From Alphaproteobacteria bacterium (GTDB lineage Bacteria > Pseudomonadota > Alphaproteobacteria > Rhizobiales > Beijerinckiaceae): 50,722 bases of DNA. Below are positions 1-50,722 of the stretch, in pieces (the first letter of the stretch is position 1; the number at the start of each line of letters is the position of its first letter). Under the pieces are notes generated by a model that worked only from the letters and a program-made list of their open reading frames with translations, was not told the DNA's origin and did not search any database. The stretch lies in assembly GCA_021325385.1 (NCBI GenBank), contig JAJPHH010000054.1, positions 1 to 50,722 of the forward strand, read 5' to 3'. A program made the translations under genes and the position numbers.

Positions 1-492
1 CAGGACGAGGCGGCCGCGCTCACCCGGTGGGCGCATGGCCGCGGCATGGACATGACCTTCATCGAGGTGATGCCGCTCGGCGAAATCGACGGGGCGCGGC
101 TCGACCAATATCTGCCGCTGTCGCAATTGCGCGCTTTGCTCGCCGAAATCTTCACGCTGACCCCGTCGTCTTATGCGAGCGGCGGCCCGGCGCGCTATTA
201 CGATGTCGCCGAGACCGGCGGCCGCCTCGGCTTCATCACCCCGCTGACCCATAATTTCTGCGAGGGCTGCAACCGGGTGCGCGTCACCTGCACGGGCACG
301 CTCTATATGTGCCTCGGCCAGGAGGACGCGGCCGACTTGCGCGCCCCACTCCGCCGCTCGGAGGCCGACGATCTGCTCATCGAGACGATCCGCGCCGCCA
401 TCGCCCGCAAGCCGAAAGGCCACGATTTCGTCATCGACCGTCGCACGCGCCAGCCCGCATTGGCGCGGCATATGAATGTGACGGGCGGGTAG
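1..492 (+). CDS. moaA: GTP 3',8-cyclase MoaA, C-terminal part (5' end outside window)
   Basis: The reading frame is open from the first base, so the gene is cut by the window edge; about 163 C-terminal residues are present. MoaA is a radical-SAM enzyme that converts GTP to 3',8-cyclo-GTP, the first step of molybdenum cofactor synthesis. The visible part carries the C-terminal [4Fe-4S] motif [18 protein letters not shown] (C-x2-C-x13-C), which in this family binds the cluster contacting GTP. The EVMPLG stretch near the start and the ending RHMNVTGG are also typical; MoaA normally ends in a Gly-Gly tail that activates catalysis with MoaC. The N-terminal radical-SAM cysteines are not visible. 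Family assignment is secure. Confidence 0.95.
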
Positions 493-669
493 GCTCACTC
501 GGCTGCGATTTTCGCAAACTCTTCGGGGCTGGGTAGAGGCCTGGTTTCTGTTGGCGCACTTAGGCGCCCGTGCGCCGAAGCGATTGGCTACGAAGCGTAG
601 CTGTCGATCATCAACGCCTATGACGAAACCGCGGACCGGCCGTAGGCGCGAGTGGACCGCAAAAAAAAT

Positions 670-698
670 TTGACTATATAGTGATATTGCTATATTAT
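670..698 (+). promoter_or_regulatory. Promoter and probable autoregulatory operator of the HigBA-type module
   Basis: After a run of eight A residues there is TTGACT (670-675), a 17-bp spacer and TATTAT (693-698), a good sigma-70 type promoter in otherwise GC-rich DNA. A perfect 6-bp inverted repeat, ATATAG (676-681) and CTATAT (690-695), lies between and over the core elements, where a HigA-like antitoxin would repress its own operon. The -10 box ends only 8 bases before the ATG at 707 and no Shine-Dalgarno sequence is visible, so the mRNA may be leaderless or nearly so. The remaining bases between moaA and this promoter (493-669) hold nothing I can assign. Confidence 0.6.
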
Positions 699-706
699 CG
701 ATTTGA

Positions 707-1087
707 ATGGCGCCCCAGTCGACGCTCAAGCCGGTAATTTGGATTGGCTCAAGCCGACGGGATCTTCGGGCGTTTCCCGACCCTGTAAAAGATCGAATGG
801 GCTTTGCTCTCTATGTCGCTCAGCAGGGCGGAAAGCACGTTGACGCGAAACCGCTCAAAGGTTTTGGCAACGCCGGTGTGGTCGAGGTTGTGACCGACCA
901 TCGTGGCGACACGTTTCGCGCAGTCTACACGGTGCGTTTTGCGGACGCCGTCTACGTCTTGCACGCTTTTCAGAAGAAATCGAAGACGGGACGCGAAACC
1001 CCCAGGGTGGAAATGGAGCTAATCGAGCGGCGATTGTGCGAAGCCGAGCGCATATCGAAGGAGAAAGATATTGAGCAAAACCGCTGA
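707..1087 (+). CDS. HigB/Gp49-type toxin of a RelE/ParE-superfamily TA pair
   Basis: The 126-residue protein looks like the phage Gp49-like/HigB family: an N-terminal strand (PVIWIGSSRRDLRAFP), a helix through DRMGFALYVAQQG, the segment KPLKGFGNAGVVEVV, then the strand pair TFRAVYTVRFADAVYVLHAFQKKSKTG. Lysine and arginine residues in the final strands are typical of these ribosome-dependent mRNA interferases. The toxin gene precedes its antitoxin, the higBA order, and the two reading frames overlap by 17 bp. Regulation is probably by the antitoxin binding the palindrome at 676-695. Toxicity is inferred from family and operon structure. Confidence 0.85.
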   Translation: MAPQSTLKPVIWIGSSRRDLRAFPDPVKDRMGFALYVAQQGGKHVDAKPLKGFGNAGVVEVVTDHRGDTFRAVYTVRFADAVYVLHAFQKKSKTGRETPRVEMELIERRLCEAERISKEKDIEQNR

Positions 1088-1388
1088 AACGGGCGGCGAT
1101 AACGTTTTCGCCGATCTTGGCCTGCCGAACGCGGAAGAGCATCTCGTCAAGGCCAGCCTTGTCTATAAGATCGACGCCCTCATCAAGCAGCGCGGCCTCA
1201 AGCAGGTCGAGGCCGCCGATCTCCTGGGCGTGAAACAACCGGATATTTCAAAAATGCTACGTGGCGACTTTCGGCAATTCTCGGTCGACCGCCTCCTGCG
1301 CTTTCTGGTCGCCCTTGGGCAGGATGTGGAAATTGTCGTCAAGCCGCCTCGCGAGGTCGGCGCGCCTCCGACGCTCCGCGTGGCGTAG
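1071..1388 (+). CDS. HigA-type XRE antitoxin / transcription regulator
   Basis: This 105-residue protein has a helix-turn-helix of the XRE type around residues 43-80: LKQVEAADLLGVKQPDISKM followed by the helix FSVDRLLRFLVALG. The start is TTG at 1071, chosen because AAGGAG lies eight bases upstream inside the toxin gene and no in-frame ATG precedes the HTH. The C-terminal strand DVEIVVKP is typical of antitoxins paired with Gp49/HigB toxins. It should neutralise the upstream toxin and repress the shared promoter. Overlap with the toxin frame suggests translational coupling. Confidence 0.87.
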   Translation: MSKTAETGGDNVFADLGLPNAEEHLVKASLVYKIDALIKQRGLKQVEAADLLGVKQPDISKMLRGDFRQFSVDRLLRFLVALGQDVEIVVKPPREVGAPPTLRVA

Positions 1389-1430
1389 GACGGGCCCTTG
1401 CGTCCGTCGCGCCCATGGTCCACATAGGGG

Positions 1431-1528
1431 CCGGGAGGTTGGCGGGGGACGCACCACTCGCCAACCGGGTCAGGTCCGGAAGGAAGCAGCCCTAACGAGC
1501 CAGGGCGGGTTCTTGTCCAGCCTCCCGC
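1431..1528 (+). ncRNA. ffs: Signal recognition particle 4.5S RNA (small bacterial type)
   Basis: The conserved SRP domain IV core is present: GTCAGGTCCGGAAGGAAGCA, with the GGAAG apical loop, followed by the symmetric-loop strand at about 1480-1505. The flanks close into one long hairpin: GGGAGG (1433-1438) pairs with CCTCCC (1521-1526), with further pairing of GTTGGCGGG to sequences on the 3' side. The RNA binds Ffh and directs signal-sequence-bearing ribosomes to FtsY at the membrane. Its position directly upstream of dnaX is a common arrangement in bacteria. Exact ends are estimated from the closing stem. Confidence 0.93.
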
Positions 1529-1576
1529 TTTACGCCGGCGCGACGCGCATCGGCTTTAAACGTCAATTATCCGCCG

Positions 1577-3385
1577 ATGAACGACCTTTCGCCCCCGGAT
1601 GAGGGCGCGCCCCAGCCGTCGCTCGGTTTCGATTTGGCGCCCGCCTCGCCGGGGCCAAATGGCGCGACCGCCTACCGGGTGCTCGCCCGCAAATATCGCC
1701 CGATCCGCTTCGAGGACCTGATCGGCCAGGAGCCGATGGTGCGCACCATCGCCAATTCCTTCGCCTCGGGCCGCATCCACCAGGCCTATATCCTCACCGG
1801 CGTGCGCGGCGTCGGCAAGACGACGACCGCCCGCATCCTCGCCCGCGCCTTCAATTACTCGCTGCCCGGCAAGATCGATCGGCCGAGCGTCGATCTGCCG
1901 GAACTCGGCGTCCATTGCCAGGCGATCATCGAATCGCGCCATGTCGACGTGATCGAAATGGATGCGGCCTCGCACACCGGCATCGACGACATTCGCGAGA
2001 TCATCGAGAACGCGCGCTATCGCCCGGTCTCGGCGCGGACAAAAGTCTACATCATCGACGAAGTGCACATGCTGTCGAAGGCGGCGTTCAACGGCCTCTT
2101 GAAGACGCTCGAAGAGCCGCCGGAGCACGTCAAGTTCGTCTTCGCGACGACCGAGATCGAGAAAGTGCCGATCACGGTGCGTTCGCGCTGCCTGCGCTTC
2201 GATCTGAAGCGCATCGAGACCGGCGCGCTGACCCGCCATCTCGAAAAAATCTGCGCCGCCGAGGGCGTTGACGCCGAACCGGAGGCCTTGGCGCTGATCG
2301 CCCGGCTCGCGGAAGGCTCGGTGCGCGACGCGCTGTCCCTGCTCGATCAGGCGATCGCCCATGACGGCGCCGGCGAAGTGAAGGCCGAGGGCGTGCGCGC
2401 CATGCTCGGCCTCGCCGATCGCGGCGCGATCATCGACCTTTTCGAAAAGACCATGCGCGGCGACGTCGCCTCCGCCATGGCGGCGATGCAGGCGCTGTAC
2501 CAAGCGGGCGCCGATCCCGCCCAGAGCCTGCTCGACCTCGCCGAGTTCACGCATTTCGTCACGCGGCTGAAGATTTCCGGCGGAATCGGCGATCCGGCGA
2601 TCAGCGAGGAGGAGCGCAAGCGGGGCTTGGAAATGGCGCAAGCGCTCGCCATGGGGCCGTTGACGCGCGCTTGGCAAATCCTCCTGAAAGGCCTGCAGGA
2701 GATCAAGGATTCGCCGCGGCCTTTGGCCTCCGCCGAGATGGTCCTGATCCGTTTGGCCTACGCCGCCGATTTGCCTTCGCCGGAAGAGGCGCTGCGCAAA
2801 CTCGCCGAGGGCGGCGACAGGCCTGCGGCGCTGGCGCCGGTCGCGCCTCCGCGCAGCCCTTCCGGCGGCTCGAGCGCAGCCCTGCGCGCCGAGCCGCGGC
2901 TGGCCGCGGCGTCGCCGGCGCCCGCGCCGGCGGGACCGAGACTGGCGCGTTTCGAGGACGTGGTCGCGCTGGCGCGCGCCAAACGCGACATTCAATTGCA
3001 GGCTGCTTTGGAGCGGGACGTGCGCCTGGCGCGTTTCGAGCACGGCAGCATCGCTTTTTCGTTGATCGAAGGCGCGTCGCCGCAAATCGCTCAAGCGCTC
3101 GCCCGCCGATTGCAGGAATGGACCGGCGAGCGCTGGATGGTCGCCCTCGTCGCCGGGGCCGATGCGCCGACCCTGCGCGAGGTCGCCGAGGCCAAAGAGA
3201 AGGAGCGTCTCAGCGGCGTCGCCGCCCACCCGCTGGTGCAGAAGGTGCTGCAGCGCTTTCCCGGCGCCGAAATCGTCGACGTGCGCCGGCCCGAGGCGCC
3301 AGGCGAAGCGCCGCCGCCCGCCGCGCCGATGGTCGACGAAGACGTCGCCTATGGCGACGCTTCGATCGGCGAGGACGATTTCTAA
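1577..3385 (+). CDS. dnaX: DNA polymerase III subunit gamma/tau
   Basis: The 602-residue protein is the clamp-loader ATPase subunit. It has Walker A GVRGVGKTT (about residues 75-83), Walker B VYIIDEVHML, the SRC sensor/arginine-finger motif, and the diagnostic ASHTGIDDIREI segment. A domain II-III helical region follows, then an Ala/Pro-rich linker (about 415-455) and a tau-like C-terminal domain that would contact the polymerase alpha subunit and DnaB. The zinc module that carries four cysteines in E. coli retains only one (VHCQAII); reduction of this site is, to my knowledge, common in alphaproteobacteria. An N-terminal extension of about 30 residues precedes YRVLARKYRP. It is followed after 18 bp by ybaB and then recR. 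Confidence 0.97.
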   Translation: MNDLSPPDEGAPQPSLGFDLAPASPGPNGATAYRVLARKYRPIRFEDLIGQEPMVRTIANSFASGRIHQAYILTGVRGVGKTTTARILARAFNYSLPGKIDRPSVDLPELGVHCQAIIESRHVDVIEMDAASHTGIDDIREIIENARYRPVSARTKVYIIDEVHMLSKAAFNGLLKTLEEPPEHVKFVFATTEIEKVPITVRSRCLRFDLKRIETGALTRHLEKICAAEGVDAEPEALALIARLAEGSVRDALSLLDQAIAHDGAGEVKAEGVRAMLGLADRGAIIDLFEKTMRGDVASAMAAMQALYQAGADPAQSLLDLAEFTHFVTRLKISGGIGDPAISEEERKRGLEMAQALAMGPLTRAWQILLKGLQEIKDSPRPLASAEMVLIRLAYAADLPSPEEALRKLAEGGDRPAALAPVAPPRSPSGGSSAALRAEPRLAAASPAPAPAGPRLARFEDVVALARAKRDIQLQAALERDVRLARFEHGSIAFSLIEGASPQIAQALARRLQEWTGERWMVALVAGADAPTLREVAEAKEKERLSGVAAHPLVQKVLQRFPGAEIVDVRRPEAPGEAPPPAAPMVDEDVAYGDASIGEDDF

Positions 3386-3403
3386 CGGTTTCGGAGGTCC
3401 GTC

Positions 3404-3727
3404 ATGCCCAACATCATGGAGCTGATGAAGCAGGCTCAGGCCATGCAGGCCAAGCTGCAAGAGGCGCAGGCCGAACTCGATCATGTCGAGGTCGAAGGTC
3501 AGGCCGGCGGCGGCATGGTGCGCGTGATCCTGACCGCGAAGGGCGCGATGAAAGGCGTCGTCCTCGATCCGTCGCTGTTGAAGCCGGAAGAGAAAGAGAT
3601 CGTCGAGGACCTGATCGTCGCCGCCCATGGCGACGCCCGCGCCAAGGCCGAGCGGGTGCTCGAGGAAAAGATGAAGGCGATGACCGCCGGCATGCCGCTG
3701 CCGCCCGGGCTGAAGCTGCCGTTCTAA
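3404..3727 (+). CDS. YbaB/EbfC family nucleoid-associated DNA-binding protein
   Basis: At 107 residues this is the usual length for YbaB/EbfC. The start [20 protein letters not shown] is the family's N-terminal helix and the strand [20 protein letters not shown] is the conserved core; the C-terminus ends in the typical [12 protein letters not shown]. The family forms tweezer-shaped dimers that bind DNA and coat the nucleoid. The position between dnaX and recR is strongly conserved across bacteria and suggests a role linked to replication or recombinational repair. GGAGGT lies just before the ATG, giving a strong ribosome binding site. Confidence 0.95.
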
Positions 3728-3773
3728 TGATCGCGTTTTTCTCTTCCTGGACAAAACGCGTCGTCGGATAGAC

Positions 3774-4379
3774 ATGGCCGAGACCGTCGCCGGGCCGGAG
3801 ATCGAGCGGCTCATCCAATTGCTGGCGCGGCTGCCCGGCCTCGGGCCGCGCTCGGCGCGCCGCGCCGCCTTGCATCTCATCCGCAAGAAGGAGGCCCTGC
3901 TCGCGCCGCTCGCCGAGGCGATGAGCGTCGCGCATGAGCGCGTCACGACTTGCGGCGTTTGCGGCAATGTCGACACGCGCGATCCCTGCACGATCTGCGC
4001 CGATCCGCGGCGCGATCCTTCGACTCTGGTCGTGGTCGAGACCGTCGCGGATCTTTGGGCCTTGGAGCGAGCGGGCGTCGTACGAGCGAAATACCATGTG
4101 CTCGGCGGCGTGCTGTCGCCGCTCGACGGGGTCGGACCTGAGGATTTGAACCTGTCGAGCCTCGCGGCGCGCGTCGGCGAAGGCGGCGTCAAAGAGGTGA
4201 TCCTCGCCGTCAACGCCACGGTCGACGGCCAGACGACGGCGCACTATGTCATCGACCTGCTCGCCGCGCAGAACGTCAAGGTGACCCGCCTCGCCCATGG
4301 CGTGCCGGTCGGCGGCGAATTAGACTATCTCGACGAGGGCACGCTGGCCGCCGCGATCAACCAGCGTACGGCGTTTTAG
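3774..4379 (+). CDS. recR: Recombination mediator protein RecR
   Basis: The 201-residue protein contains the helix-hairpin-helix near the N-terminus ([20 protein letters not shown]), the C4 zinc finger [16 protein letters not shown] (about residues 58-73), and a TOPRIM domain starting at [14 protein letters not shown] and continuing through [19 protein letters not shown]. RecR works with RecO (and RecF) to load RecA onto SSB-coated single-stranded DNA at gaps. It is the third gene of dnaX-ybaB-recR; the 46-bp gap from ybaB contains no obvious terminator, so co-transcription is likely. Length and motifs are all canonical. Confidence 0.97.
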
Positions 4380-4393
4380 CAGAGCCGCCGCCG

Positions 4394-4411
4394 GCCGGCT
4401 TCGGAGCCGGC
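4394..4411. terminator. Hairpin between convergent recR and the kinase gene
   Basis: GCCGGCT (4394-4400) and AGCCGGC (4405-4411) form a 7-bp stem with a TCGG loop in the 35-bp gap between two converging genes. There is no T-run on either side, so intrinsic termination is only a possibility. Confidence 0.4.
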
Positions 4412-4414
4412 GCG

Positions 4415-5434
4415 CTATCCCGGCGCGGCGCGGAATCCCCAGCGCTCGCCGAGCGCCAGGCACTCGCGCCAGCTCGCCACCCCAGCCGTCGTCGAAATCT
4501 TCCGCATCGACGCCGCCGCCGCGCAATGCGCCAGGGCCAATGCGCGTCGCAAATCCCAGCCCTCGTGCAGCCCGTAGAGCAGCCCCGCCGCGAATGCGTC
4601 GCCTGCGCCATTGGCGCCGACGATCTCGGCTTCCGGCAGCGCCGCCGAGCCGATTGCGACCAAGCCGCCGTCGCGCGCGCCGGCGATTGCGCCTTCCGGG
4701 AAATGAGCGGCGACGACGCGCATCGGCCCCGAGCCAAGCGCGGCTTGGATCGCGCGGCGGACTGCGCCCAAGTCGGTCCGTCCGTCGATTCGCGTCGCGA
4801 TCCCCGCCGCCGCGCCGATCTCGAAATCATTGACGATCAGATAGTCGAGATGCGGCAGGCAGGGCCGGGTCAGCGCCGCCAGGCGCTCGGGCGCGATCGT
4901 CATCAATTCGAGATTGGTCTCGAGCCCGCCTGCCCGCGCCGCCTTCAAGACGGCGACCCAGCCGTTCGCCTCCTCGCGCCAGGGCGCGTCCATGGTCTGA
5001 TGCGCGCCAGGCAAGCCGAGATGGAGAATGCGCGCCTGGGTCTGCCCGAAATCGAAGTCGTCCGGACTCATCAGCTTGGCGACGCCCGGATAGAGGAGAT
5101 GCGTCCGCCGGCCGCTGCCGGCGATCGTGAAGGCGTCGACGGAGAAGGTCGCTTCGCCCGGCACGACGCGCATCCGGCTGCGCTCGATTCCATGCGCGTC
5201 GCATTGGTCGGCGAGAAAGCGGCCGTTCTCGTCGTCGCCGACCAGGCCGATCGTCTCGACCGGCATGTCCCGATCGAGCCGCTTGAGATCGATCGCCAGA
5301 TTGCAGGCCGAGCCGCCGCCTTGGCGGTCGATCGCCAGAACTTCGCTCGCGGTATCTTCTTGCGGCCAGGCGGCGATCAGCTTGTTGTTGTCGACGCACC
5401 ACGTGCCCGCCGTGACGAAGCCCCGCCGCGTCAC
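4415..5434 (-). CDS. PfkB-family carbohydrate kinase
   Basis: The 339-residue protein has the ribokinase fold signatures: an N-terminal GGGSACNLAIDLKRLD (substrate-side glycine motif), GLVGDDENG, and the C-terminal GANGAGDAFAAGLLYGLHEG with the catalytic-base aspartate of the PfkB family. It should phosphorylate a sugar or nucleoside using ATP; the substrate cannot be read from sequence. The start is GTG at 5434, four bases after the stop of the aldolase-like gene, so the two form a tight operon with the kinase second. The pairing of a kinase and an aldolase-like protein suggests successive steps of one sugar pathway, possibly fed by the importer genes at 17.7-28.3 kb, though these are 11 kb away. 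Confidence 0.88.
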   Translation of the reverse strand: MTRRGFVTAGTWCVDNNKLIAAWPQEDTASEVLAIDRQGGGSACNLAIDLKRLDRDMPVETIGLVGDDENGRFLADQCDAHGIERSRMRVVPGEATFSVDAFTIAGSGRRTHLLYPGVAKLMSPDDFDFGQTQARILHLGLPGAHQTMDAPWREEANGWVAVLKAARAGGLETNLELMTIAPERLAALTRPCLPHLDYLIVNDFEIGAAAGIATRIDGRTDLGAVRRAIQAALGSGPMRVVAAHFPEGAIAGARDGGLVAIGSAALPEAEIVGANGAGDAFAAGLLYGLHEGWDLRRALALAHCAAAASMRKISTTAGVASWRECLALGERWGFRAAPG

Positions 5435-5438
5435 GGCT

Positions 5439-6461
5439 TCAGCCCATCTTCAAGACGGCTTCGGTGACGAGGTTGTCAGCGTCGAGATCGCGGTCCGGCC
5501 GGATCCCGTCTTTCTGCAGCGCGTCGTGATAGGAGGCGACAGCTTCGCTCGGGGTGAGCGCGCCGTCGGCCACGGCGCGCATATGCGTGATCATGGCGAG
5601 CGGCGATTCGGCGAGGTTGATCTTGCGGCCGAATAGAGCGACGCGGGCGCCGTAGCGCTCGGCCTGAGCGATCAGTTCGAAACAATCGCGCGTCGTGCCG
5701 GCGCCGCCGCCGAGCACGCCGACGATCAGGCTCGGATCATAGGAGGCCATCTCCTCCAGCGCCTTGGGGCCGTTATAGACCACTTTCAGGAAAAGGGGCC
5801 GCTCGGCCAGGGTGAGGCCGGCAAGGCAACGCTGGATGCAATCGTTGACGTAGTGCGGCAGCGCGTCCGGCGAGATCCCGGTCGGAATGTTCGGATTGAA
5901 CACTTCAAGGAAATAACGAAAGCCGAGCGCGGCGGCCTCGGCGCGAAAATCGGCGAAAGCCTCCAGCGTCGCGACATCGGCGTCGATATCGTTGTTGAAG
6001 GTGATCGAATAGAGGCCGAGATTCGTTCCGATTACCGGCGCGCCGATTTCCGGCGTCGGGGCGCCCCACATGACCCGCGACAGATTGGCCGAGCGGAACG
6101 GCCGCGACGGCTTCTGTGCGTAAATTCCGCCGCGCACCCGCCAAATGTCGGTCGTGTCGTTGGCGCGGATCGCCGGCTTGACCCGGCTGCCCTTGAAGAC
6201 GCCGCGGCGGACCAGCCTTTCGAGATTTCCGGCCGAGGTCAGCATGATGTCGACGACGTCCTGCTCGACGACCGCCTGAATCTGATCGAGGAATTCTTGG
6301 CGCGTGCGGGTGCGGAAGGACGAGCCGTCCTTTTGCCGGGCCGGACCGGCGGCGGCGATGCTCGGCCCCATATCCGGGTCCTTGGCGTCGGCGATGATGA
6401 AATCGGCGCGGCGGTATTTGCCGTCATGAATGCGAGCCAGCTTCTCATCGAGCCGCGTCAT
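5439..6461 (-). CDS. Aldolase-like TIM-barrel protein of unknown function
   Basis: I do not recognise a named family. The 340-residue sequence alternates strands and helices as in class I aldolases of the DeoC/FbaB type: VDIMLTSAGNLERLV, NLGLYSITFNNDIDADVA, FRYFLEVFNPNIP, LFLKVVYNGPKALEEM, LIVGVLGGGAGTTRDCFEL, and ARVALFGRKINLAESPL. The lysine in LFLKVVYNG sits where a Schiff-base lysine would be expected, and the GVLGGGAGTTRD loop resembles a phosphate-binding loop. It is the first gene of an operon with the PfkB kinase; GAGAGGAAA precedes the ATG. A role cleaving or isomerising a phosphorylated sugar is inference from fold and neighbour. Confidence 0.6.
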   Translation of the reverse strand: MTRLDEKLARIHDGKYRRADFIIADAKDPDMGPSIAAAGPARQKDGSSFRTRTRQEFLDQIQAVVEQDVVDIMLTSAGNLERLVRRGVFKGSRVKPAIRANDTTDIWRVRGGIYAQKPSRPFRSANLSRVMWGAPTPEIGAPVIGTNLGLYSITFNNDIDADVATLEAFADFRAEAAALGFRYFLEVFNPNIPTGISPDALPHYVNDCIQRCLAGLTLAERPLFLKVVYNGPKALEEMASYDPSLIVGVLGGGAGTTRDCFELIAQAERYGARVALFGRKINLAESPLAMITHMRAVADGALTPSEAVASYHDALQKDGIRPDRDLDADNLVTEAVLKMG

Positions 6462-6620
6462 CAGGTTTCCTCTCGTCTCATCAGATTTCGGCTGAGGGCC
6501 GCGACGGCCCGGCTACGGCTTATACCCGGGCCAGGCAGGGCGCAAACGTCAGGCGGCGCGCCGCGCCGGCGGCGAAAGAGGCTGGCGCTCCCGGCCCTTT
6601 CCTGTTAAGAGCCGCGGCTA

Positions 6621-6636
6621 GAGGCGGTTTCGCCTC
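6621..6636. other. Small hairpin in the 305-bp gap before rpsO
   Basis: GAGGCG (6621-6626) and CGCCTC (6631-6636) form a 6-bp stem with a GTTT loop, followed on the plus strand by ATTCTT. It may be a weak terminator or simply part of the rpsO leader. The rest of 6462-6766 shows no gene on either strand; it must contain the promoters of the minus-strand kinase operon and of rpsO, but I could not pick a convincing box for either. Confidence 0.3.
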
Positions 6637-6766
6637 ATTCTTGCGTGACCGTCCTGGACGACATCCCGGCGCGGCCACAAGCCCGGCGGGCGCTTGCGCG
6701 CCTAAGCCGAAGGCGCCGACCCCCTGAAAAGAGCTGGCGCCGTCTCGGAAATGGAAAGGAAGCCCG

Positions 6767-7036
6767 ATGTCGATCAGCGCCGAGCGCAAACAAGCGCTCG
6801 TTAAGGAATATGCCTTGAAGGCCGGCGACACCGGGTCGCCGGAGGTTCAGATCGCGATCTTGACCGAAAGGATCGCCAATCTGACCGAACATTTCAAAAC
6901 GCATGTGAAGGATACGCATTCGCGCCGGGGCCTGCTCAAAATGGTCTCGCAGCGACGCACGCTCCTTGACTATGTCAAGAGGCAGGACGAAAGCCGCTAC
7001 AGGGCGCTCATCGAGCGTCTCGGCATCCGTCGTTGA
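6767..7036 (+). CDS. rpsO: 30S ribosomal protein S15
   Basis: The 89-residue length and the sequence match S15: [20 protein letters not shown], then [20 protein letters not shown] and the ending [14 protein letters not shown]15 is a primary binder of 16S rRNA at the h20-h22 three-way junction and organises the platform of the small subunit. AAAGGAAG is placed before the ATG. It lies directly upstream of pnp, the order also found in E. coli, where S15 represses its own translation through a leader structure; a leader is present here but its structure was not resolved. Confidence 0.98.
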
Positions 7037-7169
7037 TTCGATCCAGCGGCGCGCCGCCGGACGATTTGTAAAGAGACGAAAGGGGACGGCGGCATGGGGC
7101 CGCCATCCTTGAAACATAAGACCGAGAAAGCGACGCGCCATGGCAGGATCGCCAGGGGCTGGCGACTTG

Positions 7170-7186
7170 AACCGCTCGAAGCGGTT
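7170..7186 (+). promoter_or_regulatory. Stem-loop in the rpsO-pnp spacer (possible RNase III/PNPase control site)
   Basis: In the 220-bp rpsO-pnp spacer, AACCGCT (7170-7176) and AGCGGTT (7180-7186) form a perfect 7-bp stem with a 3-base loop. A second GC stem, GGCGGC (7088-7093) with GCCGCC (7099-7104), lies upstream. In E. coli the pnp leader hairpin is cut by RNase III and the cleaved leader is then targeted by PNPase itself. The position here fits such autoregulation, but conservation of the mechanism is inferred. Confidence 0.4.
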
Positions 7187-7256
7187 TGACGAGCAGCCTC
7201 TCGCCGTCTTGCACATGGCCGTTTTGCTTTCGCGTTTGACCGAAAGACGATGAACC

Positions 7257-9401
7257 ATGTTCGATATTCAACGTGAAGAACTGAATTGGTGCGGCCGCAA
7301 ACTCATCCTCGAGACCGGGCGCATGGCCCGCCAGGCGGACGGGGCCGTGTTCGCCAGCTGGGGCGAGACCAGCGTGCTCGCGACCGTGGTCGCCGCCAAG
7401 GCGCCCAAGCCGGGCGTCGACTTCTTCCCCCTCACCGTGAACTACCAAGAGAAGGCCTTCGCCGCGGGCCGCATTCCCGGCGGCTATTTGAAGCGCGAAG
7501 GCCGCCCCTCGGATCGCGAGACATTGACGTCGCGCCTGATCGACCGGCCAATCCGGCCGCTCTTTCCCGACGGCTTCCGCTGCGACACGCAGGTCATTGT
7601 CACCGTGCTGAGCCATGACCTCGAGAATGATCCGGACGTGCTGGCGATGGTCTCCGCCTCGGCGGCGCTGACCCTTTCCGGCATCCCCTTCATGGGCCCG
7701 ATCGGCGCGGCGCGGGTCGGGCAGATCGGCGGCCAGCTCAAGGTCAATCCGACCATCGACGAGATGAAGGATTCCGCTCTCGACCTCGTCGTCGCCGGCA
7801 CGGCCGACGCGGTGCTGATGGTCGAATCGGAGGCCAAGGAGCTGCCCGAAGACGTGATGCTTCAGGCGGTCATGGACGGCCATCGCGCCTTCCAGCCGGT
7901 GATCGAGGCGATCATCCGCCTCGCCGAAAGGGCGGCCAAGGAGCCGCGCGAGCTGGTCGTCCCGGACAAGGCCGCGGCGCTCAAGGCGGTGCTCGATATT
8001 GCCGAAACCGAGCTCCGCGCCGCTTATGCGATCACCGCCAAGCAGGAGCGCTACGCCGCCGTCGACGCAGTCAAGGAAAAGGTGATTGCGGCCCTCGCCC
8101 CCGACGAGGGCGAAGCGAAATTCACCAAGGAGGAAGTCGCCGAGGCTTTCCACGAGGCGCAGGCCAAAGTCGTGCGCTGGAACATCCTCGACGATAAACG
8201 CCGCATCGACGGCCGCGATCTGACCACGGTCCGGCCGATCCTGGCGCAGGTCGGCGTGCTGCCGCGCACGCATGGCTCGGCCTTGTTCACGCGCGGCGAG
8301 ACCCAAGCTTTGGTCGTCGCCACGCTCGGCACCGGCGAAGACGAGCAATATGTGGACGCGCTCGAAGGCACGTATAAGGAGCGCTTCCTCCTCCACTACA
8401 ATTTCCCGCCTTATTCAGTCGGCGAGACCGGCCGAATGGGCTCGCCGGGCCGGCGCGAGATCGGCCATGGCAAGCTTGCTTGGCGCGCCATCCACCCGAT
8501 GCTGCCGACCGCGGCCGAATTCCCCTACACGATCCGCGTCGTCTCCGAGATCACCGAATCGAACGGCTCGTCCTCGATGGCGACGGTCTGCGGCTCGTCG
8601 CTCGCGCTGATGGACGCCGGCGTGCCGATCAAGCGGCCGACCGCCGGCATCGCCATGGGCCTGATCCTCGAAGATAGCCGCTTCGCCGTGCTCTCCGACA
8701 TTCTCGGCGACGAGGACCATCTCGGCGACATGGACTTCAAGGTCGCAGGCACGACCGAGGGCGTCACGTCGCTGCAGATGGACATCAAGATCGCCGGCAT
8801 TACCGAGGAGATCATGAGGGTCGCCTTGGCTCAGGCCAAGGAAGGACGACTGCATATTCTCGCCGAAATGGCCAAAGCGCTCAGCGGCGCGCGCGCCGAA
8901 CTCGGCGAATTCGCGCCGCGCATCGAGACGATGAAAATCCCGACCGACAAGATCCGCGAAGTGATCGGCTCGGGCGGCAAGGTGATCCGCGAAATCGTCG
9001 AGAAAACCGGCGCCAAGATCAATATCGAAGACGACGGCACGGTGAAGATCGCCTCGAGCGACGGCGCCAAGATCAAGGCGGCGGTCAATTGGATCAAATC
9101 GATCGCCTCCGAACCGGAAGTCGGCCAGATCTATGACGGCACCGTCGTCAAGACCGTCGATTTCGGCGCTTTCGTCAATTTCTTCGGCTCGCGCGACGGC
9201 CTCGTCCACATTTCGCAGCTCGCCAAGGGCCGCGTCGCCAAGACGACCGACGTCGTCAAGGAAGGCGACAAGGTCAAGGTCAAGCTGCTGGGCTTCGACG
9301 ATCGCGGCAAGATCCGCCTGTCGATGCGCGTCGTCGACCAGCAGACCGGCGCCGATCTCGAGAAGCAGCAGGCTGCGGAAGCCGCAAGCCAGTCGGCTTG
9401 A
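7257..9401 (+). CDS. pnp: Polyribonucleotide nucleotidyltransferase (PNPase)
   Basis: The 714-residue enzyme degrades RNA 3' to 5' by phosphorolysis and is part of the RNA degradosome. The order of domains is canonical: first RNase PH domain (about 1-230, [20 protein letters not shown]), all-helical linker, second catalytic RNase PH domain (about 305-540, with [18 protein letters not shown] and the acidic metal site [13 protein letters not shown]), KH domain ([20 protein letters not shown]), and S1 domain ([17 protein letters not shown] ... DGLVHISQL). The C-terminus is short, ending soon after the S1 domain. It follows rpsO and is closed by a strong intrinsic terminator. Confidence 0.98.
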
Positions 9402-9423
9402 CCGAAAGCCGCGCTGAACCTTG

Positions 9424-9453
9424 AAGGCGGCGCCGTCCAGCGCCGCCTTTTGC
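9424..9453 (+). terminator. Intrinsic terminator after pnp
   Basis: AAGGCGGCGC (9424-9433) and GCGCCGCCTT (9440-9449) form a perfect 10-bp GC-rich stem with a 6-base loop, followed by TTTTGCTTT. This is the clearest Rho-independent terminator in the window and ends the rpsO-pnp unit. Confidence 0.9.
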
Positions 9454-9657
9454 TTTCTCGGCAGCCGCTAAAATCCATCCCGTAACTTTCAAGCAGGTCG
9501 GGACGGACCAGCCCGCGTGGGCCCCGCCCCGCTCCGCGCATTCACCATGTCCTCCGAAAGCTCGGAGCGCGGCCGGCGAGAATTCGGATCGTTAAACTTC
9601 GCGTAAAGAGCCGCGCGTATTCTCGCCGGAACGGGACAGACGAACGAAGTCAGGGCC

Positions 9658-9942
9658 ATGCAAATAAGCCAAAGCCAGGAATTGGAGGACGGCCGACAGA
9701 CCTACGCGATCGGCCGCATCAAGGCGGTCGGCGCCTGGCGCGCCGCCGACGCGGCGGGGAGCGAAGCCGACCGGCGGACGGCGCTGAACGCCCTGATCCG
9801 CGAGGCTGAAGATTGCGGCGCTGACGCGATCGTCGCGGTCGATTTCCAAATGGACGGCGTGACCGGCGCCGATATCGACGGCGTGGCTTTGAAGCGCGTC
9901 GTCGCGACGGGCGTCGCGGTGCGGTTCGCGCTGGCGGCGTAA
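9658..9942 (+). CDS. YbjQ/UPF0145-like small protein
   Basis: The 94-residue protein has the signature half of the YbjQ (heavy-metal-binding-like) superfamily: ALNALIREAEDCGADAIVAV followed by a hydrophobic strand ending VATGVAVRFAL. In that family the segment ahead of an EA..GA.A(I/V) motif forms a pentameric ring protein; the metal-binding idea rests on fold and is not shown biochemically for most members. It stands alone between pnp and the AhpD-like gene. The N-terminal 25 residues (MQISQSQELEDGRQ) are not conserved in any family I recognise. Confidence 0.6.
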   Translation: MQISQSQELEDGRQTYAIGRIKAVGAWRAADAAGSEADRRTALNALIREAEDCGADAIVAVDFQMDGVTGADIDGVALKRVVATGVAVRFALAA

Positions 9943-10008
9943 AATCCCCTCTCCTGCTGAGCCTTCGAAAGGTATGATGCGCGCCTCTGACCACGCGAGG
10001 CGCACGAC

Positions 10009-10605
10009 ATGGCGAAAGCACGCCCGGAGAAAAAGCCGAACCAAGCTGAGCGCGTCACCGCGCTCGATCTGACGCCGGCCGAGTTCACGCCGGCCATGGC
10101 GGCTTATTTCGACAAGTGCCGCGACAAGCTCGGCTTTGTGCCGAATGTGCTGGTCGCCTATGCGCACGATATGGCCAAGCTCGAGGCGTTCGCCGCCTTC
10201 TACAATGATCTGATGCTCGCGCCTTCCGGGCTCTCCAAGCTCGAGCGGGAGATGATCGCGGTGGCGGTTTCGTCCGAGAACCATTGCTTTTATTGCCTTA
10301 CCGCGCACGGCGCGGCGGTCCGCCAGCTTTCGGGCGATCCCGAGCTCGGCGAATTGATGGCGATGAATTGGCGCGCCGCCGATCTCAGCCCGCGTCATCG
10401 CGCGATGCTGCGCTTCGCCTCGAAACTGACCCGCGCCAGCCACGAAATCGAAGAGGCCGACCGCCAAGCCTTGCGCGACGCAGGCTTTTCCGACCGCGAC
10501 ATTTGGGACATTGCAGCGGTCGCGAGCTTCTTCAATATGTCGAACCGCATGGCCTCCGCCGTCGACATGCGGCCCAACCGCGAATATCACGCGCAGGCGC
10601 GGTAG
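10009..10605 (+). CDS. AhpD-like peroxidase-related protein (carboxymuconolactone decarboxylase family)
   Basis: The 198-residue protein carries the AhpD active-site motif C-x2-C-x3-H at ENHCFYCLTAHGAAV (Cys93, Cys96, His100). The surrounding helices (LSKLEREMIAVAVSSE before, LSPRHRAMLRFASKLTR and FSDRDIWDIAAVASFFNMSNR after) fit the peroxidase-related subgroup of this all-alpha family. AhpD proteins are thiol-based peroxidase partners that reduce AhpC-type enzymes via the two cysteines. The gene appears monocistronic; a palindromic repeat follows it immediately. The physiological reductant is unknown. Confidence 0.88.
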   Translation: MAKARPEKKPNQAERVTALDLTPAEFTPAMAAYFDKCRDKLGFVPNVLVAYAHDMAKLEAFAAFYNDLMLAPSGLSKLEREMIAVAVSSENHCFYCLTAHGAAVRQLSGDPELGELMAMNWRAADLSPRHRAMLRFASKLTRASHEIEEADRQALRDAGFSDRDIWDIAAVASFFNMSNRMASAVDMRPNREYHAQAR

Positions 10606-10614
10606 CGCACTCCG

Positions 10615-10701
10615 TGTCATTCCCGCGAAAGCGGGAATCCAGCGCCGCGCGAACTTTCACGCGCGGAGGTTCTCTGGATTCCCGCTTTCGCGGCAATGAC
10701 A
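10615..10701. repeat. 87-bp palindromic intergenic element, copy 1
   Basis: The element starts TGTCATTCCCGCGAAAGCGG and ends with the near-exact inverse ending AATGACA; outer arms of about 28 bp carry one mismatch, and an inner pair CCGCGCG/CGCGCGG adds a second stem. Each outer arm is itself a small hairpin (TTCCCGC GAAA GCGGGAA). It fills the gap after the AhpD-like gene. A copy of the same family is at 15883-15968. Confidence 0.85.
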
Positions 10702-10744
10702 GTGAAAACTGGAGAAACAAATTCTTTGTCCCTTCGTCAGCGTC

Positions 10745-11713
10745 GTGCGTCTCACCGTCGCGCTTCTCTGCACGTTCGGCGCGGTTTCCGCCTCCATGGC
10801 CGCCGACGCTTGCTTGTACAAGCCGCCGCCAATCGCAGGCCTCGCGCCCGCCGAAATCGTCGCCGATTATCGCTCGACTTTTCTCGCCTGCCATAAAGGC
10901 GAGGATGAGCGCGTCGCCATCCGCCAGATGGCCATCGCCGGCGCGTCCTGGCTGCTCCTCGTCGACCCAGAGCGGTTGACCGCCAGCCTCGAAAGCGCCA
11001 ATTGCTGGACTTGCGCGCCGACCGACGAAGAGGCGTTGAAAGCGACGCGCTACGTCGCCGCGATCGAACGCTCGGCCGAGGCGCCGGGCCTTGTCCATCG
11101 CACTTTTCTGCAGGATGCAGGTCTCACCCATGGCGCCGGGCCCGGCGATTTCGTCACCGGCGATCTTTGCCCGAGCCGGCGGCCGCTCGATCGGGCGTTC
11201 TTCGAGAAGCTGGAGACGAACGGGCCGGCGACGCCGGTGGCGCTCGGCGTTTCAGGTCTCTGGCTGAAGCGCCACGCCGACGATTTCCAGTGGCTGCGGG
11301 CGCAGGCCGCCGCCGGCGCGCTCGACATCGTCTGGGCAAACCATACCTATCATCATCCCTATGCGAGAGGACGGCCAGACGACGAGACCTTCATGCTCGC
11401 CAAAGGCCTCGACCCGGATTTCGAAATCCTCGAGACGGAGCGCCTGCTCATCGCCAATGGCGGAACGCCCTCGGTTTTCTTCCGCTTTCCGGGCCTGATC
11501 TCGTCGTCGCCGTTGATGCAGACCGTGCGCCGCCATCATCTGATCACCATCGGCGCCGATTCGTGGCTGGCCAAGGGGCAGCAGCCGGGGCCGGGCTCGA
11601 TCATCCTGGTCCATCCCAACGGCAACGAGGAGTTCGGGATCAGGCTGTTCGCCAAATATTACGACAACGGCAAAATCGCTCGACCTTTGCAGCCGCTCTC
11701 CGCCGCGCCGTGA
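10745..11713 (+). CDS. Exported polysaccharide-deacetylase-like protein
   Basis: The 322-residue protein starts with a Sec signal peptide (MRLTVALLCTFGAVSASMA, cleavage before ADA) from a GTG at 10745; the only other nearby start, ATG 10796, would remove the signal. The second half resembles the NodB-homology fold: a possible motif 1 at FVTGDLCPS (one Asp instead of the usual Asp-Asp), HTYHHPYA with the H-x3-H metal site, FFRFPG as motif 3, and late SIILVHPNG. These enzymes remove acetyl groups from chitin, peptidoglycan or xylan with a divalent metal. The first 150 residues, with four cysteines, do not match that fold and are unrecognised. Confidence 0.65.
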   Translation: MRLTVALLCTFGAVSASMAADACLYKPPPIAGLAPAEIVADYRSTFLACHKGEDERVAIRQMAIAGASWLLLVDPERLTASLESANCWTCAPTDEEALKATRYVAAIERSAEAPGLVHRTFLQDAGLTHGAGPGDFVTGDLCPSRRPLDRAFFEKLETNGPATPVALGVSGLWLKRHADDFQWLRAQAAAGALDIVWANHTYHHPYARGRPDDETFMLAKGLDPDFEILETERLLIANGGTPSVFFRFPGLISSSPLMQTVRRHHLITIGADSWLAKGQQPGPGSIILVHPNGNEEFGIRLFAKYYDNGKIARPLQPLSAAP

Positions 11714-11829
11714 CGCGAGCCGGACCGCGCCGGGTCGGCTATTGTCGCCGCAATTCGTTGCTTACATGGGACGGCCGTCCGGGAGGGGGGCGGCGAAATT
11801 GAGGCCCATTTCACGGGCGGGAGGCGACG

Positions 11830-12147
11830 ATGCGACACCGAGCGGAGCATTGGACCACGATCAAGATCGACGCGGAACAAGTCGGACAGCCGGACGAGCG
11901 GCGTCTGCAACAAGAGTACAGCTTGCATCTCGAACGGGAGGGACGCGCCGACGGCGCTGTGATCTATTGGCGGCGGGACGAGGACGGCGGCCGCGTCTAT
12001 TATTTTTCGCCCCAGGCGGCGATCATCGCCGGCGCCTCGCTGCAGCGTTTCTCGCCGCGGGCGATCTCGCCGGACGATATGCGGGACTTGCGCGCGCAAG
12101 GGTTCAGCGTCGCGAACTGGCGTCATAGCTACGTGCATCCACGCTGA
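11830..12147 (+). CDS. Hypothetical protein, 105 residues
   Basis: I recognise no family. The protein is highly charged with a mixed beta pattern: a strand GAVIYWRRDEDGGRVYYFSP in the middle, then the helix DDMRDLRAQGFSVANWRHSY. GGAGG lies close upstream of the ATG (GGGCGGGAGGCGACG). It ends three bases before the convergent thioesterase stop. Codon use and length are consistent with a real gene, and the two ends fit tightly between neighbours, but function is unknown. Confidence 0.6.
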   Translation: MRHRAEHWTTIKIDAEQVGQPDERRLQQEYSLHLEREGRADGAVIYWRRDEDGGRVYYFSPQAAIIAGASLQRFSPRAISPDDMRDLRAQGFSVANWRHSYVHPR

Positions 12148-12150
12148 CGC

Positions 12151-12582
12151 TCATCCCCTTAGCTTGAGAGCCACCTCTTCCGGCATTGGCCGGCTCTTCA
12201 GCCGGCCATCGGCCTCTTCGACGACCCAGACGCGCTTCTCACGCGCTTCGACGGCGAGTTCGCCCTTGTTGAAGAGTTTGTGCTCGATCTCGAAGCTCGA
12301 TCGTCCGACCGCAGTCACGGTCGAGGCGATCTCGATCACGTCGCCGTAGCGCGCCGGTCGATGGAAAGTGGCGCGCGTATCGACCAGCGGAATGCCGGCG
12401 ACGCCATAGGCGGCGCGCATTTCCGCCTTTTCTACGCCGAGGGCCTCGCGCACCAGCAGCGATGTCGACCAATCGAAATATTCGAAGAAGCGCGGATTGA
12501 AGACGATGCCGGCGGGATCGCAATGGCCCCACTCGACGATCAGCTTGCGGGTGAAAGAAACGGCCATGCCGGGTGAATCCAT
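12151..12582 (-). CDS. Acyl-CoA thioesterase, 4-hydroxybenzoyl-CoA thioesterase family
   Basis: The 143-residue hotdog-fold protein contains WGHCDPAGIVFNPRFFEYFD, the active-site signature of the 4-HBA-CoA thioesterase family with the nucleophilic/base aspartate in HCDPAGIV. The strand TRATFHRPARYGDVIEI is also typical. It would hydrolyse an aromatic or short acyl-CoA to free acid and CoA. It is the last gene on the minus strand of the cluster with thiolase, CoA ligase and crotonase, although a palindromic repeat separates it from the thiolase by 119 bp. Start could be 12582 or the internal ATG 12567. Confidence 0.88.
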   Translation of the reverse strand: MDSPGMAVSFTRKLIVEWGHCDPAGIVFNPRFFEYFDWSTSLLVREALGVEKAEMRAAYGVAGIPLVDTRATFHRPARYGDVIEIASTVTAVGRSSFEIEHKLFNKGELAVEAREKRVWVVEEADGRLKSRPMPEEVALKLRG

Positions 12583-12598
12583 CGTTTCACGAGCATTT

Positions 12599-12685
12599 CG
12601 TCATTGCGAGCGAAGCGAAGCAATCCATTCGTGAAGCTGCGCCCTATGAATGGATTGCTTCGTCGCTTCGCTCCTCGCGATGACG
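12599..12685. repeat. 87-bp palindromic intergenic element, second sequence type
   Basis: The left arm begins CGTCATTGCGAGCGAAGCGA and includes AGCAATCCATTC; the right arm is the inverse, GAATGGATTGCTTCG ending CGCGATGACG. The arm sequences differ from the 10615 and 15883 elements, but the length (87 bp) and the GTCAT...ATGAC termini are the same. It sits between the thioesterase and thiolase genes and may form a strong hairpin in their mRNA. Similar REP-like sequences are common in Hyphomicrobiales. Confidence 0.8.
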
Positions 12686-12701
12686 GGATTACAGAGGCCT
12701 G

Positions 12702-13952
12702 TCATCCGGCCGCGACATTCTCGATCAGCAATGCAATGCCCTGCCCGCCGCCAATACAGGCGCTGGCGATCCCGTAACGGAGGCGCTTGCGTTGCAATTC
12801 GCGCGCCAAGGTTAGCGCCAGCCGCACGCCCGTCGCGCCGAGCGGATGGCCGATCGCGATCGCGCCGCCATTGACGTTGAGCTTATCCTCGTCGAGGCCC
12901 AGTTCGCGTATGCAGGCGAGGACCTGAGCGCCGAAGGCCTCGTTGATCTCGATCCGATCGATGGCGTCGAGCTTCATCCCGACTCGATCGAGCAGCGCCC
13001 GGATCGCCGGCGCCGGGCCGATGCCCATGATTTCGGGCGGGCAGCCGACAGCGACGGCGCCGATCAGCTTGGCGATCGGCTTCTTGCCCTTGGCTTTCAG
13101 ATAGGCGCCGCTCGCCACGACCACGCCGGCGGCGCCGTCGACCACGCCCGAGGAATTGCCGCCTGTCTGCACGCCGCCGAAGGCTGGACGAATTTTGGCG
13201 AGCGTCTCGCGATTCGTCGGCCGGGGATGCGTGTCTTCGGCGACGCGCTCGACCTTGCGGTCAAGTTGAATGCTGCGGTCCTTGAGGCCTTCGCAATGGA
13301 AGACTTCCGAAGCGACAGCCGCGATCTCCTCCGCGAAAAAGCCCTCGGCGCGGGCGCGAAAAGTCCGTTCGAAGGACCGCTCTGCATAAGCGTCGACTTC
13401 CGGCCGGACGATCTGGTACTTCTCGGCGAGATTTTCCGCCGTTCCGCCCATCGTGACGCCGCAGGACGTGTCGAGCAAAGCCTCCCAGAGAAAGTCCTTG
13501 AACTCGACTTGCCCCATGCGAAAGCCGCCGCGATGGGTATAGGCCGCGACCGGATTGCGGCTCATCGATTCCGTGCCGACGCAAAGCGCGACGTCTACCC
13601 CTTTATGCGCGATCGCGTCGCCGGCCTGCGCGACAACTTCGATTCCCGTTCCGCAAATGCGTTGCACCAGATGAGCCGGCGCATGCTGCGGCGCGCCGCA
13701 ATAGAGGCCGATATGGCGCGGCGTCATATAGGCGTCGAAGCTCGCCTGGGCCATCGAGCCGGCGATCACCACGCCGATCTCCGCCGGCGGAACGCCGGTT
13801 TTCTCCAGCGCAGCGCGGCCCGCCTTGATTCCCAGATCGATCGGCGAAATCGGCGCGAGCGGGCCGTTGAGATCGGTAAAGGGCGTGCGTGCGCCGCCGA
13901 CGAGATAGGCGTCCTCCCAACTCGAGAAAACGCCGGGATGCGCAGAAGCCAT
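12702..13952 (-). CDS. Acetyl-CoA acetyltransferase / 3-ketoacyl-CoA thiolase
   Basis: The 416-residue protein has all thiolase signatures: nucleophilic Cys100 in [18 protein letters not shown], the [10 protein letters not shown] motif, the catalytic histidine in [13 protein letters not shown], and the C-terminal acid/base cysteine in SACIGGGQG. It condenses or cleaves 3-ketoacyl-CoA with CoA. Its start lies three bases after the CoA-ligase stop, giving the order crotonase - ligase - thiolase - thioesterase. In this context it most likely completes beta-oxidative shortening of a phenylpropenoyl-CoA or related acyl-CoA. The exact substrate cannot be read from sequence. Confidence 0.92.
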
Positions 13953-13955
13953 AAC

Positions 13956-15851
13956 TCAGTCCTCGTTGGCGCAAATGACGCGCGAAGAATAGGGCTCGGC
14001 ATAGAGTTCTTCGATCAAGGCGGCGCGGCGGGCGAGCACCGCGCGCTGGTTGATCGAGCCCTTGTCGGTGATCTCGCCATGGTCAAGCGACGGCGGCTCC
14101 TCGAGCAGCATCAGGCGCTCGACGCGATTGGACGAGCCGGTCGCTTCCGCGGCGAAGGCGGCCAGGCGGCGGCGAATCTCGGCAATGAGGCGCGGATCGG
14201 CGAGGATCGCGGCGACGTCGTCGGCGCCGGCCAAATCGCTGCAGAAGGCGCGGCAGCCGTCGATGTCGGGAAAGGCGAGAATGGCGACGTTGTCGCGGTT
14301 GAGGCCGGCGATCACCACGTCGCGGAAAAGCGGCGCGAAATGCGCGATCGCTCTGGCGCGTAACGGCCCGACGCTGACCCACGTTCCGGTCGACAGCTTG
14401 AAGTCCTCGGCGATGCGGCCGTCGAACAAGAATCCCTTCGAGCGGTCAGCCTCGTCGATAAATTTCAGCGCGTCGCCCATTCGGTACCAACCTTCCTCAT
14501 CGAAAGCCTTTGCGGTCGCTTCCGGATCGCGCCAATAGCCTTCGGTCACGGCCGGCCCGCGCACGCGCGCCTCCCATTTGCCCTCGACCGGCGTCAGCTT
14601 CAGTTCGACGCCGGGAACTGGCAGGCCGAGATGGCCGGATTTGGAATGCTCGGGCGCGCAAGCCAAGGCGAAAGGGCCAGTCTCGGTCGCGCCCAGCCCG
14701 GTCATGATCGGCACGCGAGCCCCAAGCGTCTCGACCGCAGCCGCGTCGAGTTCGTCCCAAACATGCTGGGCGAGGCCGGCGCCGGCGAAAAAGTTCATGT
14801 TCAGCCGAGAGAAGAACGTCTCGCGCAAGGCGCGGTCGGCGCGCAGCCGGGGCGCCAGTTCTTCAAAACCTTTCGGCACGTTGAAATAGACCGTCGTCGC
14901 GATCTCGCGCAAATTGCGGATCGTCGCCTCGATCCCTCTCGGCGTCGGCCGGCCGTCGTCGAGATAGAGCGACCCGCCGTTATAGATGACGATGCCGAAA
15001 TTGTGATTGCCGCCGAACGTATGGTTCCAGGGCAACCAGTCGACCAGGACCGGCGGCGCTTCTTTCAGGAAACGAAAGTAATTGGCGATCATCTCCTGAT
15101 TGGCGGTCAGCATGCGCTGCGAGTTGATCACGCCTTTGGGCTGGGCGGTCGAGCCTGAGGTGAAAAGAATCTTGGCGACGTCTGCGCCGCGCACCGCTTC
15201 GTGCGCTCGCGCGACGGCCGCATCGCCCGGCGCGCCGGCGAGAAGATCGGCGAAGGAGGTCGCAGGGCGTCCGGGCGGCGGATTGCGCGTCACGACGATT
15301 TCCGCATCCGGCGGCGTTATGGCGCCGAGCGCCCGCGCGTACGCCGCGCCATCGGCGGCGAATACGAGGCCAGGCGTCAGCTTGCCGGCGATGTAAGCGA
15401 GCTTGGAAAAGTCCGTCGCGATCGTCGAATAGGCCGGCGAGATCGGCGCGTAGGGGACGCCGACATGCAGGCAGGCGATCGCCAGCAGCGCATGTTCGAG
15501 GTCATTGCCGGAGAGAATCATGACCGGCCGTTCGGCGGAGAGACCGCGCCGCAACAGCGCGGCGCCGATCGTTTGCGCGGCGCGGTAGGCTTCGGCGTAT
15601 GTGACTTTGCGCCAGTCGCCCGCGCCGTCTCGCTCAGCCATCCAGAGGCGGTCCGGCGCGAGGCGGGCGAAATAAGCGAGGCGTTGCGTGAGTTTTTCGG
15701 GGTACGGGCCGAGCTTCTCGACCGGCGTAACGAGAATGGCGCCGTCGCTGCGCGTCTCGAACCGCGCTCTGTTCGAGCCGATCGAGAAAGGCCGCAAAGG
15801 CGCGGTCCTAGGATCGAGCCCGGGCCTGATCGCGCTCGCGACGTTCGCCAT
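13956..15851 (-). CDS. Feruloyl-CoA synthase-like AMP-forming acyl-CoA ligase
   Basis: This 631-residue ligase has the AMP-binding P-loop FTSGSTAQPKGVINSQRM, the A4-A5 region with LPWNHTFGGNHNFGIVIYNG and GLGATETGPFALA, and the late GWYRMGDALKF core motif. The segment LYLDDGRPTPRGIE after the histidine-rich loop is typical of the feruloyl-CoA synthase subgroup. It would activate ferulate, p-coumarate or similar acids using ATP and CoA. I place the start at ATG 15851 (MANVASAIRPG), behind a purine-rich GGGAGGG; a GTG nine codons upstream is less likely. It is followed by the thiolase. Aromatic specificity is inferred from subgroup. Confidence 0.85.
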   Translation of the reverse strand: MANVASAIRPGLDPRTAPLRPFSIGSNRARFETRSDGAILVTPVEKLGPYPEKLTQRLAYFARLAPDRLWMAERDGAGDWRKVTYAEAYRAAQTIGAALLRRGLSAERPVMILSGNDLEHALLAIACLHVGVPYAPISPAYSTIATDFSKLAYIAGKLTPGLVFAADGAAYARALGAITPPDAEIVVTRNPPPGRPATSFADLLAGAPGDAAVARAHEAVRGADVAKILFTSGSTAQPKGVINSQRMLTANQEMIANYFRFLKEAPPVLVDWLPWNHTFGGNHNFGIVIYNGGSLYLDDGRPTPRGIEATIRNLREIATTVYFNVPKGFEELAPRLRADRALRETFFSRLNMNFFAGAGLAQHVWDELDAAAVETLGARVPIMTGLGATETGPFALACAPEHSKSGHLGLPVPGVELKLTPVEGKWEARVRGPAVTEGYWRDPEATAKAFDEEGWYRMGDALKFIDEADRSKGFLFDGRIAEDFKLSTGTWVSVGPLRARAIAHFAPLFRDVVIAGLNRDNVAILAFPDIDGCRAFCSDLAGADDVAAILADPRLIAEIRRRLAAFAAEATGSSNRVERLMLLEEPPSLDHGEITDKGSINQRAVLARRAALIEELYAEPYSSRVICANED

Positions 15852-15882
15852 GACCTCCCTTCCCTCCCATTTGGACACAACA

Positions 15883-15968
15883 TGTCATTCCCGCGAAAGC
15901 GGGAATCCAGGCTGAGCTAACTTTCGCGCTCCGCGGTTCTCTGGATTCCCGCTTTCGCGGGAATGACA
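15883..15968. repeat. 86-bp palindromic intergenic element, copy 2
   Basis: This copy begins TGTCATTCCCGCGAAAGCGG and ends GCGGGAATGACA; its 28-bp outer arms are perfect inverse repeats. The middle (CTAACTTTCGCGCTCCGCGG region) differs from the copy at 10615-10701. It lies between the crotonase and the CoA-ligase genes and would fold in their common transcript. Confidence 0.85.
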
Positions 15969-16034
15969 CAAGGGATTCTCTGTGTGCGGTTGACGCCCGC
16001 GCTCCCAATGATGCTCAACAGCGCTCCCCTCGCT

Positions 16035-16832
16035 CTAGTCCTTCGGCGCGACCTTCCCGGCGCGTTTTTCCAAAAACGCGCGCATGCGCGCTTTCGCCTC
16101 CTCGTCGTCTTGCGCGATCGCGCTCATCAGCGCCTCGATCAGATAGCCCGAGGCGCGGTCGCCGTCGGCGATGCGCGGCAAGGCTTGGATCAAAGCGAAA
16201 TTGGTGCGCCCCGCATTGCCGGCGATCTTGCGCGCGAGATCGAGACCCTTTGCGAGGCCTTCGCCGTCGGTTACGACATAATGCGAGAAGCCCAACGGAT
16301 AGGCCTCCTCCGCGCGATAGACGCGGCCGGTCAGCATCATCTCCATCATCCGGGACGCGCCGATCAGCCGCGGCAATCTGACCGAGCCGCCGCCGCCGAC
16401 GAAAATGCCGCGCTGGCCCTCCGGCAGCGCGTAAAAAGCGGATTTCTCGGCGACGCGGATATGCGTCGCCGCCGCGAGCTCCAGCCCGCCGCCGACGACC
16501 GCGCCGTGGAGTACCGAGACCACGGGGACGCGGCCGAATTCGATCGCCTCGAAGGCGCGATGCCACATCCGCGAATGGTCGATCGCTTCATTGAGGCCTG
16601 CGTCGGCGAGTTCGGAAAGGTCGAGTCCGGCCGAGAAATGCTCGCCGGCGCCGTGCAGCACTGCGGCCTTGACGGTTTGCGGCAGATTGCGGAAGGCGGC
16701 CTCCAGAGCGAGCACCGCTTCGTCGCTCAAGGCGTTGCGCTTCTGCGGCCGGTCGAGCCGCACGACCGCGATTTCGCCGTCGATCCGCGTCGATACGGGT
16801 TTTGGCGCTTTGGCGAGTGGGGCGGCGGTCAT
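16035..16832 (-). CDS. Crotonase / enoyl-CoA hydratase family protein
   Basis: The 265-residue protein has the crotonase oxyanion-hole segment AGEHFSAGLDLSEL and the second one in VVGGGLELAAATHI. Both catalytic glutamates of enoyl-CoA hydratase have equivalents: Glu118 in GGGLEL and Glu138 in ALPEGQRG. The following GIFVGGGGSVRLPRLIGASR is the conserved core. It should hydrate the double bond of a 2-enoyl-CoA. Next to a feruloyl-CoA-synthase-like ligase, the substrate is probably a cinnamoyl-CoA. It lacks the features of the lyase HCHL that I can recall, so a hydratase role in beta-oxidation is preferred. It is the first gene after the palindromic operator. Confidence 0.85.
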   Translation of the reverse strand: MTAAPLAKAPKPVSTRIDGEIAVVRLDRPQKRNALSDEAVLALEAAFRNLPQTVKAAVLHGAGEHFSAGLDLSELADAGLNEAIDHSRMWHRAFEAIEFGRVPVVSVLHGAVVGGGLELAAATHIRVAEKSAFYALPEGQRGIFVGGGGSVRLPRLIGASRMMEMMLTGRVYRAEEAYPLGFSHYVVTDGEGLAKGLDLARKIAGNAGRTNFALIQALPRIADGDRASGYLIEALMSAIAQDDEEAKARMRAFLEKRAGKVAPKD

Positions 16833-16849
16833 GTCAGGCGTTCGCTCAG

Positions 16850-16870
16850 ATTGTTATCTGATATAACAAT
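16850..16870. promoter_or_regulatory. Perfect palindromic operator upstream of the hydroxycinnamate operon
   Basis: ATTGTTAT (16850-16857) and ATAACAAT (16863-16870) are perfect 8-bp inverted repeats separated by CTGAT. It lies 18 bases upstream of the crotonase ATG, in the only AT-rich patch of the region, as expected for the operator of a dimeric MarR-family repressor responsive to an aromatic acyl-CoA. No MarR gene is present in the window. Confidence 0.7.
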
Positions 16871-17021
16871 ATGGGCGCCGCTGTCAACTCGCAGATCCGA
16901 TTGGAGAGTCGGCCGCCGCCGCGGAGCTAAGCGACCCCGCCATCATCCATGCTGATCTCCGAGCGGATGGTCGTGTTCAATCGGCGAACGCCTTCCCAGC
17001 CTCGTCTCGATCGACGGGCGC

Positions 17022-17696
17022 TCAGCCGCCGCTCGCCTGCGCGGGCTTTGCGGCGACGGCCGTCTCGCCGCCAGGCCGGTCCTTGTTTCCGCTATCCGTT
17101 TCGGGCGGCGGCAGCAGACCGAGTCGGCGACAGAGAAAAAACATCCGCCGGCCCTGCGTGACGCTCAGCGCGATCATCGCGCCGAGGCTGACGCCGCCGA
17201 CCAGCGAACGCAGCGCCATCGCTTCTGTCAACGGCATGGTCGTCGCGGTCCATAAGTAGAAGCCGGCTTTGACGAAGAAATAGGCGGCCCACAACAACGT
17301 GAAGAGCTGAAAAAAACGCCGGACTTCCGCCGTGTCGGGGAAGGCGCCCTGGCGCTGCTCGGCCGCCTCCTGGATCAGCGATTTCTCGCCGAAAGCGCCG
17401 ATGACGAAGGCGATTGCGGTGGCGATATTGGTGACGACGGATTCGTATTGCAGCATGAACGGCTTGATGGACAGCAAATCGACCGCGCCGAAGACGAGGG
17501 TCAGGCCGCTCGAGAGGAGGTAGAGGCGCGTGAACGACGCGCCCCGGGCGCGCCGCCAGATCGCGTCCGCCGCGATGACGACGAGCGAGCCCGCGATAGC
17601 CGGCTTCACGCCGAGCGTGGCGGCGAGCAGCCAGAACGCGATGAGCGGCCCGAACTCGCCGAGAACGAAGCGCGCGGCGGCGCGGATTTTGATCAT
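17022..17696 (-). CDS. YciB/IspZ-like inner membrane septation protein homologue
   Basis: The 224-residue protein has about five hydrophobic segments: GPLIAFWLLAATLGVKPAI, GSLVVIAADAIW, LYLLSSGLTLVFGAVDLLS, VTNIATAIAFVIGAFG, and FFQLFTLLWAAYFFVKAGFY. The spacing, the FGEKSLIQE motif after the fourth segment and the FFQLFTLLWAAYF helix match the YciB/IspZ (intracellular septation protein A) layout. That family sits in the inner membrane and affects cell envelope and division in enterobacteria. The C-terminal 30 residues are polar and not conserved. It stands between the crotonase operon and the sugar permease and is probably its own unit. Confidence 0.6.
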   Translation of the reverse strand: MIKIRAAARFVLGEFGPLIAFWLLAATLGVKPAIAGSLVVIAADAIWRRARGASFTRLYLLSSGLTLVFGAVDLLSIKPFMLQYESVVTNIATAIAFVIGAFGEKSLIQEAAEQRQGAFPDTAEVRRFFQLFTLLWAAYFFVKAGFYLWTATTMPLTEAMALRSLVGGVSLGAMIALSVTQGRRMFFLCRRLGLLPPPETDSGNKDRPGGETAVAAKPAQASGG

Positions 17697-17732
17697 GCGA
17701 GCATCATAGCGGATGTAGAACTTTGCCGGCGC

Positions 17733-18683
17733 TCAGCGCGCCGCCTTCTCGCCGCCGGCGGCGGTGATGACGAGCACGATGATGAGGCCGGTCATCACGA
17801 GCCGCACGCCGGCGCTGACGCCGAACGTGTTGAGCATGGTCAGCAACAGAACCAGAAATAGAGCGGCGCCCCAGATTCCGGGCACATTGGCCTTGCCGCC
17901 GGCGACCGATGTGCCGCCGATCACCACGACTGCGATCGAAGCCAGCAGATATTCGTTGCCGATATCGACATTGGCCCCGCGAAAATAACCCGCAAGCAAC
18001 GCGCCGTTGAGCCCGCCGAGCGTTCCGCACAACGCGTAAGTGACGAACCGCGTCCAGGCGACCTTGACGCCGGCGAGCCGCGCGGCGCGGATGTTCTGGC
18101 CGATCGCGAGGACCGATCGGCCGTAAATCGTACGCTGCAACGCGATCGCCGACCCGGCGGTGAAGAGGATGGTCAGAATGGCGAGAATCGGGACGCCGAA
18201 GACCTGCGCGTTGGTGAAGTCGGCGAAGCCGGGCGGCGGCTTGATCTGCAAGCCGCGGCCGTAAGAAATATCGATCGATTGAATGATGAAGCTCGCCGAC
18301 AAAGTGGCGATGATCGGCGGGATGCGCAGCGCCCAGATCAGAAGATAATTGGCGATTCCGATGGCGAGGCCGCAGCCAAGCGCGGCGAGCAGGCCGATCG
18401 CGATGAGCGAATCGTCGCCGTTCATCACCTTCATCGCCACCGCGCTGGCCAGGCCGATATTGGCCGGCAGCGACAAATCGACATTGCCCGGCCCGAGCGT
18501 GATGACGAACATCTGGCCGACGCCGACAATGACGGTGAACACGGCGAGGGCCAGAGCCGCCGTCACCATGCCGCCCGCGCCATAGCCGCCGGTGAAGAGA
18601 ATCGCCGCCAACCAGACGACGAAGGCGCCGACGAAGGACCATAGCCAGGGCTTGGCGAAGAGTTTGGCGAGGGCGGCGTTCAT
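17733..18683 (-). CDS. RbsC-type sugar ABC transporter permease (second of two)
   Basis: The 316-residue permease has eight or more hydrophobic segments and the BPD_transp_2 pattern: VGQMFVITLGPGNVDLSLPA (the family's GGIDLS-like motif), PPIIATLSASFIIQSI, and GNEYLLASIAVVVIGGTSVAGG near the end, which is the coupling loop to the ATPase. The start ATG at 18683 overlaps the stop of the preceding permease (ATGA), so the two are translationally coupled. It differs strongly from the other permease, which points to a heterodimeric channel with the RbsA-type ATPase encoded first in the operon. Confidence 0.9.
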   Translation of the reverse strand: MNAALAKLFAKPWLWSFVGAFVVWLAAILFTGGYGAGGMVTAALALAVFTVIVGVGQMFVITLGPGNVDLSLPANIGLASAVAMKVMNGDDSLIAIGLLAALGCGLAIGIANYLLIWALRIPPIIATLSASFIIQSIDISYGRGLQIKPPPGFADFTNAQVFGVPILAILTILFTAGSAIALQRTIYGRSVLAIGQNIRAARLAGVKVAWTRFVTYALCGTLGGLNGALLAGYFRGANVDIGNEYLLASIAVVVIGGTSVAGGKANVPGIWGAALFLVLLLTMLNTFGVSAGVRLVMTGLIIVLVITAAGGEKAAR

Positions 18684-19663
18684 CGCTCGGCCCCTCGCTG
18701 GCTGATCAGGACGCGGGCGGCGAGGACGATGATCAGGATCGCGCCATTGGCGGCGACCTGCCAATCCGGCGGGATGCGCATGAAAGTCAGTAGCGGCGAC
18801 GCGGCCATCGCCAGCGTCAGCGCGCCGATCACCGCGCCGATCGGCGAAACGCGGCCGCCGACGAATTCGCCGCCGCCCAGGATGACGCCGGCGATCGACA
18901 GCAGCGTATAGCCGTTGCCGATATTGGCGTCGGCCGAAGTCGTGATGCCGATCAGCGCCAGGCCTGACAGAACGCCGAAGAAGCCCGTCAGCCCGAAGAG
19001 GACGACCTTGGCCTTGAACAAGGACCAGCCGGCTCGGCTGATCGCGGCGGCGTTGCCGCCCGAGCCGCGCAGAATCGCGCCATAGGAGCTGCGCATCAGC
19101 CCGATATGGGCGACAAGAGCGATGAGGATCGCCGCGACGATCGGAAACGGTACGAGAGGCGGTTTGAAGCTCATGAAAGAAAGCAGCCAATCCGGGGCGC
19201 GGCCGCCGGGCTTGGGCAGAAGCAGGATCGCCAGGCCTTGCCAGACGAAGCTCATGCCGAGCGTGACCACGATCGAGGGCAGGTTCCGCAAATAAACGAG
19301 CGCGCCCAGCGCGGCGTAGGCGAGGACGCAGCCGACCAGCGTCAGACCGCCGATCAGCGGCTGATCGCGCAGCCAGGTCGCGGCGACGCAGCCGACAAAG
19401 CCGACGAATGAGCCGATCGAGAGATCAAGATCGTTGCCGGCGATAACGAACATCTGAGCGATGGTCGCGAGCGCGATCGGGATCGCCAGATTCAGCATCA
19501 GATTGAAGCCGAAATAGCTGATTGCGCGCGGATTGAGATAGGCGATCGCCGCGATCACCAGCGCCAGCGAGAAGGCCGGCAGGAGCGCGCGCAAAATCCG
19601 CCTGATCTTGAAGCGCCGAACGTCAGGCGCCGCGGCGCGCGCCGCCAAGGCGGAGGCGGTCAT
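18680..19663 (-). CDS. RbsC-type sugar ABC transporter permease (first of two)
   Basis: This permease of about 327 residues carries the family's characteristic IAQMFVIAGNDLDLSIGSFVG (periplasmic/pore motif), NLPSIVVTLGMSFVWQGL, and NGYTLLSIAGVILGGGEFVGG coupling region. About eight membrane segments are visible. I use ATG 19663, one base after the ATPase stop; a TTG at 19690 with GAGGAGAAG in front is a good alternative and would add nine residues. It sits between the ATPase and the second permease in one operon. With them it forms the membrane part of a ribose/galactose-type importer. Confidence 0.9.
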   Translation of the reverse strand: MTASALAARAAAPDVRRFKIRRILRALLPAFSLALVIAAIAYLNPRAISYFGFNLMLNLAIPIALATIAQMFVIAGNDLDLSIGSFVGFVGCVAATWLRDQPLIGGLTLVGCVLAYAALGALVYLRNLPSIVVTLGMSFVWQGLAILLLPKPGGRAPDWLLSFMSFKPPLVPFPIVAAILIALVAHIGLMRSSYGAILRGSGGNAAAISRAGWSLFKAKVVLFGLTGFFGVLSGLALIGITTSADANIGNGYTLLSIAGVILGGGEFVGGRVSPIGAVIGALTLAMAASPLLTFMRIPPDWQVAANGAILIIVLAARVLISQRGAER

Positions 19664-19664
19664 C

Positions 19665-21140
19665 TCAGCCGGCCTCGAAGGACGATTCAATGACCTTCTC
19701 CTCGCTCAGCGCATCGCGGGCGAGATCGGCGACGATGGCGCCGTTGCGAAAGATGTAAACGTGATCGCAGTTCTGCAGCTCTTCGGTCTCGGTCGTGTAC
19801 CACAGAAACGTCCGGCCGGCGCGGGCCTCTTCGCGGATCAGGTCATAGACTTCGAGCTTGGTGCCGACGTCGACGCCGCGCATCGGATCATCCATGAGAA
19901 TGATCCGCGCGTCGGAGCCGAGCGCGCGGGCGAACAAAGCCTTCTGCTGATTGCCGCCCGACAGCGAGAGGATGTTGTTCGAAAGATCGGGCGTGCGGAT
20001 GCCGATCTTGTCGCGCCAGAACTCGGCGAGCTTCTCCTCGCGCCGCCGCGAGATCAAAAGGCCGTCGCGCAGGTTTCTGAGCGAGCGGACGCCGATATTC
20101 TCGAGGATCGACCATTGCGGAAAAACGCCGTCCGATTGGCGGTCGCCGGCGACCAGAGCGACCGGCGCGGTCACTTCGACGCCCGGCTGTTTGCGGCTCG
20201 CGGCGGCGAAAATGTCGAGCAGCAGATCGGTCTGGCCGTGGCCGGCAAGTCCGGCCAGGCCGATGATCTCGCCTTGGCGGGCGACGACCTGCGCCTCGCT
20301 TTTCTGTCCGGCCGGCCTGGCGCGCACGCAGACCGGCGTCTCGCCGCGCCGCGCGGCGGCCAGCGAAGCGGCGGCGGCCTTCTTTTTACGCTCTTCCGCC
20401 CCGCCCATCGCCGCCATCAATTTCTCGCGGTCGAACGCTTTGGCCTGCCCGCTCGCCACGGCCTTGCCGTCGCGCATGACCACGATGCGGTCGCTATTGC
20501 CCAAAATCTCGCCGAGCAGATGCGAGATGAGCACGCAGCTCACGCCCTCGGCGACGACGCGGCGGACGAAGCTCAGCAATTGGCCGGCCGTATGTGCGTC
20601 GAGCGAGGAGGTCGGCTCGTCGAGAATGACCAAGCGCACCGGCTCGTCGGTCGCCGTGAAGGCGCGCGCCACCTCGATCATCTGTCGCCGGCCGATGGAT
20701 AGATCCTGAATGAGATCGCCCGGATTGACGCCATGGCCAGGAAAGATTTCGTCGAGCTTGTCGAGGATCAGGCGGCCGGCCTTCTTGCGCCAATTGAGAC
20801 CAGTCAGCGCAGCATGGAAGACCCGCGCATTCTCCGCCACCGTCAGATTGGGGCAGAGCGACAGCTCCTGGAAGACGCAGCGCACGCCAAGCGCCTTGGC
20901 GCGGGTCGGCGAATAGTCGCGCTGCTCTTCGCCGTTGATGACGAGACGCCCCGCGCCTGGCGCGAGGGTGCCGGCCAGCACGTTCATCAGCGTCGACTTG
21001 CCGGCGCCGTTATGGCCGACCAGACCGACGCATTCGCCCTGATCGATGCTGAAATCGACGCCGTCGAGCGCGCGAACGGCGCCGAAATGTTTTTCGACGC
21101 CCTCCAGCTTGACGATGTTTAGGCTGGTTCCGCCTGCCAT
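19665..21140 (-). CDS. RbsA/MglA-type sugar ABC transporter ATPase (two nucleotide-binding domains)
   Basis: The 491-residue protein is a tandem ATPase. Domain 1 has Walker [10 protein letters not shown], the signature [18 protein letters not shown] and Walker [12 protein letters not shown]. Domain 2 has a degenerate Walker A (GLAGHGQTD, as usual in this family), the signature [17 protein letters not shown] and Walker [20 protein letters not shown] use ATG 21140 ([14 protein letters not shown]); longer starts lack support. The family powers uptake of ribose, xylose, galactose or related sugars. It is first in an operon with two permeases and is divergent from the aldolase gene at 21357. No binding protein gene is adjacent; the probable partners lie at 26.0-28.3 kb. 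Confidence 0.94.
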
Positions 21141-21356
21141 TCTTTCACCCGCGGGCTCAGCCCGCGCCAACGCGAACCGCTGGTATGCTTGCATGCTTTG
21201 ATCGCGGTCAGACCGCCGTGTCAACACGTTCGCGGCGCGTTTGTGCGCGGCTCGCGGCAATTAGCCGGGCGATCATTTGCTGGGTCGATCGCCTTGACCG
21301 CCTCGCCCTTCGTATATTCGACATTGGCGACGCCTGGACAGGAGGATTTCCGCATT

Positions 21357-22205
21357 ATGAGCTTCACGCTACGAGAAGATGGGAGAGGCGGCGCCGAGGA
21401 TGGCGGCCTCATCAAGCGACGGCTCGCGGCGGGCGACGCCCTGTTCGGCGCCTGGATCGAAACCGGCAGCGCGACCAATACGGAAATCCTCAGCCGGCTT
21501 GGGTTCGATTTTCTCCTGATCGACCTCGAGCACGGCCAGGGCGATGTCGGCGACGCGATCGCCATGTTGCGCGCGGCCGCCGGCTCCGGGACGCCCTGCG
21601 TCATTCGCGTTCCGAGCGGCGATCCGGTCTTCTTGAAGCGAATTCTCGACGCCGGCGCGAGCGCGCTGATGATCCCCTCCATCGAAACCGCCGAGGAGGC
21701 GGCGGCGGTCGTCAGGGCCTGCCGCTATCCGCCGGCCGGGCGGCGCGGCTATGCGGCGCCGATCGTCCGAGCCTCGGGCTACGGCCAGCGGGCCGACTAT
21801 ATGCGCCGGTTCAACGACGACTTGCTGCTGGTCGTCCAGATCGAATCCGCCGATGCGGTGCGCCGCGCGGCCGAAATCTGCGCCGTCGACGGCGTCGATG
21901 TTCCCTTTCTCGGCGTCAACGATATGGCCGGCTCGATCGGCCGGCTCGAACAGCTGGATCATCCTGAAGTTCGCGCGCTCGTCCGGCAGGCCGAAGCGGC
22001 GATGCGCGCCTCGGGTAAGCCGATGGGCACGGTTCCGAGCGCCGGCGCAGGATGGCGCGAACTCGTCGACGGCGGCTATCAATTTATCCTGATCGCGAAC
22101 GATGTCGCCCTGATGCGCGACGCCGGCCTGGCCGCGATCCGCGAAGCGCGCGAGCATCAGCGCCTGCGCGACGAGCGGCGCAAGGCCGCGTTGGGCGCGA
22201 CCTGA
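21357..22205 (+). CDS. HpcH/HpaI-family aldolase (2,4-dihydroxyhept-2-ene-1,7-dioate aldolase-like)
   Basis: The 282-residue protein has the HpcH/HpaI class II aldolase pattern: LFGAWIETGSATNTEILSRL, DFLLIDLEHGQGDVGDA (acid/base region), CVIRVPSGDP, ALMIPSIETAEEAA, GRRGYAAPIVRASGYG, LLLVVQIESADAV (metal-binding Glu) and FLGVNDMAGSIG (Asp). It uses a divalent metal to cleave 2-keto-4-hydroxy acids to pyruvate or similar and an aldehyde. AGGAGG at 21340-21345 supports ATG 21357. It is divergent from the sugar ATPase and separated from it by 216 bp that should hold both promoters. Substrate unknown; a sugar-acid breakdown role fits the neighbourhood. Confidence 0.9.
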   Translation: MSFTLREDGRGGAEDGGLIKRRLAAGDALFGAWIETGSATNTEILSRLGFDFLLIDLEHGQGDVGDAIAMLRAAAGSGTPCVIRVPSGDPVFLKRILDAGASALMIPSIETAEEAAAVVRACRYPPAGRRGYAAPIVRASGYGQRADYMRRFNDDLLLVVQIESADAVRRAAEICAVDGVDVPFLGVNDMAGSIGRLEQLDHPEVRALVRQAEAAMRASGKPMGTVPSAGAGWRELVDGGYQFILIANDVALMRDAGLAAIREAREHQRLRDERRKAALGAT

Positions 22206-22321
22206 TCGGCCGCGACTCTGTCCTTGCTCGAATGATTGCCCATTCAGATCGATCCGACCGTGCGAGCCAATTTCTTTTCGGCGCTCAGGCCGGCGTTCCG
22301 ACAAGGACCCATGACGCTCTT

Positions 22322-22525
22322 CCGCCCTGTCCTCATATCGAGTCGAACCTCGTATTCGTACTGACGGCGGACTCACCCCGGCCAGGCGGCGCTCGGAACA
22401 GCGTCGGCCTGAGGGAAAAACCGTTTCTCAGCTTTTCACGCCGGCCGGAAGAGCTCGCGCTGATGCGGACGATCAAAAGGGCGATCGATCCGCAGAATTG
22501 GCCCAATCCAGGAAAAGTGCTTTGA
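22322..22525 (+). pseudogene. Remnant of the C-terminal end of a GlcD-like FAD-linked oxidase
   Basis: In the 419-bp gap after the aldolase gene, one plus-strand frame reads SVGLREKPFLSFSR, then RPEELALMRTIKRAIDPQNW and PNPGKVL, then a stop at 22523-22525. This closely resembles the last 40 residues of FAD-linked oxidases (glycolate/D-lactate dehydrogenase type), which end in a helix and then (L/I)(D/N)P..I.NPGK(V/I)L. Just before it, PHIESNLVFVLTAD is reminiscent of the upstream GH(x)2DSNLH strand of that domain, degraded. No start codon or the remaining 400 residues exist, so the gene has been lost apart from its tail. Confidence 0.6.
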
Positions 22526-22624
22526 GGTGCGGACGCGATCCCTTTAGACTTCCCGATCCGAGAGAGATGATCTGACGGACGTCAAACATTCAAAACAGAC
22601 GGCCGGGACGAGGGAGGAGTTGCA

Positions 22625-23959
22625 ATGAGTTCGTTCACACGCCGCGACACTTTGACGCTGGGCGCCGGCGCTCTGGCCCTGGCGACATCGCTCGGGACGG
22701 CGCGCGCGTCGATTCCGAGAGCCGAGGCGACGCCGCCGAAGCTGGACATCGAGAAGGGCGCGAGCCTGCGCGTCTTGCGGCCGAGCCGGTTCGTGCCGAC
22801 GGATGAAAAACTTTTTAATGAAAATACGGAGAAGTTCAACGCATCGACCGGCGTCAAGGTGAGGGTCGATTACGCCGCCTGGGAGGATTTGCGGCCGCAG
22901 ACCGCGGTCACCGCCAATACAGGCGCTGGGCCCGACATCGTTCTCGGCTGGACCGACGATCCGCATCTTTATTCGGACAAGCTGATCGAGCTTAGCGATA
23001 TCGCCGAATATCTCGGCAAGAAATATGGCGGCTGGTATCCGCTCGCCGAACGCTACGGCAAGAAGTACGGGACCAACAACTGGATCGCCCTGCCGATCGG
23101 CGGCGCCGGCGGCCCGGCCGTGTACCGTATCTCCTGGGTCAAGGAGGCAGGGTTCGACAAGTTCCCGACCGACATGGACGGATTCCTGAAGCTCTGCCAG
23201 AACCTCAAAAAAATCGGCCATCCGGCCGGCTTCACCTGCGGCCACGCGGTCGGCGACGGCAACAATTATTGCCATTGGCTGGTCTGGGCGATGGGCGGCT
23301 TCATGGTCGACGAGAACCAGAAGGTCGCGGTCAACAGCAAGCAGACGATCGAGGCGCTGAAGTTCGGCAAAGAATTGTTCGACACGTACATTCCGGGCAC
23401 TCAGTCCTGGCTCGACCCGTCGAACAACAAGGCGCTCATCGCCGGCGACATCGCCGCGACGCAGAACGGCGTCTCGCTTTACTATTCGATCAAGAACTCG
23501 ACCGATCCGAAGATCGCGGCCATGGCCGCCGATCTCGATCACGCCCGCATGCCGGTCGGACCGGTCGGCTTCGGCACCGAGGTGGCGCTGGCGATCAACG
23601 CCATGGTGTTCAAGCACACCAAATACCCGAATGCGGCCAAGGCTTACCTCGCCTTCATGATGGAGGCGGACCAGTACGACAAATGGCTGACCGGAACTTT
23701 GGGCTATTGGGCGCAGCCGCTCAAAGCCTACGAGGCGAGCGACGTCTGGAAGAGCGACCCTAAGGTCGCCGTGTACAAGGACACGATGCAGAACTCGTTG
23801 TGGCTCGGCTATAAAGGGCCGATCAACGAAGCCTCGGCCGCGGTGGTCGCCGACTACGTGATGGTCGACATGGTCGCCTCTGTCTCGACCGGCGCCGCGA
23901 CGCCGGAAGAGGCCGCGGCTGAGGCGGAACGGCGCGCCAAGCGTTATTATAAGGCTTGA
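22625..23959 (+). CDS. Sugar ABC transporter substrate-binding protein (family 1, UgpB/MalE type)
   Basis: The 444-residue protein begins with a probable twin-arginine signal (SSFTRRDTLTLGAGALALAT then TARA), followed by a large Sugar-bind-family body: FNASTGVKVRVDYAAWEDL, GAGPDIVLGWTDDPHLY, and the C-terminal KAYLAFMMEADQYDKWLTGT. GGGAGGAGTTGCA precedes the ATG. It captures a carbohydrate in the periplasm for the two permeases encoded after it. A stem-loop (23969-23996) in the spacer may keep its message more abundant than the permease message. The ligand is not predictable; no ATPase is encoded in the operon. Confidence 0.92.
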   Translation: MSSFTRRDTLTLGAGALALATSLGTARASIPRAEATPPKLDIEKGASLRVLRPSRFVPTDEKLFNENTEKFNASTGVKVRVDYAAWEDLRPQTAVTANTGAGPDIVLGWTDDPHLYSDKLIELSDIAEYLGKKYGGWYPLAERYGKKYGTNNWIALPIGGAGGPAVYRISWVKEAGFDKFPTDMDGFLKLCQNLKKIGHPAGFTCGHAVGDGNNYCHWLVWAMGGFMVDENQKVAVNSKQTIEALKFGKELFDTYIPGTQSWLDPSNNKALIAGDIAATQNGVSLYYSIKNSTDPKIAAMAADLDHARMPVGPVGFGTEVALAINAMVFKHTKYPNAAKAYLAFMMEADQYDKWLTGTLGYWAQPLKAYEASDVWKSDPKVAVYKDTMQNSLWLGYKGPINEASAAVVADYVMVDMVASVSTGAATPEEAAAEAERRAKRYYKA

Positions 23960-23968
23960 AGATCGCGG

Positions 23969-23996
23969 CGGCGTCCGGGCGGGCCTCCGGACGCCG
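23969..23996 (+). promoter_or_regulatory. Stem-loop between binding-protein and permease genes
   Basis: CGGCGTCCGG (23969-23978) and CCGGACGCCG (23987-23996) form a 10-bp perfect stem with an 8-base loop in the 53-bp gap after the binding-protein stop. There is no T-run. Stems at this place (for example malE-malF) protect the binding-protein mRNA from 3' decay and set a higher binding-protein to permease ratio. Confidence 0.6.
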
Positions 23997-24012
23997 TCAG
24001 GAGGAGAAGCTC

Positions 24013-24966
24013 ATGGTCAGCCTCGCCGCGACGCCGGAGCCGATGGTCCGTCGCGACAATTGGCTTACGCGCCTCTTCGACTGGAAGCCGTTCCTCGTCG
24101 CAGTTTGCCTCGCCCCGACCGTCGGGTTGCTGATCGTCTTTCTCGCCTACCCGCTCGGCCTCGGCTTCTGGCTCGCCTTCACCGACGCCAAGATCGGCCG
24201 GGCCGGGCAATATATCGGGCTCGATAATTTCGTTTCGCTCAGCCGCGATCCGATCTTCTGGCTCTCGGTCGGCAATACGCTGCTCTATACGGCGGTCGCG
24301 ACGATCGGCAAATTCCTGCTCGGCCTCTGGCTGGCGCTTCTGCTCAACGAGCGCCTTCCGTTCAAATCGCTGATTCGCGCCGTCGTTCTGGTGCCGTGGA
24401 TCGTGCCAACCGTGCTTTCCGCGATGGCCTTCTGGTGGATCTACGATCCGCAATTCTCGATCATCTCCTATCTGTTCAAGGACGTGCTGCATTGGCGCAC
24501 GACCAATATCGACTTTCTCGGCACGCCCTGGGCCGCGCGTTTTTCGCTGATCGCAGCCAATATCTGGCGCGGCATCCCGTTCGTCGCGATCTGCCTGCTC
24601 GCCGGACTGCAGACCATCTCGCCTTCGCTCTACGAGGCGGCGATGCTTGACGGCGCGACCGGCTGGCAACGGTTCCGGCACGTCACCGTGCCGATGCTGA
24701 TGCCCGTCCTCGCGGTGGTGCTGACCTTTTCGGTGATCTTCACCTTCAGCGATTTTCAGCTCGTCTACGCGATCACCCGCGGCGGCCCGGTCAACACGAC
24801 CCATTTGATGGCGACGCTCGCGTTTCAGCGCGGCATTCCCGGCGGACAGCTCGGCGAGGGCGCTGCGATCGCGGTGGCGATGATCCCCTTCCTCGTCGCC
24901 GCGACTTTGGTCAGCTATTTCGGCTTGGCGAGGCGCAAATGGCAGCAGGGAGAAAGCAATGACTGA
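24013..24966 (+). CDS. Sugar ABC transporter permease, MalF/UgpA type
   Basis: The 317-residue permease has six membrane segments (for example LIVFLAYPLGLGFWLAF and FLLGLWLALLLNERLPFKSL) and the EAA cytoplasmic loop YEAAMLDGATGWQRFRHVTV that docks the ATPase. I chose ATG 24013 because GGAGGAGAAG is just upstream; an ORF start 19 codons earlier lacks this and overlaps the stem-loop. It ends overlapping the next permease by 8 bp. The pair would need a MalK/UgpC-type ATPase, which is absent from the window. Confidence 0.93.
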   Translation: MVSLAATPEPMVRRDNWLTRLFDWKPFLVAVCLAPTVGLLIVFLAYPLGLGFWLAFTDAKIGRAGQYIGLDNFVSLSRDPIFWLSVGNTLLYTAVATIGKFLLGLWLALLLNERLPFKSLIRAVVLVPWIVPTVLSAMAFWWIYDPQFSIISYLFKDVLHWRTTNIDFLGTPWAARFSLIAANIWRGIPFVAICLLAGLQTISPSLYEAAMLDGATGWQRFRHVTVPMLMPVLAVVLTFSVIFTFSDFQLVYAITRGGPVNTTHLMATLAFQRGIPGGQLGEGAAIAVAMIPFLVAATLVSYFGLARRKWQQGESND

Positions 24967-25846
24967 TCTCGCTCTCTCGCCGCCGCAAGCGCGCACACCG
25001 CCGCTTCGCTGGATCAACGCCTATCGGCGCTTCGTTACGATATATCTGCCGCTCGCCTGTTTCGTGATCGTGCTGTTGTTCCCGTTCTACTGGATGACGG
25101 TCACGATGCTGAAGCCCAACGAGGAGCTTTACAACTACAAGGACTACAACCCGTTCCTCGTCCACTCGCCGACGCTGCAGAACGTCTGGAAGCTGTTTTT
25201 CGAGACGGATTATCCGCATTGGCTCGTCAACACGATGGAGATCGCGGTGGCGGCGACCGTTCTCTCGGTCGCGGCAAGCGTGCTCGCCGCCTACGCCATC
25301 CAGCGGTTGCGCTTTCGCGGCGCGCAATGGGTCGGCTTGGCGATCTATCTCGCCTATCTGGTGCCGCCCTCGATCCTGTTCATTCCGCTGGCGACGATCG
25401 TCGTCAAGCTTGGCCTGTTCGATTCGCCGCTGGCGCTGATCCTCACCTATCCGACATTTCTGGCGCCGTTCTGCACCTGGCTGCTGATCGGCTATTTCAA
25501 GTCGATCCCGTTCGAGCTCGAAGAGTGCGCAATGATCGACGGCGCGACGCGCCTGCAGATCTTGCGCAAGATCACGCTGCCGCTTGCCGTCCCGGGGCTG
25601 ATCTCCGCCGGCATTTTCGCCTTCACGCTGTCGTGGAACGAATTCATCTACGCGCTCGCCTTCATCCAATCTTCGGAGAACAAGACCGTTCCGGTCGCCG
25701 TCCTCACCCAGCTTGTCCAGGGCGACGACTACCAATGGGGGGCGCTGATGGCGGGGGCGCTGTTCGGCTCGGTCCCGGTGGCGTTGTTCTATTCGTTCTT
25801 TGTCGATTATTACGTCTCGAGCCTGACCGGGGCGGTGAAGGAGTGA
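24959..25846 (+). CDS. Sugar ABC transporter permease, MalG/UgpE type
   Basis: The 295-residue permease has six hydrophobic segments and the EAA loop ELEECAMIDGATRLQILRKI. The extended TTPPS-like and YAIQRLRFRG segments near the third helix are typical of the MalG/UgpE half. The ATG lies inside the end of the previous gene (8-bp overlap), which implies coupled translation. It is the last gene of this plus-strand block; a 179-bp gap with no gene then separates it from the convergent binding protein. A GCCTGC/GCAGGC palindrome at 26012-26023 lies just beyond, near the converging stop. Confidence 0.93.
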   Translation: MTDLALSPPQARTPPLRWINAYRRFVTIYLPLACFVIVLLFPFYWMTVTMLKPNEELYNYKDYNPFLVHSPTLQNVWKLFFETDYPHWLVNTMEIAVAATVLSVAASVLAAYAIQRLRFRGAQWVGLAIYLAYLVPPSILFIPLATIVVKLGLFDSPLALILTYPTFLAPFCTWLLIGYFKSIPFELEECAMIDGATRLQILRKITLPLAVPGLISAGIFAFTLSWNEFIYALAFIQSSENKTVPVAVLTQLVQGDDYQWGALMAGALFGSVPVALFYSFFVDYYVSSLTGAVKE

Positions 25847-26025
25847 CGCCCAACGGCTGCGAGCGTACTAGAAGCGCCGCCGCGCCTAGCGCCATCGCCG
25901 CGCTAAGGCGTCAGCCCTCGCCTCGCCAACGCTCGGCTGGCGACCGCCAAGCGGCTTGGGGTTGACGCCGAGCGCGGCGATGGCGCGCAGAATGAGACGG
26001 GTTAACGCCCTGCCTGCGCAGGCCC

Positions 26026-27054
26026 TCACTTTTTCTTCTGATTCGCCTCGATCGCCGCCGTCGCGTCGGCTTGCGTATATTGTTTGCTCGCGACGCCGCC
26101 TTTCGGGATGCTCGGCAGCGCAGCCTCGAAATCGTTCTGGTTAAATTCGAGATAGGGCACCGTCAGGTCGTGCGGCACGTCCTTCTTGCCGTCGAGCACT
26201 TGTTGGGCGACCCAGAAGGCGAGGGTCGAGAGGCCAGGCGCGACCGAAGCGGACCAGGTCGTGTAGCCGTTCTTCTCCTTCTGCTCCTTCCACCATTCGA
26301 GCTCATCCTGGCGGTTGCCCATGATGATCGTCGGCTCGGGCCGGCCGGCAGCCGCGAAAGCCTGCGCGGCGCCATAGCCGTCGCCGCCCTGGTCGACGAC
26401 GCCGACGATCGGCGGCAGCGACGGCAGCACGGTCGCGACCGCCTTCTGCGCCGTGGTCTCGTCCCAATTGCCGGTCACGGAAGAGACGATCTTGAACTCG
26501 GGGTGCTCTTTCACGCCCTCGACAATGCCGTCATGGATCTCCCCGTCGATCGAGGTGCCGGCAAGGCCGCGGATCTCCAGGAGATTGCCGCCCTTGGGCT
26601 GGAATTTGGCCATGTGAATCACGTTCTGCCGGCCCATCTCCTTGTAATCGATGACGACGCGATAGGCGCAGGGCTCGGTCACGATGCCGTCGAACGAGAC
26701 GACGACGATGCCGGCGTCGCAGGCCTGCTTGACCGCGCCGTTCAGCGCGTCGGGCGAAGCCGCGTCGATGACGATCGCGTTGTAGCCCTGGAGGATGAGA
26801 TTCTGAATCTGCGACGCCTGAGTCGGCGCCTCCTTGTCGGGTGTCGTGAAAGCGTCCGCCGCCGCCACGACATGGTCGGCCACCGCCTTTTTGGCGACGG
26901 CTTCGTAATCCTTGAGCATTTGCTGACGCCAGGAATTGCCGGCGTAATTGTTGGACAGGGCGATCTTGCTCGCGCTCGTGTCGGCCCGGGCAACGCCGGC
27001 AAAAACGGCGTAAACGCAAGCTCCAAGCAGGAGCGCCTCGGCTAACCTCTTCAT
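26026..27054 (-). CDS. Periplasmic sugar-binding protein, RbsB-like (paralogue 2)
   Basis: The 342-residue protein has a Sec signal (MKRLAEALLLGACVYAVFAG then VARA) and the Peripla_BP_4 fold: IALSNNYAGNSWRQQMLKDY, LILQGYNAIVIDAASPDALN, GGNLLEIRGLAGTSIDGEIHDG, and the hinge region GVVDQGGDGYGAAQAFAAAG. GAGGAGGAAA is upstream of ATG 27054. It is strikingly similar (roughly four in five residues by eye) to the gene at 27310-28329, so the two arose by tandem duplication. These are the best candidates for the binding proteins of the RbsA/C importer at 17.7-21.1 kb. Ligand unknown. Confidence 0.92.
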   Translation of the reverse strand: MKRLAEALLLGACVYAVFAGVARADTSASKIALSNNYAGNSWRQQMLKDYEAVAKKAVADHVVAAADAFTTPDKEAPTQASQIQNLILQGYNAIVIDAASPDALNGAVKQACDAGIVVVSFDGIVTEPCAYRVVIDYKEMGRQNVIHMAKFQPKGGNLLEIRGLAGTSIDGEIHDGIVEGVKEHPEFKIVSSVTGNWDETTAQKAVATVLPSLPPIVGVVDQGGDGYGAAQAFAAAGRPEPTIIMGNRQDELEWWKEQKEKNGYTTWSASVAPGLSTLAFWVAQQVLDGKKDVPHDLTVPYLEFNQNDFEAALPSIPKGGVASKQYTQADATAAIEANQKKK

Positions 27055-27165
27055 CGCGTTTCCTCCTCGCGCGGGACCGCGCGCGATTGCATGAACGCCC
27101 CAGCCAGCCAGAGGTTCGCTATAATATGGAGGCGTTGGAGCGACAACGCGACAGAATGCGGCGCC

Positions 27166-27305
27166 GACCCCGCTCCTGAAGGAGAGGGGCCAGGGCTGAG
27201 GTACGGCTTTCGGAGGGGGGAAATCGGCGGGATGAGGGTACGACGCTCTGCGGCGAGCGTCCGCCCTCACCCCCGTCCTCTCCATGGTGTGGGAGAGGTA
27301 CGCGA
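27166..27305. repeat. Mosaic palindromic repeat between the two binding-protein genes
   Basis: The gap between the duplicated genes contains two short hairpins, CTCC-tgaa-GGAG (27173-27184) and CCTCTCC (27277-27283) with GGAGAGG (27292-27298). The left part GGAGAGGGGCCAGGGCTGAGG is an approximate inverse of the right part CCCTCACCCCCGTCCTCTCC, so the whole can fold back on itself. Such CTCTCC/GGAGAGG palindromes are frequent between genes in Hyphomicrobiales. It may act on mRNA stability in the binding-protein transcript. Confidence 0.65.
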
Positions 27306-27309
27306 CAGT

Positions 27310-28329
27310 TTACTTCATGTTCGCCTTGATCGCTTCTTCGGCGTCGGCCTGGGTATATTCATGGCTGGCGACGCCGCCTTTCGGGATGTTCGGCAAAGCC
27401 GCCTCGAAATCGTCCTGGGTGAAAGCGAGGTACGGCACGAGCAGATCGTGCGGGATCTGCTTGCCGTCCAGGACCTGCTGGGCGACCCAGAAGGCGAGGG
27501 TCGAGACGCCTGGCGCGATCGAGGCGGACCAAGTCGTATAGCCGTCTTTCGCCTTCTGCTCCTTCCACCATTCGAGCTCGTCCTGGCGGTTGCCCATGAT
27601 GATGGTCGGCCGCGGCTTGCCGGCGGCGGCGAAGGCCTGCGCGGCGCCATAGCCGTCGCCGCCCTGATCGACGACGCCGACGATCGGCGGCAGCGAGGGC
27701 AGGATCGTCGCCACCGCCTTTTGCGCCGTGGTCTGATCCCAGTCGCCGGTGACGGAGCCGACGATCTTGAACTCGGGATGCTCCTTGACGCCTTCGAGAA
27801 TGCCGTTGTGGATCGCCTCGTCGATCGACGTGCCCGCGAGGCCGCGGATTTCGAGCAGATTGCCGCCTTTCGGTTGGAACTTCGCCATCTGCTCGACTTC
27901 CGCCTTGCCCATGGCTTTGAAGTCGACGACGACGCGGTAGGCGCAAGGCTCGGTGACGACGCCGTCGAACGAAACGACGACGATGCCGGCGTCGCAGGCC
28001 TGCTTGACCGCGCCGTTCAGCGCGTCGGGCGAGGCCGCATTGATGACGATGGCGTCGTAGCCCTGGAGAATGAGGTTCTGCAGCTGCGCGGCTTGGGTCG
28101 GCACGTCCTTATCGGCTGTGGTGAACACGTCGGCCGCGCCGACAACCTTGTCCGCCACTGCTTTCTTCGTGACGATGTCGTAGCTCTTGAGCATCGCCTG
28201 GCGCCAGGAATTGCCGGCGTAATTGTTGGAGAAGGCAATTTTCTTGGCGCTCGTGTCGGCTGAGGCCGAGCCCGCAATCGCAGCGAAGCTGACCGCGCCA
28301 AGCGCAAGCGCTTTGATGATGGTTTTCAT
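27310..28329 (-). CDS. Periplasmic sugar-binding protein, RbsB-like (paralogue 1)
   Basis: This 339-residue protein has a Sec signal (MKTIIKALALGAVSFAAIAG then SASA) followed by the same layout as its neighbour: IAFSNNYAGNSWRQAMLKSY, LILQGYDAIVINAASPDALN, GGNLLEIRGLAGTSIDEAIH, GVVDQGGDGYGAAQAFAAAG, and RQDELEWWKEQKAKDGYTTW. The upstream GGGAGGA and a short 138-bp gap to livF mark the start of a minus-strand unit of two binding proteins. No permease or ATPase follows them, because a plus-strand block intervenes. It should deliver a monosaccharide-like ligand to the RbsA/C pair. Confidence 0.92.
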   Translation of the reverse strand: MKTIIKALALGAVSFAAIAGSASADTSAKKIAFSNNYAGNSWRQAMLKSYDIVTKKAVADKVVGAADVFTTADKDVPTQAAQLQNLILQGYDAIVINAASPDALNGAVKQACDAGIVVVSFDGVVTEPCAYRVVVDFKAMGKAEVEQMAKFQPKGGNLLEIRGLAGTSIDEAIHNGILEGVKEHPEFKIVGSVTGDWDQTTAQKAVATILPSLPPIVGVVDQGGDGYGAAQAFAAAGKPRPTIIMGNRQDELEWWKEQKAKDGYTTWSASIAPGVSTLAFWVAQQVLDGKQIPHDLLVPYLAFTQDDFEAALPNIPKGGVASHEYTQADAEEAIKANMK

Positions 28330-28467
28330 GGAATCCTCCCTGGTCCGGATGGCTCTCGAGGAGCGTCGTCCGACGGGAAGTGAATAAGGCTAAAATGCTA
28401 GCAGGGCAATAGGCGGAAGCTAAGAGACGATAGGCGCAAGCTTGGCCGCCGGACTCTGCCGCGGCGA

Positions 28468-29175
28468 CTAGCCCTTGCTCGCCGTCAAATGGGCATCGAG
28501 CAGCGACTTGTCCTTCCTCAACTCCGCGCTCGGGGCGGCGTGAACGATTGCGCCGCGATCAAGAATGATCGCTTCGTCGGTGAAAGGCAGAATCTTGTGC
28601 GCCTTCTGCTCGACGATGATCATCGACAGGCCATCGTCGCTGGCGAGCCGGCGCAGCACGGCTAGAAGCTCGTCCACGATGATCGGCGCCAAGCCTTCGG
28701 TCGGCTCGTCGAGCAACAGGAGGCGCGGGTTCAGCATCAGCGCGCGGCCGACCGCCAGCATCTGTTGCTCGCCGCCCGACAATTGGCCGCCGCCGTTGCG
28801 CCGGCGCTCCTTGAGGCGCGGGAACATCGTATAGACCCGCTCGAGCGTCCATGCGCCCGGCAGGGCGACGGCGGTCAGGTTCTCTTCGACCGTCAGCGAG
28901 CGAAAGATGTTGCGCTCTTGCGGAACCCAGCCGAGCCCGGCGCGGGCGCGCTGATAGGGGCTGAGCGGGGTCAGGTCGGCGCCGGCGAAGACGATGCGGC
29001 CGGCATGGCGGGTCGTCACGCCGATCAGCGAATTGATCAGCGTCGTCTTGCCGACGCCATTGCGGCCGAGCACGGCGAGCGAACGGCCTTCGCCGAGCCT
29101 GAGATCGAGGCCCGAAACGACGCGCGCGTCGCCATAGCCGGCGCTGAGCTTCTCGACGGCGAGGAGATCAGTCAT
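28468..29175 (-). CDS. livF: Branched-chain amino acid-type ABC transporter ATPase LivF
   Basis: The 235-residue ATPase has Walker A LGRNGVGKTTLINSL, the signature GGQLSGGEQQMLAVGRAL, Walker B RLLLLDEPTEGL and the switch histidine replaced in the normal way by VEQKAHK. It is the smaller of the two ATPases of a LivFGHMK-type importer. Its start overlaps the livG stop by 8 bp. LivF-type systems import branched-chain amino acids or, in many alphaproteobacteria, aromatic acids such as p-coumarate. The specificity comes from the LivK-like protein at 31834-33006. Confidence 0.93.
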   Translation of the reverse strand: MTDLLAVEKLSAGYGDARVVSGLDLRLGEGRSLAVLGRNGVGKTTLINSLIGVTTRHAGRIVFAGADLTPLSPYQRARAGLGWVPQERNIFRSLTVEENLTAVALPGAWTLERVYTMFPRLKERRRNGGGQLSGGEQQMLAVGRALMLNPRLLLLDEPTEGLAPIIVDELLAVLRRLASDDGLSMIIVEQKAHKILPFTDEAIILDRGAIVHAAPSAELRKDKSLLDAHLTASKG

Positions 29176-29923
29176 GGCCGCTCTCGCCGAGATAGACGGC
29201 GCGCACTTGCGGGTCGGCCGCGACCTGCTTCGGTTCGCCCTCCATCAGCAAACGTCCGGCGACCAGGACCGAGATGCGCCGGGCGAAGCGGAAGACGAGA
29301 TCCATGTCATGTTCGATGAGCAGGATGGTCACGTCCGCCGGCAGCGCGGCGAGCGCGGCAAGAATGTCGGCGCGCTCGTTCTCCGGCACGCCGGCGGCCG
29401 GCTCGTCGAGCAACAGCACGCGCGGCCGGCAGGCGAGCGCCAGCGCGATTTCGAGCAGCCGCTGCTTGCCATAGGCGAGCCGGCGCGTTTTTTGATCCAT
29501 CGCGTCTGTCAGGCCGAAGCGCTCGAGCAACTCCGTTGCTTCAAGGACGACCGCCTTGTCCTGGCCGGCCGAAACCAAGGCGCGGCCGCCATGGCCGAGC
29601 CGCTCGCCAATGGCGAGGCAGAGCGATTCGGCGGGGGTCAAATTGCCGAAGAGCTGATTGATCTGGAACGTCCGGGCCAAGCCGCGGCGGACGCGCGCAT
29701 GCGACGCAAGGCCGGTCACGTCCTCGCCGTCGAGCAGAACCGCGCCGGCGCTCGGCCGCAACGTCCCTGTCAGGAGATTGACAAGCGTCGTCTTGCCGGC
29801 GCCGTTCGGGCCGATCAGCGCGTGCCGCGCGCCTCGCTCCAGCTTGAGCGAAACGTTGTCCGACGCGATCAGGCCGCCGAAGCGGCGCGACAAGCCGCGC
29901 GTCTCCAAGGCCGGCGCGTTCAA
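29168..29923 (-). CDS. livG: Branched-chain amino acid-type ABC transporter ATPase LivG
   Basis: The 251-residue ATPase has Walker A GPNGAGKTTLVNLL, the diagnostic LivG segment RVRRGLARTFQINQLFGNLTPAESL, the signature motif region RLAYGKQRLLEIALAL (a LAYGKQ variant of LSGGQ, usual in LivG) and Walker B RVLLLDEPAAGVP. The start is TTG at 29923, overlapping the livM stop as TTGA, which is typical of tightly coupled liv operons. A longer frame upstream of this TTG has no conserved sequence and overlaps livM, so I leave it out. Forms a heterodimer with LivF. Confidence 0.93.
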   Translation of the reverse strand: MNAPALETRGLSRRFGGLIASDNVSLKLERGARHALIGPNGAGKTTLVNLLTGTLRPSAGAVLLDGEDVTGLASHARVRRGLARTFQINQLFGNLTPAESLCLAIGERLGHGGRALVSAGQDKAVVLEATELLERFGLTDAMDQKTRRLAYGKQRLLEIALALACRPRVLLLDEPAAGVPENERADILAALAALPADVTILLIEHDMDLVFRFARRISVLVAGRLLMEGEPKQVAADPQVRAVYLGESGHD

Positions 29924-30927
29924 GCCGCGCCTCGCATCGCGAGCAAAGCCGCGCGCCGCGCCCAGCGTGCGATGAAACCGCCGATGCGCTCGCGCCCGAC
30001 CAGAACCAGGACGACGAGCGGCAGGCCGATCCAGAACTCCCAATATTCGGGCGTGGCGCTGGCGACGCCGTCCTTCAAGGCAATGAAAAAAGCGGCGCCG
30101 ATCAGGCCGCCATAGAGATAACCAGGGCCGCCGATGATCAGCATGAGCATGACGTCGGCGGAGCGGTGGAAGTCGAACACGTCGAGGGAGACGAGACCGG
30201 TCGTCTGCGCGACGAGCGCGCCGGAAGCGCCGGCATAGGCGGCGGCGATCCCGTATATGGCGATCAGCCGGCGCGCCGCGGAGACGCCGAGCGCGTTGGC
30301 GCGCAGCGGATTCTCCTTCAGCGCGCGCACCGAAAGGCCGAAGGGCGATTGCACGAGCCGCCGCGCCGCGACGAACAGCGCGAACAGCACGGCGAGGCTA
30401 TAGAGCGACGCGTTGCGCTGGCCGGTGAAATCGATCGGGAACAAGCCGAGGACCGGCTTGGCCGCAAGGCTCAGGCCGTCGGCGCCGCCGGTGATCCATT
30501 CGTTGCGGTTGGCGAGTTCGCCGAGCAGCAGCGCGACGCCCAGCGTCACCATGAGTCGCGTCAGATCGGAGCCGCGCAGCAAGAGCGGCGCGGTGATCAG
30601 GCCGAGCAGGCCGGCGATGACGCTTGCGAGGACCAGCCCGATCAACGGCTCGGCGACGCCGAGCGTGGCGATGATCCCCGCGGCGTAGGCGCCGGTTCCG
30701 AAGAAGGCGGCTTGGCCGAGCGAGACGATGCCGGCATAGCCGAGAACCAGATCGAGCGACAGCGCGAACAATCCGGCGAGGAGAATCTCGTTGATCAGCA
30801 GCGCGCGCGAGGGCAGCGCGAAGATCAACGCGACGATGGCCAGCCAGAAGGCGATCTCGAATGGGCGCCAGCGCCCGCCGCGGTTCAGATGGGCGGCGAC
30901 CCTGTCCGGCGCGGCGATCGCGCTCAT
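29920..30927 (-). CDS. livM: Branched-chain amino acid-type ABC transporter permease LivM
   Basis: The 335-residue permease has nine or so hydrophobic segments and the family motifs NLVLGYAGIVSLGQAAFFG in the form LDLVLGYAGIVSLGQAAFFG, TLGVALLLGELAN, PFGLSVRALKENPLRANALG (the cytoplasmic EAA-like loop), and the end MLIIGGPGYLYGGLIG. The start is ATG 30927, overlapping the livH stop (ATGA). A longer frame extends upstream through livH but is out of frame with it and has no conserved content. Forms the heterodimeric channel with LivH. Confidence 0.93.
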   Translation of the reverse strand: MSAIAAPDRVAAHLNRGGRWRPFEIAFWLAIVALIFALPSRALLINEILLAGLFALSLDLVLGYAGIVSLGQAAFFGTGAYAAGIIATLGVAEPLIGLVLASVIAGLLGLITAPLLLRGSDLTRLMVTLGVALLLGELANRNEWITGGADGLSLAAKPVLGLFPIDFTGQRNASLYSLAVLFALFVAARRLVQSPFGLSVRALKENPLRANALGVSAARRLIAIYGIAAAYAGASGALVAQTTGLVSLDVFDFHRSADVMLMLIIGGPGYLYGGLIGAAFFIALKDGVASATPEYWEFWIGLPLVVLVLVGRERIGGFIARWARRAALLAMRGAA

Positions 30928-31784
30928 CGCCCGCCCCGCGAGAAAAGGCCCTGCGGCCGGACGATCAAAGTGGCGATCATCACCGCATAGATGATGAAGG
31001 CGCCGATCGAAGGGACATAATACTTGCCGGCCACGTCGAGAATTCCAAGCAACAACGCGCCCAAAAGCGAGCCGACGATCCCGTTCGAGCCGCCGATCGC
31101 CACGACGATCAAGAACGACACCATGAACTTGACCGGAAAGCTCGGATCGACGCCGCCGACCATGTCGGCGGCGAGCGCGCCGCCGAGCCCGGCGAGGCCG
31201 CTGCCGATGGCGAAAGTGACGGCGAACAGCCGGTCGACATTGACGCCGAGGCCGCTCGCGACCCGTCGGTCGTCGACCGCGGCGCGCAATTGCGCGCCGA
31301 AACGCGTGCCGATCAGAAAGGCCTGCAAGCCGCCGGCGATCGCGCCGCAGACGGCGATCACGAACAGCCGGTAGACGCCGACGCCAATTCCGGCAATCTC
31401 GAAGCGCCCCGACAGGAAGGCCGGGACGCGCACGGGCTGCGGTTGGTCGCCGAGGAAATAATTGGCGATCGGCATGGCCATGAAGACGAGGCCGATCGTG
31501 AACAGCACCTGGTCGAGATGGCTCGCCCCGTAGAGCCGGCGGTACAAGCTGCGCTCGAGCGCGACGCCGATAAAAGCAGCGAAAGCGAAGGCGACCGGCA
31601 AAGTGGCGAGAAAGGGAACGCCGTAGCGATTGATCAAGATCGCGGCCGCGTAGCCGCCCGCCATGGCGAAGGCGCCATGAGCGAGATTGACGAAATTCAT
31701 CAGGCCCAGCGTCACCGACAGGCCGCAAGCGAGGACGAAGAGCAGCATGCCGTAAGCGACGCCGTCGAAAAGGATGGTCAGCAC
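30924..31784 (-). CDS. livH: Branched-chain amino acid-type ABC transporter permease LivH
   Basis: The 286-residue permease shows the LivH motifs FDGVAYGMLLFVLACGLSVT, LGLMNFVNLAHGAFAMAGGY (the conserved NLAHG), RDRRVASGLGVN as an EAA-like loop, and VAIGGSNGIVGSLLGALLLG near the end. About eight membrane segments are visible. It follows livK after 49 bp and overlaps livM by 4 bp. All five Liv components are therefore encoded here in the order K-H-M-G-F. Confidence 0.93.
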   Translation of the reverse strand: MLTILFDGVAYGMLLFVLACGLSVTLGLMNFVNLAHGAFAMAGGYAAAILINRYGVPFLATLPVAFAFAAFIGVALERSLYRRLYGASHLDQVLFTIGLVFMAMPIANYFLGDQPQPVRVPAFLSGRFEIAGIGVGVYRLFVIAVCGAIAGGLQAFLIGTRFGAQLRAAVDDRRVASGLGVNVDRLFAVTFAIGSGLAGLGGALAADMVGGVDPSFPVKFMVSFLIVVAIGGSNGIVGSLLGALLLGILDVAGKYYVPSIGAFIIYAVMIATLIVRPQGLFSRGGR

Positions 31785-31833
31785 GCCGCGCTCCCTTTCC
31801 TCCCCCGCGCAGCGGGCGGAGGAAACTTTTCGG

Positions 31834-33006
31834 TTAGTTCCCGGCGGCTTTGAACGGGTCCTTCACCGCCTCGATCTTGTCGAATTCGACGTTGTACAAC
31901 TGCCCGTTCACCTTCTCGACCTTGCGGACATAGATGTTCTGGATGATGTCGCGCGTCGCGGGATCGATCTCGACCGGGCCGCGCGGGCTCGTCCATTTCG
32001 CGCCTTTCATGGCGTCGATCAACGCTTGACCGTCGGTCGAGCCTTTGGTCGCTTCGAGCGCGTGATAGATCAGCGCCATGCCGTCATAGGCGCCGACCGC
32101 CATGAAATTCGGCCGCATGCCGTTATTGGCCTTTTCGAAATCGGCGACGAAGGCCTTATTCTCGGGCGAATCGTGCGCGGCCGAGTAATGGTGCGTCGTC
32201 ACTGCGCCGATCGCGGCGTCGCCCATCGACGGCAGGAGATCGTCGTCGGTCACGTCCCCGGTGCCGATCAGCTTGATCCCGGATTTGTCGAGGCCGCGGT
32301 CGACGAACTCTTTCATGAAGGCCGCGCCGAAGCCGGACGGCACGAAGACGAAGACCGCGTCGGGCTTGTCGTCGCTGACCCGCTGCAAGAACGGGGCGAA
32401 ATCCGGATTCTTCAGCGGCACGCGGATCTTTTCGACCACCGTTCCGCCGCCTTTGACGAACGGCTCGGAGAACCATTTCTCGGCGTCGACGCCGGGCCCG
32501 TAATCGGTGACAAGCGTCGCCACCTTGCGGATGTTGTTCTTGAGGCACCAGCGAGCCATCGGTTCGGCCGCCTGCGGCAGCGTGAAGGAGGTGCGGACGA
32601 TGAACGGCGACTTCTCGGTGATCATCGCCGTGCCGGCGGCGCTGACGATTTCCGGCACTTTGGCTTCGGTCGCGATCGGCGCGACGGCCAGAGCGAGCGG
32701 GGTGAGGCCGAAGCCAATCAGGACCTTGGCCTTGTCGTTGCCGATCAACTCCTCGGCAAGGCGCTTCGTGACGTCCGGCGCGCCGGTATCGTCCTTGACG
32801 ATCAGTTGGATCTTCTTGCCGGCGACGGTGTCGCCATGCTCATGAATGTAAAGCTGGGCGCCGGCCTGCTCCTGCTTCCCGGTCGAGGCCGAAGGGCCCG
32901 TCATCGGCAGGATCATTCCGATGGTCACGGTGTTGTCGTCGGCCAGAGCCGCGCTTGCGGCGATCGCGCTGGCGGCGACGCCAACGGCCAGCAAAGTCTT
33001 CAGCAT
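31834..33006 (-). CDS. ABC transporter substrate-binding protein, LivK-like
   Basis: The 390-residue protein starts with a Sec signal (MLKTLLAVGVAASAIAASAA then LADD) and has the type-1 periplasmic Leu/Ile/Val-binding fold: NTVTIGMILPMTGPSASTGK, VLIGFGLTPLALAVAPIATE, SPFIVRTSFTLPQAAEPMAR, and the distal lobe KNPDFAPFLQRVSDDKPDAV. ATG 33006 is chosen because an upstream start at 33045 has no signal peptide. The ligand may be an aromatic acid or amino acid; the neighbouring hydroxycinnamate genes (12-17 kb) and the acylase suggest but do not prove an aromatic or amide ligand. It is the first gene of the liv operon. Confidence 0.9.
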   Translation of the reverse strand: MLKTLLAVGVAASAIAASAALADDNTVTIGMILPMTGPSASTGKQEQAGAQLYIHEHGDTVAGKKIQLIVKDDTGAPDVTKRLAEELIGNDKAKVLIGFGLTPLALAVAPIATEAKVPEIVSAAGTAMITEKSPFIVRTSFTLPQAAEPMARWCLKNNIRKVATLVTDYGPGVDAEKWFSEPFVKGGGTVVEKIRVPLKNPDFAPFLQRVSDDKPDAVFVFVPSGFGAAFMKEFVDRGLDKSGIKLIGTGDVTDDDLLPSMGDAAIGAVTTHHYSAAHDSPENKAFVADFEKANNGMRPNFMAVGAYDGMALIYHALEATKGSTDGQALIDAMKGAKWTSPRGPVEIDPATRDIIQNIYVRKVEKVNGQLYNVEFDKIEAVKDPFKAAGN

Positions 33007-33203
33007 GGACCAGTCCTCCCGTAGCGCCCGTTGAAAGCGGCGCAAACCCCTGATTGGTATATCCTATAGCAACCGCATCGGCACAAGCGAGAATCCCTCG
33101 CGCCCGGACGGGGACAAGGATGCGTGGACAAGGACGGGCAAACCGGATTGAGTGGCGCCGCGGCGCGCGGGGGAGGCCGGCGCGTTAAGCCCGGGGGCGG
33201 TCG

Positions 33204-35579
33204 ATGGCGCTTCGCATCGTGAAATGGGCGGCGATCGTCGTCGTCGCGCTGGCCGCTTTGGCGGTGGGCGGCGTCGCGTTTCTCTTCTATCGCGCCATGC
33301 CGGATTATTCCGGCGCGGCCGCGCTGCCGGGCCTCTCGGCGGAGGTTCGCGTCTACCGCGACGCTTACGGCGTCCCGCATGTCTTCGCCGCCGACTGGGA
33401 CGACGCGGCGCGGGCGCTCGGCTATATCCATGCGAGCGAGCGGCTCTACGAGATGGAGATCCAGCGCCGCGCCGGGCAGGGACGCCTCGCGGAGATCGTC
33501 GGCCCGGATCTCCTCGGCGTCGACAAGTTCATCCGCACGCTCGGCTTTTATCGGCTCGCCGAAAGCAGCGTCGGGGCTTTGTCGCCGGAGGCGCAGAAGA
33601 CGCTGCAGGCTTACGCCGACGGCGTCAACGCGTTCCTTGCTTCGCATCGCGGTCGGCTGCCGCCGGAATTCCTCTTGCTCGGCGACGATCCCGAACCATG
33701 GCGGCCGGCGGACACTCTCGTCCTCGGCAAGCTGTTGAGCTTGCAACTCAGCAACAATTACCGGCTCGAATTGGAGCGCGCGAGGCTGGCGGCGAAACTG
33801 CCGCCGGACCAGGCGCGGCTGCTGTTTCCGACGGCGCCGGCGGGGACGCCGATCACGACCGCGCCGATCGCCGATACGAGCCATGCCGAGGCGGCTTCGC
33901 CGTTGGAGAAGCTCGGCGAAATCCTGCCCTTCGCGCACGGCGCGTCGAACGAATGGGTGATTTCCGGCGCCCATACCGTGACCGGGAAGCCGATCCTCGC
34001 CAACGATCCGCATCTCGGCATCGAGGCGCCGATCGTCTGGTACCTCGCCCGCATCGTCACGCCCGAAGGATGGGTGAAGGGCGCGTCTCTTCCGGGCTCG
34101 CCGATCGTGGTCCTCGGGCAAAACGATCGCATCGCCTGGGGCTTCACGAATACCGGCTCCGACGTTCAGGACCTATTTTACGAAACGGTCGATCCGAGCA
34201 ATTCCGATCGGTACATGACGCCTGACGGCCCGAAAGCGTTCGACACGCGCGAGGAAGTCATCCACGTCAAAGGCGGGGCCGACGTCCCTCTCAAGATTCG
34301 CGCGACCCGGCACGGTCCGGTGCTCTCCGACATCGTCGCCGAGATGGCGGCGCTGGCCGGATCCGGCAAGGTCATGGCGCTCGCCTATAACGCGCTGGGC
34401 GGCCAGGACACGTCGGTCGAATCGCTGCTGCGCGTCGATCGCGCGAAAAACTGGAACGAATTCCGCGACGCGCTGAAGCTCTTTCAGACGCCGGAACAGA
34501 ACATGGTCTTCGCCGATATTGACGGCAATATCGGCTTCGTCAGTCCTGCGCTCTTGCCGATCCGCAAATCAGGCGACGGCCTCGCGCCTGCCGAGGGCGC
34601 CTCCGGCGCCAATGACTGGGTGGGCTATGCGCCGTTCGACAAGATGCCGCAAATCTACAATCCGCCGTCCGGCTTCATCTTCAACGCCAACAACGCGATC
34701 GTTCCGCCCGACAGCGATCCTTATCTCGGCCAGGATTGGGAGGAGCCCTACCGGGCGCGGCGAATCCAGCAATTCTTCGATTCGATCGGCAAGCACAGCT
34801 TGGACGCCTCGGCCGCAATGCAGGCGGACGTCGTCTCGCTCGCGGCGAAGGATCTGCTGCCCGTCGTCGCCCTCGCCAAGCCTGCGGACGAGCGCGGCAG
34901 GCAAGCCCTGGCGATGCTCGCCCAATGGGACGGCGCCATGGACAAGGACCGGCCCGAGCCGCTGATTTTCGACGCTTGGATGCGCCAGATGCGGCTCATC
35001 CTGCTCAATGAGAAGACCGGCCTGCCGCTCGTCGGCCAAGGGCCGTACGCGGCGACGGCGCTCATGTCGCTCGTGAAGGATCATCCGCAATGGTGCGACG
35101 GGATCAAGGGGCCTGATCCCGATTGCCATGCGGCGATCACCCGCGCGCTCGACCGCGCTTTGGACCTGCTCGTCCAACGCGACGGCGCTGATATGAGCAA
35201 GTGGCGCTGGGGCGACGAGCATGTGGCCGTCCTTCAGCACAAGCTTTACAGCCATGTGCCGCTGCTCGACCGGCTGAGCGATTTGAGCGTGCGCTCGAGC
35301 GGCGATTTCTACACCCTCAATCGCGGCGGCGCGCACGAACCGACGGCGGACCGTCCCTTCGCCCGACTGCACGCGGCCGGTTATCGCGGGATCTATGACT
35401 TAGGCGATCCGGACAAGTCCCGCTTCATGATCGCGACCGGCGAGTCGGGCCATATTTTCTCGCCCCATTACGGCGACCTCGTCCCGCTCTGGAACGACGT
35501 CAAGGCGATCACGCTGGCCGGATCGGAGGACGATCTGAAGCGCCGCGGCGCAAGCGAGTTCGTGTTCAGCACGAAATGA
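33204..35579 (+). CDS. Penicillin acylase family protein (Ntn hydrolase)
   Basis: The 791-residue precursor has an N-terminal membrane/signal segment (IVKWAAIVVVALAALAVGGV), an alpha-chain region with YGVPHVFAADWDDAARALGY and the catalytic nucleophile Ser248 in HGASNEWVISGAHTVTGKPI, the start of the beta chain, followed by ILANDPHLG. Autocleavage before Ser248 would create the mature two-chain enzyme in the periplasm. The family hydrolyses amide bonds of penicillins, acyl-homoserine lactones, or other N-acyl amino acids. It is divergent from the livK operon, with a 197-bp shared spacer, which suggests coordinated use of an acylated compound. No specific substrate can be assigned. Confidence 0.93.
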   Translation: MALRIVKWAAIVVVALAALAVGGVAFLFYRAMPDYSGAAALPGLSAEVRVYRDAYGVPHVFAADWDDAARALGYIHASERLYEMEIQRRAGQGRLAEIVGPDLLGVDKFIRTLGFYRLAESSVGALSPEAQKTLQAYADGVNAFLASHRGRLPPEFLLLGDDPEPWRPADTLVLGKLLSLQLSNNYRLELERARLAAKLPPDQARLLFPTAPAGTPITTAPIADTSHAEAASPLEKLGEILPFAHGASNEWVISGAHTVTGKPILANDPHLGIEAPIVWYLARIVTPEGWVKGASLPGSPIVVLGQNDRIAWGFTNTGSDVQDLFYETVDPSNSDRYMTPDGPKAFDTREEVIHVKGGADVPLKIRATRHGPVLSDIVAEMAALAGSGKVMALAYNALGGQDTSVESLLRVDRAKNWNEFRDALKLFQTPEQNMVFADIDGNIGFVSPALLPIRKSGDGLAPAEGASGANDWVGYAPFDKMPQIYNPPSGFIFNANNAIVPPDSDPYLGQDWEEPYRARRIQQFFDSIGKHSLDASAAMQADVVSLAAKDLLPVVALAKPADERGRQALAMLAQWDGAMDKDRPEPLIFDAWMRQMRLILLNEKTGLPLVGQGPYAATALMSLVKDHPQWCDGIKGPDPDCHAAITRALDRALDLLVQRDGADMSKWRWGDEHVAVLQHKLYSHVPLLDRLSDLSVRSSGDFYTLNRGGAHEPTADRPFARLHAAGYRGIYDLGDPDKSRFMIATGESGHIFSPHYGDLVPLWNDVKAITLAGSEDDLKRRGASEFVFSTK

Positions 35580-35586
35580 AGTCGAT

Positions 35587-35613
35587 ATCCTCCCTCCCGA
35601 AGCGGGGGAGGAT
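35587..35613. terminator. Hairpin between convergent acylase and protease genes
   Basis: ATCCTCCC (35587-35594) and GGGAGGAT (35606-35613) form an 8-bp perfect stem with an 11-base loop, just after the acylase stop and just before the stop of the convergent protease gene. No long T-run is seen. It can act in both directions. Confidence 0.5.
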
Positions 35614-35618
35614 GTATC

Positions 35619-36485
35619 TCACCGCGCCGACACCGCCGCCGGGGTCGCCGCGACCGCCTCGACCGCCTTGCGGAAGGCGCCGTCGACGGAGACGGCGAAA
35701 TTGTAGTGCTGGGCCGAGAACGGCATCGCCTTGTCCGGCGCGATCGAGCGATAGCCGACAAAGACGCCGACCAGCTTGCCGCCGCTCTCGAGCAACGCGC
35801 CGCCCGAGGCGCCGACGCCGGCGTCGCAATCGAAGGAAAATTCGCGCGTGCCTTCGCCGCCAGCCGAGAGTTGATCGCGCAAGCGGCAATCTTCAAGCGA
35901 CATCGACTTGCCGCCGCCCCAATCGCTGTGGCCTCGGGCGACGAATTCGATCGCCGAACCGGCCTCGGCGCGCGGTCCGAGCGTATAGGGCGCCGCGCCC
36001 TGGACCGGGCGCATCAGGCGCGCGACAGCCCAATCATGCACCGCCGGATGCGCGTAAGGCTGCTTGTCGCCGGCGACGATCGACTTCACGTCGATCGACG
36101 TCGTCACTTCCTGGCCGCCGATGATCGCGGTGAAGACGCAATGGCCGCTGTCGCCGCGCAACCCGCCTTGCTCGTCGAAAAATACATGGGCGGCGGTGGT
36201 GATAACGCTGTCGGTCAGCGTCAATTGACCGGCGCCGCGCGCATTGCCGCAATGGATCACGCCGGAAGCGGCGTGATTGCGGGCGACCGTCGTCGGGTCG
36301 AGATGATTGCGCGTCGCAAAGTCCTGAATCGAGAGCCGCGCCTCGGGGCCGAACACGACCACCCGGGCCGTCGGCAAGAGATTAAGCTCGGCGGCCGACA
36401 GGGCGTCGATCGGCGCCGCTTTCAATTCCACGCAGGCAAGGAGAGAAAAAACCGATACAGCAGCCGCGCGGATGATATGAAGCAC
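35619..36485 (-). CDS. Exported trypsin-like serine protease
   Basis: The 288-residue protein has a Sec-type N-terminus (MLHIIRAAAVSVFSLLACVE) and a full chymotrypsin-fold triad: His100 in ITTAAHVF, Asp151 in VHDWAVARL, and Ser227 in GVGASGGALL. Four to six cysteines (CGNARGAGQ, GHCVF, EDCRLRDQ, FDCDAGVG) could form disulfides in the periplasm. It does not carry PDZ domains, so it is not a DegP type. The region upstream (36486-36665) shows only short T-rich and TTTTCGCCGC repeats. Substrate is unknown. Confidence 0.87.
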   Translation of the reverse strand: MLHIIRAAAVSVFSLLACVELKAAPIDALSAAELNLLPTARVVVFGPEARLSIQDFATRNHLDPTTVARNHAASGVIHCGNARGAGQLTLTDSVITTAAHVFFDEQGGLRGDSGHCVFTAIIGGQEVTTSIDVKSIVAGDKQPYAHPAVHDWAVARLMRPVQGAAPYTLGPRAEAGSAIEFVARGHSDWGGGKSMSLEDCRLRDQLSAGGEGTREFSFDCDAGVGASGGALLESGGKLVGVFVGYRSIAPDKAMPFSAQHYNFAVSVDGAFRKAVEAVAATPAAVSAR

Positions 36486-36665
36486 TCGTAACGCCCCTTA
36501 TGTGACCGGCCTCCCCAGACCAGTCCGGAAGCGCCGGGACGGCATCAATCACGAAAGCGTGTTTGCGCGCAAGAGCCTGGAACAAATGCCAACAGCTAAA
36601 ATGCCGCAAGCCTACCCTCGTCTTTTCGCCGCAATCGATCGTAAAAAGACCGCTTTTTCGCCGCA

Positions 36666-37838
36666 ATGAGCGCAGTTCTCAGGACCAGGTACGACGCGCT
36701 GGTCGCGGCCGGCCGGCTCGAAGCCGACCCGGCGCAGAGCGCGCTTGTCGACGCTCTCGGAGCGCTCGCCGAGCGACTCGAAAACTATGCGCCGGCGCGG
36801 CGGCCGAACGGATTGGCCCGGCTGATCGGCGTCAAGCCGCCGGAAGCGCCGCGCGGACTTTACATCTATGGTCCGGTCGGCCGGGGCAAGACGCTCTTGA
36901 TGGATTTGTTTTTCGACGCGGCGCCGACCCCGTCGAAACGCAGGGTTCACTTCCACGCGTTCATGGCCGACGTTCACGAGCGCATCCATCGCTGGCGCTT
37001 GCTTCACAAGGCCGGCCAGACGACGGGCGACGATCCGATCGCGCCGGTCGCCGCCGACCTCGCCCAGGACGCGTGGCTCTTGTGCTTCGACGAATTCAGC
37101 GTCAACGACATCGCCGACGCGATGATTCTCGGCCGGCTCTTCGCCGCTTTGTTCGCCGCCGGCGTGGTCGTCGTCGCGACCTCGAACGTCGCGCCGGACG
37201 ATCTCTACAAGGATGGCCTTAATCGCGCGCTGTTTCTGCCTTTCATCGCCCTGTTGCGCCAGCGCCTGGAGACGCGCGAGTTGCAAGCGCGCGCCGACTA
37301 CCGCTTGGAGAAGCTCGCCCGCGCGCCGCTCTATTATTGCCCCGCCGGCGACTCGGCCAAGGCGGCGCTCGACCGCGCGTTCGAGAGCTTGACCGGCGCC
37401 GCGCAGGGCTCGCCGGCGACGATCGAGCGGCCCGGCCGGACGCTGCGCGTCCCCGAAGCCGCGGACGGCGTCGCCCGCTTCGCTTACGCCGACCTTTGCA
37501 GGCAGCCGCTCGGCGCGGCTGATTTCCTGGCGATCGCGCGTCAGTTCCACACGGTCGTCATCGACGAGATCCCGATTCTCGATCCCGCGCGGCGCGACGA
37601 GGTCAAGCGCTTCATCAATCTGATCGACACGCTCTACGACGAGCGCGTCAAGCTCATCGCCTCGGCGGCGGCCGAGCCGGCCGACCTGTTCCCGGGCCGC
37701 GACGGCTTCGAAGCGTTCGAATTCGCCCGCACGGCCTCGCGTCTCGTCGAGATGCGCTCGGCGGATTATCTGTCGCTGGCGCACGGCCATGAGGGGGCCG
37801 CTGTCTCCGGCGATCTCGGCGGTCTGGTCGAGACATAG
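36666..37838 (+). CDS. zapE: Cell division ATPase ZapE (AFG1-like)
   Basis: The 390-residue protein is an AFG1-like ATPase with Walker A IYGPVGRGKTLLMDLFFD (GPVGRGKT at 69-76), Walker B LLCFDEFSVNDIADAMILGR, and the sensor segment VVVATSNVAPDDLYKDGLNR. The C-terminal half with FHTVVIDEIPIL and RFINLIDTLYDERVKLI is conserved in ZapE. In E. coli ZapE binds FtsZ at the constricting ring in an ATP-dependent manner, and AFG1 homologues aid membrane protein quality control. Length is normal. A TetR gene follows after 68 bp. Confidence 0.92.
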   Translation: MSAVLRTRYDALVAAGRLEADPAQSALVDALGALAERLENYAPARRPNGLARLIGVKPPEAPRGLYIYGPVGRGKTLLMDLFFDAAPTPSKRRVHFHAFMADVHERIHRWRLLHKAGQTTGDDPIAPVAADLAQDAWLLCFDEFSVNDIADAMILGRLFAALFAAGVVVVATSNVAPDDLYKDGLNRALFLPFIALLRQRLETRELQARADYRLEKLARAPLYYCPAGDSAKAALDRAFESLTGAAQGSPATIERPGRTLRVPEAADGVARFAYADLCRQPLGAADFLAIARQFHTVVIDEIPILDPARRDEVKRFINLIDTLYDERVKLIASAAAEPADLFPGRDGFEAFEFARTASRLVEMRSADYLSLAHGHEGAAVSGDLGGLVET

Positions 37839-37906
37839 CGATCTGGATCGACGAAGCGCTCTGTGCGAATGTCGGGACGTCGGCCCTTGGGGCGGGAGCC
37901 GTTCAA

Positions 37907-38515
37907 TTGCCGCGATCTCTATCAGCGGAGCCGGTCGAGGCGCGCGTGCTCGAGATCGCGCGCGCCCATGTGCGCAAATTCGGGCCGGCGCGCACGACGG
38001 TCGTCGGCATCGCCCGGGACGCGGGCATGACCCACGCCAACGTCTATCGCTACTTCCCGTCGAAGGAGGCCCTGTTCGAGGAGCTGACAGCCTCCTGGCT
38101 CAGGCCGCTCGAGACGCGTTTGCGCGAAGCGGCGGAAGGCGCCGACCCGGCCTACGACAAGCTCGAGCGCATGCTCCTCGCCATTCATCGCGCCTACCGG
38201 CAGGAATTGGACAGCGATCCCCTGCTTTTCGAACTGCTCGTCGAGGCCCTGGAGAAAGGCAAGAGCAGCGCCCGCAAACACCGCGCCCGCGTGCAGGCTG
38301 ACCTGCAGCGGGTGGTCGAAGAAGGCGCCGCCTCCGGCGCCTTCGCCATGAACGACCGCCGCCGCGCGTTGTCGCTGATTTTCGATGCGGCGCATCGCTT
38401 CATCCACCCGCTCTCGGTGCGCCTCGACGCGGCGACGCCCGCGGCGGCGCTGGAGGCGCGGTTCGAGCGGATCATCGCGCTGGCGCTGCGAGCGCTGAGG
38501 TCGGGGCGAGTGTGA
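37907..38515 (+). CDS. TetR family transcriptional regulator
   Basis: The 202-residue protein has an N-terminal TetR helix-turn-helix: RVLEIARAHVRKFGPARTTV, then GIARDAGMTHANVYRYFPSK and EALFEELTASWL. The C-terminal ligand domain (about 60-200) is helical and not close to a subfamily I know; FELLVEALEKGKSSARKH and the late RFIHPLSVRLDA resemble the TetR C-terminal domain found in SbtR/YbiH-type members. The start is TTG at 37907; no ATG is available upstream of the HTH. It may regulate its neighbours, but no clear operator was located. Confidence 0.9.
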   Translation: MPRSLSAEPVEARVLEIARAHVRKFGPARTTVVGIARDAGMTHANVYRYFPSKEALFEELTASWLRPLETRLREAAEGADPAYDKLERMLLAIHRAYRQELDSDPLLFELLVEALEKGKSSARKHRARVQADLQRVVEEGAASGAFAMNDRRRALSLIFDAAHRFIHPLSVRLDAATPAAALEARFERIIALALRALRSGRV

Positions 38516-38689
38516 ACGGCGGCCGCCATCGCTCAGATAGAAACTTGTCGCCGACTTCGATATTGGTCCGCGCCGCCGTCGACCCGAGCCGCATGACCGC
38601 CGGCCTGTCCGCGCGAGCCGAGCTGTCCGCGATTCGGGACGCCGGCGCGTCAGTCGAGGACGATCGCGTAGACAAGGGATATTTCGCCC

Positions 38690-39427
38690 ATGCCTCGGTA
38701 CAAGCTCCTCCTCGAATATGACGGCGAGCCGTTCGTCGGCTGGCAGCGGCAGGCCAATGGCCTCTCGGTGCAGCAGGCGTTGGAGGAGGCGATCCTGGCG
38801 GCGAGCGGCGAAGACGTCGTCGTCAACGGCGCCGGCCGCACCGACGCCGGCGTGCACGCGACCGGCCAGGTCGCCCATATCGATCTCTCCAAAGCGTGGA
38901 GCGGCTTTCGTTTGAGCGAAGCCTTGAACGCGTTGCTCGTGCCAAAACCGATCGCGGTGCTTTCAATCGAGCAAGTCGCCGACGATTTCGACGCGCGCTT
39001 CTCGGCGACGACGCGCCACTATGTCTATCGCATCATCAATCGCCGCGCGCCGCTGGCCCTCGAGCGCGGCCGCGCCTGGCGAGTCAAACGCCGGCTGGAT
39101 GTCGACAGGATGCGGGAAGGCGCGGCGCAGCTGATCGGCCGCCACGACTTCACCACCTTTCGCGATTCGCAATGCCAGGCGGCGAGCCCGGTCAAGACGT
39201 TGTCGCGATTCGAGGTCGAACGCGACGGCGATGAAATCGTGATGCGGCTCGCTGCCCGCTCTTTCCTGCATCGCCAGGTCCGCTCGATGGTCGGCTCGCT
39301 CGAACATGTCGGCTCGGGTAAATGGAGCGTCGGCGATTTGCGCGACGCGCTCGAAGCGCGCGACCGCGCCCGCTGCGGCCAGGTTGCGCCGGCTGATGGG
39401 CTGTATCTGGAGAGGGTGGAGTATTGA
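38690..39427 (+). CDS. truA: tRNA pseudouridine(38-40) synthase TruA
   Basis: The 245-residue enzyme has the TruA active site [17 protein letters not shown] with catalytic Asp52, the N-terminal [12 protein letters not shown] substrate contact, [16 protein letters not shown], and [17 protein letters not shown] in the form [17 protein letters not shown]. It converts uridines 38-40 of the tRNA anticodon arm to pseudouridine, which aids decoding accuracy. Length is normal. It converges with dapE and they share a 51-bp gap with a strong hairpin. Confidence 0.97.
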
Positions 39428-39428
39428 G

Positions 39429-39478
39429 GCGCCGCTTTTCCTCCCGTTGCGCTTCGCTTCACGAGGAGGAAAAGGCGC
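39429..39478. terminator. Long hairpin between convergent truA and dapE
   Basis: TTTTCCTCC (39436-39444) pairs with GGAGGAAAA (39465-39473), extended outside by GCGCC (39429-39433) and GGCGC (39474-39478) after a small bulge. The T-run of one arm and the A-run of the other make it usable as a bidirectional terminator-like structure for the two converging genes. Confidence 0.6.
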
Positions 39479-40642
39479 TCAGAACGCCGCAAAATACTTT
39501 TCGAGGATGCGTTCGTAGATCCGCGACAGCGCCTCGATATCCGCGATTGCGGCGCGCTCGTCGACGCCATGCATGGTTGCGCCGACAAGGCCGAGCTCGA
39601 CCACCGGGCAGGCGTTCTTGATGAAGCGCGCGTCCGACGTGCCGCCGCTGGTCGACAGCGCCGGCCGTCGGCCGACGACGTCGTGCACAGATTCGGCGAC
39701 GAGGTCTGTGAAAGCGCCGGTTGGCGTCAAGAAAGCGGTGGCGTTGACGGGATCGAAGGTGAGCTCATAGCGCGCGCGGCCGGCGCCGCGGGCGACGCGC
39801 TTCTCGATCTCGGCGCGCAAAGTCTCGGGCGTCCAGAGATCGTTGAAGCGGACGTTGAAGACGATGCGCGCCTCGCCGGGAATGACGTTCGCGGCCGTGT
39901 TGCCGACATCGACGCTGGTCGCTTCGAGATTGGAGGCGTCGAAGGACGGCGTGCCGGAATCGAGCGGCGTCTCGTTGAGCGAGGCGAGGACCGGCGCGAG
40001 CGCGCGCAAGGGATTGTCGGCGAGATGCGGATAGGCGACGTGGCCCTGCTTGCCGATCAGGGTCAGCCGGCCGGTCAGCGAACCGCGTCGGCCGTGCTTC
40101 ATCATATCGCCGAGCGCCTCGCGGCTGGTCGGCTCGCCGAGCACGCAGTGATCGAATCGCTCGCCTCGGGCCAGGGCCCAGTCGAGCAGCTTGGCCGTGC
40201 CGTTGACGGCTGCGCCCTCTTCATCGCCGGTGATGAGAAAGCCGATCGACCCTTTCACGCTCTTTTCGGCGACGAACCGCAAAGCCGCCGCGACCGCGGC
40301 GGCGACGCCGCCCTTCATGTCGCAAGCGCCGCGGCCCCAGATCATGCCGTCGGCGACTGCTCCCGAGAAAGGATCGAAGCGCCATTTCGCGGCGTCGCCG
40401 GGCGGCACGACATCGGTATGGCCGGCGAAGACGAAATGCGGCGCGCCTCGCCCGAACCGCGCGTAAAGATTTTCGACCTTGTCCGTCCCCGGCGCCTCGA
40501 AGGAGACGATCTCGGCCGCGAATCCGGCTTCGGCCAGAACGCCGCGCAAATAGGTCAGAGCGCCGGCCTCGGCCGGCGTCACCGATGGACAGGCGATGAG
40601 CTTGCGAGCGATGTCGAGGGCGCTGGGCGGCTGGCGGAGCAT
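39479..40642 (-). CDS. dapE: Succinyl-diaminopimelate desuccinylase
   Basis: The 387-residue metallohydrolase makes LL-diaminopimelate from N-succinyl-LL-DAP in lysine and peptidoglycan synthesis. Motifs: [12 protein letters not shown] at the start, [14 protein letters not shown] (first zinc His/Asp), [14 protein letters not shown] (bridging Asp), [19 protein letters not shown] (catalytic Glu-Glu), [20 protein letters not shown], and the final [13 protein letters not shown] use ATG 40642 because family N-termini begin close to the first conserved helix; an ATG at 40702 would add 20 residues without conserved sequence. No other lysine gene is adjacent. Confidence 0.94.
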
Positions 40643-40774
40643 GGATCCAATCGGCGTCTCACTGGGCTTCGGCGATATACCCGCCATGGGGCTCGTTGTC
40701 ATATTCGGCGGAAAACAGAGGAGAACCGGCGCGGACGATGAGGCCTTCCCGCGCTCGATCGGCGCCCGGGCCGG

Positions 40775-42061
40775 TCAATCCAAATATTTCTCAGGTTTCG
40801 TTTCGGACAGGAAGCGCCAGATCAGGCCGGTCGCCGCAGCCGCGATCGCGGCGAGCGGCAGATAGCCGATGCGCGGCCCGAACAGCTGAAAGACGTATCC
40901 CGTCGCCGTGGTGCTGAGCGCGGCGGCGACCGCGCCCATGGCGCCGACCACGCCGACGGCCAAATTGAAACGGCCGGTGCCGGTCGTGAGATCGGCGATC
41001 ACCAACACGGTCAGGACGCCGATGACCGCGCCGGCGACGCCGTCCAGGATTTGCGCGAAGACCAGGAAAGGGTAGTAGGCGGTCGTCGCGAGGAGCGCGG
41101 CGCGGATAGGCTCGACGCCGAATCCGAGGAGCAGCAGCGGTCGGCGGCCCCTTTTCTCGGAGTGGAAGCCGACCCAGGGCGCGAGCAACGCGACGACGAT
41201 CTGAGGCGCCATGATCAGACCCGACATCCAGAGCGACGATCGCTGGCCGCCCGAATGGGCGAGATTGACGCCGATCGACGGCAACATCGACGCATCGGCG
41301 AACTGGAACAGTACGATCGCCGATGCGAACAACAGGAGCGGCCGATTTCGGGCGAGATCGATCACGCGCGCCGCCCCTCCGGCCTGCTCGCCCTTCGCGG
41401 CGTTGCGCGCTCGAGCGTAGTCGATCTCGTCGCCGCGGATGCGGCTCAGCGCGACGAGCGCCGGGATGCACAATCCGGCCGCCGCGAAGAAAATCGCGTT
41501 TTGCGAAAGATAGGCGCCGGCCGCGCCCATGACCCCCGCGGTAAGGGCGTTGCCGGCCGCCGCGAAGCGATAGTTCCGGCCGGTGCGTATGGACATGGCG
41601 CCTCGCCCGACCAGGCCGAGGCTGATCGCCGCAATAGCCGGCGTGACCGCGCCCGAGGTCGCGCCGTGCAGAAGCTCGGCCAGAAAGACAGTCGCGAAGC
41701 TCGGCGCCAATGCGAGAATCATCGCCGCCGTCCCGATCATCACGATCCCGGCGGCGACCAGGCCGCGTTTCCAGCGCACGGCGTCGGCCAAGGCGCCGCC
41801 GGGAATTTGACTGACGACCGAGGAAATGGTGCTGATCGACAAGGCGAGGCCGATCATCGACTGAGGCCAATTGAGGCTCGCCAAATAGAACGCTACGAAC
41901 GTCCCGAAGCCGGTTTGGACGTCGGCGAGAAAAAAATTGGTCCAGTCGAGCCCGTGACGGCTCTGCTCGGAAGACGGCGTCCGTAATGACCGGCGCGCCT
42001 CGCCGTAACGCGCCGCGGCGGCGCGCAGCCGCGCGCGACGGAATCGTGGGCTTGCGACCAT
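40775..42061 (-). CDS. Major facilitator superfamily transporter
   Basis: This 428-residue MFS protein has twelve hydrophobic segments, a conserved N-terminal DWTNFFLADVQTGFGTFVAF, the loop 2-3 motif SQIPGGALADAVRWKRGLVA (a G-x3-D-x2-R/K-like motif A) and a second-half repeat PWVGFHSEKRGRRPLLLLGF. The DVQTGFGPFVAVYL-type start marks a subfamily widespread in proteobacteria, often with drug- or siderophore-like genes; substrate unknown. I use ATG 42061 (MVASPRF); the frame continues upstream without conserved content into the cyclase gene end. It is 62 bp downstream of the cyclase and could be co-transcribed. Confidence 0.88.
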   Translation of the reverse strand: MVASPRFRRARLRAAAARYGEARRSLRTPSSEQSRHGLDWTNFFLADVQTGFGTFVAFYLASLNWPQSMIGLALSISTISSVVSQIPGGALADAVRWKRGLVAAGIVMIGTAAMILALAPSFATVFLAELLHGATSGAVTPAIAAISLGLVGRGAMSIRTGRNYRFAAAGNALTAGVMGAAGAYLSQNAIFFAAAGLCIPALVALSRIRGDEIDYARARNAAKGEQAGGAARVIDLARNRPLLLFASAIVLFQFADASMLPSIGVNLAHSGGQRSSLWMSGLIMAPQIVVALLAPWVGFHSEKRGRRPLLLLGFGVEPIRAALLATTAYYPFLVFAQILDGVAGAVIGVLTVLVIADLTTGTGRFNLAVGVVGAMGAVAAALSTTATGYVFQLFGPRIGYLPLAAIAAAATGLIWRFLSETKPEKYLD

Positions 42062-42123
42062 CCGCGGTTCAAACCCGAGCGCGGCGCCCTGGTTCCAAAG
42101 TCCGCGACCAGCTCGCGCCGAAG

Positions 42124-45100
42124 CTACGGGCTTGCCGCCCGCCTCACGGCCGCAACGCGCCCGACGAGCGCGATTTCGATCGCCGGCAAGGTCGCCAGGT
42201 ATCCGTATTGCTCGCCTTCCTGCTTGAGTCGGCGCAGCGCCACGACGGCTTCCGCTTCGTTGCCGCGCCCGTGGGCAATGAGCGCCCGGGCCCGCGCCAA
42301 GTGGAAGGCGGACCATGGCGACGGCTCGCGCGCGGCGTAAGCCTCCAGAGCCGCAACATGCTCCTCGGCAAGATCAAAAAGTCCTCGTTCGAGGCTGGCG
42401 TCGATGGCGTCGCGATGGAACAAATAATGATTGTGGCTCACCGCTCCGGCGGCGAGCAGCGCGTCGCCCTCGGCCAGGGCCGCCGCGAACTGCTCGCTGT
42501 CCTGCGTCGTGTGGGCCAAGATGCCGAGATAGTAAGGCCCGAGATAAGCCATGCCGGTCTCGCGACTGATCGCCAAGGCTGCGTCGATGTCGCTAAGCGC
42601 TTCCGCGCGCCGGCCGGCGATGCGATGGACCTCGGCGCGGAAGGCGAGCGCCTCAGCCTCGAAACGCGGCGCTCCAAGCTGCCGCGCAATCGCCAATGCC
42701 GACTCGGCATGCGCCGAGGCCTGCGCCCATTCCGTCAGCGCGTGCAAGCAGTGAAAGGCGGCGTGGTGAGCCACCATCTGCGCGCGACGATGGCCGATCG
42801 TAAGCGCCCCGGAGACGCCGGCCAGCGCATCCTCTAGCGCCGCCTTCGTCCGCCCCGCAGAATAGGCGGTCATGGCGCGCATCGGCCGGTTCGCCATTTC
42901 GATGCGCATCAGTCCATGACGTTCGCAGAGCACGATGCAGCGGTCGAAGGCGTCATAGGCGCTCACCATGCGGCCGCGCATATATTCGGCATCCCCGAGT
43001 CCGCCGAGCGCCGCGGCCTCCAGCTCAGCGTCGCCGGCCTCGCGAGCCAAGGCGAGGCTGCGGCCATGCTCCCTGACGCAGCGCTCCGTTTCGCCGCGCG
43101 GAAAGCAGAGATTGCCGCGCAGGAAATGAATGCGCGCTTGCTCGGCGACGAGTCCATCGGCGGACGCCGCAGCCTCGGCGGCGTCGAGGTCGGCCCAGGC
43201 GCCGGCGAGATCGTCCGTCACGCGCTTGACCTTGGCGAGCCCGATCAGGGCGCGGCAACGCCCGGCCTGGCTCGTCGCCGCCTCGAGCGCGCGGGCGCTG
43301 GCGGTCAGCGCCGCCGGCATGTCGCCAAGATCATGGAGGACGTCGCCGAGCAGCAACTGCAGCGCGAAGCGATCGGCGGACTCGACAGCGACTCGCAGAC
43401 CGCATTCGATCAGTCCCTGCGCCGCCTCGTAGCGATATCCCTCCGCTTGCGCGCGCGCGGCCTCGAAATAGGCGCGCGCCGCGCGAGAGTCCTCCGCGCG
43501 GTTGAGATGCTCGGCCGCAAGCGAAGCGTCGCGACCGTCGTACCATTCGGCCGCGCGCAGATGCAGCTCGCGGCGGCGCGCCTTCAATAGACCGTCATAG
43601 ACTGCGTCGCGGATCAATGCGTGGTGGAAAATATATCCGTCCTTTTGTGGCCGCAGCATGAGTTGGGCGGCGAGCCGGTCAAGTGACGGCCTTTCGCCCA
43701 GAAGATATTCGAGCGCCTCCGGCTCGATGCGTTGGCCGAGAACAGACGCGGCCTGCGCGGCCGCCTTGTCGGCCGGGTCGAGGCGATCGAGACGCGCTTG
43801 CGCCAGGCTTTGCACCGAACCCGGGACGTCGCTCCGGCCAGCCTGCTGCGAGTGGCGCAGCAGTTGCTCGAGAAAAAGCGGGTTGCCGCCCGCCCTTTCG
43901 ATGCAGAGATTGATGAAATCTTCGGTTGCGCTCGACAGCGGCGCGGCAAGACGGCGCGCGTCGCCAGCGGGAAGCGGGCCGAGATCGATGGTCGTAAGCG
44001 CGGCCGGCGCCGCCTCGGACCGCCACGTCCCGTCGATGGGATCGCCCTCGAGACGGGAGGTCATGACGAGCAACGCGCGGCTGTCGGCGAGGCTCGCGGC
44101 GAGCGAAGCGAGATCGCTCAGCGTCGAACCGCTCGCCCAATGCAGATCTTCGACCACGAGCAGGCGCGGCGCTATCCGGCTCGCCCGTTCGACGAGCCGC
44201 GAGGCAAGATCGCGACGGCCGCGCACGCGCATTGCATTGTCCATCGCGTCATAGCGCGAGCGCTCGGCCGGGGTCTGGGGGACGTCGAGGAGATCGTTGA
44301 GGAAGACGAGGTCGTCGGTTTCCGCCAGCTTAGCCTTGATTGCTTCGGCGGCGGCTGCGCGCGCCGCGTCCTCGCCGCTCGCGACGCTAAGTCCAACGAG
44401 GTCGCGAACAAGCAAGCGAACCGCGTCCCGTCCGATGCGCGCGCCGAAATCGAGCGCGTGCCCGGCGTGGCAAGCAAAGCCCGCTTCGCGCGACGCGCGC
44501 TGCAGCTCCTCGACGAGTCGCGTCTTGCCGATGCCGGCTTCGCCGCGAAGATAGACCGTCCCTCCGCGTCCCGTCTCCGCACACGCGGCAAGGAGCGCGC
44601 CGAGCTGCGCGAGTTCGCCGGCGCGGCCGACAAAGGGCCGCGCGCTCGCCGCCACGCTCAGGCCGAGCAGGCGCCAAGCGCGAACCGGATCGGCAAATCC
44701 TTTGACCTGAAGCGCGCCTCGCTCGGCGCAGTCCAGTCGTTCGGAAAGCGCGCGGCGCGCCGCGTCGGAGATCAGAATTTCGCCGGGGCCGGCTGCGTCG
44801 GTCAGTCGCGCGGCAAGGTTCACCGTCTCGCCGGTTACCGTATACTCGCGGTGACTCGCGCTGCCTGCGCCGCTCGCGACCACCTGGCCGCTGGCGACGC
44901 CGATATGGGCCGAAAGCGTTCGTCCGGCGCCGGCCGAAAGCGTCGGCACGGCGTCGCGGATCGCTAGCGCCGCGCGCATCGCGCGCTCCAGGTCATCGCC
45001 GTAGGCGAGAGGCGCGCCGAACACCGCCATGACGCTGTCGCCGATATGTTTGTCGATATGTCCGCCGTGCCGCTCAACCAGCCGGTCGACGATCTCGAAA

Positions 45101-45459
45101 TAGCGATCGAGCGTTGCGTGCAGCTCCTCGGCGTCGAGTTCTCGGCTCAGGGCCGTGAAGCCGCTGAGATCGGCGAACATGACCGCGACCTGGCGCCGCT
45201 CGCCTCGTGACAAGCTTAGCGGAGGATTCGTCGCCGCGCCGGCCGTCGCGGTCGAAGGCGAGGAGGCTTGCGGCGCCGGCCGCCGCAGAGTGGCGAGGGC
45301 GTCGAGCAATTTACGGCGATGCCCGATCGACGCCACGCCGAGTTCTTTGAGATCGTCCGCCGTGAGGTTCGGCAGCACCTCGCCGTCAATGGCGTTGTCG
45401 CGAAACGCCCGCTCGTAGCGCTCCATGCCGAGACTGCGCAGCCACGCGGCGACGTCCAT
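42124..45459 (-). CDS. SAM - class III nucleotidyl cyclase - AAA/STAND ATPase - TPR regulator
   Basis: This 1111-residue protein has four parts. Residues 1-60 form a SAM domain (AAWLRSLGMERYERAFRDN). Residues about 90-255 form a class III cyclase with the metal-binding Asp97 in MFADLSGFT and Asp141 in HIGDSVMAVFG, the adenine-specifying Lys137, and TGETVNLAARL with the transition-state Asn/Arg. About 275-620 form an AAA/STAND ATPase (Walker A GEAGIGKT at 306-313, LVVEDLHWASGS as Walker B). The remaining 490 residues are TPR-like helices. ATG 45459 follows GGAGGAGCC. It should make cAMP in response to signals bound by the C-terminal regions. No unusual residues were found in the active site, so catalytic activity is likely. 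Confidence 0.9.
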   Translation of the reverse strand: MDVAAWLRSLGMERYERAFRDNAIDGEVLPNLTADDLKELGVASIGHRRKLLDALATLRRPAPQASSPSTATAGAATNPPLSLSRGERRQVAVMFADLSGFTALSRELDAEELHATLDRYFEIVDRLVERHGGHIDKHIGDSVMAVFGAPLAYGDDLERAMRAALAIRDAVPTLSAGAGRTLSAHIGVASGQVVASGAGSASHREYTVTGETVNLAARLTDAAGPGEILISDAARRALSERLDCAERGALQVKGFADPVRAWRLLGLSVAASARPFVGRAGELAQLGALLAACAETGRGGTVYLRGEAGIGKTRLVEELQRASREAGFACHAGHALDFGARIGRDAVRLLVRDLVGLSVASGEDAARAAAAEAIKAKLAETDDLVFLNDLLDVPQTPAERSRYDAMDNAMRVRGRRDLASRLVERASRIAPRLLVVEDLHWASGSTLSDLASLAASLADSRALLVMTSRLEGDPIDGTWRSEAAPAALTTIDLGPLPAGDARRLAAPLSSATEDFINLCIERAGGNPLFLEQLLRHSQQAGRSDVPGSVQSLAQARLDRLDPADKAAAQAASVLGQRIEPEALEYLLGERPSLDRLAAQLMLRPQKDGYIFHHALIRDAVYDGLLKARRRELHLRAAEWYDGRDASLAAEHLNRAEDSRAARAYFEAARAQAEGYRYEAAQGLIECGLRVAVESADRFALQLLLGDVLHDLGDMPAALTASARALEAATSQAGRCRALIGLAKVKRVTDDLAGAWADLDAAEAAASADGLVAEQARIHFLRGNLCFPRGETERCVREHGRSLALAREAGDAELEAAALGGLGDAEYMRGRMVSAYDAFDRCIVLCERHGLMRIEMANRPMRAMTAYSAGRTKAALEDALAGVSGALTIGHRRAQMVAHHAAFHCLHALTEWAQASAHAESALAIARQLGAPRFEAEALAFRAEVHRIAGRRAEALSDIDAALAISRETGMAYLGPYYLGILAHTTQDSEQFAAALAEGDALLAAGAVSHNHYLFHRDAIDASLERGLFDLAEEHVAALEAYAAREPSPWSAFHLARARALIAHGRGNEAEAVVALRRLKQEGEQYGYLATLPAIEIALVGRVAAVRRAASP

Positions 45460-45634
45460 GGCTCCTCCGCGAGGGGCGGTCAGGAAAACGCAAATCTCAG
45501 CATATTTCTGCGCGGCGACGGCGCCAAGAACGCGCTCCGGCTCGGTCCAAGTCGGAGACGCGAGCGACAACCTCAAACCCGAGCGTAAAGCTCTGGCGCC
45601 AGAGATCGGCGCTGGCGCTGCAGCCTCGCTCCGC

Positions 45635-46231
45635 TCACCTCGGCCGCATGGCGTTGACGCGCGCGGCCCAGTCGAGGGCGACGTCGTAGATCGGCGGCTC
45701 GACATTGGAGAGCAGCGTCCACAGGCCCGCGATCTGGCTGCGCTTGAGCATCTTGATCAAGATACGGCCGTCGGAGAGGCCGCAGACGCACATATGGCCG
45801 GCGAGGTTATCGTCCGGCGGATCGCGTACGTCGTCGTAGAAGACGAGCCAATTCTCGAAGAGCGCGCCGAGCGATTGGCCGCGCACCTGAACTGCGACGG
45901 TTTGCGCGCTCGATCCGTCCGGCGCCGGGACCTCGTCGAACGGGCCCTGACCCTCGGCGTAGAAATGCGCCTCCGCGCCGGCGCCGACATAGCCGACGAC
46001 CGGCACGAGCAGGCCTGACGGCGGCCGCCTCCCGCCGCCGAGGAAGGGCGGCGGCTCGACGCCGAGATAATTCGCCGCAATGGCGATCTCCTCCGCCCGT
46101 AAGCGCCGCGTGCCGTTGAGCAAGTCCGTGACCGCCGAAGGAGAACGGCCAAGCGCCTTGGCGAGGCCGCTCCGGGTTTTTCCGGTCGCCAGAAGGGCTT
46201 TGCGGATCCAATCGACGACGTCATTCGGCAT
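45635..46231 (-). CDS. CI/LexA-like repressor: XRE HTH with S24 peptidase domain
   Basis: The 198-residue protein has an N-terminal helix-turn-helix (TRSGLAKALGRSPSAVTDLL, about residues 19-38) and an S24-type C-terminal domain: GYVGAGAEAHF resembles the Ala-Gly cleavage site, Ser120 in VQVRGQSL the nucleophile and Lys160 in RILIKML the general base. The Ser-Lys spacing (40) is close to that of LexA. I use ATG 46231; upstream frame has no conserved sequence and overlaps the promoter. It is divergent from two plus-strand genes with three palindromes between, a phage-switch layout. RecA-stimulated self-cleavage is inference. Confidence 0.87.
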   Translation of the reverse strand: MPNDVVDWIRKALLATGKTRSGLAKALGRSPSAVTDLLNGTRRLRAEEIAIAANYLGVEPPPFLGGGRRPPSGLLVPVVGYVGAGAEAHFYAEGQGPFDEVPAPDGSSAQTVAVQVRGQSLGALFENWLVFYDDVRDPPDDNLAGHMCVCGLSDGRILIKMLKRSQIAGLWTLLSNVEPPIYDVALDWAARVNAMRPR

Positions 46232-46236
46232 AGCCG

Positions 46237-46265
46237 AATTATTCTGGTATTCAGAACGCCTGCAA
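46237..46265 (-). promoter_or_regulatory. Promoter of the repressor gene, predicted leaderless
   Basis: On the minus strand TTGCAG (46265-46260), a 17-bp spacer and ATAATT (46242-46237) form a promoter whose -10 box ends only five bases before the repressor ATG (46231). This predicts a leaderless mRNA, as for lambda cI from PRM. Operator 1 (46242-46256) lies between the -35 and -10 boxes. Confidence 0.5.
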
Positions 46266-46313
46266 TTATGTTTTCCAGAAATTTTGCTTGACAAGTGATT
46301 CCGATTTTCAGAA
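46242..46313. promoter_or_regulatory. Three-operator control region of the divergent switch
   Basis: Three 15-bp palindromes share the pattern TTnnG-N5-CAGAA: O1 TTCTG-gtatt-CAGAA (46242-46256), O2 TTATG-ttttc-CAGAA (46266-46280), and O3 TTCCG-atttt-CAGAA (46299-46313). O1 lies within the core of the repressor promoter, O2 abuts its -35 box and O3 lies within the core of the rightward promoter. The arrangement resembles the lambda right operator. The adjacent repressor is the expected binder. Confidence 0.6.
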
Positions 46314-46316
46314 TAT
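46288..46316 (+). promoter_or_regulatory. Rightward promoter of the repressor-controlled genes
   Basis: TTGACA (46288-46293), a 17-bp spacer and GAATAT (46311-46316) give a near-consensus sigma-70 promoter in an AT-rich pocket. Operator 3 covers the spacer and the start of the -10. The expected transcript begins near 46323 and has a leader of about 46 bases with GAGGGAG ahead of ATG 46369. Confidence 0.6.
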
Positions 46317-46368
46317 ACCGGGACACCGAATTTTGCGGCGAATCGCCAACCTGAGGGAGCCGCCGACG

Positions 46369-46593
46369 ATGGGCAGAGCCCGCGCGCGCCGCCGCGCGCC
46401 CAAAATCGACACCGCACGGATCAAGTCCATCGCCGCCTGCGCCGCGCATCTCCGCGACTTGAAGCGCGCTCATGATCGGCCGCCGCCGGATATGGAGGAA
46501 ACGCCGGCGCCCGCGCTCCGCCGGTTCTCGCCGCCCGCGACAAGCTCCTACTGCACTTCGCCGGCCGAACTCTGCGCGGAGTTCGCCAAGTGA
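46369..46593 (+). CDS. Small basic hypothetical protein, first gene of the repressor-controlled unit
   Basis: The 74-residue protein starts with a strongly basic patch (MGRARARRRAPK), followed by a short helix (DTARIKSIAACAAHLRDLKR), then a proline-rich stretch and an ending CTSPAELCAEFAK. I do not recognise a family. It occupies the position of Cro in a lambda-type switch but shows no HTH. A GAGGGAG ribosome binding site supports ATG 46369. Its stop overlaps the start of the next gene by four bases (GTGA). Confidence 0.55.
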   Translation: MGRARARRRAPKIDTARIKSIAACAAHLRDLKRAHDRPPPDMEETPAPALRRFSPPATSSYCTSPAELCAEFAK

Positions 46594-47159
46594 GCGCGCG
46601 GGCCAGCCGGCGCCCGACCCGCAAACGGGAATCCGCCGCGCCCGAGCGGCTCGAACCGACGCCGGAGCGCCTCGCGCGGGCTCGCGACGCGGGGCAAGAG
46701 GCGGCGCAGGATCGCGAGCGCCGTTCGCGCATCGATGATCCTTTCGACGTGATGCGCGCACATCGGGCGCTTGCGCCGCACGATCCGCGTCTCAACGATT
46801 TGCGCTGGCTGATCGGGGAAGCGCTGCGCCGCTTGCATCATCGCGCCGGGCTCGACGGATTGCGCGCCATGGCGCCGGACCGCGTCGGCCTCGTCGCGCA
46901 TGGCCCGCGTTGCGGCCTGCCGCTATCCGACATCGCCCTCAACGCGCGAGATAAGCTGCGCGCCTGCGAAAGTCTGGCGGGGACGGCGGCCTGGCCGGTT
47001 CTGCGGCGCATCGTGATCGAAGGCGCGCCTTTGCGCGATTGCCGGACGCTGGTCGCCGAGGTTTCGACGCCCTGGCGCGCCGACGCCATTCTCGCGGACC
47101 GCCTGCGCTGCGGCCTCGACGCGATCGGCGCCCATCTCGGCGTGACGGCGAAAAGATAA
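46590..47159 (+). CDS. Hypothetical protein, second gene of the repressor-controlled unit
   Basis: The 189-residue protein starts at GTG 46590, overlapping the previous stop. The first 60 residues are charged (RPTRKRESAAPERLEPTPER); from about residue 65 a helical domain follows: NDLRWLIGEALRRLHHRAGL, PLSDIALNARDKLRACESLA, WPVLRRIVIEGAPLRDCRTL, and ADRLRCGLDAIGAHLGV. The last helices look like a DNA-binding-type tri-helical unit, but I cannot name a family. A prophage- or mobile-element-related regulator is possible from the context of a CI-like repressor; no other phage genes are present. Confidence 0.55.
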   Translation: MSARASRRPTRKRESAAPERLEPTPERLARARDAGQEAAQDRERRSRIDDPFDVMRAHRALAPHDPRLNDLRWLIGEALRRLHHRAGLDGLRAMAPDRVGLVAHGPRCGLPLSDIALNARDKLRACESLAGTAAWPVLRRIVIEGAPLRDCRTLVAEVSTPWRADAILADRLRCGLDAIGAHLGVTAKR

Positions 47160-47265
47160 TGGATTGCCAACTCTTAGCGGAAAAGCGCAGCTTTCGGTTC
47201 ACGGCGCGTTCACATCGAGCGTGTTTAGATCGGACCCGCGTTGGAGAGACGAAGGAGTTTCGAAC

Positions 47266-47553
47266 ATGACACGCTCGTTCTCAAGCAAAGCGCTGGCTGC
47301 AATCGCCGGAGCCTCGCTCCTGGCGCTGTCCTTGGCCGCGCCCGCCCCGGCTTCCGCTTTCACCCTCGCCTCGCCCGATCTCGGCCATTCCTTCGCCGCC
47401 GATGGCCAGGTCGAGAAGGTCTGGTGGGATCGCTGGGGCCGCTGGCACCCCAATTATTGGGGTCCGGGCTGGGGCTGGGGTCCGCGGCCGTATTGGGGCC
47501 CGCGCCGGCATTGCTGGATGAGCCCCTGGGGTTGGCGTTGCCGCTGGTGGTGA
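47266..47553 (+). CDS. Small exported Trp/Gly/Arg-rich protein
   Basis: The 95-residue protein has a signal peptide (FSSKALAAIAGASLLALSLA, cleavage after APASA) and a mature part with repeated W-G-P/W-x-R units such as WWDRWGRWHPNYWGPGWGWG and a short CW...WRCRWW ending with two cysteines. GAAGGAG supports ATG 47266. Low-complexity secreted proteins of this composition are common in Hyphomicrobiales and of unknown function. A hairpin TCCGCGG/CCGCGGA follows the stop. Confidence 0.7.
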   Translation: MTRSFSSKALAAIAGASLLALSLAAPAPASAFTLASPDLGHSFAADGQVEKVWWDRWGRWHPNYWGPGWGWGPRPYWGPRRHCWMSPWGWRCRWW

Positions 47554-47566
47554 GCGGATAACATAA

Positions 47567-47595
47567 TCCGCGGGGGCAATTAGCGCCTCCGCGGA
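47567..47595. terminator. Hairpin after the Trp-rich protein gene
   Basis: TCCGCGG (47567-47573) and CCGCGGA (47589-47595) form a 7-bp stem with a 15-base loop in the gap downstream. There is no T-run, so it is only a possible terminator. Confidence 0.4.
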
Positions 47596-47635
47596 ACGCA
47601 TCGCAATCATGCGCCAACACCGAAAGTCCTCCCCG

Positions 47636-47644
47636 TTATCCACA
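47636..47644. other. Perfect DnaA-box-like 9-mer
   Basis: TTATCCACA is an exact match to the consensus DnaA box. It stands alone, in an AT-richer spacer upstream of the small operon at 47715; one box is not an origin and may be chance. Confidence 0.3.
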
Positions 47645-47679
47645 GATCGATTCTCGGGCGAGGACTCCAAAATCGATTC

Positions 47680-47708
47680 TTGTCAAGAGGGTTGCCACAT
47701 ACTATACT
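47680..47708 (+). promoter_or_regulatory. Promoter of the small two-gene operon, predicted leaderless
   Basis: TTGTCA (47680-47685), 17 bp, and TATACT (47703-47708) form a good sigma-70 promoter. The start codon at 47715 lies six bases after the -10 box, at the expected transcription start, and no ribosome binding site exists. A 9-bp direct repeat ATCGATTCT (47646-47654 and 47672-47680) just upstream could be a regulator site. Confidence 0.65.
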
Positions 47709-47714
47709 TTAACC

Positions 47715-48011
47715 ATGCAGGAAAAACAGACAATCGAGCAAAAGATCATACATATCAAAACGCTGGTGCATAAAAGCACAGGCGCGCTATTGGCTGTGAG
47801 CGACGATCTAAAAGGTTTTATGGTCGCGGGTAAGACTCATGATGAAATTGAGCATAAGCTTGAGACCGCCCTTCGGGACCATTTCGAACTTCTCGGTTTT
47901 GCGCTAATCTCCATCCTGGTTTCGTCGGAAGAAGACGAAGTGGCCGGGTTTGATCGCTCGCTTCCGGCGTTTACAGCGCGCGCTTCGCTTGAAGAAAAAC
48001 ACGCAGCTTGA
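47715..48011 (+). CDS. DUF1902/HicB-like protein
   Basis: The 98-residue protein fits the DUF1902/HicB-like fold at its N-terminus: IIHIKTLVHKSTGALLAVSD then DLKGFMVAGKTHDEIEHKLE. This fold pairs with toxins in HicBA modules, where it occludes the toxin. The C-terminal half (ALISILVSSEEDEVAGFDRS and beyond) lacks a DNA-binding domain and is not conserved. Its AT-richer codons differ from neighbours (47.7-48.2 kb), suggesting acquisition by transfer. The start is the leaderless ATG. Confidence 0.6.
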   Translation: MQEKQTIEQKIIHIKTLVHKSTGALLAVSDDLKGFMVAGKTHDEIEHKLETALRDHFELLGFALISILVSSEEDEVAGFDRSLPAFTARASLEEKHAA

Positions 48012-48211
48012 CTGTTGATGAATATTGGGCGCGCATTCGGATGCTTTCCCTGCATCGCGAGCGCGATTCCACAGACGGCGACGCCGTCCTTTTCAGAACC
48101 AGCAATGGCGACCCGGTGAGAATAGAAAAGCCTGATCGGCATTCTGATGAGGTGAGGGAGGCGTACCTCGCCTATTATGAAATGATGTACTCGCCCCACC
48201 GCGCCAACTAA
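48008..48211 (+). CDS. Small hypothetical protein, partner of the DUF1902-like gene
   Basis: The 67-residue protein starts at TTG 48008, overlapping the preceding stop by four bases (TTGA). Sequence: an acidic helix MTVDEYWARIRMLSLHRERD, a strand segment GDAVLFRTSNGDPVRIEKP, and a helix SDEVREAYLAYYEMMY. It does not contain the HicA toxin signature that I know. Tight overlap and shared composition indicate it is the second half of the unit. Function is unknown. Confidence 0.55.
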   Translation: MTVDEYWARIRMLSLHRERDSTDGDAVLFRTSNGDPVRIEKPDRHSDEVREAYLAYYEMMYSPHRAN

Positions 48212-48259
48212 AAAACGGCATTCGATGGTCGCGGACGCCTGGGCGGAACTCCTTAGAAC

Positions 48260-49006
48260 CTACCCCTGCAGCTTGGCGACGAGCGCATCCGACACCTCGA
48301 AATTCGCATAGACGTTCTGCACGTCGTCGTTCTCTTCGAGCGCGTCGACCAGCTTGAGGATTTTCTCGCCGGCCTCGTCGTCGACCTGAACCGAATTCTG
48401 CGGCCGCCAGACGATCGAGGCCTTTTGCGGCTCGCCGAATTTCGTTTCGAGAGCCTTTTGCGCGTCGCGCAGCGCCTCCATCGAGGTGACGACCTCATGC
48501 GTGTCGCCGCTCGAAACGACGTCGTCGGCGCCGGCTTCGATCGCCGCCTCGAGCATCGCGTCGTCCGAGGCGACCTTGCGGTCATAGACGATGAGGCCGA
48601 CGCGATCGAACAGGAACGAGACCGCGCCGGTCTCCGCAAGCGTCCCGCCGGCCTTGGTGAAGCTGGCGCGAACTTCGCCGGCGGTGCGATTCCTGTTGTC
48701 GGTCAAGGCTTCGACGATGATCGCAACGCCGCCGGGCGCGTAGCCCTCGTAACGGACTTCGTCGTAATTCTCGGCGTCGCCGCCGGACGCCTTCTTGATA
48801 GCGCGCTCGATATTGTCCTTCGGCATGTTCTCGGCGCGCGCCGCGATCACCGCCGCGCGCAATCGCGGGTTCATCGCGGGGTCAGGCAGGCCGAGTTTGG
48901 CGGCCACCGTGATTTCGCGTGCGAGCTTGGAGAAGAGCTTGGAGCGGATCGCGTCCTGCTTGCCCTTCTTGTGCATGATATTTTTGAACTGGCTGTGACC
49001 GGCCAT
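48260..49006 (-). CDS. YebC/PmpR family transcriptional/translation factor
   Basis: The 248-residue protein has the three-domain YebC layout: [20 protein letters not shown] (N-terminal KxKKxxK-type start), [20 protein letters not shown], the [20 protein letters not shown] core strand, [20 protein letters not shown] in the form [20 protein letters not shown], and the C-terminal [17 protein letters not shown]. Members bind DNA or aid translation of proline stretches. In this lineage yebC often sits upstream of ruvC, but ruvC is not visible here. A 139-bp spacer follows to ymdB. Confidence 0.95.
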
Positions 49007-49145
49007 CGACGTCTCAAAAGTCTGTTCCGCGCGGGGTCGCGCTGAGGCTGCAAATCGGCGAACCTATAAGCCGGCCCCGGGTTCGCCGGCAAGAACCCGC
49101 CGCCCGCGAATTGCTAGCACTCTCGAAAAGCGGCAATGGGGATTT

Positions 49146-49961
49146 CTACCAGAAATCCGGCTCGGCCGGCGCAAGCACGCCGCCGATCCTGACCGCCGCG
49201 ACCTTCTTGGCGAGACCGTCCTCGCTCGTCTCCACCGCCACGCCGCAGAGCGTCGCCGGGCCCAGAGCGGGCTCGAAGCGCGAGGATGGAATGCGCCTAG
49301 TAAACCGGCGCAGCGGCTCGTCCTTATCCATGCCGATGACTGAATCGTAGTCGCCGCTCATGCCGGCGTCGGTCATGAACGCCGTGCCGCCCGCCAGCAC
49401 GCGCCAATCGGCGCTCGGCGTATGGGTGTGCGTGCCGACAACCAGGCTGGCGCGACCGTCGACATAATGGCCGAAGGCTTGTTTCTCGCTCGTCGCTTCG
49501 GCGTGGAAGTCGATGATGGCGGCGTCGCAGCCGGCGCCGAGCGGGCAGGCGGCCAATTCCTGATCGATGCGCGCGAAAGGATCGTCGAGCGGATCCATGA
49601 AGGTCCGACCCATCATGTTGACGACCAGAACTTTGCGGCCGTCCTTCGCCTCGATCAGATTCGCGCCGCGACCGGGCGTTCCAGGCGGATAATTGGCCGG
49701 CCGGATCAGCCGCGCTTGACGCTCGATATAAATCAAAGCCTCGCGCTGATCGAAGGCATGGTTGCCGAGCGTGACTGCGTCCGCGCCCGAATCGATCAGC
49801 TCCTGGCAGATCGGCTCGGTGACGCCAAAGCCGCCGGCGGCGTTCTCGGCGTTGACAACGACGAAGTCGAGCCGCCATTTCTCGCGGAGGTAGGGCAAAT
49901 GCGCGTTGACGATGGTTCTGCCGCTGCGGCCGACGACGTCGCCGATGAACAAAAGACGCAT
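49146..49961 (-). CDS. YmdB-family metallophosphoesterase (TIGR00282 type)
   Basis: The 271-residue protein has the binuclear metallophosphoesterase sites: MRLLFIGDVVGRSGRTIV (first Asp), FVVVNAENAAGGFG (Asn-Glu), DAVTLGNHAFDQREAL (GNH), AAIIDFHAEATSEKQAFGHY, and VVGTHTHTPSADW (GTHTH). The family includes the Bacillus YmdB 2',3'-cyclic phosphodiesterase. Its stop lies after the 5-formyl-THF cyclo-ligase gene with a 6-bp gap, so the two form an operon. Confidence 0.94.
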   Translation of the reverse strand: MRLLFIGDVVGRSGRTIVNAHLPYLREKWRLDFVVVNAENAAGGFGVTEPICQELIDSGADAVTLGNHAFDQREALIYIERQARLIRPANYPPGTPGRGANLIEAKDGRKVLVVNMMGRTFMDPLDDPFARIDQELAACPLGAGCDAAIIDFHAEATSEKQAFGHYVDGRASLVVGTHTHTPSADWRVLAGGTAFMTDAGMSGDYDSVIGMDKDEPLRRFTRRIPSSRFEPALGPATLCGVAVETSEDGLAKKVAAVRIGGVLAPAEPDFW

Positions 49962-49967
49962 CTCGAA

Positions 49968-50555
49968 TTACGGGCCCCTGCAATCGATCAATTCGCTCTC
50001 CGTCAGCACGTAATCGAGCCGCTCGTCATGCGGCTCGTCGGGCAGATCCGCACATTCAGCGACGCTGTAGGCGACGCCCACCGCGATCGCCCGGCCCTTG
50101 GCCCGCAAGGCGCGCAAAGTCAGGTCGTAATAGCCCGCGCCGAAGCCGATGCGATGGCCGCGGCGATCGAAACAAGCGAGCGGCGCGAAGAGCAAATCTG
50201 GATCATAGGCCGGCGCGCTCGGCAAAGGCTCGGGGATGTTCATCCGCCCGGGCCGAGTCGGATCGCCCGGCCGCCAGAGCCGAAAGACAAGCGGCTCGCC
50301 GGGCGCCACGGTGATCGGCAGCAGGGTTATGAACCCCGCCTCGGCGAGGGCGGCGAGGAGCGGCGCAGTATCGGGTTCGTCGGGAAAGGAATGAAAGGCG
50401 GAGACCGCGCGCGCCGCGTAACGCTTGGCGAGGCGCAGGCCCTCGTCGGCTAACCGCGCCGAGAACGCCGTCCGCGCGGCCCCGCCCAGGGCGCGACGGC
50501 GGGCGAGCGCGGCCCGCCGCAAGTCCGCCTTGACTGCGGCAGGCGCCGTCGTCAC
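49968..50555 (-). CDS. 5-formyltetrahydrofolate cyclo-ligase
   Basis: The 195-residue enzyme converts 5-formyl-THF to 5,10-methenyl-THF with ATP, recycling a stable folate. Motifs: N-terminal AVKADLRRAALARRRALGGA, VSAFHSFPDEPDTAPLLAAL (substrate loop), LLFAPLACFDRRGHRIGFGAGYYD with the conserved GFG(A)GYYD, and the C-terminal HDERLDYVLTES. It is preceded on the same strand by a probable 6S RNA, as in E. coli (ssrS-ygfA). Confidence 0.95.
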   Translation of the reverse strand: MTTAPAAVKADLRRAALARRRALGGAARTAFSARLADEGLRLAKRYAARAVSAFHSFPDEPDTAPLLAALAEAGFITLLPITVAPGEPLVFRLWRPGDPTRPGRMNIPEPLPSAPAYDPDLLFAPLACFDRRGHRIGFGAGYYDLTLRALRAKGRAIAVGVAYSVAECADLPDEPHDERLDYVLTESELIDCRGP

Positions 50556-50569
50556 CGGCTCTTTGCTCC

Positions 50570-50715
50570 TTGAAGAACGGCGATGCGCGGGGCCGCGATG
50601 GCCGTGGGACGGCGATCCCGGGAACCTACAAAGTAGGTGGGCGCCGTGTAACCAAGCCCACGGGCAAGGCCAGGGACAGCTCCCTTCAGGATCGTAAGGC
50701 CCCGGGGATAAGTGT
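50570..50715 (-). ncRNA. ssrS: Probable 6S RNA (SsrS), partly at the window edge
   Basis: The 167 bases upstream of the cyclo-ligase gene fold, on the minus strand, into a long rod: GGGGCC (complement of 50698-50703) pairs with GGCCCC (complement of 50589-50594), the adjacent CGATCC with GGATCG, and an internal hairpin CCTAC-ttt-GTAGG and AGGGA-gctg-TCCCT decorate a large bubble. 6S RNA imitates an open promoter and binds RNA polymerase holoenzyme. Its position directly upstream of 5-formyl-THF cyclo-ligase, in the same direction, is conserved across proteobacteria. Ends are estimated; the 5' end may be beyond the window. Confidence 0.6.
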
Positions 50716-50722
50716 CCTCACG

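Follow-up and report, generated by a model that had tools for sequence, protein, structure and literature searches.

On the minus strand of the window—by which we mean the whole analyzed stretch, 50,722 nucleotides of contig JAJPHH010000054.1 from an assembly of 5.35 Mb in 209 contigs—a gene at 45635..46231 encodes an S24/CI-type repressor of 198 aa with an HTH and an S24 domain, identified through Pfam, alignment, a structural model, and a PDB match. Divergent from it, on the plus strand, lie g74 (46369..46593), defined by alignment and encoding a 74-aa protein of no known family, and g189 (46590..47159), which begins with GTG and encodes a 189-aa protein distantly related to DUF6456/GafZ-like proteins according to profile and model matches. 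This three-gene cassette was found in all 11 searched genomes of the genus, which we take to be GTDB's Roseiarcus. In every one of them, the two plus-strand ORFs share 4 nt (starts were set at the nearest upstream start codon, and the contigs of G008 and G001 end within the second ORF).

The cassette is flanked on one side by genes for YebC/PmpR, a TIGR00282 metallophosphoesterase, and 5-formyltetrahydrofolate cyclo-ligase and on the other by a large protein with SAM, guanylate cyclase, AAA, and TPR domains (42124-45459, minus strand). YebC is also near the cassette in L031, L032, L033, and L038, making five genomes with the window included; it was not found in L035, L039, and L040 despite several kilobases on that side, and the other three contigs end too soon for the comparison. 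A resident chromosomal place for the switch, as put forward in the original prediction, is supported. The accompanying claim that no integrase, capsid, or lysis gene surrounds it stands for the 15 window ORFs tested, among which none of these families was named and several matched PHROGs of unknown function. Beyond the cassette, two short overlapping ORFs (47715-48211, plus strand) follow a promoter-like TTGTCA-17-TATACT (47680-47708); the first matches DUF1902 below the threshold (E 0.059), and the two are perhaps, at a guess, a HicB-type pair.

What kind of repressor is this? In Pfam, HTH_31 and HTH_3 score above the cut-off and Peptidase_S24 below it. The protein is present in 11/11 Roseiarcus genomes searched, at 73-80% identity. 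Its AlphaFold model, built from 14 sequences (mean pLDDT 79.8, pTM 0.59), has as its best solved-structure matches a lambda-186 hybrid repressor (E 1.3e-6), LexA with RecA, the 186 repressor, and the lambda repressor with RecA. The lambda/186 repressor and LexA matches range from E 1e-6 to 3e-5, with low whole-chain TM-scores (0.35-0.45) and unrelated beta proteins appearing from E 8e-4. At the level of the model, these structures support the CI/LexA-type assignment made originally, with an N-terminal HTH followed by a C-terminal S24 domain that is recognized by its fold. Residues A84-G85, S120, and K160 are invariant in all 14 aligned repressors (10 of the 11 genus members plus four others). 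Judging from motif and spacing and from LexA and CI numbering, A84-G85 would be the scissile pair and S120/K160 the Ser/Lys dyad, so that the Ala-Gly pair and the dyad of the S24/CI-LexA type are both present in the sequence. Homologs were found in two records of the phage collection. The closer one, from Mesorhizobium phage vB_MseS-P1 (PP232116), is gp11, with 46% identity across 92% of the query; its gene is divergent from that of a small HTH protein, and the phage also encodes a tyrosine integrase.

How is the spacer between the repressor and the plus-strand genes built? The lambda switch has divergent promoters, overlapping operators, and a leaderless repressor transcript. Three sites of the form TTnnG-N5-CAGAA, as originally described, lie in this spacer: O1 (46242-46256, TTCTGGTATTCAGAA), a perfect TTCTG-N5-CAGAA palindrome; O2 (46266-46280, TTATGTTTTCCAGAA), reading TTATG-N5-CAGAA; and O3 (46299-46313, TTCCGATTTTCAGAA), reading TTCCG-N5-CAGAA. 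None of 2000 dinucleotide shuffles placed three sites in the 152-bp spacer segment. Across both strands of the window, TTNNG-N5-CAGAA has six matches, a number reached in 0/100 window shuffles; four are O1-O3 (O1 is counted twice), and the remaining two lie at 26203 and, within the repressor gene, at 46180-46194. Because the motif was derived from O1-O3 themselves, conservation is a fairer test than shuffling. A fourth operator-like site (46224-46238, TTCGGCATAGCCGAA), a perfect palindrome of the same form as O1-O3, covers the repressor ATG. The rightward promoter TTGACA-17-GAATAT, read from the sequence (46288-46316, plus strand; -35 at 46288-46293 and -10 at 46311-46316), is overlapped by O3, which lies over its spacer and part of its -10. 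A candidate repressor promoter, TTGCAG-16-AATAAT (46238-46265, minus strand; -35 at 46265-46260 and -10 at 46243-46238), holds O1 in its core and has O2 abutting its -35, as predicted. By sequence alone, the spacer has the several shared operators and divergent promoters of a lambda-type switch. The rightward -35 (TTGAC) and the leftward -35 (GCAA) are each invariant in 11/11 spacers.

The original prediction also proposed a leaderless repressor mRNA with a -10 ending five bases before the ATG. The distance from the leftward AATAAT to the ATG (46231) is six bases, and it is five if ATAATT is taken as the -10. AATAAT, AATAGT, or TATACT occurs six bases before the start codon in all six near species, so the geometry is kept. 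However, a scan of the window did not report TTGCAG-16-AATAAT among its promoters and instead gave a rival, TTGTCA-18-CATAAT (46265-46294, minus strand; 10/12), with a leader of ~27 nt and a -35 that falls on the rightward -35. Given the AATAAT on one hand and this rival on the other, leaderless transcription of the repressor is plausible only.

Are the operators conserved in relatives? On the basis of their cassette spacers, the genomes fall into a near group (the window and L002-L006) and a far group (L007-L011), with spacers of 108-137 bp and 168-226 bp, respectively. The exact form TTCnG-N5-CnGAA occurs in 8 of the 10 orthologous spacers: five times at O1, twice at O3, and once (L011) at a nonhomologous place. 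Shuffles gave a mean total of 0.09 and a maximum of 2 in 500 sets, a null that ignores shared descent and so treats the ten orthologs as if they were independent. All five near orthologs and none of the far ones have an exact O1, although a one-mismatch match overlaps its place in each of the five far spacers. For O2, the near group keeps the right half, CAGAA, with a degenerate left half, and no exact site was found at O1 or O2 in L007-L011. The recognition helix of the far-clade repressors looks like that of the near clade, yet O1 and O2 are inexact there. At a distance of 11 bp from TTGAC, O3 matches exactly in the window, L008, and L009; it has one mismatch in L002, L003, L004, L007, and L010, one mismatch and a shift of one base in L006, and two mismatches in L005 and L011. 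The fourth site has no counterpart at the homologous place in the 10 orthologs and is confined to the window. The predicted conservation of TTnnG-N5-CAGAA in aligned spacers therefore holds for O1 in the near group and for O3 in part (exact in two of ten), but O2 persists as a half-site and the far group lacks exact O1 and O2.

A second element emerged from the same spacers. An exact LexA box, GAAC-N7-GAAC, is present in all ten orthologous spacers (shuffle mean total, 0.09), lying on the rightward -10 in L002 and beginning 0-3 bases past it in the remaining nine. The corresponding stretch of the window (46311..46334, plus strand) has no box, and none was found in the window spacer even with one mismatch allowed, so that the window copy lacks this mark of a LexA regulon. 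The lambda-like description first given was incomplete in this respect, having missed the box of the ten relatives. The same motif precedes lexA in 5/5 genus genomes and recA in the four of those five in which recA was found. Genome-wide, it is in clear excess only in G005 and in slight excess in G006, with none in G000, G002, and G010. Since GAAC-N7-GAAC is not rare genome-wide, a single match is no evidence, and position and conservation carry the argument. In G005 (Roseiarcus fermentans), 247 matches on both strands compare with 55 for the backward control, an excess that is either a large LexA-like box set or a repeated element. In G019, a LexA-type match (L098, 14415-14429) lies by eye at the start of a GcrA-like gene, with an S24 repressor (29-30% identical) encoded divergently and a terminase-like frame ~2.5 kb away.

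Could the cassette be a decaying prophage remnant without present function? Its copy in the window has no LexA box, and no phage structural gene was named among the neighbors tested, as a remnant might have it. However, both ORFs, their 4-nt overlap, and either O1 or O3 have been kept across the genus at 43-80% protein identity, and we regard decay as very improbable.

What do the two plus-strand genes encode? For g74, searches of Pfam, PHROG, and NCBIfam at E 0.1 gave nothing, nor was there a DnaA-like (GafY, domain IV) match; its alignment has 12 invariant columns. A Cro-like gene opposite the repressor was not found, as g74 matches no Cro-like family in those three collections, and, as far as these sequence searches reach, the lambda-like design does not extend to the partner gene. 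The g189 family has a mean column identity of 66% (10 sequences). DUF6456 (PF20057) was matched by seven of these 10 (best E 0.0013), all below the curated cut-off, and the window g189 drew nothing from Pfam even with the limit relaxed to E 10. Of 26 extracted canonical DUF6456 proteins, 17 were used for a profile comparison with g189 (hhalign), which gave E 2.9e-5 and a probability of 74% over 119 columns. Searching the PDB by sequence returned nothing useful for g189. Its model is of low confidence (pLDDT 60.7), better in the C-terminal helical part (about residues 120-180), and its structural matches are weak (best E 0.47). Among them, sigma factors and sigma region 4 predominate, and antiterminator Q21 ranks 27th; on this model, the C terminus is perhaps sigma-region-4-like. 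Among 50,697 phage records, g189 had no tblastn match at E 0.01; the one PHROG it matches, phrog_21451 (E 3.7e-6), is of unknown function. The analysis found no target for g189. The two-gene unit of the original prediction is in place, but g189 appears to be a distant relative of a GTA-type regulator and not an arbitrary host gene.

Relatives of g189 also occur outside the cassette. A second paralog in R. fermentans, 55% identical, lies at 4001-4552 of L107 (NZ_QNRK01000059.1) among phage-like genes (DnaN-like and Gp37/Gp68-like by eye), and the 8.5-kb stretch has no repressor match. In a genome of another genus (G023, L042 6127-8136), a 43-44% repressor homolog is divergent from a 37% g189-like protein, with a GcrA-like stretch between them by eye and no GTA_TIM in the genome.

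Is the cassette the Roseiarcus form of a gene transfer agent (GTA) switch, with the repressor as RogA and g189 as a diverged GafZ commanding a phage-type structural cluster? A canonical GTA regulator was the reading considered first, DUF6456 being the GafA/GafZ domain—the annotation of GafA relatives (PMC9638019). The published logic, an S24 repressor over a DUF6456-type activator, is the same (PMC9632790, PMC11150451, PMC9638019). DUF6456 exceeds the cut-off in 0/11 genus genomes vs. 39/49 others, so that g189 could stand in for it; other weak DUF6456 matches in the genus, away from the cassette, have E 6e-4 to 0.08, below the cut-off. GTA_TIM occurs in a phage-type cluster in 9 of the 11 genus genomes, and the cluster stretch of G010 (L093) has three GAAC-N7-GAAC matches, one of them (3403) between two frames. 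The misfits lie in the partner, the operator motif, and the build of the cluster. GafY is described as DnaA-like and RogA as lacking cleavage and catalytic residues (PMC9632790; PMC11150451), whereas g74 has no DnaA-like match and the repressor here keeps those residues. The region bound by RogA has GGAA-N4-TTCC repeats (PMC9632790), which is not the TTCnG-N5-CnGAA form of the sites here. GTA_TIM frames of the genus measure 352-857 aa, several also including DUF2460, vs. mostly 1100-1500 aa elsewhere, and G004 and G005 have more than one match; judged from two families in draft assemblies, a canonical RcGTA-type cluster was not found in the genus. That cluster build also occurs in G013 and G019, where DUF6456 has no match at all, and GTA_TIM is missing from G023 even though a g189 relative is encoded there. 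No operator was found ahead of the structural cluster in the window's own genome (L092) or in L093, L094, L096, L097, and L098, and L095 has one G+C-centered match. On these grounds we consider a GTA switch quite unlikely and keep it as a rival only.

Some further observations belong beside this question. The GTA_TIM-DUF2460 frame is ~830 aa in L092 (G000:C154:1-20000), L095/L096 (G005:C7), and L093 (G010:C42), and in G000 and G005 the structural cluster adjoins what looks by eye like fmt. In vB_MseS-P1, gp23 and gp24 were considered as a GafYZ pair and rejected: gp23 has a weak DnaA C-terminal match (E 0.0045) and gp24 no DUF6456 match at E 1. A literature search for Roseiarcus together with gene transfer agent found no paper.

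Does control by the repressor reach beyond the cassette? The palindrome with an AT center, TTCNG-WWWWW-CNGAA, occurs 7, 4, 5, 8, and 4 times in five genus genomes (one occurrence is O3), 28 vs. 0 for a backward-pattern control whose different dinucleotides make it a rough null. The looser TTCNG-N5-CAGAA is about twofold over the control in G000, G005, and G006, with no excess in G002 and G010. Several of the AT-centered palindromes immediately precede genes encoding small, phrog_645-related HTH proteins; 12 further AT-centered sites have no common neighbor, by eye. From 55 matches to this HTH family (E 1e-3, 11 genomes), the 30 genes with a listed locus were examined, and eight have an exact TTCTG-N5-CAGAA 43-159 bp before the matched stretch, whereas 100 sets of single-base shuffles gave none. 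Two of the members found belong to the window's genome, and both have an upstream palindrome. The restriction of control to two genes in the original prediction may therefore be too narrow, and the repressor may bind these palindromes as well.

The HTH genes also differ between clades. The palindrome precedes 7/15 near-clade vs. 1/15 far-clade genes and a LexA-type box 1/15 vs. 8/15, with Fisher values of 0.035 and 0.014 that take no account of relatedness. Of the eight far-clade boxes, that of L191 seems to fall within a coding frame, and several far-group genes have a box covering a -10, by eye. At E 1e-5, the family is present in 11/11 genus genomes vs. 0/20 from other genera of the family; in control genomes, its model matched 6/14 at E 1e-3 and 1/14 at E 1e-5. 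These data also bear on whether the palindromes belong to another DNA-binding protein—the dispersed HTH proteins, for example—with the S24 repressor recognizing something else. Such an arrangement would account for exact palindromes before HTH genes and for the enrichment of the family in the genus, but 22 of the 30 examined members have no exact palindrome, O1 and O3 are placed as CI operators are, and repressor homologs with other recognition helices have other spacer palindromes (by eye, L012, L013, and L014). We find it rather unlikely.

Overall, the cassette is probably a domesticated temperate-phage repressor module set over a distant GafZ-like regulator, with control shared between the repressor and LexA in the relatives. 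We favor this reading because the cassette is present throughout the genus (11/11), its sites are above chance and conserved, and the repressor matches lambda, 186, and LexA structures; the repressor homolog of vB_MseS-P1, the LexA box in 10/10 orthologs, the DUF6456 matches, and the g189 paralog in a phage-like setting point the same way. In such a module, the repressor would sit on TTCnG-N5-CnGAA palindromes overlapping the two divergent promoters, repressing the rightward g74-g189 operon through O3 and tuning its own, perhaps leaderless, transcription through O1 and O2, to which the start-codon site would add in the window species. The effector would be g189, acting either as an antiterminator or as an activator of transcription. 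The switch would open upon DNA damage through RecA-stimulated self-cleavage of the repressor, whose putative cleavage pair and dyad are kept; in the ten other species, damage would also remove LexA from the box at the rightward promoter. The window species, which would have lost its box, would depend on the repressor alone.

A broader version can be put forward tentatively. The CI-type repressor may control both the GafZ-like master regulator and the genus-expanded, dispersed HTH genes as one DNA-damage regulon, whose genes would have been handed from LexA to a phage-type repressor between clades. The window species, with its LexA box lost and a fourth operator gained, would then have completed the exchange.

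How does the cassette compare with known systems? Phage-type repressors that serve their hosts are known one by one (RogA and AlpR). LexA boxes and CI-type operators side by side across a genus, with one species lacking the LexA box, could reveal how control is transferred between the host's SOS repressor and one captured from a phage. A DUF6456-like protein would also become accessible to study in a genus where searches for canonical ones came up empty. The lambda analogy carries over to the CI-type repressor, the divergent promoters, the overlapping and conserved operators, and a phage homolog (46%), and perhaps to a leaderless repressor transcript. It fails for Cro, which was not found, and for O2 and the far-clade O1 and O2; fewer sites are conserved, relatives carry a LexA box, and no lytic genes were named among the neighbors tested. 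The immunity region of vB_MseS-P1 likewise pairs a 46%-identical repressor with a divergent HTH gene, but in a complete phage with an integrase, other partner genes, and a gp24 that has no DUF6456 match.

Two chromosomal systems come closer. As described, RogA-GafYZ has a chromosomal, LexA/CI-like repressor that controls an activator unit of two genes; one of the two proteins is of the GafA C-terminal (DUF6456) kind. This system is unlike the cassette in that rogA (CCNA_00080) lies apart from gafYZ (CCNA_01111-01112) in Caulobacter crescentus (PMC9632790; PMC11150451), whereas here the repressor adjoins g74-g189, and also in its DnaA-like GafY, its operator repeats, and the cleavage residues discussed above. 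AlpR of Pseudomonas aeruginosa, according to the reports, cleaves itself upon DNA damage and thereby opens a transcription regulator gene, leading to programmed cell death (PMC7969949; PMC9371919). The shared feature is a repressor over a regulator gene, with cleavage upon damage reported for AlpR and only proposed here; AlpA is an antiterminator with known targets, alpBCDE (PMC7969949; PMC9371919), and g189 is set beside it by description. The cassette resembles, by analogy, both RogA-GafYZ and AlpR-AlpA.
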